Assembly (NCBI RefSeq): GCF_014084105.1
Contig: NZ_CP048289.1
Coordinates: 62,001-126,000, forward strand
DNA: 64,000 nucleotides
Direction: 5' to 3'
DNA from: Streptacidiphilus sp. P02-A3a
Lineage (GTDB): Bacteria > Actinomycetota > Actinomycetes > Streptomycetales > Streptomycetaceae
Part shown: piece by piece, positions 1 through 64,000 of the stretch
Layout of the letters: each line of letters begins with the position of its first letter
Position numbering within the stretch: position 1 is the first letter of the stretch
The notes under the pieces: model-generated
Databases searched by the model: none
Told to the model about the DNA's origin: nothing
The model's input: the letters and a program-made list of their open reading frames with translations, nothing else
Made by a program: the position numbers and the translations under genes

Positions 1-418
1 CCCGCCAGCCGATCAGCCACAGGGCGGCCTGCGAGCCGTGGCCGAAGGTGAGCGAGAGCATGATCGAGCAGACCGTGAACACGGCGAAGCCCATGTTGTA
101 CATGCGCACCCGGCCGAACATGTCGCCGAGCCGTCCGAAGGAGACCACCAGCACGGCGGTGACCACCATGAAGCCCATCATCATCCACAGCAGATAACTG
201 GTGTTCTGCGGATCGAGTGGGTTGAGCTTGATGCCGTCGAAGATGTTGGGCAGTGCGATCAGCACGATCGACTGGTTGATCATCACCATCAGCATGCCGA
301 TGGTGGTGTTGGACAGAGCGACCCACTTGTAGTGCGGTCCGTGCGGACTGTGATGAGCCAGTGGATCGGTTCCGGGTGGTTGCGTGGATATAGGCGGATT
401 GGCGGTGTCGCCAGCCAT
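1..418 (-). CDS. MFS drug exporter (DHA2/EmrB-QacA type), N-terminal part
   Basis: The reverse strand reads in one frame from an ATG at 416-418 to the window edge, so only about 139 N-terminal residues are present. A polar N-terminus of roughly 30 residues precedes a first membrane helix containing MVMINQSIVLIALPNIF, the TM1 region typical of 14-TM proton-driven multidrug exporters. A second helix follows, and then RLGDMFGR, the MFS loop 2-3 motif A (GxxxDRxGRR-like). AGGGA lies just upstream of the start. The substrate cannot be told. The family assignment rests on motif A and the TM1 sequence. Confidence 0.85.
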   Translation of the reverse strand, partial: MAGDTANPPISTQPPGTDPLAHHSPHGPHYKWVALSNTTIGMLMVMINQSIVLIALPNIFDGIKLNPLDPQNTSYLLWMMMGFMVVTAVLVVSFGRLGDMFGRVRMYNMGFAVFTVCSIMLSLTFGHGSQAALWLIGWR

Positions 419-522
419 GGAGGATCCCTCACTTCAGTGGTTGCTACCTACAACAATCCCAGGAGTGGGGAGGATTGTCACCCGGCTTCGGCTTTCCCGG
501 GTGGCGCCGAGGGCATGCCGAA

Positions 523-560
523 GGGCCCGGACCCCCCGTGTCCGGTGGGGGTCCGGGCCC
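523..560 (-). terminator. Perfect 14-bp stem-loop after the OYE reductase gene
   Basis: GGGCCCGGACCCCC (523-536) pairs exactly with GGGGGTCCGGGCCC (547-560) around a 10-base loop. It lies 25 bases past the stop of the reverse-strand reductase and before the MFS gene. There is no clear T tract, as is usual for streptomycete terminators. Confidence 0.7.
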
Positions 561-585
561 TGATCACGGCGCCCGGGGCGCGGGC

Positions 586-1680
586 TCAGGCGCGGGCGTA
601 CTGCCGGGCCGGGGGCAGGTCGGCGCCGAGTTCGCGGGCGGCCCGCCGGGGCCAGTACGGCTCGCGGAGCAGCTGGCGGCCGAGCAGGACCGCGTCGGCC
701 CGGCCGTCGGCGAGGATCCGCTCGGCCTGTCCGGGCTCGGTGATCAGCCCGACGGCGGCGGTGGGCAGCCCGGTCTGCTCGCGCACGGCGGCGGCGAACC
801 GGACCTGGTAGCCGGGGGCGACCGGGATGACCGCGTCCGGGAGGTTGCCGCCGGTGGAGACGTTGAGCAGGTCGACGCCGTGCGCCTGGAGCTCCTTGGC
901 CAGCCGGACGGTGTCCGCGCCGGTCCAGCCGACGCGCTCGTCCTCGGCGTCGCCCGCCAGCCAGTCGGTGGCCGAGGTGCGGAAGAACAGCGGCAGCTCC
1001 TCCGGCCAGACGGCGCGGACCGCGTCGACGACCTCCAGCGCGAAGCGCATCCGGTTCTCCAGCGAGCCGCCGTAGCCGTCGGTGCGGGTGTTCGAGTAGG
1101 GGGAGAGGAACTGGTGCACCAGGTAGCCGTGGGCGCCGTGGATCTCGGCGACCCGGAACCCGGCCGCCGCCGCCCGCCGCGCGGCGTCGGCGAACTGCTG
1201 GACGACGGCCGCTATCTGCTCCGTGCTCAGCTCGTCCGGCAGCGGCGACCGCTCGCTGAAGGCGAGCGCGCTGGGGGCCACCGGCGTCCAGCCGCCCTGG
1301 TCGGGGCCGAGGGCGGCGCCGCCGGTCCAGGGGGCGTCGGTGGACGCCTTGCGTCCGGCGTGGCCGAGCTGGATCCCGGGGACGACGCCCTGCGCGGCGA
1401 CGAACTCGGTGATCCGGCGCAGGCCGCGGACCTGCTGGTCGTTCCAGATGCCGAGGTCGTTCGGGCTGATCCGGCCCTCGGGGCTGATCGAGGTGGCCTC
1501 GGTGAGCAGCAGTCCGACGCCGCCGACCGCCCGGGCGGCGAGGTGCTGGAAGTGCCAGTCGTTGGGAGTGCCCGTCTCCGGTCCGGCGGAAGCGGCCGAG
1601 TACTGGCACATCGGAGCCATCCAGGCGCGGTTCGGAATCGTCAGTCCGCGCAGGGTCAGCGGCTCGAACAGGATGCTCAT
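586..1680 (-). CDS. NADH:flavin oxidoreductase, old yellow enzyme (YqjM/NamA-like)
   Basis: The 364-residue protein has the length of YqjM-type old yellow enzymes, FMN TIM-barrel ene-reductases that reduce activated C=C bonds with NAD(P)H. Visible family marks are the opening LFEPLTLRGLTIPNRAWMAPMCQYSA, which carries the FMN-site Cys of the YqjM class (MCQY), then HFQHLAARAVGGVGLLLTEAT, the QLGHAGRKA stretch, IHGAHGYLVHQFLSPYSNTRTDGYGGSLENRMRF, and a C-terminal VGLITEP...ADAVLLGRQLLREPYWP phosphate-binding region. The ATG at 1678-1680 has GAGGAC upstream. It is transcribed alone from the promoter at 1719-1747. The physiological substrate is unknown. Confidence 0.93.
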   Translation of the reverse strand: MSILFEPLTLRGLTIPNRAWMAPMCQYSAASAGPETGTPNDWHFQHLAARAVGGVGLLLTEATSISPEGRISPNDLGIWNDQQVRGLRRITEFVAAQGVVPGIQLGHAGRKASTDAPWTGGAALGPDQGGWTPVAPSALAFSERSPLPDELSTEQIAAVVQQFADAARRAAAAGFRVAEIHGAHGYLVHQFLSPYSNTRTDGYGGSLENRMRFALEVVDAVRAVWPEELPLFFRTSATDWLAGDAEDERVGWTGADTVRLAKELQAHGVDLLNVSTGGNLPDAVIPVAPGYQVRFAAAVREQTGLPTAAVGLITEPGQAERILADGRADAVLLGRQLLREPYWPRRAARELGADLPPARQYARA

Positions 1681-1718
1681 GGGGTCCTCGTCGGTGAGAG
1701 CGGGCGGCTGCCTCGCCC

Positions 1719-1747
1719 AGGTTAGGCGGCGTGAGAAATAATTGCAA
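1719..1747 (-). promoter_or_regulatory. Sigma-70-like promoter for the OYE reductase
   Basis: On the reverse strand TTGCAA (1742-1747) and TAACCT (1719-1724) are separated by 17 bases, close to a -35/-10 pair, and end about 40 bases before the reductase start. The AT-rich patch between them stands out from the GC-rich surroundings. The promoter was assigned by eye only. Confidence 0.5.
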
Positions 1748-1803
1748 ACGCATGGTTTTTCGGTGGCCGGGCCGCCCCGCCCGCCGGAGCAGGCAGACTG
1801 GCT

Positions 1804-1819
1804 TTGACGTCGGCGTCAA
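1804..1819 (+). promoter_or_regulatory. MerR-type operator/promoter for merR-trx
   Basis: TTGACG-TCGG-CGTCAA is a perfect inverted repeat (six-base arms, four-base centre), directly followed by AGGTCTAGCG. A dyad overlapping a TTGAC -35 box is the layout expected of an autoregulated MerR-family promoter. It lies 43 bases before the merR start and would drive both merR and the thioredoxin gene. Confidence 0.6.
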
Positions 1820-1861
1820 GGTCTAGCGTCGGCAGCACGCACACGGCGGAGGGAGACCGGG

Positions 1862-2281
1862 ATGCGCATCGGCGAACTCGCGGAGCGGGCGGGCACCACG
1901 ACCCGCACGTTGCGGTACTACGAATCGCGGGGACTGCTGTCCGCGCGCCGGGACGGCAACGGCTACCGCGCCTACGACGAGGCGGATCTGGCGCTGCTGC
2001 GGCAGATCCGGCTGCTCCAGGACTTCGGTTTCGACCTGGAGGAGACCCGGCCTTTCGTCGACTGCCTGCGGGCGGGCCACCCCTCGGGGGACTCCTGCCC
2101 GGCCTCGCTGGAGGTCTACCGGCGCAAGCTCGACGAGCTAGACGCCTGCATCGAACGGTTGCGGGCGGTGCGGTCGCAGGTCGGCGCGCAGTTGCTGCGG
2201 GCCCGGATCGAGGCCTCGGCCGAACGGCCGGAGCAGCCGGTGTGCGAGCTGACCCGGGCCGGCGAAGCCCGGGACGACTGA
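1862..2281 (+). CDS. MerR-family transcriptional regulator
   Basis: This 139-residue protein opens with MRIGELAERAGTTTRTLRYYESRGLLSARRDGNGYRAYDEADL, the MerR winged-helix DNA-binding domain. A helical segment around residues 85-125 would be the dimerisation coiled coil. A single Cys pair (C67, C78) lies in the linker between the two, so redox or metal sensing is possible but not shown. A palindromic operator sits upstream, and a thioredoxin gene follows 33 bases after the stop. The pair probably forms a thiol-stress unit in which MerR controls its own operon. Confidence 0.92.
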   Translation: MRIGELAERAGTTTRTLRYYESRGLLSARRDGNGYRAYDEADLALLRQIRLLQDFGFDLEETRPFVDCLRAGHPSGDSCPASLEVYRRKLDELDACIERLRAVRSQVGAQLLRARIEASAERPEQPVCELTRAGEARDD

Positions 2282-2314
2282 CGACGACGCAACGCTGACA
2301 GGACGGAGTGGGAC

Positions 2315-2662
2315 ATGGCCCGGATCGAGGGCGTGCTCGCGGTGACCGATGAGAGCTTCGCGGCCGAGGTGCTGGCCGCCGAGGGGCCGGTACTGGTGGA
2401 TTTCACGGCGGACTGGTGCCCGCCGTGCCGCATGATCGGGCCGGTGCTGGCCGAGGTCGCGCGGGAGCAGCGGGGACGGCTGAAGGTGGTCACCCTGGAC
2501 GTGGACGTCAACCCGGGCACGCAGGCCGCCTACGGGGTGCTGTCGATGCCGACGCTGATCCTGTTCGAGGGCGGCGAGCCGGTGAAGTCGCTGGTGGGGG
2601 CTCGGCCGAAGCGGCGGCTGCTCCAGGAGCTGGCCGACCGGGTGGAGTTCGCGGCGGGGTGA
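2315..2662 (+). CDS. trxA: Thioredoxin
   Basis: The protein has 115 residues, the normal length for a cytosolic thioredoxin. The fold signature is complete: VLVDFTADWCPPCRMIGPVLAEVA with a WCPPC active site (instead of the commoner WCGPC), then VDVNPGTQAAYGVLSMPTLILFEGGEPV with the cis-Pro loop SMPT. It would reduce protein disulphides using thioredoxin reductase. It is co-transcribed with the upstream merR. The CPPC variant may shift the redox potential; that point is inference. Confidence 0.93.
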   Translation: MARIEGVLAVTDESFAAEVLAAEGPVLVDFTADWCPPCRMIGPVLAEVAREQRGRLKVVTLDVDVNPGTQAAYGVLSMPTLILFEGGEPVKSLVGARPKRRLLQELADRVEFAAG

Positions 2663-2848
2663 GGTGTGAGGTGTGAGGGAGCTGGGTGCACCCGGTGGCG
2701 GGGGTGTGTGCGGATCGCGCACGGTAGCGCGTTCGCCGGGTGTGCGCCCTGCTCTTCGTCTTATTAGTCCGATTGGCTGGGTCCGCGTGTCACGCTGCTG
2801 GGCGTGAGGAGCACTGTGTGCTGATACGACGGGAGACGACGCCGAAAC

Positions 2849-4516
2849 GTGTCTATCGGAAGCGCTCTCAACCGACAGGGCCGATCACCTGGTCGGCAGC
2901 AGCCAGCGGGGCCGTCGGAGCCCGAGCCCGAGCCCGGCGCTGAGCCGGGACCGGTCGCGGAGACCCTGACCGCACCGGCGGGCGAACCCGGGCCGGTTCC
3001 GGCCACGGACCGGAGCCCGGCACCGGCCGCCGATCCGGGACCGCCGCCGGTGCTGGTGGTGCCGCCGATGCCGGACCATCTGCCGCTGCCGCCGCGCCAG
3101 GTCTACACCCCGATGATCACCGACGCGCCCGGGCTGAACTGGGTCGGCCCGGGTGACGCCTGGACCCGCGCCTGGGCCCAGCAGCCGCCGCAGGGGTCGG
3201 CGACCGCCGGGTCCGCCGCCGCCCCGGTGGTCCCGGCCGACCCGGCCTCGACCGGGTCCGGCACCGGGGTCGGCACCGGGGTCGGCACCGGGTCCGGCGG
3301 CGGGTCCGGGCAGCCGTTCCGGCCGCTGCCGCCGCTGCTCAGCCCGGAGACCGCGCTGGCGGTGATCCCGCTGGCGGCCCGGGCCAGGAACGCCGAGCCC
3401 GACCGGGAGCTGGTCCGGCGCAGCCTGGCGGCGGTCGAAGCCGTCGCCGACCGGGCGGTGGCGCACTTCTACGCGGTGCTGTTCGTCGGCAACCCGGAGC
3501 TGCGCTCGCTGTTCCCGGCGTCGATGGACCTCCAGCGGGACCGGCTGTTCCGCGCCCTGCTCGCGGCGGCCCGGGTCGCCGACGACCCGGCCGCGCTGGC
3601 CCAGCTGGTCGAGCCGCTGGCCCGGGGGCACCGGAAGTACGGGGTGCGGAACGAGCACTACGCCCCGGTGGGCGCGGCGCTGATCGCGGCGCTGGCGCGC
3701 TTCGGCGGCGGCGCCTGGGACCGGCACACCGAGGCGGCCTGGGCCCGGACGTACGCCGCCGTCTCGCAGCTGATGATCGCCGTCGCCGAGCGCGACGCCG
3801 TGGTGTCGCCGCCCTGGTGGCAGGGCGAGGTGGTCGCGGTGGAGCCGCTGACCGGGGAGGTCGGCCAGGTCACCGTGCGCACCGACCACCCGTACCCGTA
3901 CCGGGCCGGGCAGTACGCCACGCTGGAGGTGCCGCTGTGGCCGCGGGTCTGGCGGCCGTACTCGCTGGCCGCCGCGCCGCGCCCGGACGGGCTGCTGACC
4001 TTCCAGGTGAAGGCGGTACCGGCGGGCTGGGTCAGCAACGCCCTGGTCCGCCGGACCGGCCCGGGGGACGTGCTGCGGCTGGGCCCGCCCGCCGGGCAGA
4101 TGGTGCTGCGCCCCGGGAGCACCACCCCGCTGCTGCTGGTCGGCGGCGGCACCGGGATCGCGCCGATCCTGGCGCTGCTGCAGGAGCTGGCCGAACGGCC
4201 GCGGTCGCAGCGGCCGAAGGTGGAGCTCTTCTACGGCGCGCGCCGGGCCTCCGAGCTGTACGCCCTGGGCGCGCTGACCGAGCTGGCGAAACGTCACTCC
4301 TGGCTGCACGTCCGGACCACGGTACTGGAGGGTCGGCACCGGGGACTGTCCGGTCCGCTGCCGGACGTGGTGGCCGGCCTCGGGCCCTGGGACGAGTACG
4401 AGGCCTACCTCAGCGGCCCGCCGGCGATGGTGCGGCGCGGTGTCCGGGCGCTGTACGCGGCCGGGGTCGCCGAGGAGCGGATCCGGCACGACCTGGGGAC
4501 GGACGGCCCGGCCTGA
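2849..4516 (+). CDS. Globin-FAD/NAD reductase fusion (flavohaemoglobin-like) with long N-terminal tail
   Basis: The layout is a Pro/Glu/Gly-rich tail (about residues 20-165, including GTGVGTGVGTG repeats), a globin domain (about 170-315), and a ferredoxin-reductase-like module (about 330-553). In the globin, AVAHFYAVLFVGNPELRSLFP carries the B10-type Tyr, and ARGHRKYGVRNEHY carries the likely proximal His. The reductase shows RPYSLA (FAD) and VGGGTGIAPILALL (NAD(P)). Flavohaemoglobins oxidise NO to nitrate with NADH and O2. Typical members have about 400 residues, so the 150-residue tail is unusual. The GTG start is preceded by GGGAGA. It is monocistronic. Confidence 0.88.
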   Translation: MSIGSALNRQGRSPGRQQPAGPSEPEPEPGAEPGPVAETLTAPAGEPGPVPATDRSPAPAADPGPPPVLVVPPMPDHLPLPPRQVYTPMITDAPGLNWVGPGDAWTRAWAQQPPQGSATAGSAAAPVVPADPASTGSGTGVGTGVGTGSGGGSGQPFRPLPPLLSPETALAVIPLAARARNAEPDRELVRRSLAAVEAVADRAVAHFYAVLFVGNPELRSLFPASMDLQRDRLFRALLAAARVADDPAALAQLVEPLARGHRKYGVRNEHYAPVGAALIAALARFGGGAWDRHTEAAWARTYAAVSQLMIAVAERDAVVSPPWWQGEVVAVEPLTGEVGQVTVRTDHPYPYRAGQYATLEVPLWPRVWRPYSLAAAPRPDGLLTFQVKAVPAGWVSNALVRRTGPGDVLRLGPPAGQMVLRPGSTTPLLLVGGGTGIAPILALLQELAERPRSQRPKVELFYGARRASELYALGALTELAKRHSWLHVRTTVLEGRHRGLSGPLPDVVAGLGPWDEYEAYLSGPPAMVRRGVRALYAAGVAEERIRHDLGTDGPA

Positions 4517-4547
4517 GGCGGAACCCTTCGGCCCGGGGCGGAACCCG

Positions 4548-5063
4548 TCAGCGGCCCAGGTCCTCGGCCAGCAGTGCGCGGATCCCCTCGATGTTGCTCG
4601 CCAGGTAGGCCCGCAGCGACGGCGGCACCACGTTGACCGAGGTCACGCCCTCGCGGGTGAACGGCAGCCGGACCACCTCGTACTCGCCGTTCGGCTCGTC
4701 CACCTCGGGTCCGTGGCGCTGCGACAGGTCCATCGACTCCAGTCGGCAGACGAAGAAGTGCTGGACCTTGACCCCGTGCGGGTGCGCCGGGTCGCCGTTG
4801 TCGTGGTGGGTGTAGGAGACCGTGTCGACGAAGGCCGGGACCAGGGCGGTGGCCTTGCCGCCGAGCTCCTCGGCGAGCTCCCGGTGCAGTCCGTCGACGA
4901 CGGTCGGGTCGGTCGGCTCGACCCCGCCGCCGGGAGTGATCCAGTACGGCAGGTGGTCCGGCTTGGTCCGCTTGATCAGGATGATCTCGGTGCCGTCCGC
5001 CGTGGCGTCGAGCAGGATGGCGCGTGCGGTGCGCTTGACCACAGGGCGGTCGGCGGGACCCAT
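4548..5063 (-). CDS. Nudix hydrolase
   Basis: The 171-residue protein carries a Nudix box at PGGGVEPTDPTVVDGLHRELAEELGG; the REL-x-EE-LG half is intact, while the upstream acidic position is less canonical. Nudix enzymes hydrolyse nucleoside diphosphates linked to another group, and the substrate cannot be read from sequence. The start at 5063 was chosen because GGAGGAAG lies directly upstream, whereas a start 14 codons earlier has no ribosome site. It converges on the globin gene, with 31 bases between the stops. Confidence 0.88.
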   Translation of the reverse strand: MGPADRPVVKRTARAILLDATADGTEIILIKRTKPDHLPYWITPGGGVEPTDPTVVDGLHRELAEELGGKATALVPAFVDTVSYTHHDNGDPAHPHGVKVQHFFVCRLESMDLSQRHGPEVDEPNGEYEVVRLPFTREGVTSVNVVPPSLRAYLASNIEGIRALLAEDLGR

Positions 5064-5175
5064 GGGCTTCCTCCGTGCATGATGCTTGCAGGGAGTGTGC
5101 CGCATGGGGCCACCGGTGAAACTCGTACACCGGAGCGACGGGTGCGACCGGCGCCGGGGCGGTCGGTCCGGACGG

Positions 5176-5553
5176 TCAGTCCTTGCCGTCGAAGGCCAGG
5201 TGCAGCGCCCAGGCCACGATGCTGATGATCAGCGAGCCGATCAGGGCCGGCATGAAGCCGCTGACGTGGAAGTCGAGGTTGAGTTTTCCGGACGCCCAGG
5301 AGGTCAGCCAGAGCATCAGGGCGTTGATCACGAAGGTGATCAGTCCCAGGGTCAGCAGGAACAGCGGCAGCGAGAACAGCTTGACGATGGGCTTGATGGC
5401 GAAGTTCACCACCCCGAAGATGAGCGCCACCAGGACCACGGTGATGGCCTTGCGCTGCCAGTCCCCCGCGGTGAGCGCGATGCCGTTGACGAACACGGCG
5501 GCGACCCAGATGGCCACCGCGTTGATCAGGGTCTTCCCGACGAAACGAAGCAT
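5176..5553 (-). CDS. Phage-holin-like four-helix membrane protein (PF04020 type)
   Basis: This is a 125-residue, very hydrophobic protein with about four predicted membrane helices (residues ~8-25, 35-55, 60-85, 100-120). It has the VNFAIKPIVKLFSLPLFLLTLGLITFVINALMLW core typical of the 'mycobacterial 4-TMS phage holin' family. Despite the name, these are chromosomal envelope proteins of unknown role, and no lysis genes are nearby. The start at MLRFVGK matches the family N-terminus; the longer upstream frame does not look coding. Confidence 0.85.
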   Translation of the reverse strand: MLRFVGKTLINAVAIWVAAVFVNGIALTAGDWQRKAITVVLVALIFGVVNFAIKPIVKLFSLPLFLLTLGLITFVINALMLWLTSWASGKLNLDFHVSGFMPALIGSLIISIVAWALHLAFDGKD

Positions 5554-5680
5554 GTCGCGATCGTCGCAGGCCACCGGGGTCCGGCGGAAGTATCCACGGG
5601 CCCTGGACGGCCCCTTGTTACCGGGCTGATTCACAGGGCCTGGTTCAATACGGGAAACCGACCACAGGGAGTGGAGTCCG

Positions 5681-5998
5681 ATGCAGGTATTCCGGCTGGA
5701 CGACCTGGACGCAGAGCGTGCCGCGAACCAGGGTGCGTATCTGCGCTTCCTCAACGAGCGCAACATGTCCGTCGGCCTCTACGCGCTGGACCAGGGGACG
5801 CAGGACCCGCAGCAGCCGCACGCCCAGGACGAGGTGTACCTGGTGGTCAGCGGCCGGGCGTCGATCACCGTAGGCGAGGAGACCACCACCGTCGGTCGCG
5901 GCAGTGTGGTCTACGTCCCGGCGGGGGTGGCCCACCGCTTCCACCACATCAGCGAGGACCTGCGGGTCCTGGTGGTCTTCTCGCCCCCGGAGCGCTGA
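5681..5998 (+). CDS. Small cupin protein
   Basis: The 105-residue single-domain cupin carries both motifs: PHAQDEVYLVVSGRASITVG (metal ligands His/Asp/Glu) and GSVVYVPAGVAHRFHHI (third His). Small cupins of this type may be metal-dependent enzymes or sugar/ligand-binding proteins. tenA follows after 6 bases, so the two are probably one operon. The function is not known. Confidence 0.88.
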   Translation: MQVFRLDDLDAERAANQGAYLRFLNERNMSVGLYALDQGTQDPQQPHAQDEVYLVVSGRASITVGEETTTVGRGSVVYVPAGVAHRFHHISEDLRVLVVFSPPER

Positions 5999-6004
5999 CC
6001 GGCG

Positions 6005-6697
6005 ATGACCACCAGCTTCAGCGACCAGCTCTGGGCGGCGGGCGACGCGGTCCACCGCGAGATCCTGGTCCACCCCTTCCTGCGCGGCCTCACCGACGGC
6101 AGCCTGCCGCGCGCCGCCTTCCGCCACTTCGTCGTCCAGGACTCGCACTACCTGCGCGACTACGCCCGGGCGCTCGCGGTCTGCGCCGCCAAGGCCCCCA
6201 CCGAGGAGGACGTCCGCGCCTTCGCCAACGACGCGGTGGGCGCGCTGGCGGCCGAGCAGGAGATGCACGCCGACTTCATGGCGGAGCTCGGCCCGGCCCC
6301 GGCGGCGCCGGGGGGCGCGTCGAAGGACGCCGACGGCGTGCTGCCGACGACCCGCGCCTACACCAGCTACCTGCTGGCCACCGTCTACTCCGGCTCCTTC
6401 GCCGAGGGGTTGGCGGCGGTGCTGCCGTGCTACTGGATCTACGCCCGGGTCGGCGCGGAACTGCTGGCCAAGTCCTCCCCCGACCCGCTGTACGCGCGCT
6501 GGATCGCCAGCTACGCGGACGAGGAGTTCCAGTCCGTCGTCCGCCGGGTGCTGCGGCTGGCCGACCGCCTCGGCGAGGAGCTGTCCGAGGCCGAACGGCG
6601 GCGCGCGGCGGAGCACTTCGCGGTGACCGCCCGCTACGAGTGGATGTTCTGGGACGCCGCCTGGCGCGGCGAGACCTGGCCGGTCCCAGCCAGTTGA
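6005..6697 (+). CDS. tenA: TenA-family thiaminase II / aminopyrimidine aminohydrolase
   Basis: The protein has 230 residues with the TenA helical-bundle pattern: HPFLRGLTDGSLPRAAFRHFVVQDSHYLRDYARALA at the start and GLAAVLPCYWIYARVG with the catalytic Cys (C142). TenA enzymes hydrolyse thiamine-breakdown pyrimidines so they can re-enter thiamine synthesis. thiC lies about 4 kb away, but no TPP riboswitch is visible here. It is coupled to the cupin gene. Some family members act on other C-N bonds, so the exact substrate is open. Confidence 0.88.
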   Translation: MTTSFSDQLWAAGDAVHREILVHPFLRGLTDGSLPRAAFRHFVVQDSHYLRDYARALAVCAAKAPTEEDVRAFANDAVGALAAEQEMHADFMAELGPAPAAPGGASKDADGVLPTTRAYTSYLLATVYSGSFAEGLAAVLPCYWIYARVGAELLAKSSPDPLYARWIASYADEEFQSVVRRVLRLADRLGEELSEAERRRAAEHFAVTARYEWMFWDAAWRGETWPVPAS

Positions 6698-6836
6698 TCA
6701 GGGTCTTATCCGGGGTATCTCAGGGGCGTTACCCCTCTGCACGCCCAGGTGACGGCCGTACGATCGAGGCATCAGGAAAAAGCGGGCCCGGTGGCCCCGA
6801 GGCCCCGGGAGACCCCCGTGGGGGAGGACGGACATC

Positions 6837-7046
6837 ATGACTGAGATCTGGAAGTCGCTGCCCGGGTGGGTTCGCCACATCGTGGTTCCCATCATCGTGC
6901 TGATCGCCGCCTGGACCGTGATCTCGGCGGTCCTCGGCGCGGTCTTCGGCCTGGTGGGATTCCTGGTCAGCTGGGTGTTCAAGATCCTGGTGATCGTCGC
7001 GCTGGGCGCGGTGGTCGTGATCCTGGTGAAGAAGGCCTCGCGCTAG
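6837..7046 (+). CDS. DUF5326-type small membrane protein
   Basis: The product has 69 residues: a short amphipathic start (MTEIWKSLPGWVRHIV), then two hydrophobic helices (about 15-37 and 41-63) ending in KKASR. It matches the actinomycete DUF5326 family of unknown role. GGGGGAGGACGG precedes the ATG. It ends at a bidirectional stem-loop shared with the flotillin gene. Confidence 0.8.
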   Translation: MTEIWKSLPGWVRHIVVPIIVLIAAWTVISAVLGAVFGLVGFLVSWVFKILVIVALGAVVVILVKKASR

Positions 7047-7072
7047 GGCCGCGACCGGCCCAGGCAGAACGC

Positions 7073-7108
7073 GGAGCGCCCGTACCCGGTGAGGGGTACG
7101 GGCGCTCC
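7073..7108. terminator. Bidirectional terminator between DUF5326 gene and flotillin gene
   Basis: GGAGCGCCCGTACCC (7073-7087) pairs perfectly with 7094-7108 around a six-base loop. It sits between the stops of the convergent DUF5326 and flotillin genes. Confidence 0.8.
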
Positions 7109-7134
7109 TCAGTCGCACCGGAGCGTCAGCGGGC

Positions 7135-8658
7135 TCAGTGGTCGGAGCCCTCGGCCTGCACCGGGATCTGCTGCACCCGCGGCCCGGAGCCGTTCGGCGA
7201 GCCCGGCAGGGCCGGTTCGGCCTGGTCGGACTTCATCTGGTTCAGCAGCTGCCTGGCCAGGCCGAGACCGGTGCCGCCCATGGTCAGCGCCTTGGCGAAC
7301 ATCTCGCCCATGCCCTCGGCGCCGTTGAGCAGCACCATGTGCTCGACGTTGCCGAAGGCCGAAGCGCCGGCCCGGACGATCTCCGGCCAGTTCTCGGCCA
7401 GCTGCTGGGCCACCACGGCTTCCTGGTTCTCCGCCAGGGCCGCCGCGCGGGCCTTGATCGCCTCGGCCTCGGCCAGACCGAGCGCCCGCGCCGCCGCGGC
7501 CTCGGCCAGACCCCGGGCCTCCACCGACTCGGCCTCGGCCAGACCGCGCGCCCTGGCGGCGGCCGCTTCGGCCTCACCGGTGGCGCGCATCTCCCCGGAG
7601 GCGGCCTGGGCGTGCGCCTTGGTCGCCTCGGCGGCGGCCAGCGCCGCGATCTTCACCCGGTTCGCCTCGGCCACGGCCCGCAGTTCGGTCTCCTGCGCCT
7701 GGGCCTGCGCGGCCGAGATCCGGGCGTCACGCTCGGCCTCGGCGACCGTGCGGGTCTGGTAGGCGGCGGCGTCGGCGGGCTTGCGGACGTCGATCTGCAG
7801 CTGCTGCTCGCGGCGCTGGGCCTCCAACTCGGCGACCCGGGTCTCCTGGACCACGACCTCCTGCCGGGCGGCGGCCTCGGCCAGCGGACCGGCCTGCCGG
7901 GCCTCGGCGGTGGCCTTCTCCATCTCGGCCCGGTAGCCGGACTGCAGGATCTCGCTGTTACGGGTGGACTCGGCCTTGCGGGCGGCTGCCTCCTGCTCGG
8001 CCTGGGTGGCCGCCCGGTCCGCCTCGGCCTGCGCGATCCGCGCGTCCCGGTGGACGGCCGCGGCGTGCGGCGCGGCCAGGTTCTTGATGTAGCCGGTCGG
8101 GTCGAGGATCTCCTGGATCTGCAGCGAGTCGATGATCAGACCCAGCTTCTCCATCTCCGAGCCGGAGGCCAGCCGGGTCTCCCCGGTCAGCCGCTCGCGG
8201 TCGCGGATCATGTCCTCGACCGTCAGGCTGCCGACGATGGACCGGAGGTGACCGGCGAACACGTTGTGGACCCGGCTGCCCATCATCTTCTGCTGGTCCA
8301 GGAAGCGGCGCGCGGCGTTGGCGATCGACGCGTGGTCGTCGCCCACCTTGAAGATCACCACGCCCTTGACCCGCACCGGGATGCCCTGGCTGGTCACGCA
8401 CTCGACGTCCAGGTCGGCCTCGTTGAGGTCCAGCGACAGCTTGCGGACCACCTGCAGGCCCGGGGTGACCAGGGTGCCGCGGCCGGTGACGATGCGGAAG
8501 CCCAGGCCCTCCTCGACCCCCGCGGTCTTGTGCTTGGAGCCGGAGATGACGAGCGCTTCGTTGGGCTCGGCCACCCGCCACATCAACTTGAACAGCACGA
8601 TCAGAATGATCAGGACGACGACGACCGCGCCCGCGATTACGCCGATGAACATCGGCAC
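7135..8658 (-). CDS. Flotillin-like SPFH/band 7 membrane scaffold protein
   Basis: The 507-residue protein has one N-terminal membrane segment (about residues 4-28, VIAGAVVVVLIILIVLF), an SPFH domain (about 30-190, with EALVISGSKHK and GVEEGLGFRIVTGRGTLVTPGLQVV), and a long Ala/Glu-rich coiled coil (about 195-450; many AEA and EARGLAEA repeats). Flotillins organise ordered membrane regions. The NfeD-like gene 218 bases upstream on the same strand is the classical partner. Low-complexity GC-rich repeats in the coiled coil are normal for the family. Confidence 0.92.
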   Translation of the reverse strand: MPMFIGVIAGAVVVVLIILIVLFKLMWRVAEPNEALVISGSKHKTAGVEEGLGFRIVTGRGTLVTPGLQVVRKLSLDLNEADLDVECVTSQGIPVRVKGVVIFKVGDDHASIANAARRFLDQQKMMGSRVHNVFAGHLRSIVGSLTVEDMIRDRERLTGETRLASGSEMEKLGLIIDSLQIQEILDPTGYIKNLAAPHAAAVHRDARIAQAEADRAATQAEQEAAARKAESTRNSEILQSGYRAEMEKATAEARQAGPLAEAAARQEVVVQETRVAELEAQRREQQLQIDVRKPADAAAYQTRTVAEAERDARISAAQAQAQETELRAVAEANRVKIAALAAAEATKAHAQAASGEMRATGEAEAAAARARGLAEAESVEARGLAEAAAARALGLAEAEAIKARAAALAENQEAVVAQQLAENWPEIVRAGASAFGNVEHMVLLNGAEGMGEMFAKALTMGGTGLGLARQLLNQMKSDQAEPALPGSPNGSGPRVQQIPVQAEGSDH

Positions 8659-8875
8659 ATTCCCCCTTCGCTGCCGCCCGGCCCGTGGCTGCGCGTCTGT
8701 GCAGGATTGCGCGGGCTACGAGGCGGCCGAACGGAAGTGTGCACCCGCTACCTGCCGCGGTGATAGGCGGGGTGGCACATTGATGCAGACTCAGGACGGA
8801 ACCGGGACCAGAACCGGATGAACCCGGTCATCCCACCGCGGCGCCGACCCGGTCACCGACCCGGTCGGCGGCCCC

Positions 8876-9076
8876 TCAGCCCACCAGCGCGACCACGTAG
8901 ACGGTGCGCGGCGGCTGGTACTCCTCCACGACCACGATCGAGCCCCGGGCGATCCGCTCCCCCGGCACCGCCGGGTAGGCCAGGAACGCCTCCGTCCCGC
9001 CGCGCACCGGGACCAGTACCTCGCCCACCAGGCCCGGCCCCACCGTCCCGGTGACCCGCCCCACGCTGCCGACCAT
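8876..9076 (-). CDS. NfeD-like OB-fold protein, short soluble form
   Basis: The 66-residue protein MVGSVGRVTGTVGPGLVGEVLVPVRGGTEAFLAYPAVPGERIARGSIVVVEEYQPPRTVYVVAL matches the C-terminal OB-fold of NfeD (G-x-G-x-V.., ..I..G..V.V...). Membrane helices of full-length NfeD are missing. NfeD and flotillin are usually encoded together and act at the membrane. The call relies on the pattern plus context. Confidence 0.7.
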   Translation of the reverse strand: MVGSVGRVTGTVGPGLVGEVLVPVRGGTEAFLAYPAVPGERIARGSIVVVEEYQPPRTVYVVALVG

Positions 9077-9145
9077 TCCGGCCCCCCTCTGTCGCCCCGC
9101 GCTGGAACCCGGCGCTGGAACCCCGGTCCGGCTCGGAGCGTACCC

Positions 9146-10114
9146 TCACCCGTGCGACGGGGTCAGCACGATCCGCTGGCCGGGGGCGGTGCGGGTGCCC
9201 CAGGCCCGTTCGACCTCGGCGAGGGGCAGCACGAGGGGGTTCACCGCCAGCGCCCCGGAGGTGATCTCCGCGGCCAGGGCCGGGAGTTCGGCGAGGATGT
9301 CGGCGGTACCGAGGGAGCCCTGGCCGCTGCCCATGAGCCGCAGGTCGGCCCCGCGCAGCAGGGCGGACGGCAGGGTGAGCTCGGCTCCGGCCATGGAGCC
9401 GATCTGGATCCAGGCCAGTGCCCTGGTGCGCTCGGCCCGGGCGGTGAGCAGGGCCGGCATGGCGTGTTCGGCGGCCGGGCCCCACAGGTAGTCGATGACC
9501 ACGTCCACGTCGGCCGCGGCGCGGCCCAGCCGGTCGGCGACCTGCTCCGGCTCGCCCAGCAGCGAGACCGTCCGGTCCGCGCCCAGGTCGGCCAGCAGGC
9601 CCAGCCGCTCCGGGTCGCGCCCGGCGGCCACCACGGTCCCGGCGCCCAGCAGTTTCGCGATCCGCACCGCGAGCTGACCGGCGTTGCCGGTCGCGCCCAG
9701 CACCAGTGCGCCCGCGCCGGGCCGGAGCGCGACCCGGCGGCGCAGCGCGACCCAGGAGGACATGGCCGGGTTCATCGCGGCGGCCACCGCGACCGGGTCG
9801 GTGCCGGTCGGCAGGGTGACGGCGCGGCGGCGGTCGACCACGGCCCGCTCGGCCATGGTGCCGGGGACGCCGTCCGGGGCGACGAAGTAGAGCAGTTCCC
9901 GCCGCGGGCCGAGGCCGACCGCGTCGATGCCGGGGACCAGCGGCAGTACGCCGTCGGAGGTGTAGTGGCTGCCGTCGGCCCCGGAGCGCACCCGTGGGTG
10001 CAGCCCTGCGGCCAGCACGTCCACCAGGATCTCGTGCTCGCCCCGCGGTTGCGGCGGGTCGATGGCCTCGAAGCGGGGCGGGGCGTCGAAGGAGCGGACG
10101 ACGGCGGCGTGCAT
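9146..10114 (-). CDS. Quinone oxidoreductase-type MDR (zinc-free alcohol dehydrogenase family)
   Basis: The 322-residue protein has a GroES-like N-terminal domain and a Rossmann domain with LVLGATGNAGQLAVRIAKLLGAGTVVAAGRDPERL, the NADP-binding AxxGxxG form of quinone oxidoreductases. The zinc-binding Cys/His set of true alcohol dehydrogenases is absent. The start at MHAAVVRSF was chosen because AGGAGG lies 6 bases upstream. It is divergent from a marR gene across a duplicated operator, so it is probably induced by a quinone or electrophile sensed by MarR. Confidence 0.88.
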   Translation of the reverse strand: MHAAVVRSFDAPPRFEAIDPPQPRGEHEILVDVLAAGLHPRVRSGADGSHYTSDGVLPLVPGIDAVGLGPRRELLYFVAPDGVPGTMAERAVVDRRRAVTLPTGTDPVAVAAAMNPAMSSWVALRRRVALRPGAGALVLGATGNAGQLAVRIAKLLGAGTVVAAGRDPERLGLLADLGADRTVSLLGEPEQVADRLGRAAADVDVVIDYLWGPAAEHAMPALLTARAERTRALAWIQIGSMAGAELTLPSALLRGADLRLMGSGQGSLGTADILAELPALAAEITSGALAVNPLVLPLAEVERAWGTRTAPGQRIVLTPSHG

Positions 10115-10146
10115 GGCTGGCCTCCTGGGCTGGGCAGGGCATATGG

Positions 10147-10190
10147 TTTGTGGCACGTACTACTTCGACGGTAGTTTGTGCCACGTACTA
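10147..10190. promoter_or_regulatory. Duplicated 16-bp operator between quinone reductase and marR
   Basis: TTTGTGGCACGTACTA (10147-10162) and TTTGTGCCACGTACTA (10175-10190) are direct repeats with one mismatch, 28 bases apart (nearly three helical turns). The space between holds a further inverted pair, ACTAC/GTAGT. Their place between divergent genes makes them likely MarR-binding sites controlling both. Confidence 0.65.
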
Positions 10191-10215
10191 GGTCAAGCGG
10201 AAGAGGCGGCCGACG

Positions 10216-10680
10216 ATGACCCCCAGCCCCACCCCGGACCCGGCGGTCGACCCGCCGGAGACCACCGTGGACGCGTTGGTCCAGCTGTCGTTCCTGGTCC
10301 AGGGCGTGCTGGCGGGCGTCGCGGCCGAGTACGACCTCTCGCTGATCCAGGTCCGGCTGCTGGGGATCCTGCGCGACCGCCGCCCCGGCATGCTCGAACT
10401 CGCCCGGTACCTGGGGCTGGACAAGTCCTCCACGACCGGGCTGGTCAGCCGCGCGGAGAAGCGCGGCCTGGTCCAGCGGCTGCCGTCGCCGCACGACGGC
10501 CGCGCCGTGCTGGTCGGCCTCACCCCGCTCGGGCGGCGGCTCGCCGAACAGGGGACGGCCGAGGCGGAGCGGCAGATCACCGCGCTGACGGCGGTGCTGA
10601 CCCCCGACGAGCAGCACCGGATCCGCGCCCTGACCGGCCGACTGCTGCGGGCCGCGGCGACCGCGGGCGGCGCCCGGTGA
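10216..10680 (+). CDS. MarR-family transcriptional regulator
   Basis: The 154-residue protein has the MarR winged helix: LSLIQVRLLGILRDRRPGMLELARYLGLDKSSTTGLVSRAEKRGLVQRLPSPHDGRAVLVGLTPLG (about residues 42-110; recognition helix KSSTTGLVSRAEKRG, wing with DGRAVLV). MarR proteins are usually repressors released by phenolics or oxidants. It is divergent from the quinone oxidoreductase it probably controls. Confidence 0.92.
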   Translation: MTPSPTPDPAVDPPETTVDALVQLSFLVQGVLAGVAAEYDLSLIQVRLLGILRDRRPGMLELARYLGLDKSSTTGLVSRAEKRGLVQRLPSPHDGRAVLVGLTPLGRRLAEQGTAEAERQITALTAVLTPDEQHRIRALTGRLLRAAATAGGAR

Positions 10681-10773
10681 CCCCCGGAGCGGCGCCGACG
10701 GGTTCCGCCGCGGGCGGACGGTCTGGTCAACCAGGCCTGGCGCTGGGTACGGTGTGGACATCTCATTTGCAGA

Positions 10774-12692
<1,919 letters not shown>

Positions 12693-12701
12693 CCCCACCG
12701 A

Positions 12702-12752
12702 CCACCGCGCCGGCCCCGGAGCCACAGGGGAGCCCCGGGCCCGGCGCGGTGG
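12702..12752 (+). terminator. Stem-loop terminator after thiC
   Basis: CCACCGCGCCGG (12702-12713) pairs perfectly with CCGGCGCGGTGG (12741-12752). The 27-base loop holds further pairing (CCCCGG/CCCCGGG region). It begins 10 bases after the thiC stop. Confidence 0.75.
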
Positions 12753-12760
12753 CCACCGCC

Positions 12761-12786
12761 GACTCGGGTTCCCGAGAACCCGAGTC
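12761..12786. terminator. Second perfect hairpin downstream of thiC
   Basis: GACTCGGGTTC (12761-12771) and GAACCCGAGTC (12776-12786) pair fully around CCGA. It could be a second terminator insulating the accessory cassette, or the edge of the inserted segment. Confidence 0.6.
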
Positions 12787-13168
12787 CTGAATTGTGCGGG
12801 TACAACAGAGGGCTGCGGCGCGCGGGTCGGGGCCGCGCGGCTGGCGGTAGTCTCGCCCTGTGATGTCGTCTAGGAGCCGGAGCGGGGCCTTGACAGGGGT
12901 GAATACCTCCTGCGCCCTAACCTTCGGCCGAACCCATTGAGCAGCGGTTCGGAACATCGTGAGCCTTGGCTTCCAACAGGACGAGGTCGCCTGGAAGCTC
13001 AACTCCTCGGGAACGAGAGCCAGTGGCCAACCGTGAACGAGCTCGTTGAGCGAAGGACAACGGTCAGGAGAAGACCAAGGCGGCGTGTCGATCAGTCGCG
13101 GGCCTCGTCGTATCGACGGGGGAGAAGGAGTCGACATGTGATCCGAGAGCCGAGGCTAGGATGATCAG
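12787..13168 (+). other. Untranslated leader of the HEPN-ATPase cassette, possibly a structured RNA
   Basis: No convincing gene lies in these 382 bases. A -10-like TAGTCT is at 12848-12853. Downstream are several exact stems: CCGAACC/GGTTCGG (12928-12934 with 12946-12952), GCTTCCA/TGGAAGC (12969-12975 with 12992-12998), CTCG-GGAA-CGAG with a GNRA-type loop (13006-13017), and ACCGT/ACGGT (13030-13034 with 13060-13064) enclosing the 12-bp palindrome AACGAGCTCGTT (13036-13047). A 25-codon frame from GTG 12959 (ending at 13035) also reads like decayed protein sequence (GFQQDEVAWKLNSSG). So this is either structured RNA or gene remnant. Confidence 0.4.
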
Positions 13169-13666
13169 GTGACTGTTCCCGCTCCTGCCGCCCTAGCGCC
13201 GGTCCAGTTCTGGGATGCTGCCAAGCGCCACTACGCCGATGCTGTCCATCTCAACACCGAGGGACGCCTCGGATCGGCGGACCACCTGGCTGGGTTCGCT
13301 GCTGAGTGTGCGATCAAGGCAATCCTCATCGGCTTCCTCGGATCCCAACTCAACTCAAAGGGAATACCCTTCAGCCCGGTTCTGAAGATCTCCGGACAGG
13401 GGCACCAGCATGGACACTTGCCCCCGCTCTGGTCCCAGCTTGCCAGTGTTGTCCACGGACAGGCGACTCGGGGAACGGTCGTGGGCCCAAGATTTATCGC
13501 CTTGATTTCCCAGGGGAATCCATTCGGGCGCTGGCACGTCTCTGATCGCTACTCTGATGCTTCCACCGTTACTGCTGGGCGGGTCACCAGACACCTCACA
13601 GCTGCGTACGACCTCTGCAGTGCTTACCAGCTAGCCCAACTGACCGGAACGGGCACATTGGCATGA
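13169..13666 (+). CDS. HEPN-like protein, first gene of a three-gene ATPase cassette
   Basis: This 165-residue helical protein has an N-terminal part, FWDAAKRHYADAVHLNTEGRLGSADHLAGFAAECAIKAILIGFL, that resembles the opening helices of HEPN domains (an 'LAGFAAE.AIKA.L' helix). Its last helix, VTRHLTAAYDLCSAYQLAQL, is also HEPN-like. A canonical Rx4-6H RNase motif is not seen (RVTRH is the nearest), so nuclease activity is uncertain. The GTG start follows GCTAGG weakly. The stop overlaps the next start as ATGA. Third-position bases are much more A/T-rich than in flanking genes, suggesting transfer. Confidence 0.6.
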   Translation: MTVPAPAALAPVQFWDAAKRHYADAVHLNTEGRLGSADHLAGFAAECAIKAILIGFLGSQLNSKGIPFSPVLKISGQGHQHGHLPPLWSQLASVVHGQATRGTVVGPRFIALISQGNPFGRWHVSDRYSDASTVTAGRVTRHLTAAYDLCSAYQLAQLTGTGTLA

Positions 13667-15006
13667 TGCAGGCCATCCGATTTGATGATGCCTGGCAGGC
13701 GGCCCTGCGCCTTGCGCAGACGCAGGCCGATGCTGGATTCGATGTCGTCCTGGTGCGCGACTTGTTGGGGCGCGCGACGTTGCTGATCGACGACCGATCA
13801 GCTTCCTTCGATGCTTCGTCAGTCGACTGGGAACGGCTTCGCGAGGCGTTCGACAACGCTACCGGACCGTTTGCCGGACTTGAACCAGTACAGGCCGCTA
13901 CCGGCCTTTTCGCGCCGGATTCCGTTATGAACTCAGCTGATCTGGCCGTCCTCCAGAAGCGTGACGGAAGTCACGGTCAATTGGCCCTGCTGGACCGTGC
14001 TGTCATCGGCATCGACTGGCTGCGCCCCGCTGTGGCGGAATCATCCGAAATAGAGCGTCGAGTGACGCTCTATGGATTCAAGGGCGGAGTTGGACGATCT
14101 ACCGCAACGGCTGTCCTGGCCCGCTACTTGGCAGAGACCGGGCGCTGCGTCCTCGTGGTGGATCTGGACCTGGAGTCCCCCGGAGTGTCAGCGCTTCTCG
14201 AGGATCCAGCGCAATTGCCGAACCATGGTGTGCTTGACCACCTCGTAGAGGCTGGCGTCGGAAATGAGAGCGGCCTGGATCTGGTCTGCCGCAGCTCGGC
14301 ATTGTCAGTCAAGGGCAACGGTGAGGTCTGGTTGGCTCCTGCTGGTGGCCGTCCTCGACCTGGATACGAATACCTATCAAAACTGAATCGCATCTACACG
14401 GACTTGCCGCCTGCTCTCCCAGGTGGCGAAGGGCGGCCGTTCGCCCGTCGCCTGGAGGCGGCTGTGGCAGCGTGCGAGGGGCAGGTCGCAGAACGCAGCC
14501 GCCGACCGGATGTGGTCCTGTTGGACAGTCGGGCAGGAATGCATGATGTCGCTGCTGCAGCGATCACACAGCTTGCGGGACTGGCACTGCTCTTCGTCGT
14601 AGATAATCCGCATACGTGGGCTGGCTACGAGATGCTGTTCGAGCAGTGGGAGCGTATTCCGGTCCGAGCGCGAGCGCTGCGTGAGCGACTGAAGATGGTT
14701 GCTGCCATGCTTCCGCAGGCCGATGCGGATGAGCGGTTGGCACGGCTCCGCGATCGGGCGCAGGAACTATTTGCGCGAATCTACGACGACGAACAGGGGG
14801 CGGATCCAGCGGCATTTAATCCGGCGCCGGATGATGAGGATGCACCGCATTCGCCGATCCCGATCCTCTTCAGTACAGATCTGATTGGGCTCGATGCTGG
14901 GAGGACTCGTGACTGGTTGGATCTCCAGCTTATTCAGGCCGCTTATTCCACGTTTCTTTCCCAGGTGGAGCGGCTGGTACCGCCATTCCGAGAGGACGCT
15001 TCATGA
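13663..15006 (+). CDS. KGGVGR-motif ParA/MinD-like ATPase
   Basis: The 447-residue protein has LYGFKGGVGRSTATAVLARYLAETGRCVLVVDLDLESPGVSALLE starting near residue 136. This is a deviant Walker A, KGGVGRS (K140-R145), in place of KGGxGKT, and VVDLDLESPG is the ParA/MinD-type switch region. VVLLDSRAGMHDVAAAAI follows around residue 285, the Walker-B-like DxRAG of this class. The N-terminal ~125 residues have no known domain. KGGVGR ATPases are known in streptomycetes in multi-gene conflict-type loci. Start and stop overlap both neighbours by ATGA, indicating translational coupling. Confidence 0.8.
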   Translation: MMQAIRFDDAWQAALRLAQTQADAGFDVVLVRDLLGRATLLIDDRSASFDASSVDWERLREAFDNATGPFAGLEPVQAATGLFAPDSVMNSADLAVLQKRDGSHGQLALLDRAVIGIDWLRPAVAESSEIERRVTLYGFKGGVGRSTATAVLARYLAETGRCVLVVDLDLESPGVSALLEDPAQLPNHGVLDHLVEAGVGNESGLDLVCRSSALSVKGNGEVWLAPAGGRPRPGYEYLSKLNRIYTDLPPALPGGEGRPFARRLEAAVAACEGQVAERSRRPDVVLLDSRAGMHDVAAAAITQLAGLALLFVVDNPHTWAGYEMLFEQWERIPVRARALRERLKMVAAMLPQADADERLARLRDRAQELFARIYDDEQGADPAAFNPAPDDEDAPHSPIPILFSTDLIGLDAGRTRDWLDLQLIQAAYSTFLSQVERLVPPFREDAS

Positions 15007-16463
15007 CCCCTGAATTCAATGGTGGTGAAATGAGCGCCGGGGCATATCGTGAGCTCCTCACCACGGCCCCAGGGAATGCTTTTGACGCAGATTCAGACGC
15101 CCCAGATCTTCGGCGGCTCTACACGCCGGACAGCCATCGTCTGGCACTGGATCCAGATGTCACAGTTGTCCGCGGGGGTCGGGGCTCCGGTAAAACCGTG
15201 TGGTTCAAGGTGCTCAGTGATGATCGATTGCGGGTAATCGCGGCCGAAGCGTACAAGTTGCCACGGCTGAACGGTGTAGTCACAGCCAACGGATTTGGCA
15301 CCGCGCTCGGCCCAGAATCCTATCCAGGGCCAGCTACCATCCGCAAGATTCTCGATTCCGATGTTGACCCGGCAGAAATTTGGACTGCTGTCGTCCTGGT
15401 TGCGCTCAACGTCGAGCAGATCTTGACGATCAAGGGCTGGGAGCACAGGGTGGCCTGGGCGCGCAACAATCCCGAGGCCTACGAGGTGGCACTCTGGGAA
15501 GCGGACCAGAAAGCCGGTGCAGAGCGCGTCATCCAGCTACTGCTCTTCGATGGTCTTGATCACCTGCACAGCGATCGCGGAATTGCAGACCAGATGGTTT
15601 CCGGGCTACTTAAAACTGCCCTCGGGCTTCGTCTGGCGACCCAGAATATTCGCGCCAAGGTATTTATTCGCCCTGACATGTATGAGAGTGCATCGCGCAA
15701 CTTTGCAGATGCCTCCAAGCTGGGCGCTAATGCGGCGGATCTCACCTGGTCAACAGAGAACCTCTATGGTCTGCTCTTTCATCAGCTCGGCAATGGCGAA
15801 GGGGAGGCGGCGGCCGCATTCCGACAGGTTTCTGGGTCCTGGCGCGCGGGTCAGAACGGGCGGTTCGTGCCGCCGGTTGACGTGGTCGCCGACTCGCAGC
15901 GGCAGGAGGAAATCTTCGTCGGTATGGCAGGCTGGTACATGGGGGCCAATCATCGAAAGGGCTATACGTACACGTGGTTGCCCAACCACCTTCAGGATGG
16001 AAATTGGCAGGTAAGCCCCAGGAGCTTCCTTCGGGCCGTCTCGAAGGCTGCAGAGGTAACGCGGGACAGCTTTGCCAGCTATGAGCTGGCGCTCCATTAT
16101 GATGCAATTCGTCAAGGGGTTCAGGCGGCCTCACAGGTTCGGGTCGACGAAATCAGGGAAGATATCCGTTGGGCAGCTATTGCCGGTGAGATGCTCTCGG
16201 GTCAGCAAGTACCGATCGATGCCGGAACCGTTGTGGCCTGCTGGAGGGAGGGCGACTTGGTGGGTAAACTTGAAGCTCTTCACCCAGATGGATCGGTGGG
16301 CAGCGGGCCCAAAAATATGGCGGACCACAAAGGTCTCATTGACCAGTTGGTCGAGCTGGGTGTGATGACTTGGCGTACTACGGGGAAACTTGATCTCCCG
16401 GACGTCTACCGGATCGCGTTCGACATCGGCCGTAAGGGCGGAGTCCGTCGTCCAACCCGATGA
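15003..16463 (+). CDS. P-loop ATPase of the cassette, AAA/STAND-like
   Basis: The 486-residue protein carries TVVRGGRGSGKTVWFKVL (Walker A near residues 57-64) and LLLFDGLDHLHSD (Walker B near 179-187), followed by DQMVSGLLKTALGLRLATQNIRAKVFIRPDMY, a sensor-like segment of AAA/STAND ATPases. The C-terminal half shows a winged-helix-like end, KGLIDQLVELGVMTWRTTGKLDLPDVYRIAFDIGRKGG, which could bind nucleic acid or a partner. No recognised effector domain is seen. It is the last gene of the coupled trio. AT-rich codon use is shared with the two genes before it. Confidence 0.7.
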   Translation: MTPEFNGGEMSAGAYRELLTTAPGNAFDADSDAPDLRRLYTPDSHRLALDPDVTVVRGGRGSGKTVWFKVLSDDRLRVIAAEAYKLPRLNGVVTANGFGTALGPESYPGPATIRKILDSDVDPAEIWTAVVLVALNVEQILTIKGWEHRVAWARNNPEAYEVALWEADQKAGAERVIQLLLFDGLDHLHSDRGIADQMVSGLLKTALGLRLATQNIRAKVFIRPDMYESASRNFADASKLGANAADLTWSTENLYGLLFHQLGNGEGEAAAAFRQVSGSWRAGQNGRFVPPVDVVADSQRQEEIFVGMAGWYMGANHRKGYTYTWLPNHLQDGNWQVSPRSFLRAVSKAAEVTRDSFASYELALHYDAIRQGVQAASQVRVDEIREDIRWAAIAGEMLSGQQVPIDAGTVVACWREGDLVGKLEALHPDGSVGSGPKNMADHKGLIDQLVELGVMTWRTTGKLDLPDVYRIAFDIGRKGGVRRPTR

Positions 16464-16533
16464 TCCATAGGCGGTGCGCTCGCGGCAGGGGAAGGACCAG
16501 GGACGACGAAGCTCGGCAGCGTGGCTGATCTGA

Positions 16534-16680
16534 CGGCCGCATCACTCCCAGGACTTCACCCAGGCACAGGTCGCTGCCGAGATGGGTGCCACCCAGGGGC
16601 GGCCTGCCTGCACGCCATTGGAGGCGAGTTGAGGGTAACGGCCACGGTGGGGAAGTTGTCGGTGCGGCTGTGGGTGGACC
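16534..16680 (+). pseudogene. Decayed XRE/HigA-type HTH antitoxin remnant
   Basis: Frame 16549 onward reads QDFTQAQVAAEMGATQGR, the helix-turn-helix of XRE antitoxins. The end of the same protein type, LHAIGGELRVTATVGKLSVRL (usually 'YVEALGG.L.V.A..G...VRL'), appears from about 16607 in a different frame. About 20 middle codons are gone and the frame is shifted, with a TGA at 16531-16533 before it. The rest of 16464-16772 shows no other gene apart from the RNA ligase ribosome site. Confidence 0.55.
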
Positions 16681-16772
16681 TGGTGGTCGGGTCGGGGTCG
16701 GCGGGAAATCGGGTGACGGGGCTGGGGGTGGTTGGGCACCATCGGGGGGTTGCCTCATGACTGGAGACGCTG

Positions 16773-17840
16773 ATGTCCACGCTGCGGGTCACCGCCGAGC
16801 CGTTGGTCGTGCTGGAGCACGCCGGTGCCGACGCGCTGGAGTTGGCGCAGGTCGGGCTGTATCGCGCGGTGGTCGCCAAGGGGCACTACCGGACCGGGGA
16901 GTTCGCCGTCTACATCCCGGAACAGGCGGTACTGCCCCCGGAGTTGATCGAGGAGCTGGGGCTGGTCGGGCGGTTGGCCGGCAGTGCCCGGAACCGGGTC
17001 AGGGCGGTGCGGCTGCGGGGTGAGCTGTCGCAGGGGATCGTCTGCCGACCGCGGGCGGTGACCGCGGATCTGGCCGGCGCGCACGCCGAGGGCGTGGACT
17101 TCGCCGGACTGCTGGGGATCACCAAGTGGGTACCGCCGGTGCCGGTGTCGATGTCGGGGATGGCCGAGTCGGCCCCGGAGCTGATGCCCTGGATCGACAT
17201 CGAGAATCTGAAGCGGTACCCGGACGTCTTCGCGCCGGGCGAGCCGGTCGTGGTCTCCGAGAAGATCCACGGCTCGGCCTGCCTCTTCAGCTACCTGGTC
17301 GACGGCGGCCGGGCGCTGGTCTCCTCCAAGGGCTTCGGCTCGCGCGGCCAGGCGCTGCGGGAGGAGGAGCGCAACCTGTACTGGCGCGCGGCGCGGGCCT
17401 TCGACCTGCCGGGGGTGGCCGCGCGGCTGGCGGCGGACCTCGGCGCGAGCCGGATCGGGATCTTCGGCGAGGTGTTCGGGGCCGGGGTGCAGGACCTGCG
17501 CTACGGGGCGGCGGCGGGCACCGCCGGGGCGCCCGGCTACGCGGTCTTCGACGTCTCGGCGGAGATCGGCGGGCAGTCGGTGTGGCTGGACGCGGCCCGG
17601 CTGCTCGACGGACTGCTGCCGCTGGTGCCCCGGCTGTGGACCGGTCCGTTCGACGTCGACACGGTACTGGCGCTCGCCCAGGGCACGGAGACGGTGTCCG
17701 GACAGGGGCTGCACCTGCGCGAGGGCGTGGTGGTCCGACCGGTGGTGGAGCGGTACAGCGCGGAGCTGGGCGGACGGGCGATCGCCAAGGTGGTCAGCGA
17801 CGCCTATCTGACCCGCAAGGGCGGCACCGAGTACGAGTGA
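16773..17840 (+). CDS. ATP-dependent RNA ligase, Deinococcus DRB0094-like
   Basis: The 355-residue protein has an N-terminal beta-rich domain (about 1-120; GHYRTGEFAVYIPEQAVLPPELIEELG) followed by a nucleotidyltransferase domain with VVVSEKIHGSACLFSY, where K164 is the AMP-accepting lysine of motif I (KxHG). Further motifs are IGIFGEVFG (motif IIIa-like) and GVVVRPV plus AIAKVVSDAYL (motifs IV/V). This matches the DraRnl family that seals nicked RNA. GGAG lies 6 bases before the ATG. It sits directly after the HEPN-ATPase cassette but has host-like high GC, so a functional link is only inference. Confidence 0.85.
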   Translation: MSTLRVTAEPLVVLEHAGADALELAQVGLYRAVVAKGHYRTGEFAVYIPEQAVLPPELIEELGLVGRLAGSARNRVRAVRLRGELSQGIVCRPRAVTADLAGAHAEGVDFAGLLGITKWVPPVPVSMSGMAESAPELMPWIDIENLKRYPDVFAPGEPVVVSEKIHGSACLFSYLVDGGRALVSSKGFGSRGQALREEERNLYWRAARAFDLPGVAARLAADLGASRIGIFGEVFGAGVQDLRYGAAAGTAGAPGYAVFDVSAEIGGQSVWLDAARLLDGLLPLVPRLWTGPFDVDTVLALAQGTETVSGQGLHLREGVVVRPVVERYSAELGGRAIAKVVSDAYLTRKGGTEYE

Positions 17841-19067
<1,227 letters not shown>

Positions 19068-19146
19068 CGGCACGGCCGACCGGCGCGGCCGACGGGCGCG
19101 GTGACGGAGTGACGGAGTGACGGCGGTGCGAGGGGGCCGGGGCGGG

Positions 19147-20337
19147 TCAGTCCGCTTCGGCCTCCTCGCTGAGCGCGTCGAGGTCGTGGCCCCTCGCGGC
19201 CTCGGCCTCGATCTCGTCGGCGTTCGGCAGGAACCGCGAGCGGGGGCGGGCGCGGGGCGCCGGGACGGTGCCGCTGCTCCAGCCCGGGCTGGAGAAGTCC
19301 GGCCGGGAGTAGCCGGGGCTGCTGAAGTGCGGCTCCGACTGCGAGGCCGACTGCGGCTCCGCCGGTGACGTCGACTGCGGCTCCGCCGGTGACTCGGGGC
19401 CCGGCTCCGACCGCGGTCCGGGGTCGGGGTCGGGGCCGGTCTCGTCGCCGAGTTCGTCGGCCGCCGTCGACTCCAGCCCGTCCGGCCCCGGGCTGGTGAA
19501 GCCCGGGCTGCTGAAGTGCGGTTCGGACTGCGGGTCGGGGCCCAGCTCCTGGCCCTGCTCGCCGCTGATCCGCTCGGAGCCGGGGCTGGTGAAGCCGGGG
19601 CTGGAGTAGCCCAGCTTGGGCTTGGCCCGGACCAGGCTGATCCCGTCCGAACGCGCCGCCGCGCCGTACCCGGCGGCCACCGGCAGCGGCGGGCCCGCCT
19701 GCTCCAGCAGGTAGGGCAGCAGTGCCTGGTCGCGCAGCGCAGTCCGCCAGCTGTCCCGGGCCCTGGCCAGCTCCGTGTACAGGTCGGGGCTCTGACCGGA
19801 CGGCGGGTCGGCGGCGTCGCGGGCGGCGGTGAGCAGCAGCCCGATGATGTCCACCACGATCGCGACGGCGCAGACCACGGCCCCGACGAACCCGGCGGTG
19901 ATCAGCGGCTGGCCCAGCGAGGCGTGTTCGGCCCGCAGCAGGAAGCCGAGCAGCAGCATCACGATCGCGCTGAGCCCGGACAGGATCGGCAGCAGCACCG
20001 CTATCAGCGGCACCCAGCCCGCGCGTTCGGCGGCGTCCAGCGGGCTGTCCGGGGCCTGCCACTGGGCCGGGTCGTCACCGCCGAGGCGGTCCAGGTCGGG
20101 CCCGGCGGCGCTGCCGCGCACCTGTTCGCGGACCTCGCGGTAGTAGTCGTACTCGGACCGGGCCCCGGCGGCGATGGCGGCGCGGTCGCGCAGGGCGAGG
20201 CCGTGCAGCCGGTCCGGTGCCGGTGCGCCGGGCGCGCGGCGCAGAGCTTGGCGTATCTCGTCGTGCTGGAGCAGTTCTTCGAGGATGCGCTCGAAATCCG
20301 GGGCGTCCTCGGCCTGAAGGTATGGAGCACTGTCCAT
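19147..20337 (-). CDS. Membrane protein with C-terminal SSPG repeats
   Basis: The 396-residue protein has a soluble start (1-110), two membrane helices (about 113-135, LIAVLLPILSGLSAIVMLLLGFLL, and 146-170), and a long C-terminal region. That tail carries repeated (Y/F)SSPG(F/Y/W)-type motifs: YSSPGFTSPG, FSSPGFTSPG, FSSPGYSRPDFSSPGWSSG, set in Pro/Glu/Ser-rich spacers. The motif may be a docking or phosphorylation site, but nothing in the sequence proves that. It converges on asd. No function is recognised. Confidence 0.75.
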   Translation of the reverse strand: MDSAPYLQAEDAPDFERILEELLQHDEIRQALRRAPGAPAPDRLHGLALRDRAAIAAGARSEYDYYREVREQVRGSAAGPDLDRLGGDDPAQWQAPDSPLDAAERAGWVPLIAVLLPILSGLSAIVMLLLGFLLRAEHASLGQPLITAGFVGAVVCAVAIVVDIIGLLLTAARDAADPPSGQSPDLYTELARARDSWRTALRDQALLPYLLEQAGPPLPVAAGYGAAARSDGISLVRAKPKLGYSSPGFTSPGSERISGEQGQELGPDPQSEPHFSSPGFTSPGPDGLESTAADELGDETGPDPDPGPRSEPGPESPAEPQSTSPAEPQSASQSEPHFSSPGYSRPDFSSPGWSSGTVPAPRARPRSRFLPNADEIEAEAARGHDLDALSEEAEAD

Positions 20338-20602
20338 GAGTCTCTACCTACTCCCCCGAAGGCTCCGTCAGGGGCTTCTGCCTCCGATGGTAGGGGGAGG
20401 GACTGACACGGTGACAGATTGTTTCCAGAATTTCGGTGCCTGCTGGTGCTGCTGATGCCTCCGGTATATGCCGGATGCCGACCTGGCGCCGGGGCGCAGG
20501 TCCGGCCGCAGGTGGGCGGGGGTGCCGGGGCCGGAGGATTGAGGGCGCGCAGGAGCGGCACGCGCGCCGCCCGGGTCGGGCCGGTGCCGCCCGGGCGTCG
20601 GG

Positions 20603-21811
20603 TCAGTTGAGGGGGAGCCGGGCCACCAGCAGTCGCCCCTGTCCCTCCATGGTGACTCCGCCGTCCATGGCGACGGCCAGGCCGTCGGCGTAGACGTGCG
20701 GTCCGGTGACCGGCTGGCCGGAGGCGCCGGACGGTCCGTCCTCGCTCTGGGCGTCGCCGATCAGGTAGGGGATCGGGCTGTGGCCGTGGACGATCCGCTG
20801 CCCGCCGTAGGTGTCGAGCAGTTCCCGGCAGGCCATCGCTCCGGCGTCGCCACGGAAGGCGAACCGCTTGGTCATCCGGCGGAAGCAGTCCCACCAGTCG
20901 TCGGCCTCGTCGCCCTGCAGCACGTCGTGGATGGCGTCGTTGACGGCGTCCACGGAGTCGCCGTACTCCAGGTAGGCGGTGGTGTCGGAGTGGATCAGCA
21001 GGTGGTCGTCCTCGACCGCCATCGCCGGGAGCCGGGAGAGCCAGGTGACGTGGTGGTCCTCCAGCCGGTCCATGTCGCTCGGCTGGCCGCCGTTGAGCCG
21101 CCAGGCGGCGAGGAAGGAGGCGGTTCCGGCGGTGGACTGGACGGCCTGGTCGCCGTAGCGGTCGGCGCCGAGCAGCAGCAGCTCGTGATTGCCCATCAGC
21201 GCCCGGCAGTAGCCGCCGGCCGCGGCGGCCTCCGGGGCCAGGTTCATCACCAGGTCGATCACGCCGATGCCGTCCGGGCCCCGGTCGGTGAAGTCGCCGA
21301 GGAACCAGATCCGGGCCGGACCGGCGGCCCAGTGCCCGTCGGCGTCGATGATGCCCGCCTGGTGCAGGGCGTCCAGCAGCGCCTGGAGGTAGCCGTGGAC
21401 GTCGCCGACCACGTACAGCGGGCCGGGGCCCTCGCTCTCGGCGGTGCTCGGGGCGGCCGGGGCGGGTGCCGGTCCCGGCTCGGCCATGGTGGCGTGGGCG
21501 AAGGCGACCGGCGCGGACAGCGGCGCGCCCAGCGGGATGGTCGGCGGGTCCACCGGTCCGGGCAGGTAGGCCGGGGGGGCGAAGACCGGGCTGCCGTGGA
21601 ACGCGGGCGGCTCGGCCGGATAGCCGGGCGCGCCGTCGTAGGAGGGCCCGGCCGGGTACCCGGCGGCCTCCTCGGCCGCGCGCGGCGGCGGGGAGAAGAA
21701 GTCGTACGACGTGGACCCGTCGCCGTTGACCCCTGGCTGCTGAGGGTCCAGGGGCGCACGGGGGCCTGGGTCCGGCAGCTCAGGCTGGGCGAAGGGGTCC
21801 ACCGGTGTCAT
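20603..21811 (-). CDS. Calcineurin-like metallophosphoesterase
   Basis: A Pro-rich tail of about 130 residues precedes the catalytic domain with VVGDVHGYLQALLDAL (D-x-H), WFLGDFTDRGPDGIGVIDLVMNL (GDxxDRG), ALMGNHELLLL (GNHE) and IVHGHSPIPYL (GH). These are the metal ligands of PPP-type phosphatases. ATG 21809-21811 is preceded by a -10-like TATGAT (21818-21823) and no ribosome site, suggesting a leaderless start. An in-frame ATG at 21886 would add 25 residues. The substrate could be phosphoprotein or a dinucleotide. Confidence 0.88.
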   Translation of the reverse strand: MTPVDPFAQPELPDPGPRAPLDPQQPGVNGDGSTSYDFFSPPPRAAEEAAGYPAGPSYDGAPGYPAEPPAFHGSPVFAPPAYLPGPVDPPTIPLGAPLSAPVAFAHATMAEPGPAPAPAAPSTAESEGPGPLYVVGDVHGYLQALLDALHQAGIIDADGHWAAGPARIWFLGDFTDRGPDGIGVIDLVMNLAPEAAAAGGYCRALMGNHELLLLGADRYGDQAVQSTAGTASFLAAWRLNGGQPSDMDRLEDHHVTWLSRLPAMAVEDDHLLIHSDTTAYLEYGDSVDAVNDAIHDVLQGDEADDWWDCFRRMTKRFAFRGDAGAMACRELLDTYGGQRIVHGHSPIPYLIGDAQSEDGPSGASGQPVTGPHVYADGLAVAMDGGVTMEGQGRLLVARLPLN

Positions 21812-21947
21812 TCGACCATCATAGGAAGCCCCAGTTCGCGGTGTACGCACCTGGGCGGGATCAATCCAGCCGAGGCTGTCGGTCATGAGCGTCGATGGCG
21901 AGCATATGTGGTGGTTTCTCCGGTTTCCAGGGCCCTCTGGTCGGTGG

Positions 21948-23057
21948 TCAGGCCTCGCCGGGGAGCCTCGGCGGACTGACGGTGGTGCGGGTCGGACGGC
22001 GTTGCGAGGAGCCGCGGACGATGAGTTCGGTCGGCATGAGCTGTCCGGAGGAGCCGTCAGCCGGGAGCGCCGCGCCCTCGATCGCGTCGATCAGCAGGTT
22101 GACCACGGTGGTGCCGATCCGCTGCGGCTTCAGCGACAGGGTGGTCACCGGCGGCTCGGTGGTCGCGTAGACGTCGCTCTCGCTACAGCAGACCAGCAGC
22201 AGGTCCTCCGGGACCCGCAGGCTGTAGCGGCGGGCGGCGGCCAGCAGGTCGGTGCCGTTGGGGTCGAACAGGCCGTAGACGGCGTCCGGCCGGTCCGGAC
22301 GGGCGAGCAGCCGGTCGGCGGCGACGGCGCCGGCGCACGGGTCGTGCGCCGGGTACGCCTCGCACAGCGGCTCCTGCCGGACCCGGCGGCACCAGCCGAG
22401 GTAGGCCTCGGTGCTGAGCCGGGTGTAGGTGTCGGTGCTGGTTCCGGTGAGCAGGCCGATCCGGCGGGCCCCGGCCTCGGCGAGGTGTTCCAGGATGCCG
22501 AGCACCGCGCTGCCGTGGTCGTTGTCCACCCAGGCGGTGACCGGGCAGTTCCCGGGGCGGCCGTCGCTGACCACCGGCAGGCCCTGCCGGTAGAGCTCGG
22601 CGACCATCGGATCGTGGTCGGACGGGTCGATCACCACCGTGCCGTCCAGCGCGACGTTGCTCCACACGTCGTGCCGGGAGGTCGCGGGCAGGACGACCAG
22701 GGCGTAGCCCCGGTTCAGCGCGGCGGAGGTGGCAGCCCGGGCCATCTCCGCGAAGTAGGCGAACTCCGTGAAAGTGAAGGGCTCCTGGCCGTAGGTTGTG
22801 ACGGTCAGTCCGATCAGGCCGGAGCGACCCGTGCGAAGGGTGCGCGCGGCGGCGGAGGGACGGTACCCGAGGCGTTCCGCGACTTCGCGGACCTTGCTGC
22901 GGGTTTCGTCCGGGAGGCGGCCCTTGCCGTTCAGGGCGTCGGAGACGGTGGTGATGGACACCCCCGCCGCGGCGGCGACGTCCCTGATCCCGGCGCGTTC
23001 CAGCCGCCGGGCGTGGGGTGGTCGCCGGCCGCTCTGGTTGGCTGCTGCTGCTGTCAT
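21948..23057 (-). CDS. LacI-family transcriptional regulator
   Basis: The 369-residue protein has the LacI HTH, GIRDVAAAAGVSITTVSDALNGKGRLPDETRSKVREVAERLGYRPSAAARTLRTGRS (about residues 23-80), followed by a periplasmic-binding-like effector domain ending with VTTLSLKPQRIGTTVVNLLIDAIEGAALP. The ligand is unknown and no sugar catabolic genes are adjacent. It is divergent from the HisC-type aminotransferase. The 279-base gap between their starts holds no other gene and no obvious LacI-type palindrome. Confidence 0.92.
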   Translation of the reverse strand: MTAAAANQSGRRPPHARRLERAGIRDVAAAAGVSITTVSDALNGKGRLPDETRSKVREVAERLGYRPSAAARTLRTGRSGLIGLTVTTYGQEPFTFTEFAYFAEMARAATSAALNRGYALVVLPATSRHDVWSNVALDGTVVIDPSDHDPMVAELYRQGLPVVSDGRPGNCPVTAWVDNDHGSAVLGILEHLAEAGARRIGLLTGTSTDTYTRLSTEAYLGWCRRVRQEPLCEAYPAHDPCAGAVAADRLLARPDRPDAVYGLFDPNGTDLLAAARRYSLRVPEDLLLVCCSESDVYATTEPPVTTLSLKPQRIGTTVVNLLIDAIEGAALPADGSSGQLMPTELIVRGSSQRRPTRTTVSPPRLPGEA

Positions 23058-23336
23058 GTCGAACCGATCGTATGGCTCCGCACCGTCATTTGGGGATGTT
23101 CTGGGCTAGTTGCCCGGAGATACGTTTCTCCATGAGCATTTATGGTCTTTATCCTTAGCTGCGGGACGATTTGGGGTCGGCCGCCTACGTTTTGTGCATG
23201 TCTCGCGGCCGCCGCCGAGGAACGCCCAGGCCGGTCCGGTGGCCACATGTCACTCTCACGGGTGAGTAATCGCCGATCGGCTCGTATGGTGATCCAGACC
23301 GACAGCGACGACGGCACGACGTGGAGGACGACCCCG

Positions 23337-24449
23337 GTGAGCGACAACGACCAGGACCAGGTGGGTGGACGGCCGAGCGGCCCGCGGCTGAGCGGCAACC
23401 TGCGGGGCATTCCGCTGTACAAGCCGGGCAAGCCCGCCCAGGGCGCCGACGGCCGTCCCGCCTACAAGCTGTCCTCCAACGAGAACCCGTACCCGCCGCT
23501 GCCCGGCGTGGTCGAGGCGGCGGTCGCCGCCGCCGGGAGCCTCAACCGCTACCCGGACCTGGGCTGCACCGGGCTCGTCGCCGAACTGGCGGCCCGCCTC
23601 GGCGTGCCGGAGTCGCACATCGCCACCGGCACCGGCTCGGTCGGCGTGGCCCAGTCGCTGATCCACTCCACCGCGGGACCCGGCGACGAGGTGGTCTACG
23701 CCTGGCGCTCGTTCGAGGCGTACCCGATCATCGTCCAGGTCAACGGCGCGACCTCGGTCCAGGTGCCGCTGACCGCCGACGGCGGGCACGACCTGGACGC
23801 GATGCTGGCGGCGGTCACCGACCGCACCCGGCTGATCTTCGTCTGCAACCCGAACAACCCCACCGGCACCGTGGTCCACCGCGCGGAGCTGGAGCGCTTC
23901 CTGGACGCGGTGCCCGCCGACGTCCTGGTGGTGCTGGACGAGGCCTACAACGAGTTCGTCCGCGACCCCGAGGTGCCGGACGGCATCGAGCTGTACCGGG
24001 ACCGGCCGAACGTCTGCGTGCTGCGCACCTTCTCCAAGGCGTACGGGCTGGCCGGGCTGCGGGTCGGCTTCGCGGTGGGGCACGAGCCGGTCGCCGAGGC
24101 GCTGCGGCAGACCGCCGTGCCCTTCGGCGTCAGCCAGCTCGCCCAGGACGCGGCGGTGGCCTCGCTGCGCGCCGAGAAGGCGCTGCTGGAGCGGGTGGAC
24201 GCGCTGGTGGCGGAGCGCGCCCGGGTGGTCGCGGCGCTGGTCGCGCAGGGCTGGACGCCGAACGAGACCCAGGCCAACTTCGTCTGGCTGCCACTGGGGG
24301 AGCGCACCTCGGACTTCGCGGCGGCCTGCGCCGCGGCCGGGGTCGTGGTCCGGCCGTTCCCGGGCGACGGGGTGCGGGTGACCATCGGCGAGACCGAGGG
24401 CAACGACCTGTTCCTGGAGGCGGCGGAACGATTCCGCAAGGAGTCCTGA
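23337..24449 (+). CDS. hisC: Histidinol-phosphate-type aminotransferase (PLP)
   Basis: The 370-residue protein is fold type I, with [40 protein letters not shown] and the PLP lysine in [19 protein letters not shown] (K234). This fits HisC or the closely related aromatic (Pat) aminotransferase. No other his genes are nearby, so an aromatic amino acid role is equally possible. The GTG at 23337 was chosen because GGAGG (23323-23327) precedes it by 9 bases. The longer upstream frame looks non-coding. Confidence 0.87.
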
Positions 24450-24611
24450 CCGCTCGGGGCCCCGTCCGGCGGCTCCCGGTGGGCTCGCAAGTCCCTGGGA
24501 GTTCGCTGTGATTTCGGAGCCGCCCGGGCGCGGCCGCGGGCGGCTCGGGCCCGTGGCCACGGCCCGGGCCTCGGTGGATGGGGGTGCGGCCGGGACCCGG
24601 CTGCCAGCGAG

Positions 24612-24629
24612 CTCCCAGATTCCTCCCAG
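24612..24629. promoter_or_regulatory. 11-bp-spaced direct repeat upstream of the first adaptor gene
   Basis: CTCCCAG occurs at 24612-24618 and again at 24623-24629, an 11-base period typical of OmpR/PhoB-type response-regulator sites. The same arrangement stands before the second adaptor gene at 27721. The OmpR-type regulator at 32391 is the obvious candidate to bind both. Confidence 0.5.
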
Positions 24630-24664
24630 GGCTTCGTCCGGGGAGGCGATCACCATGTGTCGCT

Positions 24665-25891
24665 ATGAAGGTGCTCCCACAGCGGCGCAGGGCCGCTCTG
24701 CTGAACTCCGTTCTCGCCGTGCTGCTCGTCGCCGGTTCCGGAGCGGCCTACGCCGCCGTGAACACCTCGACCAGCAGCAGCAGTACGGGCAAGACCAACA
24801 CCACCACGTACACGGTCGCCCAGGGCATGGTGCTGGCGACGGTCACCGGCAGCGGGTCCCTGTACTCGCCGAGTGACGCGGGCGTGAACTTCACCACCGG
24901 CGGCACGGTCACCGAGGTCGACGTCAAGCCCGGGCAGACGGTGACCAAGGGCGAGGTGCTGGCCAAGGTCGACCCGACCGCGGCCAACGAGACGCTCAGC
25001 GCCGACCAGGCCACGCTGACCGCCGCGCAGGCGAACCTGAACCAGGTCGAGAACCCGACCGCGACCACCGTCAACGGGGTCAGCACCACGCCCACCGTCA
25101 GCGCCTCGCAGCTGACCCAGGCCGAGGCCCAGGTGACCAGCGCGCAGAACGCGGTCACCGCCGCCCAGGCCGCGGTGGCCGGGACGGTGCTGACGGCGCC
25201 GATCTCGGGCACGGTCAACTCGGTGTCCGGCGCGGTCGACAGCACCGTCTCCGGCGGCGGCGCCAGCACCACCGCCAGCTCGGCGGGCAGCGCCCCGACC
25301 GGGTTCGTGGTGATCACCAATCCGACCGGGATGGAGGTCACCGCCGACTTCGCCGAGGCCGACGCGCTCAAGCTGCAGGCCGGGCAGGGCGCCTCGGTCA
25401 CCCTGAACGCCAGTGGCGCGCAGCTCAACGCCAAGGTGCTGTCGGTCAGTTCGCTGCCGGTCAGCAGCTCCTCCGGGATCAGCTCCAGCGGCACCGTCGA
25501 GTACTCGGCGGTGCTGTCGATCACCAGCAGCACCAGCAACCTGCGAACCGGTCTGAGCGCGAGTGTTTCGGTGCTGACCGGTGAGGTGGACAATGCCCTG
25601 TACCTGCCGACGGCGGCGCTCACCGGAACGGGCACGACCCGACTGGCGACCGTGGTCGAGGCGGACGGCACGACCAAGTCGCAGAGTGTCACGGTGGGCC
25701 TCGCCGGGGACACCGACGTACAGATCCTCAGCGGGCTGACCGACGGGGAGAAGGTGCAGGTGACGGTGGCCACGACCAGCGGTGGGTTCGGCGCGGGCGG
25801 CTTCGGCGGGCGTACCGGCGGCGGCGGCTTCGGCGGCGGCGCGGGCGGCTTCGGCGGCGGCGCCCGCGGCAGCGGGGGTGGCCGGGGATGA
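24665..25891 (+). CDS. MacA/HlyD-like membrane fusion (adaptor) protein, module 1
   Basis: The 408-residue protein has an N-terminal anchor (about 10-30, LLNSVLAVLLVAGSGAAYAA) and a split biotinyl-lipoyl domain (GGTVTEVDVKPGQTVTKGEVLAKVDPT and VAGTVLTAPISGTVNSVSG) flanking a short Ala/Gln-rich coiled coil. Beta-barrel and membrane-proximal domains follow, and a Gly/Phe-rich tail ends the protein. The ATG at 24665 matches the paralogue's start (MKVLPxRRRA). GGGGAGG lies 18 bases upstream, rather far. It overlaps the next ATPase gene by ATGA. Confidence 0.9.
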   Translation: MKVLPQRRRAALLNSVLAVLLVAGSGAAYAAVNTSTSSSSTGKTNTTTYTVAQGMVLATVTGSGSLYSPSDAGVNFTTGGTVTEVDVKPGQTVTKGEVLAKVDPTAANETLSADQATLTAAQANLNQVENPTATTVNGVSTTPTVSASQLTQAEAQVTSAQNAVTAAQAAVAGTVLTAPISGTVNSVSGAVDSTVSGGGASTTASSAGSAPTGFVVITNPTGMEVTADFAEADALKLQAGQGASVTLNASGAQLNAKVLSVSSLPVSSSSGISSSGTVEYSAVLSITSSTSNLRTGLSASVSVLTGEVDNALYLPTAALTGTGTTRLATVVEADGTTKSQSVTVGLAGDTDVQILSGLTDGEKVQVTVATTSGGFGAGGFGGRTGGGGFGGGAGGFGGGARGSGGGRG

Positions 25892-26796
25892 CGCCCCGCT
25901 GGCCGTCGCTGACCCGAAGAGGCGCGACGGCAGCGGGAGAGCCGGGCGGCGGGGACGAGTCCTCGGCCGCCCGGCCCCGTACCGCCGCGCCGGTACCACC
26001 CCCGGTGGTCGAGCTGCGGCGGGTGGTGAAGACCTACGGCCTCGGCGACGCCGAGGTGCACGCCCTGTGCGGCCCGTCGGACCCGGACGGCGGCCCGGCC
26101 CCCGGCGTGGACCTGGCCATCCGCACCGGTGACTTCGTCGCGATCATGGGCAGCTCGGGTTCCGGCAAGTCGACGCTGATGAACATCCTCGGCTGCCTGG
26201 ACGCGCCGACCTCCGGCCGCTACCTGCTGGACGGGATCGACGTCGGCCACCTGGACGAGCACCAGCTGTCGCTGGTCCGCAACCGCAAGATCGGCTTCGT
26301 CTTCCAGTCGTTCAACCTGGTGCCCCGGATGACCGCCGTCGAGCAGGTCGAACTGCCGCTGGCGTACGCCGGGGTGAAGTCCGAGCAGCGCCGCCGTCGG
26401 GCGCTGGCGGCGCTGACCATGGTCGGCATGCTGGACCGGGCCGAGCACCGGCCGAACGAGCTGTCCGGCGGCCAGCAGCAGCGGATCGCGGTGGCCAGGG
26501 CGCTGGTGATGGCCCCGGCGATGCTGCTGGCGGACGAGCCGACCGGGAACCTGGACAGCCGCAGCACCGACGAGCTGCTGGCGATCGTGGACCGGCTGAA
26601 CGCGGTGGGCCGCACGGTGGTGCTGATCACCCACGAGGACGAGGTGGCCCGGCACGCCAAGCGCGTGGTCCGGCTGGTCGACGGGCGGATCGTCTCCGAC
26701 GTCCGGCAGGCCCCGCTGGCCGGACCGCCCCCGGCGCTGATCGACGAGGCCGGGTTCGCCGAGCACTCGCTGCACGTCCAGCGGGACGACGGCTGA
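25888..26796 (+). CDS. MacB/LolD-type ABC ATPase, module 1
   Basis: The 302-residue protein carries IMGSSGSGKSTLMNILGCLD (Walker A), VFQSFNLVPRMTAVEQVELPLAY (Q-loop), ELSGGQQQRIAVARALV (signature), MLLADEPTGNLDS (Walker B) and VLITHEDEVARHAKR (H-loop). A Pro/Arg-rich N-terminus of about 35 residues is extra. No FtsX-type permease follows; the only one in the area belongs to module 2 (30340), so this ATPase must share it or partner with a distant permease. Confidence 0.92.
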   Translation: MTPRWPSLTRRGATAAGEPGGGDESSAARPRTAAPVPPPVVELRRVVKTYGLGDAEVHALCGPSDPDGGPAPGVDLAIRTGDFVAIMGSSGSGKSTLMNILGCLDAPTSGRYLLDGIDVGHLDEHQLSLVRNRKIGFVFQSFNLVPRMTAVEQVELPLAYAGVKSEQRRRRALAALTMVGMLDRAEHRPNELSGGQQQRIAVARALVMAPAMLLADEPTGNLDSRSTDELLAIVDRLNAVGRTVVLITHEDEVARHAKRVVRLVDGRIVSDVRQAPLAGPPPALIDEAGFAEHSLHVQRDDG

Positions 26797-26830
26797 GCGG
26801 CGGCTGACCGCACCGAGCGGGCGCCGACGG

Positions 26831-26866
26831 CGAGGGGCGGTACCGGAAGTCCGGTACCGCCCCTCG
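26831..26866. terminator. Bidirectional terminator between ATPase 1 and the lipoprotein gene
   Basis: CGAGGGGCGGTACCGG (26831-26846) pairs without mismatch with 26851-26866 around AAGT. It lies between convergent genes. Confidence 0.8.
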
Positions 26867-26879
26867 GTGTCGCTTCCGG

Positions 26880-27482
26880 TCAGGCGCTGGGGGAGGCCCC
26901 GGCCCCCGGGCCCTTCGAGCCGCGGGTGGGCAGCAGCGCGTCGCAGACCTTGTACGCGGCGACGGTCTTGGGGTCGGTGCTGGTGCTCAGCGAGCGGACC
27001 TGCTGGTCGGTCACCGTCACCCCGTTGGACTTCATGCAGCCGATGAAGGCCACCAGCGCGGAGCTGCCGCCCGCGCCACCGCCGCCGAAGCCGCCCTTGG
27101 GCGCCAGCGAGGCGCAGGCCTTGGCCGCCGCCGCCATGGTCGGGTTGGCCGAGGCGCCGCCGCCGAAGCCGAACCCGCCGCCGCCGTAGCCGCCCCCGTA
27201 CCCGCCGCTGTGGCTGCCACTGGGGCGGTCACTCGGACGCCCGCTCGGACGCCCGCTGAAGTGCCCGCTGGGCATGGTGACGCCGTGCTGGCTCAGGCAG
27301 GTCCGGTACGCCGTGAACTGCGAGGAGCCACTGGAGCTCGCGCCGGCGGCCGGGGTGCTGCTGGAGGAGGCACTGGCGGTGGAGCTGGAGGAGCAGCCGG
27401 TGAGCAGCACTGCTCCGGACACGAGGACGCCGGCGGCGATCAGCCCCCGGTGGGCCGTCGTCCTGCGAATGGTTCGGATCAT
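26880..27482 (-). CDS. Putative lipoprotein with paired Cys-x-GV motifs
   Basis: The 200-residue protein has signal sequence MIRTIRRTTAHRGLIAAGVLVSGAVLLTGC with a lipobox LTGC, so it is probably a lipoprotein. The mature part is Ser- and Gly-rich and has two similar segments, FTAYRTCLSQHGVTMP and FIGCMKSNGVTV...YKVCDALLP, which may form a Cys-linked repeat domain. GGAGGAACC lies 11 bases before the ATG. It sits on the opposite strand between the two export modules, so it may be a substrate-handling component; that is inference. Confidence 0.75.
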   Translation of the reverse strand: MIRTIRRTTAHRGLIAAGVLVSGAVLLTGCSSSSTASASSSSTPAAGASSSGSSQFTAYRTCLSQHGVTMPSGHFSGRPSGRPSDRPSGSHSGGYGGGYGGGGFGFGGGASANPTMAAAAKACASLAPKGGFGGGGAGGSSALVAFIGCMKSNGVTVTDQQVRSLSTSTDPKTVAAYKVCDALLPTRGSKGPGAGASPSA

Positions 27483-27720
27483 GACCGGTGGTTCCTCCGT
27501 ACGGTTGCGGGATGGCTGGGGTGCCGTGGTGGTGGGTACGGGGAGCACACCACCACTAGGGGAAGACCCAACCGCACAGGGGTGGAGGTGCCCTGGGCGA
27601 ACTCTGCGGACTTCCTGTGAGTTGGTGGGCGGCTGCGGTGGCCCGGGTGTCGCCGGGACGGCCGTATGACCGTTTTGCCCGTGTTGATGGATGACTTGGG
27701 GTGGTATCGGTCCCAGCGAA

Positions 27721-27738
27721 CTCCCAGATCTGTGTCAG
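27721..27738. promoter_or_regulatory. 11-bp-spaced direct repeat upstream of the second adaptor gene
   Basis: CTCCCAG (27721-27727) and GTGTCAG (27732-27738) repeat the spacing of the site at 24612. A -10-like GATAGGT follows at 27744-27750, 24 bases before the ATG. Confidence 0.45.
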
Positions 27739-27773
27739 GGTGCGATAGGTCAGCCGGTTCAGGCTGTGGCGCT

Positions 27774-29471
27774 ATGAAGGTGCTTCCACGGCGGCGCAGG
27801 GCCGTCCTGTTGAATTCCGTGCTCGGCCTTGTGCTGGTGGCGGGCGCAGGTGCCGCGTACGCGGCGGCGAACGAGGGCAGTACCACCGCCAAGGCCGCGC
27901 AGAAGACCGCGACCGTCGCCCAGGGCACGGTGATCGCCACGGTCTCCGGCTCCGGCTCGCTGGTGTCCCCGTCGAACGCCGGTGTCAACTTCGTCACCGG
28001 CGGCACGCTGACCGAGGTCGATGTCGCGGCCGGGGACAAGGTGACCGCGGGCGAGGTACTGGCGAAGGTCGACCCGACCGCCGCCAACGAGACCCTGAGC
28101 ACCGCGCAGGCCACGCTCTCCTCGGCCGAGGCGAACCTGACCAGCGTCGAGGAGGGCAACGCCCCGACCACCAGCGGCAGCGGCTCCAGCGGCGGCTCGG
28201 GCGGTTCCGGCAGCGGCGGCAGCGGTTCCGGCTACGGCGGCTCGGGCAACTCCGGTTCGGGCAACTCCGGCTCCGGCAACTCCGGTTCGGGTAACTCCGG
28301 CTCGGGCAACTCCGGTTCGGGTAACTCCGGCTCGGGTAACTCCGGCTCCGGCAACTCCGGCTCCGGCAACGGTGGTTCGGACAACGGCAACTCGGGGGCG
28401 ACGGCCTCGTACTCGCCCCGGCCGAGCAGTAGCGGCAGCAAGCACCCCACCAAGCCCACCGAGCCGGGCGCGTCCGCCTCGGCCACGCACACCACCAGCG
28501 CCGGGCCCAGCCCCAGTGCCAGTGCCCCCGCCAGGACCAAGCCCGGTGCCGCCGTGGACGCGCAGCCCGCCTCCTACGTGGAGGACGTCACCGCCAGCGC
28601 CACGCCCACGGTGAACCCGGTCGACCTCGCCAACGCCGAGGAGCAGGTCACCGCGGCACAGAACGCCGTCGACGCCGCGCAGCGGGAGGTCGCCGGGACG
28701 GTGATCACCGCGCCGGTGGGCGGCACCGTGGCCTCGGTCGCCGGGAAGGTCGGCCAGAGCGTCTCCGGCACCGGTTCGAGCACCGGCTCGGGTTCCGGCA
28801 CCGGTAGCGGCAGCGGCTCGGGTTCGGGCGGCGGCTCCGGCAGCGGCTCGTCCGCCTCGTCCTCCGCCTCCTCCTCCAGCACCCCCTCCGGGTTCGTGGT
28901 GATCACCAACCCGACCGGGATGGAGGTCACCGCCGACTTCTCCGAGGCCGACGCGCTCAAGCTGCAGGCCGGGCAGTCCGCGACGGTCTCGCTGAACGCC
29001 GAGGCCGGTTCCAGCCTGGACGCCAAGGTGCTGTCGATCAGTTCGCTCCCGGTGAGCAGCTCCTCCTCCGGCTCCTCCAGCGCGGTGCAGTACGCGGCGC
29101 TGCTGGCGATCACCAGCGACACCAGCAACCTGCGCACCGGCCTGTCGGCCAGCGTCCAGGTGACCACCGCCGAGGCCGACAACGCGCTGTACGTGCCGAC
29201 CAACGCGATCAGCGGGACCGGCGCCAGTTCCACGGTCACCCTGCTCAACGCGGACGGCAGCAGCAGCCGGGTGAACGTGGTGGCGGGCGTCGAGGGCGAC
29301 ACCGAGGTACAGGTCAGCAGCGGGCTCTCGCTCGGTGAGAAGGTCGTCGAGACCCAGGTCTCGGCGGGCGGCAGCAACGGCTTCCCGAGCGGCGCGTTCC
29401 CCGGCGGCGCCGGTGGCGGCCGCGGCGGTTCGGGCGTCGGCGCCGGTCTGACGGGCGGTGGCAAGGGATGA
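27774..29471 (+). CDS. MacA/HlyD-like adaptor protein with Gly-Ser-Asn repeat insert, module 2
   Basis: This 565-residue protein is a close paralogue of the adaptor at 24665, with the same MKVLPxRRRA anchor start, lipoyl halves (GGTLTEVDVAAGDKVTAGEVLAKVDPT and VAGTVITAPVGGTVASVAG) and FVVITNPTGMEVTADFSEADALKLQAGQ barrel. Where the paralogue has a short coiled coil, this one has about 150 residues of low complexity, including eight GNSGS units and Ser/Pro/Thr stretches. A second Ser/Gly insert lies before FVVITNP. The start was chosen by homology to module 1. It overlaps the next ATPase by ATGA. Confidence 0.9.
   Translation: MKVLPRRRRAVLLNSVLGLVLVAGAGAAYAAANEGSTTAKAAQKTATVAQGTVIATVSGSGSLVSPSNAGVNFVTGGTLTEVDVAAGDKVTAGEVLAKVDPTAANETLSTAQATLSSAEANLTSVEEGNAPTTSGSGSSGGSGGSGSGGSGSGYGGSGNSGSGNSGSGNSGSGNSGSGNSGSGNSGSGNSGSGNSGSGNGGSDNGNSGATASYSPRPSSSGSKHPTKPTEPGASASATHTTSAGPSPSASAPARTKPGAAVDAQPASYVEDVTASATPTVNPVDLANAEEQVTAAQNAVDAAQREVAGTVITAPVGGTVASVAGKVGQSVSGTGSSTGSGSGTGSGSGSGSGGGSGSGSSASSSASSSSTPSGFVVITNPTGMEVTADFSEADALKLQAGQSATVSLNAEAGSSLDAKVLSISSLPVSSSSSGSSSAVQYAALLAITSDTSNLRTGLSASVQVTTAEADNALYVPTNAISGTGASSTVTLLNADGSSSRVNVVAGVEGDTEVQVSSGLSLGEKVVETQVSAGGSNGFPSGAFPGGAGGGRGGSGVGAGLTGGGKG
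28245..28379 (+). repeat. 15-bp tandem repeat inside the adaptor gene
   Basis: Eight near-identical 15-base units (GGCAACTCCGGYTCS) run from 28245 to 28364, with a degenerate ninth to 28379. They encode GNSGS repeats in the adaptor's hairpin region. Copy number changes would keep the frame. Confidence 0.9.
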
Positions 29472-30343
29472 GCCACTCCCTCCCGGCGCTGCGCCGGCGC
29501 AACACCCGGGTCGAGGCGGCGCGGCCGGCCCCGGAACGCGGCCCGATCCCGGTGATCCGGGTGCAGCGGCTGGTCAAGAGCTACGGCCTGGGCGAGGCCG
29601 CGGTGCACGCGCTGTCCGGACCGAAGGACGCCGAGGGCCGCCCGCTGGGCGTGGACCTCAGCATCCACCAGGGCGACTTCGTCGCGATCATGGGCAGTTC
29701 GGGCTCCGGCAAGTCGACGCTGATGAACATCCTCGGCTGCCTGGACGCGCCGACCTCGGGCCGCTACCTGCTGGACGGGATCGACGTCGGCGGTCTGGAC
29801 GAGCACCAGCTGTCGCTGGTCCGCAACCGCAAGATCGGCTTCATCTTCCAGTCGTTCAACCTGGTCCCGCGCACCACCGCGGTCGCCCAGGTGGAGCTGC
29901 CGCTGGCGTACGCCGGGGTCAAGTCGGCCGAGCGCCGCCGCCGGGCGATGGCGGCGCTGAGCATGGTCGGTCTGGCCGACCGGGCGGACCACCGGCCGAA
30001 CGAGTTGTCCGGCGGCCAGCAGCAGCGCGTCGCCGTGGCCCGTGCCCTGGTCAGCGCCCCGGCGATGCTGCTGGCGGACGAGCCGACCGGAAACCTGGAC
30101 ACCCGCAGCACCGACGACGTGCTGGCGATCGTGGACCGGCTGAACGCCTCCGGCCGCACGGTGGTGCTGATCACCCACGAGGACGAGGTGGCCCGGCACG
30201 CCAAGCGCGTGGTCCGGCTGGTCGACGGCCAGGTCAAGTCCGATGTGCGGCAGGCGCCGGTCGTCGGACCGCCGCCGGCGCTGCTCGATCCGCTCGAATT
30301 CGCCGAGCACTCCCTGCACGCACAGACAGGAGCCCAGGGGTGA
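29468..30343 (+). CDS. MacB/LolD-type ABC ATPase, module 2
   Basis: This 291-residue protein is nearly identical in core to the ATPase at 25888: IMGSSGSGKSTLMNILGCLDAPTSG, IFQSFNLVPRTTAVAQVELPLAY, ELSGGQQQRVAVARALV, MLLADEPTGNLDT. It is coupled to the adaptor (ATGA overlap) and to the permease (GTGA overlap at 30340-30343), giving a complete adaptor-ATPase-permease export unit like MacAB. Confidence 0.93.
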   Translation: MSHSLPALRRRNTRVEAARPAPERGPIPVIRVQRLVKSYGLGEAAVHALSGPKDAEGRPLGVDLSIHQGDFVAIMGSSGSGKSTLMNILGCLDAPTSGRYLLDGIDVGGLDEHQLSLVRNRKIGFIFQSFNLVPRTTAVAQVELPLAYAGVKSAERRRRAMAALSMVGLADRADHRPNELSGGQQQRVAVARALVSAPAMLLADEPTGNLDTRSTDDVLAIVDRLNASGRTVVLITHEDEVARHAKRVVRLVDGQVKSDVRQAPVVGPPPALLDPLEFAEHSLHAQTGAQG

Positions 30344-31554
30344 ACCCGCTCCAGACGCTGCGCTTCGCCGTCGGCGGACTCGCGGCCAACAAGGTCCGTT
30401 CCGGACTGACCATGCTCGGCATCCTGATCGGGGTCGCGGCGGTGATCCTGCTGCTCGCCGTCGGCAACGGCTCCGAGCAGGCCGTCGTGAACTCCATCGA
30501 CGCGCTGGGCACCAACTCGCTGACGGTGACCTCGGGCACGTCCTCGGCCACCTCGACCGCGACCACCGTCCAGCCGCTGACCGTGGCCGACGCCAAGGCG
30601 CTGGCCGACACCGCGCAGGCACCGGACATCGCCGGGGTCGCCCCCGAGGTCACCACCTCGCAGACGGCGATCTACAACGGGGTGTCGCACAGCGTCAGTT
30701 CGGTGATCGGCACCTACCCGGCCTACTTCGAGGCGTCCAACAGCAAGGTCACCACCGGTGACTACTTCAGCGACGACGACGTGCTCAACTCGCGCAAGGT
30801 CTGCGTGATCGGCTCGACCACCGCCGCGGACCTGTTCGGGACGGCCAGCCCGATCGGCAAGGTGATCACCCTGGGCGGCACGCCGTTCACCGTGGTCGGC
30901 GAGCTGGCCACCAAGGGCACCAGCACCAGCAGCTTCAACAACCCCGATGACACGGTCATCGCGCCGCTGCCGTCGGTGCAGAACGCCTTCACCGGCTTCG
31001 GCTCGCTGAGCCAGATCCTGGTCGAGGCGAAGTCGGCGGCCGACACCACCGACGCGACCAACGAGATCACCACCATCCTGATGGGCACCCACGGGATCAG
31101 CAGTTCCTCGGCGGTCGACTTCCAGGTCAGCAGCCAGACCACGCTGCTGGCCACCCGCTCCTCCAGCACCCAGACGCTGACGGTGCTGCTGGGCGCGGTC
31201 GCGGCGATCTCGCTGCTGGTCGGCGGGATCGGGATCACCAACATCATGCTGGTCACGGTGACCGAGCGGACCCGGGAGATCGGCATCCGCAAGGCCATCG
31301 GGGCGCCCAAGGGCGTGATCATGGGCCAGTTCCTGGCCGAGTCGACGCTGCTGTCACTGATCGGCGGCGGGCTCGGCGTGGTCACGGCGCTGATCGGGTC
31401 GCACTTCACCATCGTCGGCATCAAGCCGGTGGTGATCCCGGCCTCGGTCTACGGATCCTTCGGGATCGCCGTCGCCATCGGCCTGTTCTTCGGCAGCTAC
31501 CCCGCCAACCGCGCGGCCAGCCTGCGCCCGATCGATGCGCTGCGCCATGAGTGA
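30340..31554 (+). CDS. MacB-like FtsX-family ABC permease
   Basis: The 404-residue protein has one membrane helix near the N-terminus (about 19-42, RSGLTMLGILIGVAAVILLLAVG), a large extracellular domain (about 45-280), and three C-terminal helices including LLGAVAAISLLVGGIGITNIMLVTVTERTREIGIRKAIGAPKG, the FtsX signature. It ends with SYPANRAASLRPIDALRHE. The GTG start overlaps the ATPase stop. It exports an unknown substrate, perhaps a peptide or antibiotic, and is the only permease for both ATPases. Confidence 0.93.
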   Translation: MNPLQTLRFAVGGLAANKVRSGLTMLGILIGVAAVILLLAVGNGSEQAVVNSIDALGTNSLTVTSGTSSATSTATTVQPLTVADAKALADTAQAPDIAGVAPEVTTSQTAIYNGVSHSVSSVIGTYPAYFEASNSKVTTGDYFSDDDVLNSRKVCVIGSTTAADLFGTASPIGKVITLGGTPFTVVGELATKGTSTSSFNNPDDTVIAPLPSVQNAFTGFGSLSQILVEAKSAADTTDATNEITTILMGTHGISSSSAVDFQVSSQTTLLATRSSSTQTLTVLLGAVAAISLLVGGIGITNIMLVTVTERTREIGIRKAIGAPKGVIMGQFLAESTLLSLIGGGLGVVTALIGSHFTIVGIKPVVIPASVYGSFGIAVAIGLFFGSYPANRAASLRPIDALRHE

Positions 31555-31585
31555 CAGCCACCAACTTCCCAGGGAGGATGCGGAC

Positions 31586-32302
31586 ATGGCCGCACGCCGT
31601 ACCGAACTCGCCAAGCCGGAACCCGGGATCGTCCCCGGGCTCCGGGAGGATCCCGCGCTGGAGCCGGAAGTCCTGGAGCCCGAACTCCTGGACGACAGCA
31701 CCCAGCAGCTGATGATCAGCCCGGAGGACATCCTGGCCGAGCCCCCGGACGCCCGGGACATCGGCGCCGAGCTGGCCGCGCCGCCGCGCCGCAAGCTGCC
31801 GTGGCTGTCGCTGCTGCTTGCCGCCGGGGTGATCGCGGCCGGGGCGTTCGCGGGCGGCGCCCTGGTGGAGAAGAACAACAACAGCGGCTCCGGCAACGCG
31901 GCCTCGGCCTTCGCCAAGCTGCGCTCCGGCGCGGGCGGCACCGGGGCCACCGGCAGCGGCCGGACCGGCGGTGCCGGGGCCGCCACCGGCTCGGGTGCGG
32001 GCGGCTACGGCGGTTTCGGCGGCTTCGGCGGGGCGGGCGGCGCGAGCGGCGGCGCGACCACCGGTACGGTGAAGCTGGTCGACGGCAACACCATCTACGT
32101 GACCAACAGCTCCGGCAACATCGTCAAGATCACCACCGGCAGCTCCACCACCGTCAGCATCGCCCAGAGCGGCACCGTCAGCCAGATCCAGCCGGGTCAG
32201 ACGGTCACCGTCAAGGGCACCACCGACTCCTCCGGCAACGTCACCGCCAGCAGCGTCACCGAGGGCGGCAGCACCGGTACCGGCACCGGAGCCGCGGGCT
32301 GA
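31586..32302 (+). CDS. Membrane-anchored beta-type protein (DUF5666-like) of the export operon
   Basis: The 238-residue protein has a cytoplasmic acidic start, one membrane helix (about 71-90, WLSLLLAAGVIAAGAFAGGAL), a Gly-rich spacer, and a beta domain, GTVKLVDGNTIYVTNSSGNIVKITTGSSTTVSIAQSGTVSQIQPGQTVTVKGTTDSSGNVTASSVTEG, like DUF5666 OB-type repeats. The start at 31586 has AGGGAGG 8 bases upstream. An earlier in-frame ATG (31547) overlaps the permease end. It probably completes the export operon. Confidence 0.8.
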   Translation: MAARRTELAKPEPGIVPGLREDPALEPEVLEPELLDDSTQQLMISPEDILAEPPDARDIGAELAAPPRRKLPWLSLLLAAGVIAAGAFAGGALVEKNNNSGSGNAASAFAKLRSGAGGTGATGSGRTGGAGAATGSGAGGYGGFGGFGGAGGASGGATTGTVKLVDGNTIYVTNSSGNIVKITTGSSTTVSIAQSGTVSQIQPGQTVTVKGTTDSSGNVTASSVTEGGSTGTGTGAAG

Positions 32303-32390
32303 GGATTCGCACAGCTGACACTCATGTCTTCTTCATCTGGGACGCGTACGTTCCGATAACTCCCTCATCCTTACTATCGGGGCCGAACAC

Positions 32391-33119
32391 ATGGACACCA
32401 CCGAAGCCAGCCTGTTGGTCGTCGACGACGAGCCCAACATCCGGGAACTGCTGTCCGCGTCGCTGCGGTTCGCGGGTTTCCGGGTGTCCTCCGCAGCCTC
32501 GGGCGCGGAAGCGGTCACGGCGGTCGCCCGGGACCGTCCCGACCTGGTCGTGCTCGACGTGATGCTGCCGGACATGGACGGCTTCGCGGTCGTCCGCCGG
32601 TTGCGGGACGACTCCGGCACGGCCACCAGGGGCGCCGAGCGGGACCGGATCCCGGTGATCTTCCTGACCGCCAAGGACGGCGTCGACGACAAGATCAGCG
32701 GGCTCACCGCGGGCGGCGACGACTACGTCACCAAGCCCTTCAGCCTGGAGGAGCTGATCGCCCGGATCCGGGCGATCCTGCGCCGCACCGGCGGCGTCGC
32801 CGACGAGGACCACCTGATCGTCGGCGACCTGGAGCTCGACCCGGTCGGCCACCAGGTGCACCGGGCCGGCCGCCCGGTGTCGCTGTCGCCCACCGAGTTC
32901 AAGCTGCTTGAGTACCTGATGAACAACACCGGCCGGGTGGTGTCCAAGATGCAGATCCTGGACCACGTGTGGGCCTACGACTTCGGCGGCGATCTCAGCA
33001 TCGTCGAGTCGTACATCTCCTACCTGCGCCGCAAGGTCGACTCCGGGGCCAACGGCCTGCCCAAGCTGATCCACACGGTGCGCGGCATCGGCTATGTACT
33101 CCGCCGACCTGCCGCGTAG
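32391..33119 (+). CDS. OmpR-type response regulator
   Basis: The 242-residue protein has a receiver domain with VVDDEP, phospho-acceptor D56 (VVLDVMLPDMDG), T93 and K115 (TKPF). A winged-helix DNA-binding domain follows (about 145-240; LSPTEFKLLEYLMNNTGRVVSKMQILDHVWAYDF, VESYISYLRRKV, TVRGIGYVLR). The receiver has a short insert (SGTATRGAERDR). Its stop overlaps the kinase start. It probably senses envelope stress and drives the two export modules through the 11-bp-spaced repeats. Confidence 0.95.
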   Translation: MDTTEASLLVVDDEPNIRELLSASLRFAGFRVSSAASGAEAVTAVARDRPDLVVLDVMLPDMDGFAVVRRLRDDSGTATRGAERDRIPVIFLTAKDGVDDKISGLTAGGDDYVTKPFSLEELIARIRAILRRTGGVADEDHLIVGDLELDPVGHQVHRAGRPVSLSPTEFKLLEYLMNNTGRVVSKMQILDHVWAYDFGGDLSIVESYISYLRRKVDSGANGLPKLIHTVRGIGYVLRRPAA

Positions 33120-34566
33120 CGGCCCGCAGACGGCCGCGGACCGTCTGCGGGGCCTCTACCTGCGGCTGCGCCGGGTCCGTTTCTCCTCCTTCTCGCTGCG
33201 GCTGCGGCTGCTGTGCCTGGCGGTCGCGCTGGTCGTGGTGGGCCTGGTGGTCAGCGACGCGCTGGTGCTGACCACGCTGCGGAGCCAGCTGGTGGCCCGG
33301 GTGGACAAGCAGATCACCGGGATGGCCCGGGCCGGGCGCATCCCGGTGATGCCGCACGCCGGCTTCAGCTGGGCGTCCAGCACCTTCGTGGGCGCCGCGC
33401 AGTCCAACGGCTCCGGCCCGGTCGCGGTCAGCTGGAGCGGCGGGGCCGCCGGCCAGGACCGTCCCGACCTGGCCTCGATGACCTTCGCGCAGCTCAACGC
33501 GCACGCCGGGAGCGATCCCTTCACCTTCGGGCACTGGCGGCTGCTGGTGGAGACCGCCGAGCCCAACACCGACGTGGTCTTCGTCGGCAGCCTGACCGAG
33601 GCCAATGAGACCATCGGCAACCTCACCGACGGCTTCTGGGTGATCGGGATGGTGGTGCTGCTGCTGGTGACCGGCGTCGGCTGGTTCGCGGTCCGGGCCG
33701 GGCTGAAGCCGCTGGAGCAGATCGAGACCACGGCCACCGAGATCGCGGCCGGGCACCCGCTGTCCAACCGGATGCCCGAGGCCTCGCACCGGACCGAGGT
33801 CGGCCGGCTGTCCAACTCGCTGAACTCGATGCTGGAGCAGATCGAGACGGCCTTCGCCGCCCGCGCCGCCTCGGAGAACCGGATGCGGGCCTTCGTCGCG
33901 GACGCCAGCCACGAGCTGCGCACCCCGCTCGCGGGCATCCGCGGCTTCGCCGAGCTCTACCGGATGGGCGCGCTCAGCGAGGACGCCGACATCAAGCGCA
34001 CCATGGCCAGGATCGAGAGCGAGGCGGTCCGCATGGGCGGCCTGGTCGAGGACCTGCTGATGCTGGCCCGGCTGGACGAGCAGCGGCCGATCGAGCTGGC
34101 CCCGATGGACCTGCGCACCCTGGCCGCCGACGCGCTGCACGACACCACCGCGCTGGACCCGACCCGTCCGGTCTCGCTGACCGGCCCCGGCGGCGCCACC
34201 GCGCCCTCGGCCGCGCTGGTCCTCGGCGACGAGGCACGGCTGCGGCAGGTGGTGACCAACCTGGTCGGCAACGCGGTCCGGCACACTCCGCCCGGCACCC
34301 CGGTACGCATCGGCGTGGGCACGGTGGACGGCCACGGCGTGATCGAGGTCGCCGACCAGGGCCCGGGGCTGACCCCGGAGCAGGCGACCCGGGTGTTCGA
34401 GCGCTTCTACCGGGTGGACGCCTCCCGCAGTCGGCAGGAGGGCGGCGGCGCGGGTCTGGGCCTGGCCATCGTCTCCGCTCTGGTCGCCGCGCACAGCGGT
34501 GACGTCGAGGTGGAGAGCCGCCCGGGTTCCGGCGCGCTGTTCCGCGTGAGACTACCCGTCAACTAG
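33094..34566 (+). CDS. Sensor histidine kinase
   Basis: The 490-residue protein has two membrane helices (about 37-58 and 180-202) flanking an extracellular sensor region of about 120 residues. A HAMP domain follows, then HisKA with the phospho-accepting His in DASHELRTPLAGIRGFAEL, and HATPase_c with NLVGNAVRHTPPGTP (N box), EVADQGPGL (G1) and GGGAGLGLAIV (G2). The start lies 26 bases inside the response-regulator gene, so translation is coupled. Confidence 0.95.
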   Translation: MYSADLPRSGPQTAADRLRGLYLRLRRVRFSSFSLRLRLLCLAVALVVVGLVVSDALVLTTLRSQLVARVDKQITGMARAGRIPVMPHAGFSWASSTFVGAAQSNGSGPVAVSWSGGAAGQDRPDLASMTFAQLNAHAGSDPFTFGHWRLLVETAEPNTDVVFVGSLTEANETIGNLTDGFWVIGMVVLLLVTGVGWFAVRAGLKPLEQIETTATEIAAGHPLSNRMPEASHRTEVGRLSNSLNSMLEQIETAFAARAASENRMRAFVADASHELRTPLAGIRGFAELYRMGALSEDADIKRTMARIESEAVRMGGLVEDLLMLARLDEQRPIELAPMDLRTLAADALHDTTALDPTRPVSLTGPGGATAPSAALVLGDEARLRQVVTNLVGNAVRHTPPGTPVRIGVGTVDGHGVIEVADQGPGLTPEQATRVFERFYRVDASRSRQEGGGAGLGLAIVSALVAAHSGDVEVESRPGSGALFRVRLPVN

Positions 34567-34580
34567 CCGCTCTCTCCGCT

Positions 34581-34621
34581 GTCCTCCGCCGTCTGCGCTG
34601 GTCGCAGGTGTGGCGGAGGAC
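34581..34621 (+). terminator. Stem-loop after the two-component genes
   Basis: GTCCTCCGCC (34581-34590) pairs with GGCGGAGGAC (34612-34621), with an inner CTGCG/CGCAG stem. It separates the kinase from the cyd operon. Confidence 0.7.
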
Positions 34622-34668
34622 ACGCACGTTCTGGCATCGAGCACTCCTCCGCGTGCGCCAGAATATCT

Positions 34669-34684
34669 TGTGAAAGTGTTCACA
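34669..34684. promoter_or_regulatory. Rex operator (ROP) upstream of cydA
   Basis: TGTGAAAGTGTTCACA has perfect TGTGAA/TTCACA arms, as in the Streptomyces Rex site TGTGAACGCGTTCACA. It lies 72 bases before the cydA start. Rex, an NADH-sensing repressor, is known to control cydABCD in S. coelicolor, so low oxygen or high NADH would induce the operon. Confidence 0.9.
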
Positions 34685-34756
34685 TTCACGAGCGCTCGAC
34701 AGCGCGTGCTCGTGCGGTGACTACGTGGCATGCACAGTCTCAGCGGAGGCGGCGAC

Positions 34757-36310
34757 GTGAATCTCGCTCTGGCTTCGGACACGGTGGCCCGGCTGCAATT
34801 CGGCGCGACCACCGTCTACCACTTCCTGTTCGTCCCGCTCACGATCGCGCTCGCGGCCATCACGGCCGGCCTGGAGACCGGGTACGTGCGGACCGGCAAG
34901 GAGAAGTACTTCCACGCCACCAAGTTCTGGGGAAAGCTCTTCCTGATCAACATGGCCCTCGGCGTGGCCACCGGGATCGTCCAGGAGTTCCAGTTCGGGA
35001 TGAACTGGTCGCAGTACTCCCGCTTCGTCGGGGACGTCTTCGGCGCCCCGCTGGCGATGGAGGCCCTGCTCGCGTTCTTCTTCGAGTCCACCTTCATCGG
35101 ACTGTGGATCTTCGGCTGGGACAAGCTGCCGAAGCGGATCCACTGCGCCTGCATGTGGATGGTCGCCATCGGGACCGTGCTCTCCGCGTACTTCATCCTC
35201 TCCGCCAACTCCTGGATGCAGCACCCGGTCGGCTACCGGGTCAACCAGGCCACCGGCAAGGCCCAGCTGACCAGCATCACCGACGTGCTGTTCCAGAACA
35301 CCACCATCGTGGTGGTGCTGCACACCCTCACCGCCGCCTTCCTGACCGGCGCCGCCTTCGTGGTCGGCATCTCCTGCTACCACCTGCGGAAGACCAAGCG
35401 GATGCAGGACAAGGGGCTGCCGGTCGACCGCAAGAAGACCGCCGCCATGCGCACCTCGCTGCGGCTCGGGCTGGTGCTCGCGGTGGTCTCCGGCCTCGGC
35501 GTCGCGATCACCGGCGACACCCTGGGCAAGGTCATGTTCGAGCAGCAGCCGATGAAGATGGCCTCCGCCGAGGCGCTGTGGGAGACCGCCGCGCCCGCGC
35601 CCTTCTCGGTGTTCGCGATAGGGGACGTCGCCAAGGGCGACAACTCGGTCGAGCTGTCGATCCCCGGCCTGCTCTCCTTCCTGGCGCACAGCAACTTCAC
35701 CGAGGCCGTGCCCGGCATCAACAACGTCGCCGCGGCCGAGGCCGCCAGGTACGGCGGCAAGCCCGCCGACTACATCCCCAACATCTTCGTCACCTTCTGG
35801 GGCTTCCGGCTGATGATCGGCTTCGGGATGACCTCCTTCGTCTGCGGTATCGCCGGGCTCTGGCTCACCCGCAAGAAGCGCTGGCTGGCCCCGGAACGAC
35901 GCACCGGCGACGACGAGGTGCCGCCGCTGATGCTCACCAGGAACCGCGAACTCGGCCCCTTCCTCACCACGTGGGGCTGGCGCTGCGGGATCCTCACCCT
36001 CGGCTTCCCGCTGATCGCCAACAGCTTCGGCTGGATCTTCACCGAGATGGGGCGTCAGCCCTGGGCCGTCTACGGGCTGATGAAGACCTCCAGCGCGGTC
36101 TCCCCCAACGTCTCGGTGACCGTGCAGATCATCGCGCTGAGCGTGTTCATCGCGCTGTACACGGTGCTCGCGGTGGTCGAGGTGCGGCTGATGGTGAAGT
36201 ACGCCAAGGCGGGCCCGGTCACCAGTGAGCAGCCCCCGGACAAGGACCCGGTGCTGCGCGGTCCCGACGCCGACGCCGACGCCGACAAGCCCCTCGCCTT
36301 CGCCTACTGA
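34757..36310 (+). CDS. cydA: Cytochrome bd oxidase subunit I
   Basis: The 517-residue protein shows ARLQFGATTVYHFLFVPLTI, with the haem b595 His in the first helix, IVQEFQFGMNWSQYSRFVGDVFGAPLAMEALLAFFFESTFIGLWIFGWDKLPKRIH, and NSWMQHPVGY. The quinol (Q) loop is of the short type. It oxidises quinol and reduces O2 with high affinity in the membrane. The GTG at 34757 is preferred, with GGAGG 7 bases upstream; an ATG at 34730 is possible. It is controlled by Rex. Confidence 0.96.
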   Translation: MNLALASDTVARLQFGATTVYHFLFVPLTIALAAITAGLETGYVRTGKEKYFHATKFWGKLFLINMALGVATGIVQEFQFGMNWSQYSRFVGDVFGAPLAMEALLAFFFESTFIGLWIFGWDKLPKRIHCACMWMVAIGTVLSAYFILSANSWMQHPVGYRVNQATGKAQLTSITDVLFQNTTIVVVLHTLTAAFLTGAAFVVGISCYHLRKTKRMQDKGLPVDRKKTAAMRTSLRLGLVLAVVSGLGVAITGDTLGKVMFEQQPMKMASAEALWETAAPAPFSVFAIGDVAKGDNSVELSIPGLLSFLAHSNFTEAVPGINNVAAAEAARYGGKPADYIPNIFVTFWGFRLMIGFGMTSFVCGIAGLWLTRKKRWLAPERRTGDDEVPPLMLTRNRELGPFLTTWGWRCGILTLGFPLIANSFGWIFTEMGRQPWAVYGLMKTSSAVSPNVSVTVQIIALSVFIALYTVLAVVEVRLMVKYAKAGPVTSEQPPDKDPVLRGPDADADADKPLAFAY

Positions 36311-36341
36311 GCGCCGCGGGCACTCGAGACACCCCGAAGCA

Positions 36342-36395
36342 CCTGAAGCACCTGAAGCACCTGAAGCACCTGAAGCACTGGAGACACTGGAGACC
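36342..36395 (+). repeat. 9-bp tandem repeats between cydA and cydB
   Basis: CCTGAAGCA repeats four times (36342-36377), followed by two diverged units CTGGAGACA/C up to 36395, with a partial unit before. The last diverged unit supplies the GGAG (36389-36392) that serves cydB. Confidence 0.85.
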
Positions 36396-36398
36396 GGC

Positions 36399-37400
36399 AT
36401 GTCCCTTCCCGATGTGTGGTTCGTCCTCATCGCCGTCCTGTGGACCGGCTACTTCTTCCTCGAAGGCTTCGACTTCGGCGTCGGCGTGCTCACCAAGCTG
36501 CTCGCCCGCGACGAGCCGGAGCGCCGGGTGCTGATCAACACCATCGGCCCGGTCTGGGACGGCAACGAGGTCTGGTTGCTGACCGCCGGCGGCGCGACCT
36601 TCGCGGCCTTCCCCGACTGGTACGCCACCCTGTTCAGCGGCTTCTACTTCCCGCTGCTGGTCATCCTGGTCTGCCTGATCCTGCGGGTGGTCGCCTTCGA
36701 GTACCGGGCCAAGCGCGACGACGAGCGCTGGAAGCGGAACTGGGAGACGGTCATCTTCTGGACCTCGCTGCTGCCCGCCTTCCTCTGGGGCGTGGCCTTC
36801 GCCAACATCGTCCACGGGGTGCCGATCGACCAGCAGAAGAACGTCACCGGCAACCTGCTCACGCTGCTCAACCCGTACGCGCTGCTGGGCGGTTGCACCA
36901 CGCTGGCGCTGTTCACCTTCCACGGCTCGGTGTTCACCGCGCTGAAGACCCTCGGCGGCATCCGCGAGCGCGCCCGCACCACCGCCACCTGGACCGGACT
37001 GGTGGCCGCCGCGCTGGGACTGGCCTTCCTGAGCTGGACCCAGGCCGACCGCGGCGACGGCTGGAGCCTGGCCGCGCTGCTGGTGGCCGTCGCCGCGCTG
37101 CTCGCGGCGCTCGGCAGCAACCTGCGCGGACGCGAGGGCTGGGCCTTCGTCTGCTCCGGGGTGACCGTGATCGCGGTGGTGGCGACGCTGTTCCTGGCGC
37201 TGTTCCCGGACGTGATGCCGTCCACCACCGACCCGGCCTTCAGCCTCACCGTCAGCAACGCGGCCTCCGGCCACTACTCGCTGACCATCATGACCTGGGT
37301 GGCCGGCTTCGCCACCCCGCTGGTGCTGCTCTACCAGGGCTGGACGTACTGGGTGTTCCGCAAGCGGATCGGCGTCCAGCACATCCCCGCCGCGCACTGA
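36399..37400 (+). CDS. cydB: Cytochrome bd oxidase subunit II
   Basis: The 333-residue protein has MSLPDVWFVLIAVLWTGYFFLEGFDFGVG at the start, then NTIGPVWDGNEVWLLTAGGATFAAFPDWYATLFSGFYFPLLVILV and WETVIFWTSLLPAFLWGVAFANIVHG, all typical of CydB with about eight helices. It forms the bd oxidase with CydA. The ATG at 36399 follows GGAG at 36389-36392. cydDC begins 39 bases after the stop. Confidence 0.96.
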   Translation: MSLPDVWFVLIAVLWTGYFFLEGFDFGVGVLTKLLARDEPERRVLINTIGPVWDGNEVWLLTAGGATFAAFPDWYATLFSGFYFPLLVILVCLILRVVAFEYRAKRDDERWKRNWETVIFWTSLLPAFLWGVAFANIVHGVPIDQQKNVTGNLLTLLNPYALLGGCTTLALFTFHGSVFTALKTLGGIRERARTTATWTGLVAAALGLAFLSWTQADRGDGWSLAALLVAVAALLAALGSNLRGREGWAFVCSGVTVIAVVATLFLALFPDVMPSTTDPAFSLTVSNAASGHYSLTIMTWVAGFATPLVLLYQGWTYWVFRKRIGVQHIPAAH

Positions 37401-37432
37401 TTCTCCCGCTGGTCCGAGGGCTTCGAGGAGCT

Positions 37433-37446
37433 GTTTCACGTGAAAC
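37433..37446. other. parS centromere site (ParB-binding)
   Basis: GTTTCACGTGAAAC is a perfect 14-bp palindrome identical to the Streptomyces parS core. It covers the GTG start codon of cydDC (37440-37442). In streptomycetes ParB nucleates at parS sites clustered around oriC, so the site supports an origin-proximal position for this window. Confidence 0.9.
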
Positions 37447-40400
37447 CTGTCGATCCGCGGCTGCTGCGGCACGCCGGAGCCACCCGTGGCTTCCTGCTCG
37501 CCTCCGTCCTGCTCGGACTGGCCGGGGCACTGCTGGTGGTCGCCCAGGCCGTACTCGTGGCCACACTGGTGGTCGGCGCCTTCCAGCAGCAGCACGGGCT
37601 GCGGCACCTGCTGCCGCAGCTGGGCCTGCTGGCGCTGGTCTCGGCCGGGCGGGCGCTGGTCGCCTGGCTGACCGAGCTGGCCGCGCACCGCGCCGCCGCC
37701 GCGGTCAAGTCGCAGCTGCGCGCGGCGCTGCTGGAGCGGGCCACCGGGCTCGGCCCGCGCTGGCTCTCCGACCAGCGCCGCGGCGAGCTGGCCACCCTGG
37801 CCACCCGGGGGTGGACGCCCTGGACGACTACTTCGCCCGCTACCTGCCGCAGTTGGCCCTGGCCGTGGTGGTGCCGGTGGTGCTGCTGGCGGTGATCCTG
37901 CGTGCCGACTGGCTGTCCGCGCTCACCATCGCCGCGACCCTGCCGCTGATCCCGCTGTTCATGGTGCTGATCGGGATGGCCACGCAGAAGCGGATGGACG
38001 ACCAGTGGCGGTCGCTGGCCCGGCTGTCGCACCACTTCCTCGACGTGGTCGAGGGGCTGCCCACGCTCAAGGTCTTCGGCCGGGCCAAGGCCCAGGCACG
38101 GACCATCCGCAAGGTCACCGACGACTACCGCGCCGGGACCATGCGCACGCTGCGGATCGCCTTCGTCTCCTCCTACACCCTGGAACTGCTGTCCACCCTG
38201 TCGGTTGCCCTGGTCGCGGTCAGCATCGGCCTGCGGCTGGTCGACGGCCACCTCTCGCTCTACCTCGGACTGCTGGTGCTGGTGCTCGCCCCCGAGGTGT
38301 ACACGCCGATCCGGCAGGTCGGCACGCACTACCACGCGAGCGTGGAGGGGCTGAGCGCGGCAGCCGAGATCTTCGAGGTACTGGAGACCCCGCTGCCCGC
38401 CACCGGTACCCGGCCGGTGCCCAGCGGCGCGGAGATCACCGTCACCGGGCTCACGGTCACCCACCCGGGCCGGGACACCCCGGCCCTGCGCGACCTCTCG
38501 CTGACCCTGCGGCCCGGCCGGGTCACCGCCCTCACCGGCCCCAGCGGCGCGGGCAAGAGCACCCTGCTCACCGCGCTGCTCGGGTTCACCGCCCCCGACC
38601 AGGGCGGCATCGACGTCGGCGGGGTGCCGCTGGAGCAACTCGACCCGGCGGCCTGGCACGCGCACATCGCCTGGCTCCCGCAGCAGCCCACACTGTTCGC
38701 CGGGACCGTCGCCGAGAACGTCCGGCTCGCCCGTCCGGACGCCGACGACGCCGCCGTCCGCGAGGCGCTGCGCGGCGCCGAGGCCCTGGACTTCGTCCTG
38801 GCGCTGCCCGACGGCCTGCGGACCCGGCTCGGCCAGGGCGGCAGTGGGCTCTCCGGCGGCCAGCGGCAGCGACTGGCCCTGGCCCGGGTGTTCCTCGCCG
38901 ACCGGCCGCTGGTGCTGCTGGACGAACCGACCGCGAACCTGGACGGCGCCAGCGAGGCCGCGATCGTCCGCGCGGTCGGCCGACTGGCGGCCGGGCGGAC
39001 GGTACTGCTGACCGCGCACCGCCCGGCGCTGCTGGCCCTCGCCGACGAGATCCGGACCGTCCCGCTGCCGCAGCGCCCCGGCCCGCAGCGTCCCGGCCCG
39101 CAGTCGGTGGCCGCCGAACCGCAGCTCTCGCCCGGGTCGCGGAGCGCCGCGGTCGCCGAGGAGCCACTGGTGGTCACCGCCGCCGAGACCCGGCCCCGGC
39201 TCGGCAGCTCGACCGTGCTCGGCGCGCTCGCCCTCGGCTGCTCCATCGCGCTGCTCGGACTGTCCGGCTGGCTGATCGCCCGCGCCTCGCAGCAGCCGCC
39301 GGTGCTCTACCTGATGATGGCGGTCACCGGCGTCCGCACCCTCGGCCTGGGCCGCAGCGCCTTCCGCTACGTCGAGCGGCTGGTCTCCCACAACGCCGTG
39401 CTGCGCGCCCTCGGCGCGCTGCGCACCTCCGTCTACGTCCGGCTGGAACGGCTGGCGCCCGCCGCTCTCGGCTTCCGCTCCGGGGACCTGCTCTCCCGGC
39501 TGGTCGCCGACGTCGACGCGATGCAGGACCACTACCTGCGCTACCGGCTGCCGCTGCGCTCCGGCCTGGCCGCCGCCGCGCTGACCGCGCTCGCGGTGTG
39601 CTGGGTGCTGCCCTCGGCCGGGCTGCTGCTCGCCCTGGGGCTGCTGCTCGCGGGCGTGGCCGTGCCCGCGCTGGCCGTCGCCGTGTCCCGGGGCGCCGAG
39701 CGCAGGCAGGCGCCGACCCGGGGCCGACTCACCACCGAGGTGGTGGACGTGCTCTCCGGCACCGCCGAACTCACCGTCGCCGGGGCGCTGCCCGCCCGGC
39801 TGGCGGGCATCCGGGCCACCGACGCCGAGCTGCGCCGGCTCAGCGCCCGCTCCGCCGCGACCGCGGGTCTCGGCTCGGGCCTGGTCACCCTGCTCACCGG
39901 CCTCACCGCGGCGGGCTGCGCCGCCCTCGGCATCGCCGCCACCGCCGACCACACGGTGCACGGGGTGATGCTCGCGGTGCTCGCGCTGACCCCGCTGGCC
40001 GCGTTCGAGGCGGTCGCCGGACTGCCGATGGCCGCGCAGATCCGCGAACGCAGCCTGCGCGCCGCCCAGCGGGTCGCCGAGGTCACCCAGGCCCCGGAAC
40101 CCGTCACGGAACCGGCCCACCCGTCGGCTGCTCCCGCGGATCCGTTCCCGGTCCGGGTCAGCGGCCTGGCCGCGAGCTGGCCCGGACGCCCGGACGCCGC
40201 GCTCGCGGGCGTCAGCCTGGAGCTCGCCCGGGGCCGCCGCACCGCCGTGGTCGGCGCCAGCGGCTCCGGCAAGACCACCCTGGCCATGCTGCTGCTGCGG
40301 TTCCTGGACCCGGCGGCCGGTCGGATCACCCTCGGCGGGGTGGACGCCACCGCGCTGGACGGCGACAGCGTCCGCCGGGTCATCGGCCTGTGCGCGCAGG

Positions 40401-40894
40401 ACGCCCACGTCTTCGACAGCTCGTTGCGGGAGAACCTGCGGCTGGCCCGTCCCGACTGCGCGGAGTCGGACCTGTGGGCGGCGCTCGCCGCCGCCCGCCT
40501 GGCCGACTGGGCCCGGGGCCTGCCCGACGGTCTGGACACCATGGTCGGCGAGCACGGCGCGCGCCTCTCCGGCGGCCAGCGCCAGCGGCTCGCCCTGGCC
40601 CGGGCGCTGCTGGCGGACTTCCCGCTGCTGATCCTGGACGAGCCCGCCGAACACCTGGACCTGGCCACCGCCGACGCGCTCACCGCCGACCTGCTGGCGG
40701 CGACCCGGGGCCGCGCCACCCTGCTGATCACCCACCGGCTGGCCGGGCTGGACAGCGTCGACGAGATCGTGGTGCTCGACGCCGGGCGGATCGTCCAGCG
40801 CGGCAGCTGGTCGGAGCTGGTGCTGGTGGACGGGCCGCTGCGGCGGATGTGGGAGCGCGAGCGGGCGGCCGACGCGCTGACCGTCCAGCGCTGA
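37440..40894 (+). pseudogene. cydCD: Fused CydD-CydC ABC exporter gene with a one-base frameshift
   Basis: Two frames together make a ~1150-residue fused CydDC, the form usual in streptomycetes, which exports thiols and is needed to assemble cytochrome bd. Frame one (37440 to ~37810) ends its homology at GELATLATRG. Frame two continues with VDALDDYFARYLPQL to 40894. The join is a run of five G (37807-37811), where six would keep the frame. NBD1 shows GPSGAGKST and LSGGQRQRLALARVF; NBD2 shows GASGSGKTT and LSGGQRQRLALARALL. GAGGAG precedes the GTG. The frameshift may be a sequencing error, a real mutation or slippage. Confidence 0.9.
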
Positions 40895-40898
40895 CCCG

Positions 40899-41747
40899 CT
40901 ACGGCTCCAGCCCCCGGACCACCCGCTCGATCACCTCGGCCACCCCGTCCGCGTCGTGGTCGGCCGTGTGGTGCGTGGTCGCCGCCAGCACCAGCGGGTG
41001 GGCGTTGGCGACGGCATAGGCGGTGCCCGCCCAGGCCAGCATCGGCAGGTCGTTCGGCATGTCGCCGAAGGCGACCACCTCCGCGGCGGTCACTCCGCGC
41101 TCCGCGCACCAGAGCGCGAGCGTGGTCGCCTTGCTCACCCCGGTCGCGCTGATCTCCAGCATCGGGCTGGACCGGGTGATCTCGGCGTGCTGCCCGGCCG
41201 CCGCCCGGGCCCGGCGCATGAACTCGTCCGGATCCAGCGTCGGGTGCCTGGCCAGCAGCTTGAACACCTGGTCCCCGGCGGCCGAGGCCAGGATCTCCTC
41301 GGCCGGGGCGATCCAGCGCAGGGCCCCGCTGTCGTCCCACATCGGCGAGTCGTACTGGGCCTCGGACGCGAAGCCGTCCGGGTACTCGAACGCGAAGCCC
41401 ACCCCCGGCAGCTCCGCGCGCAGCGCCGCCACCACGGCCAGCGCGTCCTGGCGCGGCAGTGGGAACGAGGAGACCAGCTCCTTGCGCCGGACGTCGTAGA
41501 CCGCGCCGCCGTTGGAGCAGATGGCGATCCCGTGCGGCCCGGTGACCGCGCTGACCACCTCCATCCAGCGCGGCGGCCGTCCGGTGACGAACACGATGCA
41601 CAGCCCCGCCGCCTCGGCCAGGGTCAGCGCGGCCCGGGTCCGCTCGGACACGCTGCCGTCGCTGCGCAGCAGCGTCCCGTCGAGGTCGGTGGCGATGATG
41701 CGGGGGCGTACCGCGCTGGCGTGATTCACCCCCTCATCCTCACCCAT
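40899..41747 (-). CDS. HAD-IIB (Cof-type) phosphatase
   Basis: The 282-residue protein has [21 protein letters not shown] (nucleophile DxDGT), FVTGRPPRW (motif II), SKATTLALWC (Lys, motif III) and [27 protein letters not shown] (motif IV). Cof-type HAD enzymes dephosphorylate sugar phosphates or flavin-type substrates. A GTG 6 codons downstream is an alternative start. It converges on cydDC with 4 bases between stops. A similar gene lies at 58082. Confidence 0.92.
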   Translation of the reverse strand: MGEDEGVNHASAVRPRIIATDLDGTLLRSDGSVSERTRAALTLAEAAGLCIVFVTGRPPRWMEVVSAVTGPHGIAICSNGGAVYDVRRKELVSSFPLPRQDALAVVAALRAELPGVGFAFEYPDGFASEAQYDSPMWDDSGALRWIAPAEEILASAAGDQVFKLLARHPTLDPDEFMRRARAAAGQHAEITRSSPMLEISATGVSKATTLALWCAERGVTAAEVVAFGDMPNDLPMLAWAGTAYAVANAHPLVLAATTHHTADHDADGVAEVIERVVRGLEP

Positions 41748-41797
41748 CCACCCCCCGCCCCGTCACCGGGCACGGCCCGGTCCGGTGCGGGCGGAGA

Positions 41798-42685
41798 TCA
41801 GCCGAGTCGGGCCAGGCCCTCGGTGGCGATCCGCTCGAAGACCGCCAGGTCGTTCGCGAAGACCGAGTCGGGGACCGGCCAGTGGATCACCAGCTCGGTG
41901 ATCCCCAGGTCCCGGTAGGTGCCCGCCCAGTCGACGAAGGCATCCACCGAGGCCAGCGGCTGCTCCGCCGTCGAGCCCTGGAGCAGCACCTTCTCCAGCG
42001 TCGCCACGTCGCGGCCCTTGGCCTCGCAGGCCGCGGTCAGCTTCTCGATCTGGCCGGCGACCACCGCGGGCGCCTGCTCCACCGGCACCTCCGCCGGGCC
42101 CGTCGGGTCGCCGTAGGTGACCCAGCCCTGCCCGTACTCCGCCGCCAGCCGCAGCCCGCGCGGACCGGTCGCCGCGACGTAGAACGGCAGCCGCGGCTGC
42201 TGCACGCAGCCCGGGATGTTCCGTGCCTCCACCGCCGAGTAGTACCCGCCCTCGCGCGTGGTCGCGTCGTTGCGCAGCAGCTCGTCCAGCAGCGGCAGGA
42301 ACTCCCCGAGCCGGTCCGCCCGCTCCTTCGGCGACCAGGCCTCCTGGCCCATCGCGGTCGCGTCGAACCCCGTCCCGCCGGCCCCGATCCCCAACGTGAC
42401 CCGTCCGCCGGACACGTCGTCCAGCGTGATCAGCTCCTTCGCCAGGGTCACCGGGTGCCGAAAGTTGGGCGAGGTGACCAGCGTCCCGAGCCGGATCCGC
42501 TCGGTGGCGGTGGCGGCGGCGGTGAGGGTCGGCACCGACCCGAACCACGGCTCCTCCCGGAAGGACCGCCACGACAGGTGGTCGTAGGTGTAAGCGGCAT
42601 GGAACCCCAGCTCCTCGGCCCGCCGCCACACCTTCCGTCCCTCGGACCAGCGATGGATCGGCAGAATCACAGTACTCAGACGCAT
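41798..42685 (-). CDS. LLM-class F420-dependent oxidoreductase
   Basis: The 295-residue luciferase-like monooxygenase has GFHAAYTYDHLSWRSFREEPWFGSVPTLTAAATATERIRLGTLVTSPNFRHPVTLAKELITLDDVSGGRVTLGIGAGG, the TIM-barrel pattern of F420-type LLM enzymes. The start at MRLSTVILP fits the family; the longer upstream frame runs into the vapBC genes on the other strand. Three broken copies of this gene lie in the next 5 kb (43470, 45763, 46935). Its substrate is unknown. Confidence 0.9.
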   Translation of the reverse strand: MRLSTVILPIHRWSEGRKVWRRAEELGFHAAYTYDHLSWRSFREEPWFGSVPTLTAAATATERIRLGTLVTSPNFRHPVTLAKELITLDDVSGGRVTLGIGAGGTGFDATAMGQEAWSPKERADRLGEFLPLLDELLRNDATTREGGYYSAVEARNIPGCVQQPRLPFYVAATGPRGLRLAAEYGQGWVTYGDPTGPAEVPVEQAPAVVAGQIEKLTAACEAKGRDVATLEKVLLQGSTAEQPLASVDAFVDWAGTYRDLGITELVIHWPVPDSVFANDLAVFERIATEGLARLG

Positions 42686-42725
42686 ACCGCCGACCCTATG
42701 CCCGCGAAAGTCTGTCGCACATGAG

Positions 42726-42741
42726 GCATACCGCAGTATGC
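42726..42741. promoter_or_regulatory. Palindromic operator upstream of vapB1
   Basis: GCATAC-CGCA-GTATGC is a perfect six-base inverted repeat 8 bases before the vapB1 ATG, a typical place for toxin-antitoxin autoregulation. GCATACCGC also occurs at the LLM start (42682), so the site may derive from that sequence. Confidence 0.6.
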
Positions 42742-42748
42742 TTGATTC

Positions 42749-42997
42749 ATGGCTGCTACTACCCGGATCACGGTCACCTTGCCCACTGAACAGGTGGCGG
42801 AGCTGAAGAAGCTCACGGACAACGTCTCGGGCTATGTCGCTGAGGCGGTCGCCCGGCAGATCAGGCACCAGTTGCTCGGCGAGGAACTGCGGCGCTACGA
42901 GGAGCAGCACGGTGCCTTCACCGAGGAGGAACTCGCCGCCGCGCAGGCAAGGATCTTCGGCTCGGCCGGCTCCGCGAATGCGGCTGACGCCGCGTGA
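42749..42997 (+). CDS. VapB-like ribbon-helix-helix antitoxin 1
   Basis: The 82-residue protein has TTRITVTLPTEQVAELKKLTDNVSGYVAEAVARQIR, an RHH DNA-binding fold, followed by a charged helical tail (LGEELRRYEEQHGAFTEEELAAAQARIF) that would wrap the toxin. It overlaps the PIN toxin start by GTGA. It probably represses its own operon at the palindrome just upstream. Confidence 0.87.
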   Translation: MAATTRITVTLPTEQVAELKKLTDNVSGYVAEAVARQIRHQLLGEELRRYEEQHGAFTEEELAAAQARIFGSAGSANAADAA

Positions 42998-43395
42998 GCG
43001 AACGTGTGGAGACCGTGGTGCTGGACTCTCAGGGTGTGTCCGCCTGGATCTCACAGGACCGTGGGGTGCTGGCGATGATCCGCTCCTTCCACTCCATGGC
43101 GGCCGACCTGGTGGTCTGTGCCAACACCATCGTGGAGGTCATGCACGCACGAGTGAATACCCCTCGGCTGAATTGGGTGCTCTCGCAGGTCAAGATCGAA
43201 GCGGTCACTGAACAGGCCGCACGCGCCTCGGCCGAGTTGCTGAAGCAGACCGGTCTCCATGGTCACAAGTACGCCATCGATGCGACGGTCGCGGAGATGG
43301 CCCTGCGCCAGCCGGGACCGGTGGCCATGCTCACCTCGGACGTCGACGACATGGCCAAGCTCTGCGGCACACGCGTCCGCCTCATCTCGATCTGA
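42994..43395 (+). CDS. VapC-like PIN-domain toxin 1
   Basis: The 133-residue PIN protein has acidic catalytic residues visible at D11 (VVLDSQG), E48 (NTIVEVMHA), D96 (YAIDATVAE) and D116 (LTSDVDD). PIN toxins are Mg-dependent RNases that cut tRNA or rRNA when antitoxin is lost. It is coupled to vapB1. Directly after its stop comes the repeat/LLM fragment 1. Confidence 0.87.
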   Translation: MSERVETVVLDSQGVSAWISQDRGVLAMIRSFHSMAADLVVCANTIVEVMHARVNTPRLNWVLSQVKIEAVTEQAARASAELLKQTGLHGHKYAIDATVAEMALRQPGPVAMLTSDVDDMAKLCGTRVRLISI

Positions 43396-43425
43396 GCCGA
43401 GTGGGACCCAGAACCGTCCAGGCAG

Positions 43426-43483
43426 GCGTTTCCGCAGCTCAGGACGCGATGGGTGAACGAGGATTGACAGAGGTGACCAGCGT
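43426..43483. repeat. Repeat copy 1 (58 bp) next to an LLM fragment
   Basis: The core GGGTGAACGAGGATTGAC is followed by AGAGGTGACCAGCGT. The same sequence occurs at 45707 and 46891 with few changes. The last 14 bases also belong to the LLM-derived homology. Confidence 0.8.
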
Positions 43484-43541
43484 CCCGAGCCGGATGCGCT
43501 CGGTGGCGGTGGCGGCGGCGGTGAGGGTCGGCACCGACCCG
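43470..43541 (-). pseudogene. LLM oxidoreductase fragment 1 (internal piece)
   Basis: These 72 bases match 42471-42542 of the intact gene with a single mismatch and encode GSVPTLTAAATATERIRLGTLVTS. Both ends are abrupt: one side meets the repeat, the other meets the truncated gene at 43546. Confidence 0.85.
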
Positions 43542-43545
43542 GGGT

Positions 43546-43908
43546 CCACGCCGTCCGCGAGTGACAGTCCACCTCAGCCGTCTTCCCTTCTGGAAACCGG
43601 AAGGCCAGTGTGCGTTCGACGCCCTGCGGGTACAGATCGAGTTCGAATTCCTGCTGGAGATGCACAGCCGCGATGAGTTCCGGAAGGCTCTCCATCAGCG
43701 CGGACAAGTCATAGGGGATGTCGAATTTCCAGTCCTCCTTGCCGAAGCCTCCGATGAGGAACGAGGCGTCGGTGTCAGCCAGGTCGGCGCAACCCCGAAT
43801 GGCCAGGTACTCGTAGGAGGAGTCATCCTCCAGATGCCCTCGCTCCTCCAAGCGCTCGTCGGTCAGTCGTGTGCTCGTAGGCCTTGCCAGACGGAAGCCG
43901 AATCCCAT
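43546..43908 (-). pseudogene. Truncated gene for an unknown protein (type A), 3' end lost
   Basis: From ATG 43906-43908 (GGAGG 7 bases upstream) the frame reads MGFGFRLARPTSTRL...FGKEDWKFDIPYDLSALMESLPELIAAVHLQQEFELDLYPQGVERTLAFRFPEGKTAEVDCHSRTAWTPG, which looks like real coding. The homology breaks into the LLM fragment, after which the frame runs meaninglessly antisense to vapC1. It may still make a protein with a foreign tail. No function is known. A 5' scrap of a similar gene lies at 45911-45955. Confidence 0.6.
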
Positions 43909-44029
43909 GTACATGCCTCCTCGTTGCCCGGCCAAGGTCTCGTACGGATGGAAATGCTGGCGTCACCGAGGACCGTACGGGACGATGGACTAGCGTCTAG
44001 CCACGCCCTAGGAGCCAAGGAGGTGCCGC

Positions 44030-44680
44030 GTGTCGTACGAGCCCAAGCTGGCTGCCGCGTTGTCGGGAGCGACTCTGCGGCAGCTGTCGCACTGGCGGCG
44101 AGGGGGCGGCGAGCGCGGTGCTGTCCTGATTCCTGAGCTTTCGGCATCTCGTCCGATCCTCTACTCCTTTCGCGACGTGGTCGCTCTCCGGACCTGCGTC
44201 CGCCTTCGGCAGGAGGCGTCGTTGCAGCGGATCAGGCGCGCGCTGAACACCCTGCGCGAGGGCCTCGACGAACGCGAGCACCTTTCCGCCTACCGCTTGG
44301 TAGCAGGTGCTGACACCATCTACCTGGCGGACCCGGACCACGCAGTGGACCTTGTGCGAAGCAAGGGGAATCTGGTCATCGTCGAGATGGTCGACGTGCT
44401 CGCGCCCTTCTACCGTGGCGGACGACGAATCCCGGACCTCCTTGAGCCGCGACCGCACGTATCGATCGATCCTGCGGTGCGTGGGGGAGAACCGGTCGTC
44501 GAAGGCACACGTATCCCGGCCGCTGAGGTGGCCGCGCTCCTTCGAGACGGTGTGAAGCCTTCGGAGATCAGCGACTACTACCCGGGCGTCACGCCGGAGG
44601 CCGCTCTCGACGCGGCGGACTTCGTCGACTATGTCGACAGCTATGCCGATGACGCGGAGATCCGGCAGGCCGCGTCTTGA
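44030..44680 (+). CDS. Antitoxin with MerR-like HTH and DUF433 domain
   Basis: The 216-residue protein has an N-terminal MerR-like HTH (GATLRQLSHWRRGG...PILYSFRDVVALRTCVRLRQEASLQRIRRALNTLRE, about residues 10-80) and a C-terminal DUF433 domain (HVSIDPAVRGGEPVVEGTRIPAAEVAALLRDGVKPSEISDYYPGVTPEAALDAADFV, about 143-200). DUF433 proteins pair with DUF5615-type PIN toxins, exactly as here. AGGAGG lies 7 bases before the GTG. Confidence 0.85.
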   Translation: MSYEPKLAAALSGATLRQLSHWRRGGGERGAVLIPELSASRPILYSFRDVVALRTCVRLRQEASLQRIRRALNTLREGLDEREHLSAYRLVAGADTIYLADPDHAVDLVRSKGNLVIVEMVDVLAPFYRGGRRIPDLLEPRPHVSIDPAVRGGEPVVEGTRIPAAEVAALLRDGVKPSEISDYYPGVTPEAALDAADFVDYVDSYADDAEIRQAAS

Positions 44681-44682
44681 GG

Positions 44683-45135
44683 ATGCTGTTGGACGAGAAT
44701 GTGCCGCTCCCCATGGCTCAGATCGTGCGACTGCTTATGAAGCACCAGTCGATCGACCACGTGGCCGAGCTCAAGGGCTGGGCGGGTACGCGGGACATCG
44801 ACCTCTACGCGCGAGCCGCAGCAGAAGGCTTCCACGTCATCCTCACGAACGACACCAAGCAGCTGAGCCGCCCGCTGGAAGTGGTGGCCATCGCCGAGTC
44901 GGGCCTGCATCGCATCGAGTACCGTCAGAACCACAAGCACGGCGGCCTGGTGGGACTCGGCGCCGCCATCGCCACCGTATGCGCCGGCCTGCCCCACGCC
45001 CTGTTGGAACTCGACCGGGCCGTCGGTCAGCGACTCATCTCACTCAACGGCGTGGACCCGTCTCAGCAGAACAGACTGCGGATCGTGGACCCGGCTGCTG
45101 CTCCACCGAAGTTCTGGCCCTCCACCTTTGCGTGA
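44683..45135 (+). CDS. DUF5615-type PIN-like toxin
   Basis: The ~150-residue protein begins MLLDENVPLPMAQIVRLLMKHQSIDHVAELKGWAGTRDIDLYARAAAEGFHVILTNDTKQL. The D-E near the start, the D-x-D/L strand and TND are the acidic residues of DUF5615 (Mut7-C-like PIN) nucleases. A TTG at 44677 overlapping the antitoxin stop could be an alternative start, adding two residues. It partners the DUF433 antitoxin. Confidence 0.82.
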   Translation: MLLDENVPLPMAQIVRLLMKHQSIDHVAELKGWAGTRDIDLYARAAAEGFHVILTNDTKQLSRPLEVVAIAESGLHRIEYRQNHKHGGLVGLGAAIATVCAGLPHALLELDRAVGQRLISLNGVDPSQQNRLRIVDPAAAPPKFWPSTFA

Positions 45136-45178
45136 CGGACAACGAGGCAGCGGGGCGCGCACAGGTCGCTGACGCTGA

Positions 45179-45661
45179 TCACAGCTCGGTGGTCTGCGTG
45201 AGCCTGAACGGTGGAGCTCCATCAGCAAGCGGCTGCGGCTCTTCGCCTGGCGAGGCCGCGTAGGCGTGACCGCCGGCGGTGTAGAAGGTCAGCCACGGGT
45301 TCAGGTCCATCTCCTCACGCGCGAAGCCGATCCATCCTGCTGTCAGTGACCACTTGGCCAGCCAGGGCGGCACAACCTGGACGAGGTCGCACATCGCGTC
45401 GTCCACCACAAGGATCCGGGCGAATACACCCCAGCTCGGAGGGCTGCTAGTCGGCTGCCGCAGTACCAGGCTGGTGGCCGGTCCGCCTGCGAGTTCGTCG
45501 CCGTCGCCCGAGGGGGCCAGTGCCGGGCCTTCAACGTCGAGGGTTGGATCCTGCGGTACCTGGTCGGATAGGCCGAGGTGGTAGCGCAGTTCCTCGACGA
45601 ACTCGTCCGGAGTGTCGGGGCGCAGTCTGAGCGACAGCGTCCACTCGTAGTGCAGGCTCAT
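45179..45661 (-). CDS. Unknown protein
   Basis: This 160-residue protein starts MSLHYEWTLSLRLRPDTPDEFVEELRYHLGLSDQVPQDPTLD and ends LTFYTAGGHAYAASPGEEPQPLADGAPPFRLTQTTEL. It has no signal peptide or membrane helix. The pattern resembles small soluble actinomycete proteins of unknown role. It is probably a real gene because codon bias is consistent on this strand. It lies between toxin-antitoxin modules. Confidence 0.65.
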   Translation of the reverse strand: MSLHYEWTLSLRLRPDTPDEFVEELRYHLGLSDQVPQDPTLDVEGPALAPSGDGDELAGGPATSLVLRQPTSSPPSWGVFARILVVDDAMCDLVQVVPPWLAKWSLTAGWIGFAREEMDLNPWLTFYTAGGHAYAASPGEEPQPLADGAPPFRLTQTTEL

Positions 45662-45706
45662 GGGTCGGCATCCAAGCACCTTCGGTGCCCAACCTGCCAA
45701 GAGGCG

Positions 45707-45764
45707 CCGTTCCCGCAGGTCAGGCTGTGATGGGTGAACGAGGATTGACAGAGGTCACCAGCGT
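45707..45764. repeat. Repeat copy 2 (58 bp) next to an LLM fragment
   Basis: It carries the same CCGTTCCCGCAGGTC...GGGTGAACGAGGATTGACAGAGG sequence as at 43426 and 46891, here joined to the 5' end of an LLM fragment. Confidence 0.8.
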
Positions 45765-45875
45765 AGGTGTAGGCGGCATGGAACCCCAGCTCCTCGGCCC
45801 GCCGCCACACCTCCCGCCCCTCGCGCCAGCGGTGGATCGGCGGAATCACAGTGCTCAGTGGCATACCGCCGACCC
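45763..45875 (-). pseudogene. LLM oxidoreductase fragment 2 (5' end)
   Basis: These 113 bases match 42584-42696, the start of the intact gene. From the ATG at 45862-45864 they read MPLSTVIPPIHRWREGREVWRRAEELGFHAAYTY and then stop matching. Several substitutions separate it from the intact copy, so it is older than fragment 1. Confidence 0.85.
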
Positions 45876-45910
45876 GACGCGGCCAGTCGCCTCACTTGCG
45901 TGACCGGATA

Positions 45911-45955
45911 GACGGAAGGTGAATTCCATGCACATGCCCTCCCGCTGCTCGGACC
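45911..45955 (-). pseudogene. 5' scrap of the type A unknown gene
   Basis: The ATG at 45927-45929 reads MEFTFRLSGHAS and is preceded by a GGGAGGGC ribosome site resembling that of the gene at 43908. After about a dozen codons it runs into the LLM fragment. Confidence 0.5.
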
Positions 45956-45969
45956 AGACGCTACATCGG

Positions 45970-46170
45970 TCAGGAGTACCAGACCTCGGGGTCGAGGGTG
46001 ACCGTGGTGTATTCCGCGTAGCCCGTGACGACCAGGTCGTGCAGTCGATCGCGGCGGTGAAGTCGGAGGCGTCGAGCTTGTCCAGCAGGAGAACGAAGTA
46101 CTGGACGATGGCAGGGCGGTGGCCGGTCTGCTCAACCAGCCCTCGGATCAGACTCCATCTTGATAGGTCA
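45970..46170 (-). pseudogene. Frameshifted remnant of an unknown gene (type B), C-terminal part
   Basis: On the reverse strand RGLVEQTGHRPAIVQYFVLLLDKLDASDFTAAI continues after a frame change as HDLVVTGYAEYTTVTLDPEVWYS, with a stop at 45970-45972. Both parts look coding and fit one protein, so one frameshift and a lost 5' end are likely. No function is recognised. Confidence 0.5.
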
Positions 46171-46188
46171 TGTATTACACTTCCGCTC

Positions 46189-46470
46189 ATGGACACACAG
46201 CGCCCTGGCAGGACCCGAGTCACCAGCGTCTCTCTGCGCGCCGAGACGCTGGAGGCGATCCGCGCACGCGCTGGGAAGCAGGGAGTCTCCTCCTACATTG
46301 AGGAGGCCGTGCAACGGCAGCTCCAGCGCGAAGCCATCGACGAGTACATCGCCACCGCCGAAGCCGAACACGGGCCCGTCGATGCGGCCGAAGTGGCAGC
46401 TCGGGCCGAGCGTATCCGCGCTCATCACGCCGCCCACCGTGGAGACGCCGCCGGGGTGGACGCCGCGTGA
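46189..46470 (+). CDS. VapB-like antitoxin 2
   Basis: The 93-residue protein has TRVTSVSLRAETLEAIRARAGKQGVSSYIEEAVQRQLQREAIDEYIATAEAEHG, an RHH-type N-terminus, then a charged helical tail. It overlaps the PIN toxin by GTGA. TGATAGGTCATG-like sequence upstream may hold its promoter. Confidence 0.85.
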   Translation: MDTQRPGRTRVTSVSLRAETLEAIRARAGKQGVSSYIEEAVQRQLQREAIDEYIATAEAEHGPVDAAEVAARAERIRAHHAAHRGDAAGVDAA

Positions 46471-46859
46471 GCGGCACTCTCGTTCTCGACAGCGAGGCAC
46501 TCTCCAAGCTCTCCCGCCGACACCGGGACATGACCGTGTGGCTGGACGTCGCCCGCACCCTGGACCTCTTGGTTGTGACGAGTGCGGCAACGCTGGTCGA
46601 GGCGTGTGATCCCAAGCTGCCGCAGGCGGCGTTCGACCACGCCGTCTCACTGACCAAGGTGCGCCCGGTCACGGAGGAGATCGCACGCGCTGCGAGCAAG
46701 CTGCTCGCAGCCGAGGGACTTCACGGCCACACGTACGCCATCGACGCGATGCTTGCCGCTACGGCCCACCTGGAGCACGGGGACGTGACGGTCGTGACCA
46801 GCGATGTCGAGGATCTGCGCCAGCTGTGTCACGCCCGCATCGCGGTCGAACAAGTCTGA
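46467..46859 (+). CDS. VapC-like PIN-domain toxin 2
   Basis: The 130-residue PIN RNase toxin has D8 (LVLDSEAL), E45 (TLVEACDP), D93 (YAIDAMLA) and D113/D116 (VVTSDVEDL) in place. The GTG start overlaps vapB2. It shares the LHGHxYAIDA motif with toxin 1, so the two are related but diverged. A decayed close copy lies 150 bases downstream. Confidence 0.87.
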   Translation: MSGTLVLDSEALSKLSRRHRDMTVWLDVARTLDLLVVTSAATLVEACDPKLPQAAFDHAVSLTKVRPVTEEIARAASKLLAAEGLHGHTYAIDAMLAATAHLEHGDVTVVTSDVEDLRQLCHARIAVEQV

Positions 46860-46890
46860 GTCGCCGTCGGGTCGTTCCAGGCTCAGCTTT

Positions 46891-46948
46891 GCGTTCCCGC
46901 AGGTCGGGCCGTGATGGGTGAACGAGGATTGACCGAGGTGACCAGCGT
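46891..46948. repeat. Repeat copy 3 (58 bp) next to an LLM fragment
   Basis: This is the third copy of the GCGTTCCCGCAGGTC...GGGTGAACGAGGATTGACCGAGG sequence. Like copy 1, it follows a vapC stop by about 30 bases. Confidence 0.8.
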
Positions 46949-46999
46949 CCCGAGCCGGATGCGCTCGGTGGTGGTGGCGGCGGGGGTCGGTGCCGACCC
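46935..46999 (-). pseudogene. LLM oxidoreductase fragment 3 (internal piece)
   Basis: It matches the same internal part of the LLM gene as fragment 1, including the G of GGATGCGC that differs from the intact gene, but with a short internal deletion. Fragments 1 and 3 therefore share a common source. Confidence 0.75.
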
Positions 47000-47010
47000 C
47001 CGCCGCCAGG

Positions 47011-47223
47011 CCCGCCGACACCGGGGTATGGCCGTGCACACTGGAGCCTGTTGGTCGTGACGAGGGTGGCGACGCTGGTCGAGGTGCGCGATCCCAATAC
47101 GTCATTGACGCGGTGCTCGCCGCTACGGGTCACCTGGAGCACGGAGATGTGACGGTTGTGACCAGCGATGTCGAGGATTCGCGGCAGCTGTGCCACCCGC
47201 GCATCGCGGTCGGACACGTGTGA
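47011..47223 (+). pseudogene. Decayed vapC copy 3
   Basis: It is similar to vapC2 along both ends: CGCCGACACCGGG... (as at 46514) and IDAVLAATGHLEHGDVTVVTSDVEDSRQLCHPRIAVGHV. The middle is deleted between the GATCCCA and TACGxCATtGACGCG positions, and the 5' part is frameshifted. No start or antitoxin gene remains. Confidence 0.8.
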
Positions 47224-47252
47224 GCCGCTGACGAGAGAGACGAGGCAGAACC

Positions 47253-48464
47253 ATGTCGACCGCGCCGGTCATTCGTAGTGACGTTCCGGGGTCGTTCGCC
47301 TGGGGGGTGTTCCACGAGCGGCATCCCGAGCTCGTACGGCGGGTGCTCGACGCGCTGCCGTACGGGCCGGTGCAGCGGGCGGGGGTGGAGCGGTTGCTGG
47401 AGGAGAGCACGACCGGCGTCCTGGAGCCGTTGGCGGCGGACGCGCCGGATGCCGAACAGTGGCGGGAGTGGGGCGCGGGGCTGTGGGGCAGGCCCTGGGG
47501 TGAGGCGCCGTTCCTCTGGGCGGAGAGCTACTTCTACCGCCGGTTGCTCGACGCCACCGGCTACTTCCGGCCCGGCGCGTGGCAGGGCGTCGATCCGTTC
47601 GCGCCGTTCAAGGCCGCCGAGTTGGCCGGAGCGGCGGTGGACGCCGAACTGACCGCGCTGGGCGGGCTGGACGGCCTGCCGGAGGGGCAGCGGGCGGAGG
47701 CGCTGCTGCGGTCCGCGCTCTGGGGCAACCGCGCGGACCTCAGCTTCCAACTCACCGCGGGGGCCGCCGGGTCGAGCGGGTCGGAACTGGTGGCCGACGA
47801 CAGCGCGTTGTTCTGGGGCACGCTGGAGCGGGCCGAGGGCGGGCGGGTCTGCGTCGTCGCGGACAACGCGGGCCGGGAGCTGCTGCCGGATCTGGTGCTG
47901 ATCGACCACCTGCTGGCGCGCGGCCTGGCGACGCGGGTCGTGGTCCAGGTGAAGCCCCAGCCCTACTACGTGTCGGACGCGACGATGGCCGACGTCCTCG
48001 CCGCGGTGCAGCGGCTGCGCGGCGCGACCGGTGCGGCGGCCGCGGCGGTCGGCCGACGGCTGTGGCGGGCGATGGACCACGGCACGCTGGTGGTCCGCGC
48101 GCATCCCTTCCTCTGCGCGCCGCTGCCGTTCCACGACCTGCCCGCCGACCTCCGGGAGGAGTTCACCGGCGCCGAGCTGACTATCCTCAAGGGCGACCTC
48201 AACTACCGTCGACTGGTGGGTGATCAGCAGTGGTCGCCGACCACGCCGTTTCCGGCGGCGGGTGGTTTCCGGTCGCCGGTCGCGGCGCTGCGGACGTTGA
48301 AGTCGGACGTGGTCGTCGGCCTCGACGCCGCCACCGTCGACCGGCTCGACCGCACCGGGACGCCGTGGCGCACCAACGGGCGCCACGCTGTCGTCCAGGT
48401 CGGTCCCGGTGAATCCCGGGCGGGGACGGGAGGTTCGGATACCAATCATGTAAAGAAGTTGTGA
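47253..48464 (+). CDS. Damage-control phosphatase, ARMT1/DUF89 family
   Basis: The 403-residue protein matches subfamily III DUF89 with WGERPW-like WGAGLWGRPWGEAPFLWAESYFYRRLLDATGYF, RVCVVADNAGRELLPDLVLIDHLL (metal-binding Asp/Asn), and ELTILKGDLNYRRLVGD (Lys-Gly-Asp motif). DUF89 enzymes dephosphorylate toxic sugar phosphates using Mn or Ni; the substrate here is unknown. The ATG at 47253 has GAGAGACGAGG before it. Confidence 0.88.
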   Translation: MSTAPVIRSDVPGSFAWGVFHERHPELVRRVLDALPYGPVQRAGVERLLEESTTGVLEPLAADAPDAEQWREWGAGLWGRPWGEAPFLWAESYFYRRLLDATGYFRPGAWQGVDPFAPFKAAELAGAAVDAELTALGGLDGLPEGQRAEALLRSALWGNRADLSFQLTAGAAGSSGSELVADDSALFWGTLERAEGGRVCVVADNAGRELLPDLVLIDHLLARGLATRVVVQVKPQPYYVSDATMADVLAAVQRLRGATGAAAAAVGRRLWRAMDHGTLVVRAHPFLCAPLPFHDLPADLREEFTGAELTILKGDLNYRRLVGDQQWSPTTPFPAAGGFRSPVAALRTLKSDVVVGLDAATVDRLDRTGTPWRTNGRHAVVQVGPGESRAGTGGSDTNHVKKL

Positions 48465-48602
48465 GGGCCCTCAGGAAGTGGACATAATCGCAGACCATAT
48501 GACCTGACGAACCCGCGCGCGTGGCCGCGCCCGGGTTGGTGGTCGTGCGTTGCCCCCGTCCTGCTGACGGTGGGGCGATCAGCCATTCTGTGGGAGTTGT
48601 GT

Positions 48603-49610
48603 ATGGGGGCGACTGACCCCGGGGCCGGGCCGTTCGAGGGCGATGTGCGGGCAGCGGAAGCGGATCCGACGGACGGCGGGAGCACGGTACCGCCGCCGGT
48701 AACGATGCCGCCGGTGCCGGTGCCGGTGCCGGTGCCGGTGCCGGTGCCGGTGCTACCGCCGGTACCGATGCCGCCGGTGCCGCCCCCGCCGCCGGGGTAC
48801 CTGGTGGGGCAGGGCTGGACCGGGCCCGGTCCCGGCGCGGCGTTCGCGCCGGTGGCGGTCGCGGAGGGCCGGACGCGGTCACGGGTGGGGCTGTACGTGT
48901 CGTTGGCCGTGGTCGGGTTCCTAGGGATCGTCGCCGGGACCGCCGGAACGGTGGTCGCGCTCGGGAGTCCCCGGGGCGCCACGGTCCAGGCCGCCGCGCC
49001 GGTGCCGTCCGCCACGCCGAGGCCGTCGGCGACCGCCGCGCCCGCGACTACCGCGCCGGTGGTGGTGCCGACGGTCGCGCCCTCGCCCACGGCGACCGTC
49101 CACGGCAGTGTCAGCGACGGTACCCACAGCGGTGACCTGCGGTTCTTCCTGCTGCCGATCCCCGACGGCGGGCAGCCGATCAACGACGCGACCGGCACCC
49201 TGGAGAGCCTGAATGCCATCTCGCAGGAGATGGCCTCCCCCAGCCAGGGCCTGAGCGAGCTCAAGAGCTGGAACTGCGGCGGCGGCGCGGTCCGCCAGTA
49301 CCGCAGCAGCGACGGCACCCTGACGATCCGTACCGAGCTGTTGCAGTTCGCCGACACCGGGGACGCCGGGGGCTGGTTCTCCGGTCTGCACTTCTCCGGC
49401 GGCACGGCCTTCTCCATCCCCGGCGTCGACAACACCAACGGCTGGGAGTTCGACCCCAGCGGGGCCGACACCTACGGCCGGATCAGCGGCGTCGGCTACG
49501 AGGGCGACGTCACGTTCGAGATCGACATCGACGGCCAGGGCAAGATCGACCACTCGCTGCTGACCCCGCTGATGCGGCGTGAGCAGCAGCTCCTGCGCAC
49601 CGGTCACTGA
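48603..49610 (+). CDS. Membrane-anchored paralogue 1 (unknown function)
   Basis: The 335-residue protein has a Pro-rich cytoplasmic region with a VPVPVPVPVP run, one membrane helix (about 96-120, VGLYVSLAVVGFLGIVAGTAGTVVAL), an Ala/Pro/Thr linker, and an outside domain opening with SGDLRFFLLPIPDGGQPIND. The same layout and the D-L-x-x-L-L-P-x-P-x-G motif recur in the next three genes. GGGAG lies 6 bases before the ATG. No known domain is seen. Confidence 0.75.
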   Translation: MGATDPGAGPFEGDVRAAEADPTDGGSTVPPPVTMPPVPVPVPVPVPVPVLPPVPMPPVPPPPPGYLVGQGWTGPGPGAAFAPVAVAEGRTRSRVGLYVSLAVVGFLGIVAGTAGTVVALGSPRGATVQAAAPVPSATPRPSATAAPATTAPVVVPTVAPSPTATVHGSVSDGTHSGDLRFFLLPIPDGGQPINDATGTLESLNAISQEMASPSQGLSELKSWNCGGGAVRQYRSSDGTLTIRTELLQFADTGDAGGWFSGLHFSGGTAFSIPGVDNTNGWEFDPSGADTYGRISGVGYEGDVTFEIDIDGQGKIDHSLLTPLMRREQQLLRTGH

Positions 49611-49676
49611 GACATATCGCGACGGGGCGGGCGCAGCCCGCGTCCCTCGCTCACCCTGACGTCCCGTGGAGAAACG

Positions 49677-50435
49677 TTGACCACCGAAGTAGCCGACGCG
49701 GTGGCGGTCCAGCCGCCGCAGTCGAAGCCGAGGCGGCGTGGCCGGACCGCGCTGCTGATGGCGGCAGCCGTCGTCCTCGGCGTGTTCGGCGGCGGTGCCG
49801 CAGGCTATGCCGTGCAGGACATCCGGCGGCCGACCCCGCTGCCGCCGCTGACCGTGGCCCAGCCCCGGTACCCGGCGGCCAGGACCGCCGCGCCCGCGCT
49901 GCCGCCGGACCAGGACGACATGGTGCGCACCGACGGGGACCTGACCAAGCTGCTGGTGCCGACCCCGAGGGGGGCGAGTCTGGCGTACGGGTTCAGCTCG
50001 TTCGACACCTGGCAGGACATCGCCAGTTTCGCCGAGGGTTTCACCCAGCCGGGCTCGGAGTTCGGCTGGCTGATGGACCACAGCTTCCGCCGTGCGGCGG
50101 CGGCCAGTTGGGACCAGGGCAGTCAGACCTACCTGATCCAGCTGGTGCAGTTCGACCCCGCCGAGGAGTCCAACGCGGTGGCGCTGATCGACGGTGAGGA
50201 GACCTACGCCAAGACCTGGGCCACCGGGAGCAGCGTCCCGCTGCCCGGTTCGGACGTCGCCCAGGTCTTCCCCGGGAAGATCCAGCACAGCGCCGACGGC
50301 TCGGGCTTCTACGAGGGCGAGGGCTTCGGGGTCCACGGCGACATCGCGGTGGAGGTCTATCTCCAGGACAGCGACGGGCCGGTCAGCGAGCAGACCGTGC
50401 AGAGCGTGCTGCAGAACCAGTTGGAGCGACTGTGA
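49677..50435 (+). CDS. Membrane-anchored paralogue 2 (unknown function)
   Basis: The 252-residue protein starts at TTG with GGAG upstream. It has one helix (about 24-47, TALLMAAAVVLGVFGGGAAGYAV), then TDGDLTKLLVPTPRGASLAYGF, the family motif. The outside domain ends with EVYLQDSDGPVSEQTVQSVLQNQLERL, similar to the end of the next protein (TVTGLLQQQLTRL). It overlaps the next start by GTGA. Confidence 0.75.
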   Translation: MTTEVADAVAVQPPQSKPRRRGRTALLMAAAVVLGVFGGGAAGYAVQDIRRPTPLPPLTVAQPRYPAARTAAPALPPDQDDMVRTDGDLTKLLVPTPRGASLAYGFSSFDTWQDIASFAEGFTQPGSEFGWLMDHSFRRAAAASWDQGSQTYLIQLVQFDPAEESNAVALIDGEETYAKTWATGSSVPLPGSDVAQVFPGKIQHSADGSGFYEGEGFGVHGDIAVEVYLQDSDGPVSEQTVQSVLQNQLERL

Positions 50436-51295
50436 CCACTGACCCGAGCCAGGCCCGGGCCGAGACCCAGCCGCAGCTCCAGACCCAGCCGCAGCTCCAG
50501 GCCCAGCCCGAACCGCAGCCGGAGGCCCGGCCGCAGCCGGAGGCCCGGCCGCAGCCGACGGGCGGGCGGCGGTCCGGGCGTGGCCGCTGGATCGCGTTGG
50601 GCGCGGTCGGCGTGCTGGTCGCGGTCGCCTCCGGGGTGGGTATCGGCGAGGCCGTCCTCAGCGACGAGAAGCAGCCCGCGAAGGCCGCCCCGGCGGCCCA
50701 GGCCGTGGTCGCCGCGCCCGGTTTCGGCAGCAACCCGGACGGCAGCCACTACGGCTCGCTGAGTGATCTGCTGCTGCCCGTCCCGGACCAGGGCGCCCTG
50801 GGCGCGGACGACCCCGCCTTCGGCAACGACACCGTGCTCAGCCCGGCGCAGTACCAGCCGTTCTTCAACGAGGACTTCGGCGACCTGTCCGGCGCCGACC
50901 GGGGTCGGCTGAGCGGGCTGCTCGACCTCGGCGGGCTGAGGTCCGCGGCGCTGCGGACCTACCAGGTCACCGACCAGCTCGACGTCGAGATCGGCTTGTT
51001 CCAGGTCGCTCCGGGCCGGGTGGTGGCCGGTCCGGCGATCACGCAGGAACTCGCCAACGCCACCGGCTCCTTCGCCGGTACCGGCTCGGTGAGCGGCTTC
51101 CCGAAGGCCCGTTGCTACCAGCCGCCGCTGGCCCAGGCCTCCGACCAGCTGGACTACCTGGACTGCGAGGCGGTCGCCGGAGACCTGCTGGTGACCGTGA
51201 AGGCCTACGGCTCCGCGCCGATGGACACCTCCACCGTCACCGGGCTGCTTCAGCAGCAGCTCACCCGACTCGGGACCCCGGAGGCCCAGACATGA
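50432..51295 (+). CDS. Membrane-anchored paralogue 3 (unknown function)
   Basis: The 287-residue protein has a Gln/Pro/Glu-rich cytoplasmic tail with QPEARPQPEARPQP repeats, one helix (about 51-74, WIALGAVGVLVAVASGVGIGEAV), then SLSDLLLPVPDQG (family motif) and an outside domain ending SAPMDTSTVTGLLQQQLTRLG. It is coupled at both ends (GTGA, ATGA). Confidence 0.75.
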   Translation: MTTDPSQARAETQPQLQTQPQLQAQPEPQPEARPQPEARPQPTGGRRSGRGRWIALGAVGVLVAVASGVGIGEAVLSDEKQPAKAAPAAQAVVAAPGFGSNPDGSHYGSLSDLLLPVPDQGALGADDPAFGNDTVLSPAQYQPFFNEDFGDLSGADRGRLSGLLDLGGLRSAALRTYQVTDQLDVEIGLFQVAPGRVVAGPAITQELANATGSFAGTGSVSGFPKARCYQPPLAQASDQLDYLDCEAVAGDLLVTVKAYGSAPMDTSTVTGLLQQQLTRLGTPEAQT

Positions 51296-52167
51296 GCGAA
51301 CTGACCGGCCCCCCGGCCCCCGTCCCCACGCCGCCGCAGCCGCAGGCACCGCCGCAGCCGCCGCCGGGCGGGTTCCCGGCGACGATGGTGTGGGCGGTTC
51401 CGGCGTACCTGCCGCCCGGGCCGCCGCGACCGTGGCGGCGGACCGCGCTGCGCTGGGCCATCGCCGCGGCGGTGTTCCTGGTGGTCGGCGCGGTCACCGC
51501 GGCGGTCATGATGGTTCCGGCCCGCACCGACCTGCCCGGGTTGCGGACCCCGAGCGATCACCGCTACACCTTCGCCCCGCTGCGGCTCCCGGAGCTGCCG
51601 TCGGGCGCGGCCGGGCCGAACGAGCAGGGCCCGGCCAGCGGCAACCAGACGCACGCCGCCGACCTGCGCCGACTGCTGCTGACCGCGCCGGTCGGGGGGA
51701 AGCCGGACCCCGGCTACCCGGGGGCCTCCGGCTGGTACTCGCCGACCGGGTTCGCGGCGAAGTTCAGCGACGGCGACGACCTGCGGAAGCAGTTCGCCGA
51801 CCACGGGCTGCGCCACATCGCGGCCACCGCCTGGACCGGGCCGGACGGCACCCGCACCGAGATCTACCTGCTGGCCTACCGGTCCGACACCACCGTGACC
51901 GCGCTGTTCAGCAGCGAGTTCGACACCATGGTGCCGATGGCGGCGCCGTACGTCGGCGAGGAGAGCGACCCCTTCTTCCCCGGCGTCGGCAGCAGCAACG
52001 TGATGCTCGCCGTCGAACCGGCGGGGACGTCGGCACCGGCGGCCGACGTGGTGTGGCTGGACTGCGCGGACGTGGAGGCGGTCATCGTGATGACCAACCC
52101 GAAGGCGGTCACCCCGGCCACCCTCACCCAGGTGGTCACCCTGCAGAACGATCTGCTCCAGGGCTGA
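51292..52167 (+). CDS. Membrane-anchored paralogue 4 (unknown function)
   Basis: The 291-residue protein has a Pro-rich N-terminus, one helix (about 49-75, ALRWAIAAAVFLVVGAVTAAVMMV), ADLRRLLLTAPVGGKPDPGYPGASGWYSPTGF (family motif), and an end, TPATLTQVVTLQNDLLQG, like its neighbours. It is the last gene of the coupled array and is followed by a strong hairpin. The four may form a complex outside the membrane; that is inference. Confidence 0.75.
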   Translation: MSELTGPPAPVPTPPQPQAPPQPPPGGFPATMVWAVPAYLPPGPPRPWRRTALRWAIAAAVFLVVGAVTAAVMMVPARTDLPGLRTPSDHRYTFAPLRLPELPSGAAGPNEQGPASGNQTHAADLRRLLLTAPVGGKPDPGYPGASGWYSPTGFAAKFSDGDDLRKQFADHGLRHIAATAWTGPDGTRTEIYLLAYRSDTTVTALFSSEFDTMVPMAAPYVGEESDPFFPGVGSSNVMLAVEPAGTSAPAADVVWLDCADVEAVIVMTNPKAVTPATLTQVVTLQNDLLQG

Positions 52168-52189
52168 GCCGGGCCGAGCGCACCGGCGG

Positions 52190-52227
52190 GTGGTCGGGGG
52201 CGTCCCCTAGGGGAAGCCCCCGACCAC
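52190..52227 (+). terminator. Stem-loop ending the four-gene paralogue array
   Basis: GTGGTCGGGGGC (52190-52201) pairs perfectly with 52216-52227. The loop itself contains the palindrome CCCCTAGGGG. Confidence 0.8.
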
Positions 52228-52302
52228 GTACGCCGAAAGACCAGGAAAACCCTGGTGCCCGATACTGATGCGCCCCTGTACGCCCGCCGATACGGTCGTC
52301 CC

Positions 52303-53265
52303 GTGTCTGTCATCATTACGGACAACCTCACCAAGAGGTTCCCCCGGGTCACCGCGCTGGATCGGCTTACCGTCGATGTGCAGCCCGGAGTGGTCGGCCT
52401 GGTCGGAGCGAACGGCGCAGGCAAGTCCACACTCATCAAGATCCTGCTGGGCCTGGCCCCGGCCACCGAGGGTACCGCCCGTGTGCTGGGCCTGGACGTG
52501 GCCACCGAGGGCGCGGCGATCCGTGAGCGCGTCGGCTACATGCCGGAGCACGACTGCCTGCCGCCGGACGTCTCGGCCACCGAGTTCGTCGTCCACATGG
52601 CCCGGATGTCCGGACTGCCGCCGACCGCCGCGCGCGAGCGCACGGCCGACACGCTGCGCCACGTCGGCCTGTACGAGGAGCGCTACCGGCCGATCGGGAC
52701 CTACTCGACCGGGATGAAGCAGCGGGTGAAGCTCGCTCAGGCCCTGGTCCACGACCCTCGCCTGGTGCTGCTGGACGAGCCGACCAACGGGCTCGACCCG
52801 GCCGGCCGGGACGAGATGCTGGAGCTGATCCGGCGGGTCCACAGCGACTTCGGCATCTCGGTGCTGGTGACCTCGCACCTGCTCGGCGAGTTGGAGCGGA
52901 CCTGCGACCACGTGGTCGTGGTCGACGGCGGGAAGCTGCTGCGGTCCTCCTCCACCGCCGACTTCACCAAGGCCACCGCGCTGCTCGCGGTCGAGGTGAC
53001 CGACCGGCTGTCCGAGCCCGGGTTCGACGTGGTGGGCGCCCTGCGCGAGCGGCTGACCGGTGACGGACTCACGGTCACCGGCGACGGCGCCCGGGTGCTG
53101 CTGGTGGAGATAGCCGACGAGGACACCTACGACCTGGTCCGCGACGCCGTGGCCGACCTGGGCGTCGGCCTGGTCCGGATGGAGCAGCGCCGCCACCGCA
53201 TCGCCGAGGTCTTCCAGGACCGTCCCGCCGACGACCGTCCCGAGGAGGCGACCAGCCATGTCTGA
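52303..53265 (+). CDS. ABC-2 transporter ATPase (first pair)
   Basis: The 320-residue protein carries GLVGANGAGKSTLIKILLGL (Walker A), TYSTGMKQRVKLAQALV (signature), LVLLDEPTNGLDP (Walker B) and LVTSHLL (H-loop). It is a CcmA/NatA-type ATPase. The GTG at 52303 is preferred: TACGGT (52291-52296) sits 6 bases upstream as a -10 box, suggesting a leaderless message. An in-frame GTG at 52255 would add 16 residues. It overlaps the permease gene. Confidence 0.92.
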   Translation: MSVIITDNLTKRFPRVTALDRLTVDVQPGVVGLVGANGAGKSTLIKILLGLAPATEGTARVLGLDVATEGAAIRERVGYMPEHDCLPPDVSATEFVVHMARMSGLPPTAARERTADTLRHVGLYEERYRPIGTYSTGMKQRVKLAQALVHDPRLVLLDEPTNGLDPAGRDEMLELIRRVHSDFGISVLVTSHLLGELERTCDHVVVVDGGKLLRSSSTADFTKATALLAVEVTDRLSEPGFDVVGALRERLTGDGLTVTGDGARVLLVEIADEDTYDLVRDAVADLGVGLVRMEQRRHRIAEVFQDRPADDRPEEATSHV

Positions 53266-54193
53266 CCGTTCGGCCATGTCCGATCCGGTGCCCGCCGCCG
53301 CCCGCGCCGACGTCATCCACGACATCGGCTACCGCCACTACGACGGCCCGCGGCTGGGCCGGGGGTACGCGACGCGTTCGCTCTACACGCTGACCCTGCG
53401 CGGCAGTTTCGGTCTGGGGCGCTCGATCAAGTCCAAGATCCTGCCGATGGGCCTGCTGGCGCTGATGTGCGTCCCGGCACTGATCATCGTCGCGGTCGCG
53501 GTCTACCTGAAGTCGGGCAAGCTGCCGCTGGAGTACGAGCGCTACCTGTCGATCATGGACTTCGTGATCGCGGTGTTCGTCGCCGCGCAGGCGCCGGTGG
53601 CGCTCTCCCGCGACCTGCGGTTCATGACCGTGCCGCTGTACTTCTCCCGGCCGATCACCGCCGGTGACTACGTCCGGGCCAAGTTCGGCGCGATGTTCAG
53701 CGCGATGTTCCTGCTCACCGGGGTGCCGCTGCTGATCATGTGGATCGGCTCGCTGCTGGCGTCGATGAGCTTCAGCTACAACCTGGAGCACTTCGGCTTC
53801 GGCCTGCTGGCCGCCGCGCTGTACTCGCTGCTGTACTCGTCGCTGGCGCTGGTGATCGCCTCCGCCACGCCGCGCCGGGGGTTCGGCGTGGCCGGGATCA
53901 TCATGCTGCTGCTGATCTCCAGCGCGATCGCCTCGATCATCTACTTCGTGATCAACCGGCACGACCAGGTCGTCGACGGCTTCATGGTGCACCACAGCAC
54001 CGCCGCCTACTGGGCGAACGTGATCAGCCCGTCCGGACTGGTGGACTCCGTGGTCACCTGGATGTTCAAGCTGCCCACCAGCGGCGCCGGCGGAGTGCCC
54101 TCCACCCTCGGCGGGTTCGTCTTCCTCGCCGAGATCATCGCCGTGTCCGCCGCCGCCTACGGACTGCTCGTCCGGCGCTACCGGAAGATCTGA
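53258..54193 (+). CDS. ABC-2 type permease (first pair)
   Basis: The 311-residue protein has about six helices (near residues 66-88, 104-125, 148-172, 185-208, 213-236, 283-303). The N-terminus VIHDIGYRHYDGPRLGRGYATRSLYTLTLRGSFGLGRSIKSK is characteristic of this actinomycete permease group. It is paired with the upstream ATPase (8-base overlap); the second ATPase follows after 10 bases. Confidence 0.88.
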   Translation: MSDRSAMSDPVPAAARADVIHDIGYRHYDGPRLGRGYATRSLYTLTLRGSFGLGRSIKSKILPMGLLALMCVPALIIVAVAVYLKSGKLPLEYERYLSIMDFVIAVFVAAQAPVALSRDLRFMTVPLYFSRPITAGDYVRAKFGAMFSAMFLLTGVPLLIMWIGSLLASMSFSYNLEHFGFGLLAAALYSLLYSSLALVIASATPRRGFGVAGIIMLLLISSAIASIIYFVINRHDQVVDGFMVHHSTAAYWANVISPSGLVDSVVTWMFKLPTSGAGGVPSTLGGFVFLAEIIAVSAAAYGLLVRRYRKI

Positions 54194-54203
54194 GAGGCCG
54201 ACC

Positions 54204-55124
54204 GTGACCACCATCAGTATCGACCGGGTCTCCCGCTGGTTCGGGAACGTGGTCGCCGTGAACGACATCAGCATGCAGATCGGGCCCGGAGTCACCGGCC
54301 TGCTCGGCCCGAACGGCGCCGGCAAGTCGACGCTCATCCACATGATGAGCGGGTTCCTGCCGCCGTCCACCGGGCGGGTCGACATCGACGGCGCGCCGGT
54401 CTGGAAGAACCAGCAGGCGTACCGGCAGATCGGCCTGGTGCCCGAGCGCGAGGCCATGTACGACTTCCTCACCGGGCACGAGTTCGTGCTCGCCAACGCC
54501 GAGCTGCACGGCCTGCCCGATCCGGGCGCGGCGGCGCAGCGGGCGCTGGCCACGGTCGAGATGGAGTACGCGCAGGACCGCAAGGTCACCACGTACTCCA
54601 AGGGCATGAAGCAGCGGGTGAAGATGGCCTCGGCGCTGGTGCACGAGCCGTCGGTGCTGCTGCTCGACGAGCCCTTCAACGGGATGGACCCGCGGCAGCG
54701 GATGCACCTGATGGGGTTGCTGCGCCGGTTCGGCGCGGAGGGCCGCACGGTGCTGTTCTCCTCGCACATCCTGGAGGAGGTGGAGCAGCTGGCCCGGCAC
54801 ATCGAGGTGGTGGTCGCCGGGCGGCACGCCGCCTCGGGGGACTTCCACAAGATCCGCCGGTTGATGACCAGCCGTCCGCACCAGTACCTGGTCCGCTCCA
54901 GCGACGACCGCGCGCTGGCGGCGGCGCTGATCGCGGACACCTCCACCGCCGGGATCGAGTTCGACCCGCGCGAGCAGGCGCTGCGGATCCAGGCCGTCGA
55001 CTTCTACCGCTTCGCCGAGCTGGTGCCGCGCGTCGCCAAGGAGGCAGGCATCCGCCTGCTCACCGTCTCCCCGCAGGACGAGTCGCTGGAGAGCGTCTTC
55101 TCCTACCTCGTGACGTCCGCATGA
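54204..55124 (+). CDS. ABC-2 transporter ATPase (second pair)
   Basis: The 306-residue protein has GLLGPNGAGKSTLIHMMSGFL, TYSKGMKQRVKMASALV, VLLLDEPFNGMDPRQR and VLFSSHILEEVEQL. The ligand is unknown. Together with the permease at 55159 it makes a second exporter in the same operon, arranged ATPase-permease-ATPase-permease. Confidence 0.92.
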   Translation: MTTISIDRVSRWFGNVVAVNDISMQIGPGVTGLLGPNGAGKSTLIHMMSGFLPPSTGRVDIDGAPVWKNQQAYRQIGLVPEREAMYDFLTGHEFVLANAELHGLPDPGAAAQRALATVEMEYAQDRKVTTYSKGMKQRVKMASALVHEPSVLLLDEPFNGMDPRQRMHLMGLLRRFGAEGRTVLFSSHILEEVEQLARHIEVVVAGRHAASGDFHKIRRLMTSRPHQYLVRSSDDRALAAALIADTSTAGIEFDPREQALRIQAVDFYRFAELVPRVAKEAGIRLLTVSPQDESLESVFSYLVTSA

Positions 55125-55158
55125 GTGCGCCCGGCACGCCCCAGGAAGGATTGAACCT

Positions 55159-55875
55159 GTGAACCTCACCGTCGCCCGGCTGACCGCGCGCGGTCTGCTC
55201 GGCCGCCGCCGCGGCCTGCTGCTGCTCGCGGTGCCCGGACTGCTGCTGGTCCTGTCGGTGGTGATCCGGGTCGCCGTGGGCCAGGACGAGAGCACCACCG
55301 TGGACGTCCTGGGCACGCTGGCCCTGGGCACGCTGGTGCCGCTGCTCGGCCTGATCGCCGGGACCGGGGCCATCGGACCCGAGATCGACGACGGCTCGAT
55401 CATCTACCTGCTGGCGAAGCCGCTGCCGCGGTGGAAGATCATCACCACCAAGCTGCTGGTGTCGTTCGGCTGCACCGTCGTCTTCGGCGCGATCCCGACC
55501 TACCTGGCCGGGGTGATCCTGTTCGGCGACTTCGAGAGCGTCGCGGTGGCGTACGGGATCGGCGCGCTGGTCGCCGGGGCCGCCTACAGTGCGATCTTCC
55601 TGCTGCTGGGTGTGGTCACCCGGCACGCGGTGGTGGTCGGGCTGCTGTACTCGCTGGTGTGGGAGAGCGTCATCGGCAGCTTCGTCACCGGCGCGAAGAC
55701 CCTCAGCGTGCAGCAGTGGGCGCTGGCGGTGGCCCGGCAGATCGCCGATCCGGGGGTGATCACCTCGGCGGTGCACCTGCCGACGGCGGTGCCGCTGCTG
55801 GTGGTGGTCACCCTGGCCGCGTCGGGGCTGGCGGCGGCGCGGCTGAGCCGGCTGACGCTGGCCGGCGAGCAGTAG
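55159..55875 (+). CDS. ABC-2 type permease (second pair)
   Basis: The 238-residue protein has about six hydrophobic helices and the stretch IGPEIDDGSIIYLLAKPLPRWKIITTKLL, a common ABC-2 permease motif where the first cytoplasmic loop meets the ATPase. It follows the second ATPase by 34 bases and ends the four-gene operon. Confidence 0.87.
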   Translation: MNLTVARLTARGLLGRRRGLLLLAVPGLLLVLSVVIRVAVGQDESTTVDVLGTLALGTLVPLLGLIAGTGAIGPEIDDGSIIYLLAKPLPRWKIITTKLLVSFGCTVVFGAIPTYLAGVILFGDFESVAVAYGIGALVAGAAYSAIFLLLGVVTRHAVVVGLLYSLVWESVIGSFVTGAKTLSVQQWALAVARQIADPGVITSAVHLPTAVPLLVVVTLAASGLAAARLSRLTLAGEQ

Positions 55876-55925
55876 CGCCCGAAGCGGTAGCGCCGGGGAG
55901 CGGGTCGCGCCGCCGTCTCCGGGTG

Positions 55926-55967
55926 CCGGTGGGTCAGGGCCGGTGGGTCAGGGCTGGTGGGTCAGGG
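55926..55967. repeat. Three tandem 14-bp units at the end of the MFS gene
   Basis: CCGGTGGGTCAGGG occurs twice and CTGGTGGGTCAGGG once, head to tail. The stop codon of the reverse-strand MFS gene (55962-55964) lies inside the third unit. Confidence 0.85.
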
Positions 55968-57245
55968 CTGGGTGGTGGTGGCCCGCAGGGTGACCGCGCG
56001 GGCCGCGCCCAGGCCCGCGACCAGGGCCAGGGCGCAGCACACCAGCAGCAGCGCCAGCGGCAGCGTCCAGCCGCCGGTGAGCTGGTGCAGCGCGCCCACG
56101 CCCACCGGGCCGCAGGCGGCGATGAAGTAGCCCACCATCTGCGACATCCCGGACAGCTGCGAGGCCACCCCGGCGCCGCCGGAGCGCAGCACCACCAGCG
56201 CCATGGCCAGGCCGAAGCCGCCGCCCATGGCGATCCCGAGCAGCGCCGCCCAGATCCAGGCGCCGGAGACCGGGGCGATCATCAGTCCGGCGATGCCGAC
56301 CGCGTAGCAAGCCATCATCAGCACCACCAGCGGACGCTGGGTGGTCATCCGCCCGGCCGCCAGCGGTACCAGGAACGCGCCGACCACCTGGATCAGGTTG
56401 CAGAAGGCGAAGATCAGCCCGGCGGTGCCGCGGGACATGCCGTGGTCGGTGAGCACCGTCGGCATCCAGGCGATCAGGGTGTACGCGAGCAGCGACATGA
56501 TCCCCATGAACACGGCCAGCTGCCAGGCCAGCGGGTGCCGCCAGAGTCCGGGCAGCCGCCCGCCGCCCTGGGTCCGCGCGGACTGCCCGGGGTTCGCGGC
56601 GGTGCTCCGGCCGGCGCCGACGACCTGCGGCAGCCACAGCGCGGCGGCCACCAGCGCCAGTACCGACCAGGAGGCGAGCGAGCCCTGCCAGCCGCCGAAG
56701 GCGTGCTCCATCGGTACGGACAGCGCGGCGGCGAAGGTCGCGCCGACGATCATGGCGGTGGAGTAGACGCCGGTCATCATCGCGGCCCGGTCCGGGAAGT
56801 CCCGCTTGACCAGGCCGGGCATGGTCACGTTCAGCAGCGAGATGGCCGCGCCGACCACGATGCTGCCCGCGAACAGCGGTCCGACGCCGCTCATGACCCG
56901 TAGTCCGACCCCGGCCGCGAGCAGCAGCAGTGCGCCGAGGACCACCAGCTCCGGGCCGAACCTGCGGATCAGCCGGGGTACCAGCGAGGCGGTGACGCCC
57001 ATCAGCAGCACCGGCAGTGTGGTGAGCAGTCCGCCGGCGGTGCTGGACAGGCCGTAGTGCCCGCTGATGTCGCTGAGCAGCGGCGAGACGGCGGAGACGG
57101 CGGCGCGCATGTTGACCGACACCAGCAGGATGCCGATCAGCGCGGTCAGCGGGTGCGCGGCGATCCGGGCCGGGCGGGAGGGGACGCGGGGGGCTGCGGC
57201 TGCGGACCGCAGCGCGGTCGGGTCCTGGTACGTGGTGCGGGGCAT
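55962..57245 (-). CDS. MFS transporter, CynX/NimT family
   Basis: The 427-residue, 12-helix protein has LIGILLVSVNMRAAVSAVSPLLSDISGHYGLSSTAGGLLTTLPVLLMG near the start, the CynX/NimT opening (cyanate or nitroimidazole-type exporters), and PRLIRRFGPE as motif A. It follows the FadR-type regulator gene by 39 bases on the same strand, probably in one operon under its control. The substrate is not known. Confidence 0.88.
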   Translation of the reverse strand: MPRTTYQDPTALRSAAAAPRVPSRPARIAAHPLTALIGILLVSVNMRAAVSAVSPLLSDISGHYGLSSTAGGLLTTLPVLLMGVTASLVPRLIRRFGPELVVLGALLLLAAGVGLRVMSGVGPLFAGSIVVGAAISLLNVTMPGLVKRDFPDRAAMMTGVYSTAMIVGATFAAALSVPMEHAFGGWQGSLASWSVLALVAAALWLPQVVGAGRSTAANPGQSARTQGGGRLPGLWRHPLAWQLAVFMGIMSLLAYTLIAWMPTVLTDHGMSRGTAGLIFAFCNLIQVVGAFLVPLAAGRMTTQRPLVVLMMACYAVGIAGLMIAPVSGAWIWAALLGIAMGGGFGLAMALVVLRSGGAGVASQLSGMSQMVGYFIAACGPVGVGALHQLTGGWTLPLALLLVCCALALVAGLGAARAVTLRATTTQP

Positions 57246-57284
57246 GGCGGTTCTTTCCGGAAGGGGTCTCAGCGCTGCGGCAGG

Positions 57285-57992
57285 TCAGTTGAGCAGGCGG
57301 GCGACGGTGCCCATGGGGTCGGCGATCAGCAGCCGACTGGCGGCCTCGGCGGCCTCGGGGTCGCCGGAGGCGATGGCGTCGACCAGGGCCCGGTGCGAGT
57401 CGAGGTCGACCTCGGGCATCTCCTGGTCGCCGAAGGCGGCCCGCATCGACTCGCGGACGGAGGCGCTGAAGTAGCGGTAGACCTCGGTGAGCGCCGGGTT
57501 GTGTGCGGACTCGACCATGGCGGTGTGGAACTCCAGGTCGTGCTCGACGCTGGCCTCGCGTCCGGCGCGTTCCGGCTCGGTCGCCAGCACGTGCGCCTCG
57601 GCGTCCAGCGCGGCCCGCATCCGGGCCAGGTCGTCGGGGGTGTGCCGGAGCGCGGCGAGGCGCGCGGCCTCGTTCTCCAGCGCGGCTCGGACCTCCAGCA
57701 CGTCGCGCACCCCGGAGCGCTGCACCCCGTGCAGCACGGCGGCGGGGTCGCTGGTGGAGCGGACGAAGGTGCCCTCGCCCTGGCGTGACTGGAGCATCCC
57801 GGCGTGACAGAGCACCCGGACCGCCTCGCGCACGGTGTTGCGGCCCACCTGCAGCTGCTCGGCCAGCTCGTGCTCGGTCGGGATGCGGTCGCCGACCTGC
57901 CAGCTGCCGCTGCTGAGCTGCGCGCGGAGCTGCTCGATCGCGGCGTCGACCAGCGAGGTCCGCCCGGCCGCCCGCAGGTGCCCACCAGTCAT
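57285..57992 (-). CDS. FadR-subfamily GntR regulator
   Basis: The 235-residue protein has a winged helix, DRIPTEHELAEQLQVGRNTVREAVRVLCHAGMLQSRQGEGTFVRS (about 35-80), and an all-helical FCD ligand domain (about 95-225; EVRAALENEAARLAALRHTPDDL, HDLEFHTAMVESAHNPAL, DSHRALVDAIASGD). Start 57992 has GGAGG 8 bases upstream. A candidate operator TTGTCCAGTCATCCTACAA lies at 58023-58041. It probably represses the MFS exporter. Confidence 0.9.
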   Translation of the reverse strand: MTGGHLRAAGRTSLVDAAIEQLRAQLSSGSWQVGDRIPTEHELAEQLQVGRNTVREAVRVLCHAGMLQSRQGEGTFVRSTSDPAAVLHGVQRSGVRDVLEVRAALENEAARLAALRHTPDDLARMRAALDAEAHVLATEPERAGREASVEHDLEFHTAMVESAHNPALTEVYRYFSASVRESMRAAFGDQEMPEVDLDSHRALVDAIASGDPEAAEAASRLLIADPMGTVARLLN

Positions 57993-58058
57993 CGTCCGGT
58001 CCTCCGATTGCCCGACATCCTCTTGTCCAGTCATCCTACAACCTCGGACCACGGGGAA

Positions 58059-58080
58059 CGCCCCGCGGGGTGGCGGGGCG
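58059..58080 (-). terminator. Stem-loop after the HAD gene
   Basis: CGCCCCGC (58059-58066) pairs with GCGGGGCG (58073-58080), directly after the stop of the serS-HAD operon. Confidence 0.6.
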
Positions 58081-58081
58081 G

Positions 58082-58891
58082 TCAGGACTGCGGGAAGAGG
58101 TACTCCAGGACGCAGGCCACGCCGTCCTCGTCGTTGCTGAGGGTGACCTCGTCGGCGGCGGTGAGCAGGCTGGGGTGGGCGTTGGCCATGGCCACGCCGC
58201 AGGCGGCCCAGCGGAACATCGGCAGGTCGTTGGGCATGTCGCCGAAGGCGATGGTGCGGTCCTTGGTCACCCCGAGCCGGGCCGCCGCCAGCGCCAGGCC
58301 GGTGGCCTTGGACAGGCCCAGCGGCAGCAGCTCGACGAAGCCCGCGCCGGACAGCACCACGTCCACCAGCTGGCCCGCGATCTCCCGGGCGGTCTGCGCC
58401 AGCTCGTCGTCGCCGAGGGTGGGGTGCTGGATGAATATCCGGGTGATCGGCTCGCCCCAGAAGTCGGCCGGGTCGCAGCGGGTCACCGGGTCCTCGCCCT
58501 GCATCCGGTAGCCGGGGCCGGCGAGGAAGCCGCCGTCGAGGCCGTCCTGGCTGACCGCGGCCAGCAGCGGGCCGGTCTGGGCCTCGATCTTGGCCAGGGC
58601 CAGCTGGGCCAGCTGCCGGTCCAGGGTGACCGAGGTGAGCTCCCGGTGCGCACCCGCGTCGTAGACCTGCGCGCCCTGGCCGCAGACGGCCAGGCCGGTG
58701 TAGCCGATGGCGTCCAGGGTCGGCCGGGTCCAGGCGGCGGAGCGCCCGGTCACCACGATGTGCACCGCCCCGGCCGCCGTGGCCGCGGCCAGCGCCCGCC
58801 GGGTGCGCTCCGACACGGTGTGGTCGGAGCGCAGCAGGGTGCCGTCCAGATCGGTGGCGATCAGGTCGAACGGGCGGGCGGAGGCGGTCAC
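58082..58891 (-). CDS. HAD-IIB (Cof-type) phosphatase, coupled to serS
   Basis: The 269-residue protein has [48 protein letters not shown] and [27 protein letters not shown], all four HAD motifs. The GTG at 58889-58891 overlaps the serS stop by four bases, so translation is coupled. It resembles the HAD protein at 40899. A role in removing a toxic metabolite alongside SerRS is possible but unproven. Confidence 0.92.
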
Positions 58892-60171
58892 GAGGTGATC
58901 GGCTCCAGTACCGTCCGGCCGCCGAGGTAGGGCCGCAGCGCCTCCGGCACGGTGACCGACCCGTCCGCCTGCTGGTGCGTCTCCAGGATCGCCACGATGG
59001 TCCGCGGGACCGCGCACAGCGTGCCGTTCAGCGTGGCCAGCGGGCGGTTGCGGCCCTCCTCGCCGCCGCGCATCCGGATGTCCAGCCGCCGGGCCTGGAA
59101 CTCGGTGCAGTTGGAGGTCGAGGTGAGCTCGCGGAACTTGCCCTGGGTCGGGATCCAGGCCTCGATGTCGAACTTGCGGTACGCGGACGCGCCCAGGTCG
59201 CCGGAGGCGACGTCGATCACCCGGTAGGCCAGTTCCAGCTTGTTCAGGAAGTCCTTCTCCCACTGGAGCAGCTTGGCGTGCTCGGCCTCGGCCTGCTCCG
59301 GCGCGACGTAGGAGAACATCTCCACCTTGTCGAACTGGTGCACCCGGATGATGCCCCGGGTGTCCTTGCCGTACGTCCCGGCCTCGCGCCGGAAGCAGGG
59401 CGAGAACCCGGCGTAGCGCAGCGGCAGCCGGTCCGCGTCGATGATCTCGTCCATGTGGTACGCCGCGAGCGGCACCTCGGACGTGCCGACCAGGTAGAAG
59501 TCGTCCTCCTCCAGCCGGAAGACGTTCTCGGCGGCCTGGCCGAGGAAGCCGGTGCCCTCCATGGCGCGCGGCTTGACCAGCGCCGGGGTCAGCATCGGGG
59601 TGAAGCCCGCCTCGACGGCCTGGGCGATGGCCATGTTGACCAGCGCCAGCTCCAGCAGCGCGCCGATGCCGGTCAGGTAGTAGAAGCGCGAGCCGGAGAC
59701 CTTGGCGGCGCGCTCGATGTCGATGGCGCCGAGCAGCCGGCCGAGCTCGACGTGGTCGCGCGGCTCGAAGCCCTCGGCGGCGAAGTCACGCGGGGTGCCG
59801 ACGTGCTCCAGGGTGACGAAGTCCTCCTCGCCACCGATCGGGGCGTCGGGGTGGAGCAGGTTGGCGAGCTGCCCGAGCAGCCGCTGGGCCTCCTCGTCGG
59901 CCTCGTTCTGCTCGACGTTGGCCGCCTTGACCTCGGCCGCGAGCACGGCGGTGCGCTTCAGCAGCTCCGCCTTCTCCTCGCCCTGGGCCTTGGGGATCAG
60001 CTTGCCCAGCTGCTTCTGCTCGTTGCGCAGCTCGTCGTACCGGGAACCGGACGATCGGCGCCGCTCGTCGGCACTCAGGAGGGAGTCGACGAGGGCGACG
60101 TCCTCTCCTCGGGCGCGCTGCGACGCACGCACACGGTCGGGGTCCTCACGAAGCAGACGAAGGTCAATCAC
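58888..60171 (-). CDS. serS: Seryl-tRNA synthetase
   Basis: The 427-residue class II synthetase has an N-terminal tRNA-binding coiled coil (about 25-105), then the catalytic core with [16 protein letters not shown] (motif 1 region), [27 protein letters not shown] (motif 2), [19 protein letters not shown] and the motif 3 arginine region near the C-terminus. It charges tRNA-Ser and the selenocysteine tRNA if present. The GTG start fits the [15 protein letters not shown] family N-terminus. Confidence 0.97.
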
Positions 60172-60827
60172 GGGGACGAGCCTACCGGTCGGCGGGTGCT
60201 GCCCGCCGCTGCATTGTGCCGTGGATTGTGCCGTGGCTCGGCGGGGGCCGGGCCGGGGCCGGGGCAGGGCTGGGGTTTCCGTCCAATGATCGCTAGTTGA
60301 TACTCTGTGTCCTGTTCTGACAACTCTGTGGCATTTCTTGGATGCACACAGCGATGGTTATCCCTGGGGATAACCGACCCTCCCCTGTGGATATCTCGGG
60401 CCGCCCTGGGGATTCGTGGCTTTGTCCACAGTTGCCGCCCGCAGGCTGTGGATGCAGCGGGGGATCAGGCGCCGGACCGGACAAAACGGACGCCACTGGC
60501 GTCAAACCTCGGGTGTACGCACGTTTGCGTGATTTCTGATGTCGCTCGGGTCTCCTCTGGGTGAACACGTGAGTCATCGCGGCATTTGTCCGATGTGAAT
60601 CGCCGGAGCTCGGCGCGCGGTCGCCGGGCCGTCGAGAAGGCGATGTGTCGACACATCCTCAGCCTGTGGATAACTCGAACTGTCCCCAGTGGCGATCGGC
60701 CTGGGGAAAACTCTCACAGCCAGGACTCAGAAAGCCACAGCCCCGATGATCGAGAACGATCAGAGATGATCACCGGGGCGATCGGGCCGCCGTCGGCGGC
60801 CCGGGTCACTGCTCGGTCACTGCTCGG
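60172..60827. other. Long intergenic region with a cluster of DnaA-box-like sequences
   Basis: No gene is seen in this 656-base gap, which is less GC-rich than its surroundings. DnaA-type boxes: TTGTCCACA at 60422-60430 (the Streptomyces consensus), TGTGGATAA at 60665-60673 (reverse TTATCCACA), and weaker TGTGGATAT (60386) and TGTGGATGC (60447). The near-perfect inverted repeat GGTTATCCCTGGGGATAACC spans 60356-60375. It also holds the serS promoter region. It lacks dnaA/dnaN neighbours, so it is not oriC itself. Confidence 0.65.
60783..60803 (-). terminator. Stem-loop after pheA
   Basis: CGGGCCGCC (60783-60791) pairs with GGCGGCCCG (60795-60803). It lies 25 bases past the pheA stop. Confidence 0.65.
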
Positions 60828-60836
60828 TCACTGCTC
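60804..60836. repeat. Three tandem 11-bp units at the pheA stop
   Basis: GGTCACTGCTC repeats exactly three times. The pheA stop codon (60828-60830, reverse strand) lies in the last unit. Because 11 is not a multiple of three, the units place a TGA in all three frames. Confidence 0.85.
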
Positions 60837-61760
60837 GCCGCGGCCGTCGAGGCAGCGCGACAGCCAGTCCGAGGCCTCGGTGAAGGCCTCGTCGGACAGC
60901 TCCGGGCGGACCGCGGGCGCGACCTCGTCCGCCCGCGGGTACGAGCCGAGGAAGCGCACCTTCGGGCAGATCCGGTGCAGCCCCATCAGCGCCTCGCTCA
61001 CCCGCCGGTCGCTGATGTGCCCCTCCGCGTCCACCGAGAAGCAGTACTGGCCCAGGCCCTCGCCGGTCGGCCGGGACTCGATCCGGCTCAGGTTGACGCC
61101 GCGCACCGCGAACTCCTGCAGCAGCTCCAGCAGCGCCCCGGGGTGGTCGTCGGCCAGCCAGAACACCGACGAGGTCTTGTCCGCCCCGGTCGGCGCCGCG
61201 GTCCGGCCCGGACGGCCGACCAGGACGAAGCGGGTGGTCGCGGTGGAGGCGTCGTGGATCTCCGACGCCAGCGGCACCAGCCCGTACAGCGGCGCGGCGA
61301 ACTCCCCGGCGAAGGCCCCGTCGAAGCGCCCCTCCTGCACCAGCCGCGCGCCGTCCGCGTTGGAGGCCGCCGACTCCCACAGCGCGTCCGGCAGGTTCGC
61401 CGACAGCCACTGGCGTACCTGCGGCTGGGCCACCGGATGCCCGGTCACCGTCTTCACGTCGACCAGCCCGGTGCCGGGGCGGACCAGCAGCGCGAACGCG
61501 ATCGGCAGCAGCACCTCGCGGTAGATCATCAGCGGCCTGCCGGTCGCCAGCTCGTCCAGGGTCGCGGTGACCCCGCCCTCCACCGAGTTCTCGATCGGCA
61601 CCAGCGCCGCCGCCGCCTCGCCGTTGCGTACCGCGTCCAGCGCCGCCGCCACCGACCCCGAGGGGACCAGCTCCCGGGTGGCCGCCTCCGGCAGGGTGCG
61701 CAGCGCGGCCTCGGTGAAGGTCCCCTCGGGGCCGAGGTAGGTGTAGCTGTGGGCGGACAC
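60828..61760 (-). CDS. pheA: Prephenate dehydratase
   Basis: The 310-residue protein has a dehydratase domain (YLGPEGTFTEAALR, VPIENSVEGGVTATLDEL, and the TTRF motif in ASTATTRFVLVG) and a C-terminal ACT regulatory domain (about 200-290) with LSRIESRPTGEGLGQYCFSVD. It makes phenylpyruvate for phenylalanine synthesis and is probably feedback-inhibited by phenylalanine through the ESRP site. The GTG at 61758-61760 has GGAGG 5 bases upstream. Confidence 0.97.
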   Translation of the reverse strand: MSAHSYTYLGPEGTFTEAALRTLPEAATRELVPSGSVAAALDAVRNGEAAAALVPIENSVEGGVTATLDELATGRPLMIYREVLLPIAFALLVRPGTGLVDVKTVTGHPVAQPQVRQWLSANLPDALWESAASNADGARLVQEGRFDGAFAGEFAAPLYGLVPLASEIHDASTATTRFVLVGRPGRTAAPTGADKTSSVFWLADDHPGALLELLQEFAVRGVNLSRIESRPTGEGLGQYCFSVDAEGHISDRRVSEALMGLHRICPKVRFLGSYPRADEVAPAVRPELSDEAFTEASDWLSRCLDGRGEQ

Positions 61761-61894
61761 GTGCGCCTCCGGGGAACCTGGACGGGGGACCTGGACTGTG
61801 GATCCGGGCTTGTGGATCCCGCCCACGTTAGCCACTCGGCCGCGCCGGGGTGGGCCTGTTCCGGGTGGTGGACCCGTTCGGGGCACGGCCCGGT

Positions 61895-63262
61895 TCAGGA
61901 CTCCAGCAGCGCCTGCCCCACGTAGCCGTCCGCCGACGCGGCGCCGCCGGGCGCCGCGTACAGGCCGCTGGACTCGTGCACGATGAACCGCGACAGCGCG
62001 TCCCCCCGGGTCAGCTTCCGCTGCACCGGGACGAAACCGGTCAGCGGGTCCGCCTGGAAGGCGACGAAGAGCAGGCCCGCGTCCGGGGCGCCGCCCGGGC
62101 GGAAGCCGTCGGCGTACGAGTAGCCCCGGCGCAGCATCGCCGCGCCCTGGTTGGACTGGGCGGCGGCGACCCGGATGTGCGCGTCGCCGGGGATCGCCAG
62201 CGAGCCGTCCGGGTTCAGCTTGTCCAGCTGCACCGCCGTGGTCTCGGTGCCGCCGGACAGCGGCGCGCCGGACGCCTTGTGCCGCCCGATCACCCGCTCC
62301 TGGACGGTCAGCGACTGCTGCTCCCAGCTGTCGAGCAGCATCCGGATCCGCCGGAACACCACGTAGCTGCCGCCCGCCATCCAGGCCGGGCTGCCCTTCG
62401 CCGGGACGAAGATCTCGCTGTCGAAGGCCGCGTCGGTGGGCTTGGGGTTGTTGGTGCCGTCGATCTGGCCCATCAGGTTCCGCCCGGTGCGCGGCCGCGC
62501 GGTGGCGCCGGGCGAGCGGCTGAAGCCGCTCATCTGCCAGCGGACCGCCGCCGTGCCGGCCGCCAGGCCCTGGAGCGTGCGCAGGGCGTGGAAGGCCACC
62601 AGGCCGTCGTCGGCGCAGACCTGGACCCACAGGTCGCCGTCGCTGTTGCCGGGGACCAGCGCGTCCGAGGCGAACACCGGCAGTGGCGCCAGCTGCTGCG
62701 GCAGCTGCCCGCCGAGCCCGGCCTTGGCGAAGACCGGGGCGCCGAAGCCGAAGGTGACCGTGAGCGAGCTGGGCCCGGCGTCCAGCGCCACGTCGGTGTC
62801 CTGGACGCCGGGCGGGGTCCGTCCCTCGGCCATCGCCGCGGCCGCCGCCGACCAGCGCTTCATCAGCGAGGTCAGCCCGGGGCGGCCGGTGCCCGGGGTC
62901 AGGTCGAAGGCGGCGGTGTACATCCGGGCCTGCATCGGCTGCACGATCCCGCCCTGGTGGGCGCCGTAGAAGGGGACCGAGTCCGCGCCGAGCGCGGTCA
63001 GCGGGGTGGCCCCGGCAGCGGCGGTCCCGGCGTCGGAGGCGTCGGCGTGGGAGGAGTCGGAGACCGCGTACGCGGTCACCCCCACGGCCAGCCCGACCGC
63101 GCCGACGCCGCCCGCGGTGGTCAGCAGCCGCCGCCGGGAGACCCGGCCGCGGGACCCGGCGACGGGCGTCCGGCCCGGGTCCGCGGCCGGGTCCGCCGCC
63201 GGGGACTGGGTGGTCCTGGGCGGGTTCGGCGGGTTGGTGCCGCGCTTCTTCTTGTTCGTCAT
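61895..63262 (-). CDS. efeB: DyP-type haem peroxidase, EfeB-like, Tat-exported
   Basis: The 455-residue protein has a twin-arginine signal (RVSRRRLLTTAGGVGAVGLAVGVTAYA, about residues 40-66). The DyP haem fold shows the distal GxxDG motif in LMGQIDGTNN, with the conserved Arg in FRRIRMLLDSWE and the proximal His in an ERVIGRHKASGAPL segment. EfeB-type enzymes take iron from haem or use H2O2 outside the cell. The start at MTNKKKRG was chosen over an upstream frame without a signal. It is coupled with the CopD-like gene upstream (6-base gap). Confidence 0.93.
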   Translation of the reverse strand: MTNKKKRGTNPPNPPRTTQSPAADPAADPGRTPVAGSRGRVSRRRLLTTAGGVGAVGLAVGVTAYAVSDSSHADASDAGTAAAGATPLTALGADSVPFYGAHQGGIVQPMQARMYTAAFDLTPGTGRPGLTSLMKRWSAAAAAMAEGRTPPGVQDTDVALDAGPSSLTVTFGFGAPVFAKAGLGGQLPQQLAPLPVFASDALVPGNSDGDLWVQVCADDGLVAFHALRTLQGLAAGTAAVRWQMSGFSRSPGATARPRTGRNLMGQIDGTNNPKPTDAAFDSEIFVPAKGSPAWMAGGSYVVFRRIRMLLDSWEQQSLTVQERVIGRHKASGAPLSGGTETTAVQLDKLNPDGSLAIPGDAHIRVAAAQSNQGAAMLRRGYSYADGFRPGGAPDAGLLFVAFQADPLTGFVPVQRKLTRGDALSRFIVHESSGLYAAPGGAASADGYVGQALLES

Positions 63263-63267
63263 GCTGT

Positions 63268-64000
63268 TCAGCCCACCTGGATGGTCGTGGACACGGTCGT
63301 CTCGTCGATGGCGTCCGAGCGGATGCTCACCGCCAGCAGCCACCGGCCCTGGAGCGGGAGTTCCAGGTTCGACGCCGCCCAGTGGCCGACGTCCACCTGG
63401 GACAGGGCCACCGGCAGCGGGCCGAGGTCCTTCGCCGCCAGCGAGAGGCTGACGTCCAGCTCGGGCACGGTCACCGGCTTGCCGCTCTTGTCGAAGACGT
63501 AGGCGTGCAGCGTGTTCAGGCCGGTGCGGGCCGGGTCGATCTCGATGTTGATCCTGCCGTTGGCGTTGTCCCCGGGACCGCCGGTGCTGTACGGCAGGGT
63601 GACGCTGACCGGCTGGGTCCGGGTCGCCGCGACCGCCGCGTTCTGCTCGGTGACGGCGCGGCCGGGCGCGGTGTTGGTCAGCAGCGTGGTGACCACCAGC
63701 ACGATCACCGCGAAGGTCACCTCCAGCAGCACCGAGCGCAGCAGCATCCCGCGCGCCGGGGAGGCCTGCCGCGCCCGCTGGTCGGCCACCCCGGCCCGCA
63801 GCGCCCGCTGCCGGGCCAGCTGCGCCCGGCGCACCGGGTCGTCGGAAAGGTCCGGCTGGTCGGTCTCCGGCTCCGACTCCGACTCCGACTCGGTCCCAGG
63901 CTCCGGCTCGGGTCCCGGCTCCGGCTCGGGTCCCGGCCCCGGCTCCGGTCCCGGCTCCGGGGTGGTGCGCAGGACGGCGGTCCAGCGGCGGGACATGGCG
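63268..64000 (-). CDS. CopD/YcnJ-like copper membrane protein, C-terminal part (cut by window edge)
   Basis: At least 242 residues are present. After an acidic Pro-Glu repeat stretch come RRAQLARQRALRAGVADQRARQASPARGMLLRSVLLEVTFAVIVLVVTTLLTNTAPGRA, which resembles the last helix of CopC-CopD fusions, and then an outside beta domain (about 120 residues) ending NLELPLQGRWLLAVSIRSDAIDETTVSTTIQV, as in YtkA/CopC-type copper proteins. The ATG at 63996 is probably internal, since the frame stays open to the edge. It lies just ahead of efeB in one operon. Confidence 0.7.
   Translation of the reverse strand, partial: AMSRRWTAVLRTTPEPGPEPGPGPEPEPGPEPEPGTESESESEPETDQPDLSDDPVRRAQLARQRALRAGVADQRARQASPARGMLLRSVLLEVTFAVIVLVVTTLLTNTAPGRAVTEQNAAVAATRTQPVSVTLPYSTGGPGDNANGRINIEIDPARTGLNTLHAYVFDKSGKPVTVPELDVSLSLAAKDLGPLPVALSQVDVGHWAASNLELPLQGRWLLAVSIRSDAIDETTVSTTIQVG

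Follow-up and report, generated by a model that had tools for sequence, protein, structure and literature searches.

The window analyzed here, a 64,000-nucleotide stretch of Streptacidiphilus sp. P02-A3a DNA, carries a three-gene operon—genes A, B, and C—whose features are collected in Table 1. The first-pass annotation had reported ATGA overlaps at both joints of three same-strand genes and a base composition foreign to the neighborhood. The overlaps are exact in the sequence; a −4 spacing recurs at the A/B joint in 16/21 relatives and at the B/C joint in 17/21 (starts picked by script), so the overlaps are a family property and not a chance feature of this copy. The composition is equally distinct: GC3 is 0.657, 0.629, and 0.632 in A, B, and C vs. 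0.958 (thiC), 0.947 (RNA ligase gene), and 0.92–0.97 across the eight flanking genes measured, and GC content per kilobase is 0.59–0.62 (positions 13,001–16,000) vs. 0.71–0.78 (9,001–13,000 and 17,001–23,000).

Table 1. Coordinates of the A-B-C operon and its sequence motifs within the window
Feature	Position	Strand	Description
Gene A	13169..13666	+	165 aa, GTG start; HEPN-fold protein, PDC-M28A
Gene B	13663..15006	+	447 aa, ATG start; KGGVGR-variant ParA/MinD-like NTPase, PDC-M28B
Gene C	15003..16463	+	486 aa, ATG start; STAND/Cdc6-type P-loop ATPase, C-terminal winged helix, PDC-M28C
A/B joint	13663..13666	+	ATGATG at 13663; ATGA, 4-nt overlap; from sequence
B/C joint	15003..15006	+	ATGA, 4-nt overlap; from sequence
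A, E46-x3-K50 (Ex3K)	13304..13318	+	Helix 2; invariant in alignments of 29, 16, and 30 sequences
A, H83	13415..13417	+	Candidate alternative catalytic His; insert 57–85 between helix 2 (34–56) and helix 86–100
A, R127-Y128	13547..13552	+	Arg of the Rx4-6H position; both invariant in all three alignments
B, deviant Walker A KGGVGRST	14080..14103	+	Residues 140–147; P-loop Lys replaced by Arg
C, Walker A GGRGSGKT	15174..15197	+	Residues 58–65; G58, R60, G61, G63, K64 invariant in 30 sequences
C, winged-helix-like end	16167..16427	+	About residues 389–475; model; structural alignments span the region

The copy in the window is a standalone one, occupying a variable thiC–asd slot of a genome without a PglZ match. 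Looking for att sites and for target repeats that flank the trio gave only two-copy, chance-like repeats, and the promoter/terminator scan gave one promoter-like site (shuffles, 1.0) and one terminator-like site (shuffles, 2.4). A small gene recurs in the slot, in five slots and one partial. The neighboring RNA ligase (16773–17840; Pfam RNA_ligase, 75.4 bits) was rejected as a partner: its GC3 is native, it occurs in three of the 14 genomes of the genus (this one, G198, and G203) where the trio occurs in this one and G205, and no match over 120 bits appeared in the fetched host-family loci.

Although the trio had not been recognized in the first pass, it is already catalogued. It belongs to the phage-defense candidate PDC-M28 of PADLOC-DB v2.0.0, a database whose PDC entries were collected in a guilt-by-embedding survey: overlapping genes match the A, B, and C models nearly full length (E = 1.4e-32, 1.9e-125 for PDLC04559, and 2.3e-154, respectively), and nothing distinguishes the trio from the catalogue entry. 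A literature search found no paper naming PDC-M28 and no functional account of it, no paper on Sll1717, no report of the biochemistry of the KGGVGR variant, and no paper combining HEPN, a ParA-like ATPase, and phage. Described here, by calculation, are a noncanonical HEPN site, a fixed P-loop Arg, the NLR-type fold predicted for C, and the occurrence of the trio on its own.

Gene A is predicted to adopt a HEPN-like fold, the absence of which would have counted against the first-pass reading. Its AF2 model (pLDDT 89) has the superfamily layout of two helical hairpins with an insert between helices 2 and 3; among its 23 top VIA-align rows, 18 name HEPN, HEPN/toxin-antitoxin, or Csm6 in their titles, and a Calothrix relative scores above the Pfam HEPN cut-off. 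The HEPN resemblance proposed earlier thus survives for the fold and fails for the canonical RNase motif: no conserved His lies 5–7 residues after R127 in the alignments, and residues 132–134 of gene A itself are S, T, and V. Gene A lacks Rx4-6H and is therefore not a canonical HEPN RNase. Its site has the features of AbiV/AF0298-type HEPNs—R127 kept, the motif His absent, E46-K50 present, and H83 in the insert—for which Ex3[KR] plus an alternative His is described in the excerpted text of PMC3710099. H83 is found in 29/29 sequences, in 15/16 (Calothrix lacks it), and in 30/30 of another alignment, which sets a His of Calothrix at this position. The HEPN-T proteins AbiV and AF0298 (2hsb) are among the systems closest to gene A; the AbiV Pfam model gives 15.6 bits, below its cut-off of 27.1, a structural match specifically to AbiV did not rise above background, and a PDB sequence search returned a single match (E = 0.33).

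ParA/MinD proteins carry the deviant Walker A motif KGGxGK[ST], with a signature Lys and a P-loop Lys. Gene B follows it in part, keeping the signature K140 and carrying R145 in place of the P-loop Lys. The match to NCBIfam NF047398 (AAA_KGGVGR; 184 bits, cut-off 90) agrees with the initial reading of a variant Walker A with a ParA-type switch, and K140, G141, G142, G144, R145, and T147 are invariant in alignments of 33, 11, and 30 sequences.

Gene C likewise bears out its description as a P-loop ATPase with a winged-helix-like end. Its model combines P-loop, helical, and winged-helix parts, as in STAND and ORC/Cdc6 proteins; helices at 389–396, 407–416, 419–426, 442–452, and 467–472, plus two-residue strands, make up its end, and alignments to NLR proteins (VIA-align on Foldseek candidates) reach residue 486. 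The arrangement is shared with CED-4, plant resistosomes, and Cdc6/ORC at about 8–14% identity. STAND immune receptors (NLR, Avs) have a long C-terminal repeat sensor and a fused effector, whereas C, at 486 aa, ends at its winged helix without a repeat sensor, and its presumed effector is a separate gene. A PDB sequence search with C found no match. C had no match among 50,697 phage records, so this search gives no clue to counter-defense or trigger. C was rejected as a replacement for BrxD because BrxD is separately present in 73/73 PglZ genomes; BrxD was also absent from the PADLOC scan listing of C. A direct profile comparison of C vs. BrxD is weak: hhalign gave a probability of 1.1%, but the BrxD profile had only three sequences, of which one, at 26% identity, may be out of frame.

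The M28B profile matched 198/198 genomes of the phylum and 14/14 controls, mostly on the ParA-like part, and is uninformative, so distribution was followed through C. The trio occurs in 22/394 host-family genomes sampled and in 2/14 of the genus. Host-family C matches numbered 37, of which the nine weakest, with E values from 6.7e-7 to 5.6e-4, were left out; 21 of the 27 loci fetched hold A-B-C in order on one strand, and the other six comprise five with C alone (33–40% identity) and one broken trio (L091). Scanning genome contigs with a single C protein found no relatives; the C alignment found 127, and A-B-C are adjacent in 68 of the best 80. The 12 exceptions are nine C-only loci (35–40%), L172 (C at 49%, no B found), L133 (a B fragment at a contig edge), and L162 (both A and B found, with about 4 kb inserted within B). 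C matched 21 plasmid records, of which 20 were listed and 10 examined; A-B-C stand in order on one strand in 8/8 nonactinobacterial records examined, of 13 such among those listed. The distance matrices of the three proteins correlate at r = 0.84–0.97 (n = 30; at most 0.41 in 1,000 permutations). The trio thus recurs as an operon, is co-inherited, and travels as one unit, with a patchy and partly plasmid-borne distribution.

Of the host-family trio loci, 15/21 lie inside pgl clusters, in three arrangements. PglZ (match threshold E = 1e-60) is found in 15/22 trio genomes vs. 58/372 others (Fisher P = 1.7e-7) and in 0/14 control genomes, and a Thiodictyon plasmid copy also lies inside BREX type 2. 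The co-oriented order pglW-A-B-C-pglX, seen in L082–L085 and a Streptomyces plasmid, and a short PglW fragment adjoining the lone copy L078 would suit a lineage-specific, required Pgl/BREX type 2 component, of which the present copy is a leftover. We regard this as improbable. The trio is missing from 58/73 PglZ genomes, which excludes it from the BREX type 2 core, and 7/22 trio genomes, this one included, have no PglZ match; no pgl fragment was found in the window or at lone loci other than L078. Lone copies keep the invariant motifs, the lone state requires five changes on the tree (at least four on starred branches), and BrxD is not replaced by C. One lone locus, L073, is labeled standalone within the limit of its 4.3-kb contig. 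Two points weigh against reading defense from this context: no pgl gene accompanies 22/49 well-flanked trios in the contig sample, and embedding in pgl clusters can reflect a common transfer platform and not a common function. The mechanism of Pgl/BREX type 2 is itself described as unclear in the portion of PMC12839542 used here.

Plasmid copies lie near integrases, and 2/10 examined plasmid records are typed conjugative, as might be expected if the trio were an addiction module stabilizing plasmids and islands, with a HEPN toxin, ParA-like B (with C) as antitoxin, and a secondary antiphage effect. Genes A and B share the operon arrangement of the MAE_18760 family, in which a HEPN gene adjoins one for a ParA-like ATPase of the SIMIBI class (Anantharaman et al. 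2013, PMC3710099, in part), and such HEPN + ParA/Soj dyads are postulated there to be toxin-antitoxins. As described in that excerpt, however, the family is a dyad whose HEPN keeps Rx4-6H; gene A lacks the motif, and the trio adds a STAND ATPase. Three conserved genes, one of them this large ATPase, far exceed antitoxin needs, and addiction does not explain the placement in pgl clusters; we judge it unlikely. A conserved housekeeping or partition locus, which the ParA-like domain of B might suggest and which the first-pass annotation had named as fatal to a defense role, is contradicted by the patchy distribution; the foreign GC3 and variable slot also speak against it, and it retains almost no credence. 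About as unlikely as addiction is that A is a HEPN adaptor without catalytic activity, binding RNA or nucleotide or regulating B, with the effector step driven by the ATPases or a recruited nuclease. The missing Rx4-6H favors this, as do passages in PMC3710099 in which HEPNs without catalytic residues can be noncatalytic, MNT-fused ones are regarded as most likely inactive, and those without conserved charged residues as binding domains; fixed E46, K50, R127, and Y128 and the near-constant H83 across phyla exceed, in our judgment, what a scaffold would need.

We give a probability of about 0.6 to the trio being a mobile antiphage/anti-element immune module with a HEPN effector gated by two ATPases, a defense role that we infer from a strong context. 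C, as an NLR/Cdc6-type STAND ATPase with a winged helix, would most likely sense a cue of invasion (DNA, a replication intermediate, or a disabled host defense) and then change nucleotide state or oligomerize. B, a dimerizing NTPase of the ParA/MinD-like kind with its P-loop Lys fixed as Arg, would probably bind nucleotide but hydrolyze little of it, serving as the latch that connects C to A. The effector would be A, using an AbiV/AF0298-style alternative site (E46, K50, H83, and R127-Y128) to cut cellular or phage RNA and so stop the infected cell. We infer the RNase activity, the sensor–latch–effector order, the trigger, and the abortive outcome. More tentatively, at less than even odds, the parts may form a three-protein relay—an NLR-type STAND protein without a repeat sensor, a nonhydrolyzing ParA-like dimer latch, and a HEPN RNase freed to use its alternative active site—that guards BREX/Pgl in many hosts and acts solo elsewhere, across at least Actinomycetota, Pseudomonadota, and Cyanobacteriota.

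An immune module of this kind has counterparts among BREX-embedded backup effectors: HEPN RNases and OLD-TOPRIM pairs such as PARIS (AriA ATPase, AriB TOPRIM) are described beside BREX in the excerpted PMC12839542, and the likeness is that of an ATPase-gated nuclease module in or beside BREX. The folds differ, being TOPRIM and OLD-ABC in PARIS and HEPN, ParA, and STAND in the trio. If defensive, the trio would represent a widespread system, carried in part on plasmids, that places a single HEPN effector under two different nucleotide switches, one of them with a P-loop variant that is conserved across phyla. Given its frequent location inside Pgl/BREX type 2 loci, some of the resistance attributed to those loci may be due to the trio, and the standalone copy in Streptacidiphilus allows the trio to be studied without Pgl.

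The three overlapping genes A, B and C (the trio) each match the phage-defence candidate PDC-M28 in PADLOC-DB. Their reading frames, coordinates and two 4-nt overlaps, as described in the first-pass annotation, are borne out by the sequence, and the deviant composition claimed there also holds, with GC3 of 0.657, 0.629 and 0.632 in A, B and C vs. 0.92–0.97 in the eight flanking genes measured. With script-picked starts, the −4 overlap recurs in 16/21 relatives for A/B and 17/21 for B/C. Full-length B is present as a single copy in the genome (one contig, 9.33 Mb). B is a ParA/MinD-like NTPase: It belongs to NCBIfam AAA_KGGVGR (184 bits; cut-off 90), and its nearest solved sequences are of segregation/ParA, iron-sulfur carrier, and ArsA types. 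Arg replaces its second Walker A Lys in 33/33 aligned sequences (the named ones actinobacterial), 11/11 cross-phylum sequences, and 30/30 in a third set; from what is generally known of P-loop proteins, a Lys-to-Arg exchange at this position would weaken hydrolysis. C scores 69.2 bits against the Sll1717 P-loop ATPase family, just under the cut-off of 75, and the only Pfam match of A is a sub-threshold one to HEPN_AbiV (15.6 bits; cut-off 27.1). PDC entries stem from a guilt-by-embedding survey, and experimental validation is absent for most, according to sections of two papers (PMC12988326, PMC10855318). A literature search, with preprints and supplements outside its reach, found no paper on PDC-M28 by name.

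C-like proteins were matched in 37/394 Streptomycetaceae genomes, 28 of them strongly, the window's own included. The 27 other strong loci comprise 21 with A-B-C in order, five with C alone (33–40% identity), and one broken trio (L091). Among 80 named genome contigs—the best of a longer list of relatives, overlapping with the family sample—68 passed an adjacency test and 12 failed; those passing include Streptomyces, Nocardia, Amycolatopsis, Micromonospora, Actinoplanes, Gordonia, Brevibacterium, and others. C relatives also occur in 21 plasmid records, and none was matched in phage records. Gene order was examined in 10 of the 21, including eight of at least 13 non-actinobacterial records, and all eight carry A-B-C in order (Paraburkholderia, Enterobacter, Thiodictyon, Burkholderia, Tistrella, Calothrix, Skermanella, and Agrobacterium). 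The A and B proteins of these eight align with motifs conserved, and PADLOC, run on three, assigned 9/9 proteins to PDC-M28. The Streptomyces NBC_01334 plasmid likewise holds the three genes in order; S. clavuligerus pSCL3 has a C relative without A and B. Correlations between the distance matrices of the three proteins are 0.84–0.97 (n = 30; permuted maxima ≤0.41) and, within 22 actinobacterial loci, 0.93–0.94 (permuted ≤0.52). The C-only subfamily (33–40% identity), with neither A/B nor pgl neighbours, spans L086–L090, L196–L198, L200, L201, and L203–L206. Separately, an insert of ~4 kb splits gene B after about residue 296 in Saccharomonospora iraqiensis (L162).

The trio's neighbours in relatives are PglX, PglW, PglY/BrxC, and PglZ of Pgl/BREX type 2. 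Fifteen of 21 family trios lie between pgl genes, in pglX/pglW (seven loci), pglY/pglX (four), or co-oriented pglW-ABC-pglX (four) layouts; pgl genes were found at 0/5 C-only loci. In the contig sample a pgl gene accompanies 34/68 trios, or 27/49 where both flanks reach 8 kb, and the Thiodictyon plasmid trio is embedded likewise in another phylum. PglZ (E ≤ 1e-60) occurs in 73/394 genomes and 0/14 controls, with 15/22 trio genomes vs. 58/372 trio-less ones carrying it (Fisher P = 1.7e-7, kinship ignored). Embedded trios have a GC near that of their flanks, unlike the window's copy. Another embedded defence candidate, HEC-09, adjoins the trio within the pgl clusters of L076 and L077; at L065 the open frame of C extends far past its usual end, antisense into pglW, through a lost stop or sequence error.

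The window's copy is standalone, with no PglZ in its genome at E ≤ 1e-60 and no pgl match within the 64-kb window. A B+C tree groups it with the seven pglX/pglW copies (support 100/100). The standalone state requires five changes on this tree (at least four by starred branches), a count matched by equally low values in 114/500 label shuffles, and from these changes the module seems to have moved into or out of Pgl repeatedly. There are six other standalone loci, L073 among them too short to call. A short PglW fragment beside the lone trio of L078, another of the six, suggests decay or loss of a pgl cluster there. The thiC-asd interval is a variable slot in the genus: Of 13 relatives with thiC, 11 carry asd on the corresponding side in the 20-kb stretch fetched, at spacings of 0.8–12 kb, and the slots of L111 and L120 are nearly empty (~0.8 kb). 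B or C above 100 bits was found in 0/13 of these thiC stretches, and no insertion mechanism is visible for the window's trio. A small gene with a common N-terminus occupies five slots (L109, L110, L114, L116, and L118) and is partial in L113.

Coordinates of features in the window and in relatives
Feature	Source	Position	Strand	Observation
Trio	Window	13169–16463	+	Genes A, B, C
thiC-asd interval	Window	12692–18024		Holds the trio
Decayed helix-turn-helix (antitoxin-like) gene	Window	16490–16672		Directly after C; 79–87% DNA identity, three pieces
Intact HTH + Gp49/RelE-like pair	G210 (L121)	8707–9422		Same thiC-asd slot
DUF433/MerR-like gene overlapping PIN-like/DUF5615 gene	Window	44030–45135		Looks like a toxin-antitoxin pair; low-GC stretch (43–47 kb, GC 0.64–0.67)
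Schlafen/AlbA_2 gene overlapping canonical ParA-like gene	L066	10922–12777		Beside trio, within pgl cluster; second RNase-like plus ParA pairing
PglW fragment	L078	8798–9009		Two pieces (58 + 14 residues)
PglZ	G423	C2:260096–261884		Two-piece match in trio-bearing pgl locus; possibly broken

Backup effectors are common in BREX loci, HEPN RNases and PARIS-type ATPase-nuclease pairs among them, according to PMC12839542, and a passage of PMC3710099 postulates that a ParA/Soj ATPase can restrain an adjoining HEPN toxin. Combining the predicted folds with these precedents, we propose that C would be the sensor, B the latch, and A the HEPN effector, a reading to which we assign a probability of roughly 0.6. 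The trio's folds, motifs, and linkage are computed; we infer the relay order, the trigger, and RNA cleavage. A relay running C-B-A is tentative, at somewhat under even odds, and the HEPN RNase step is reasonably probable; more secure than either, a defence role of some kind is quite likely.
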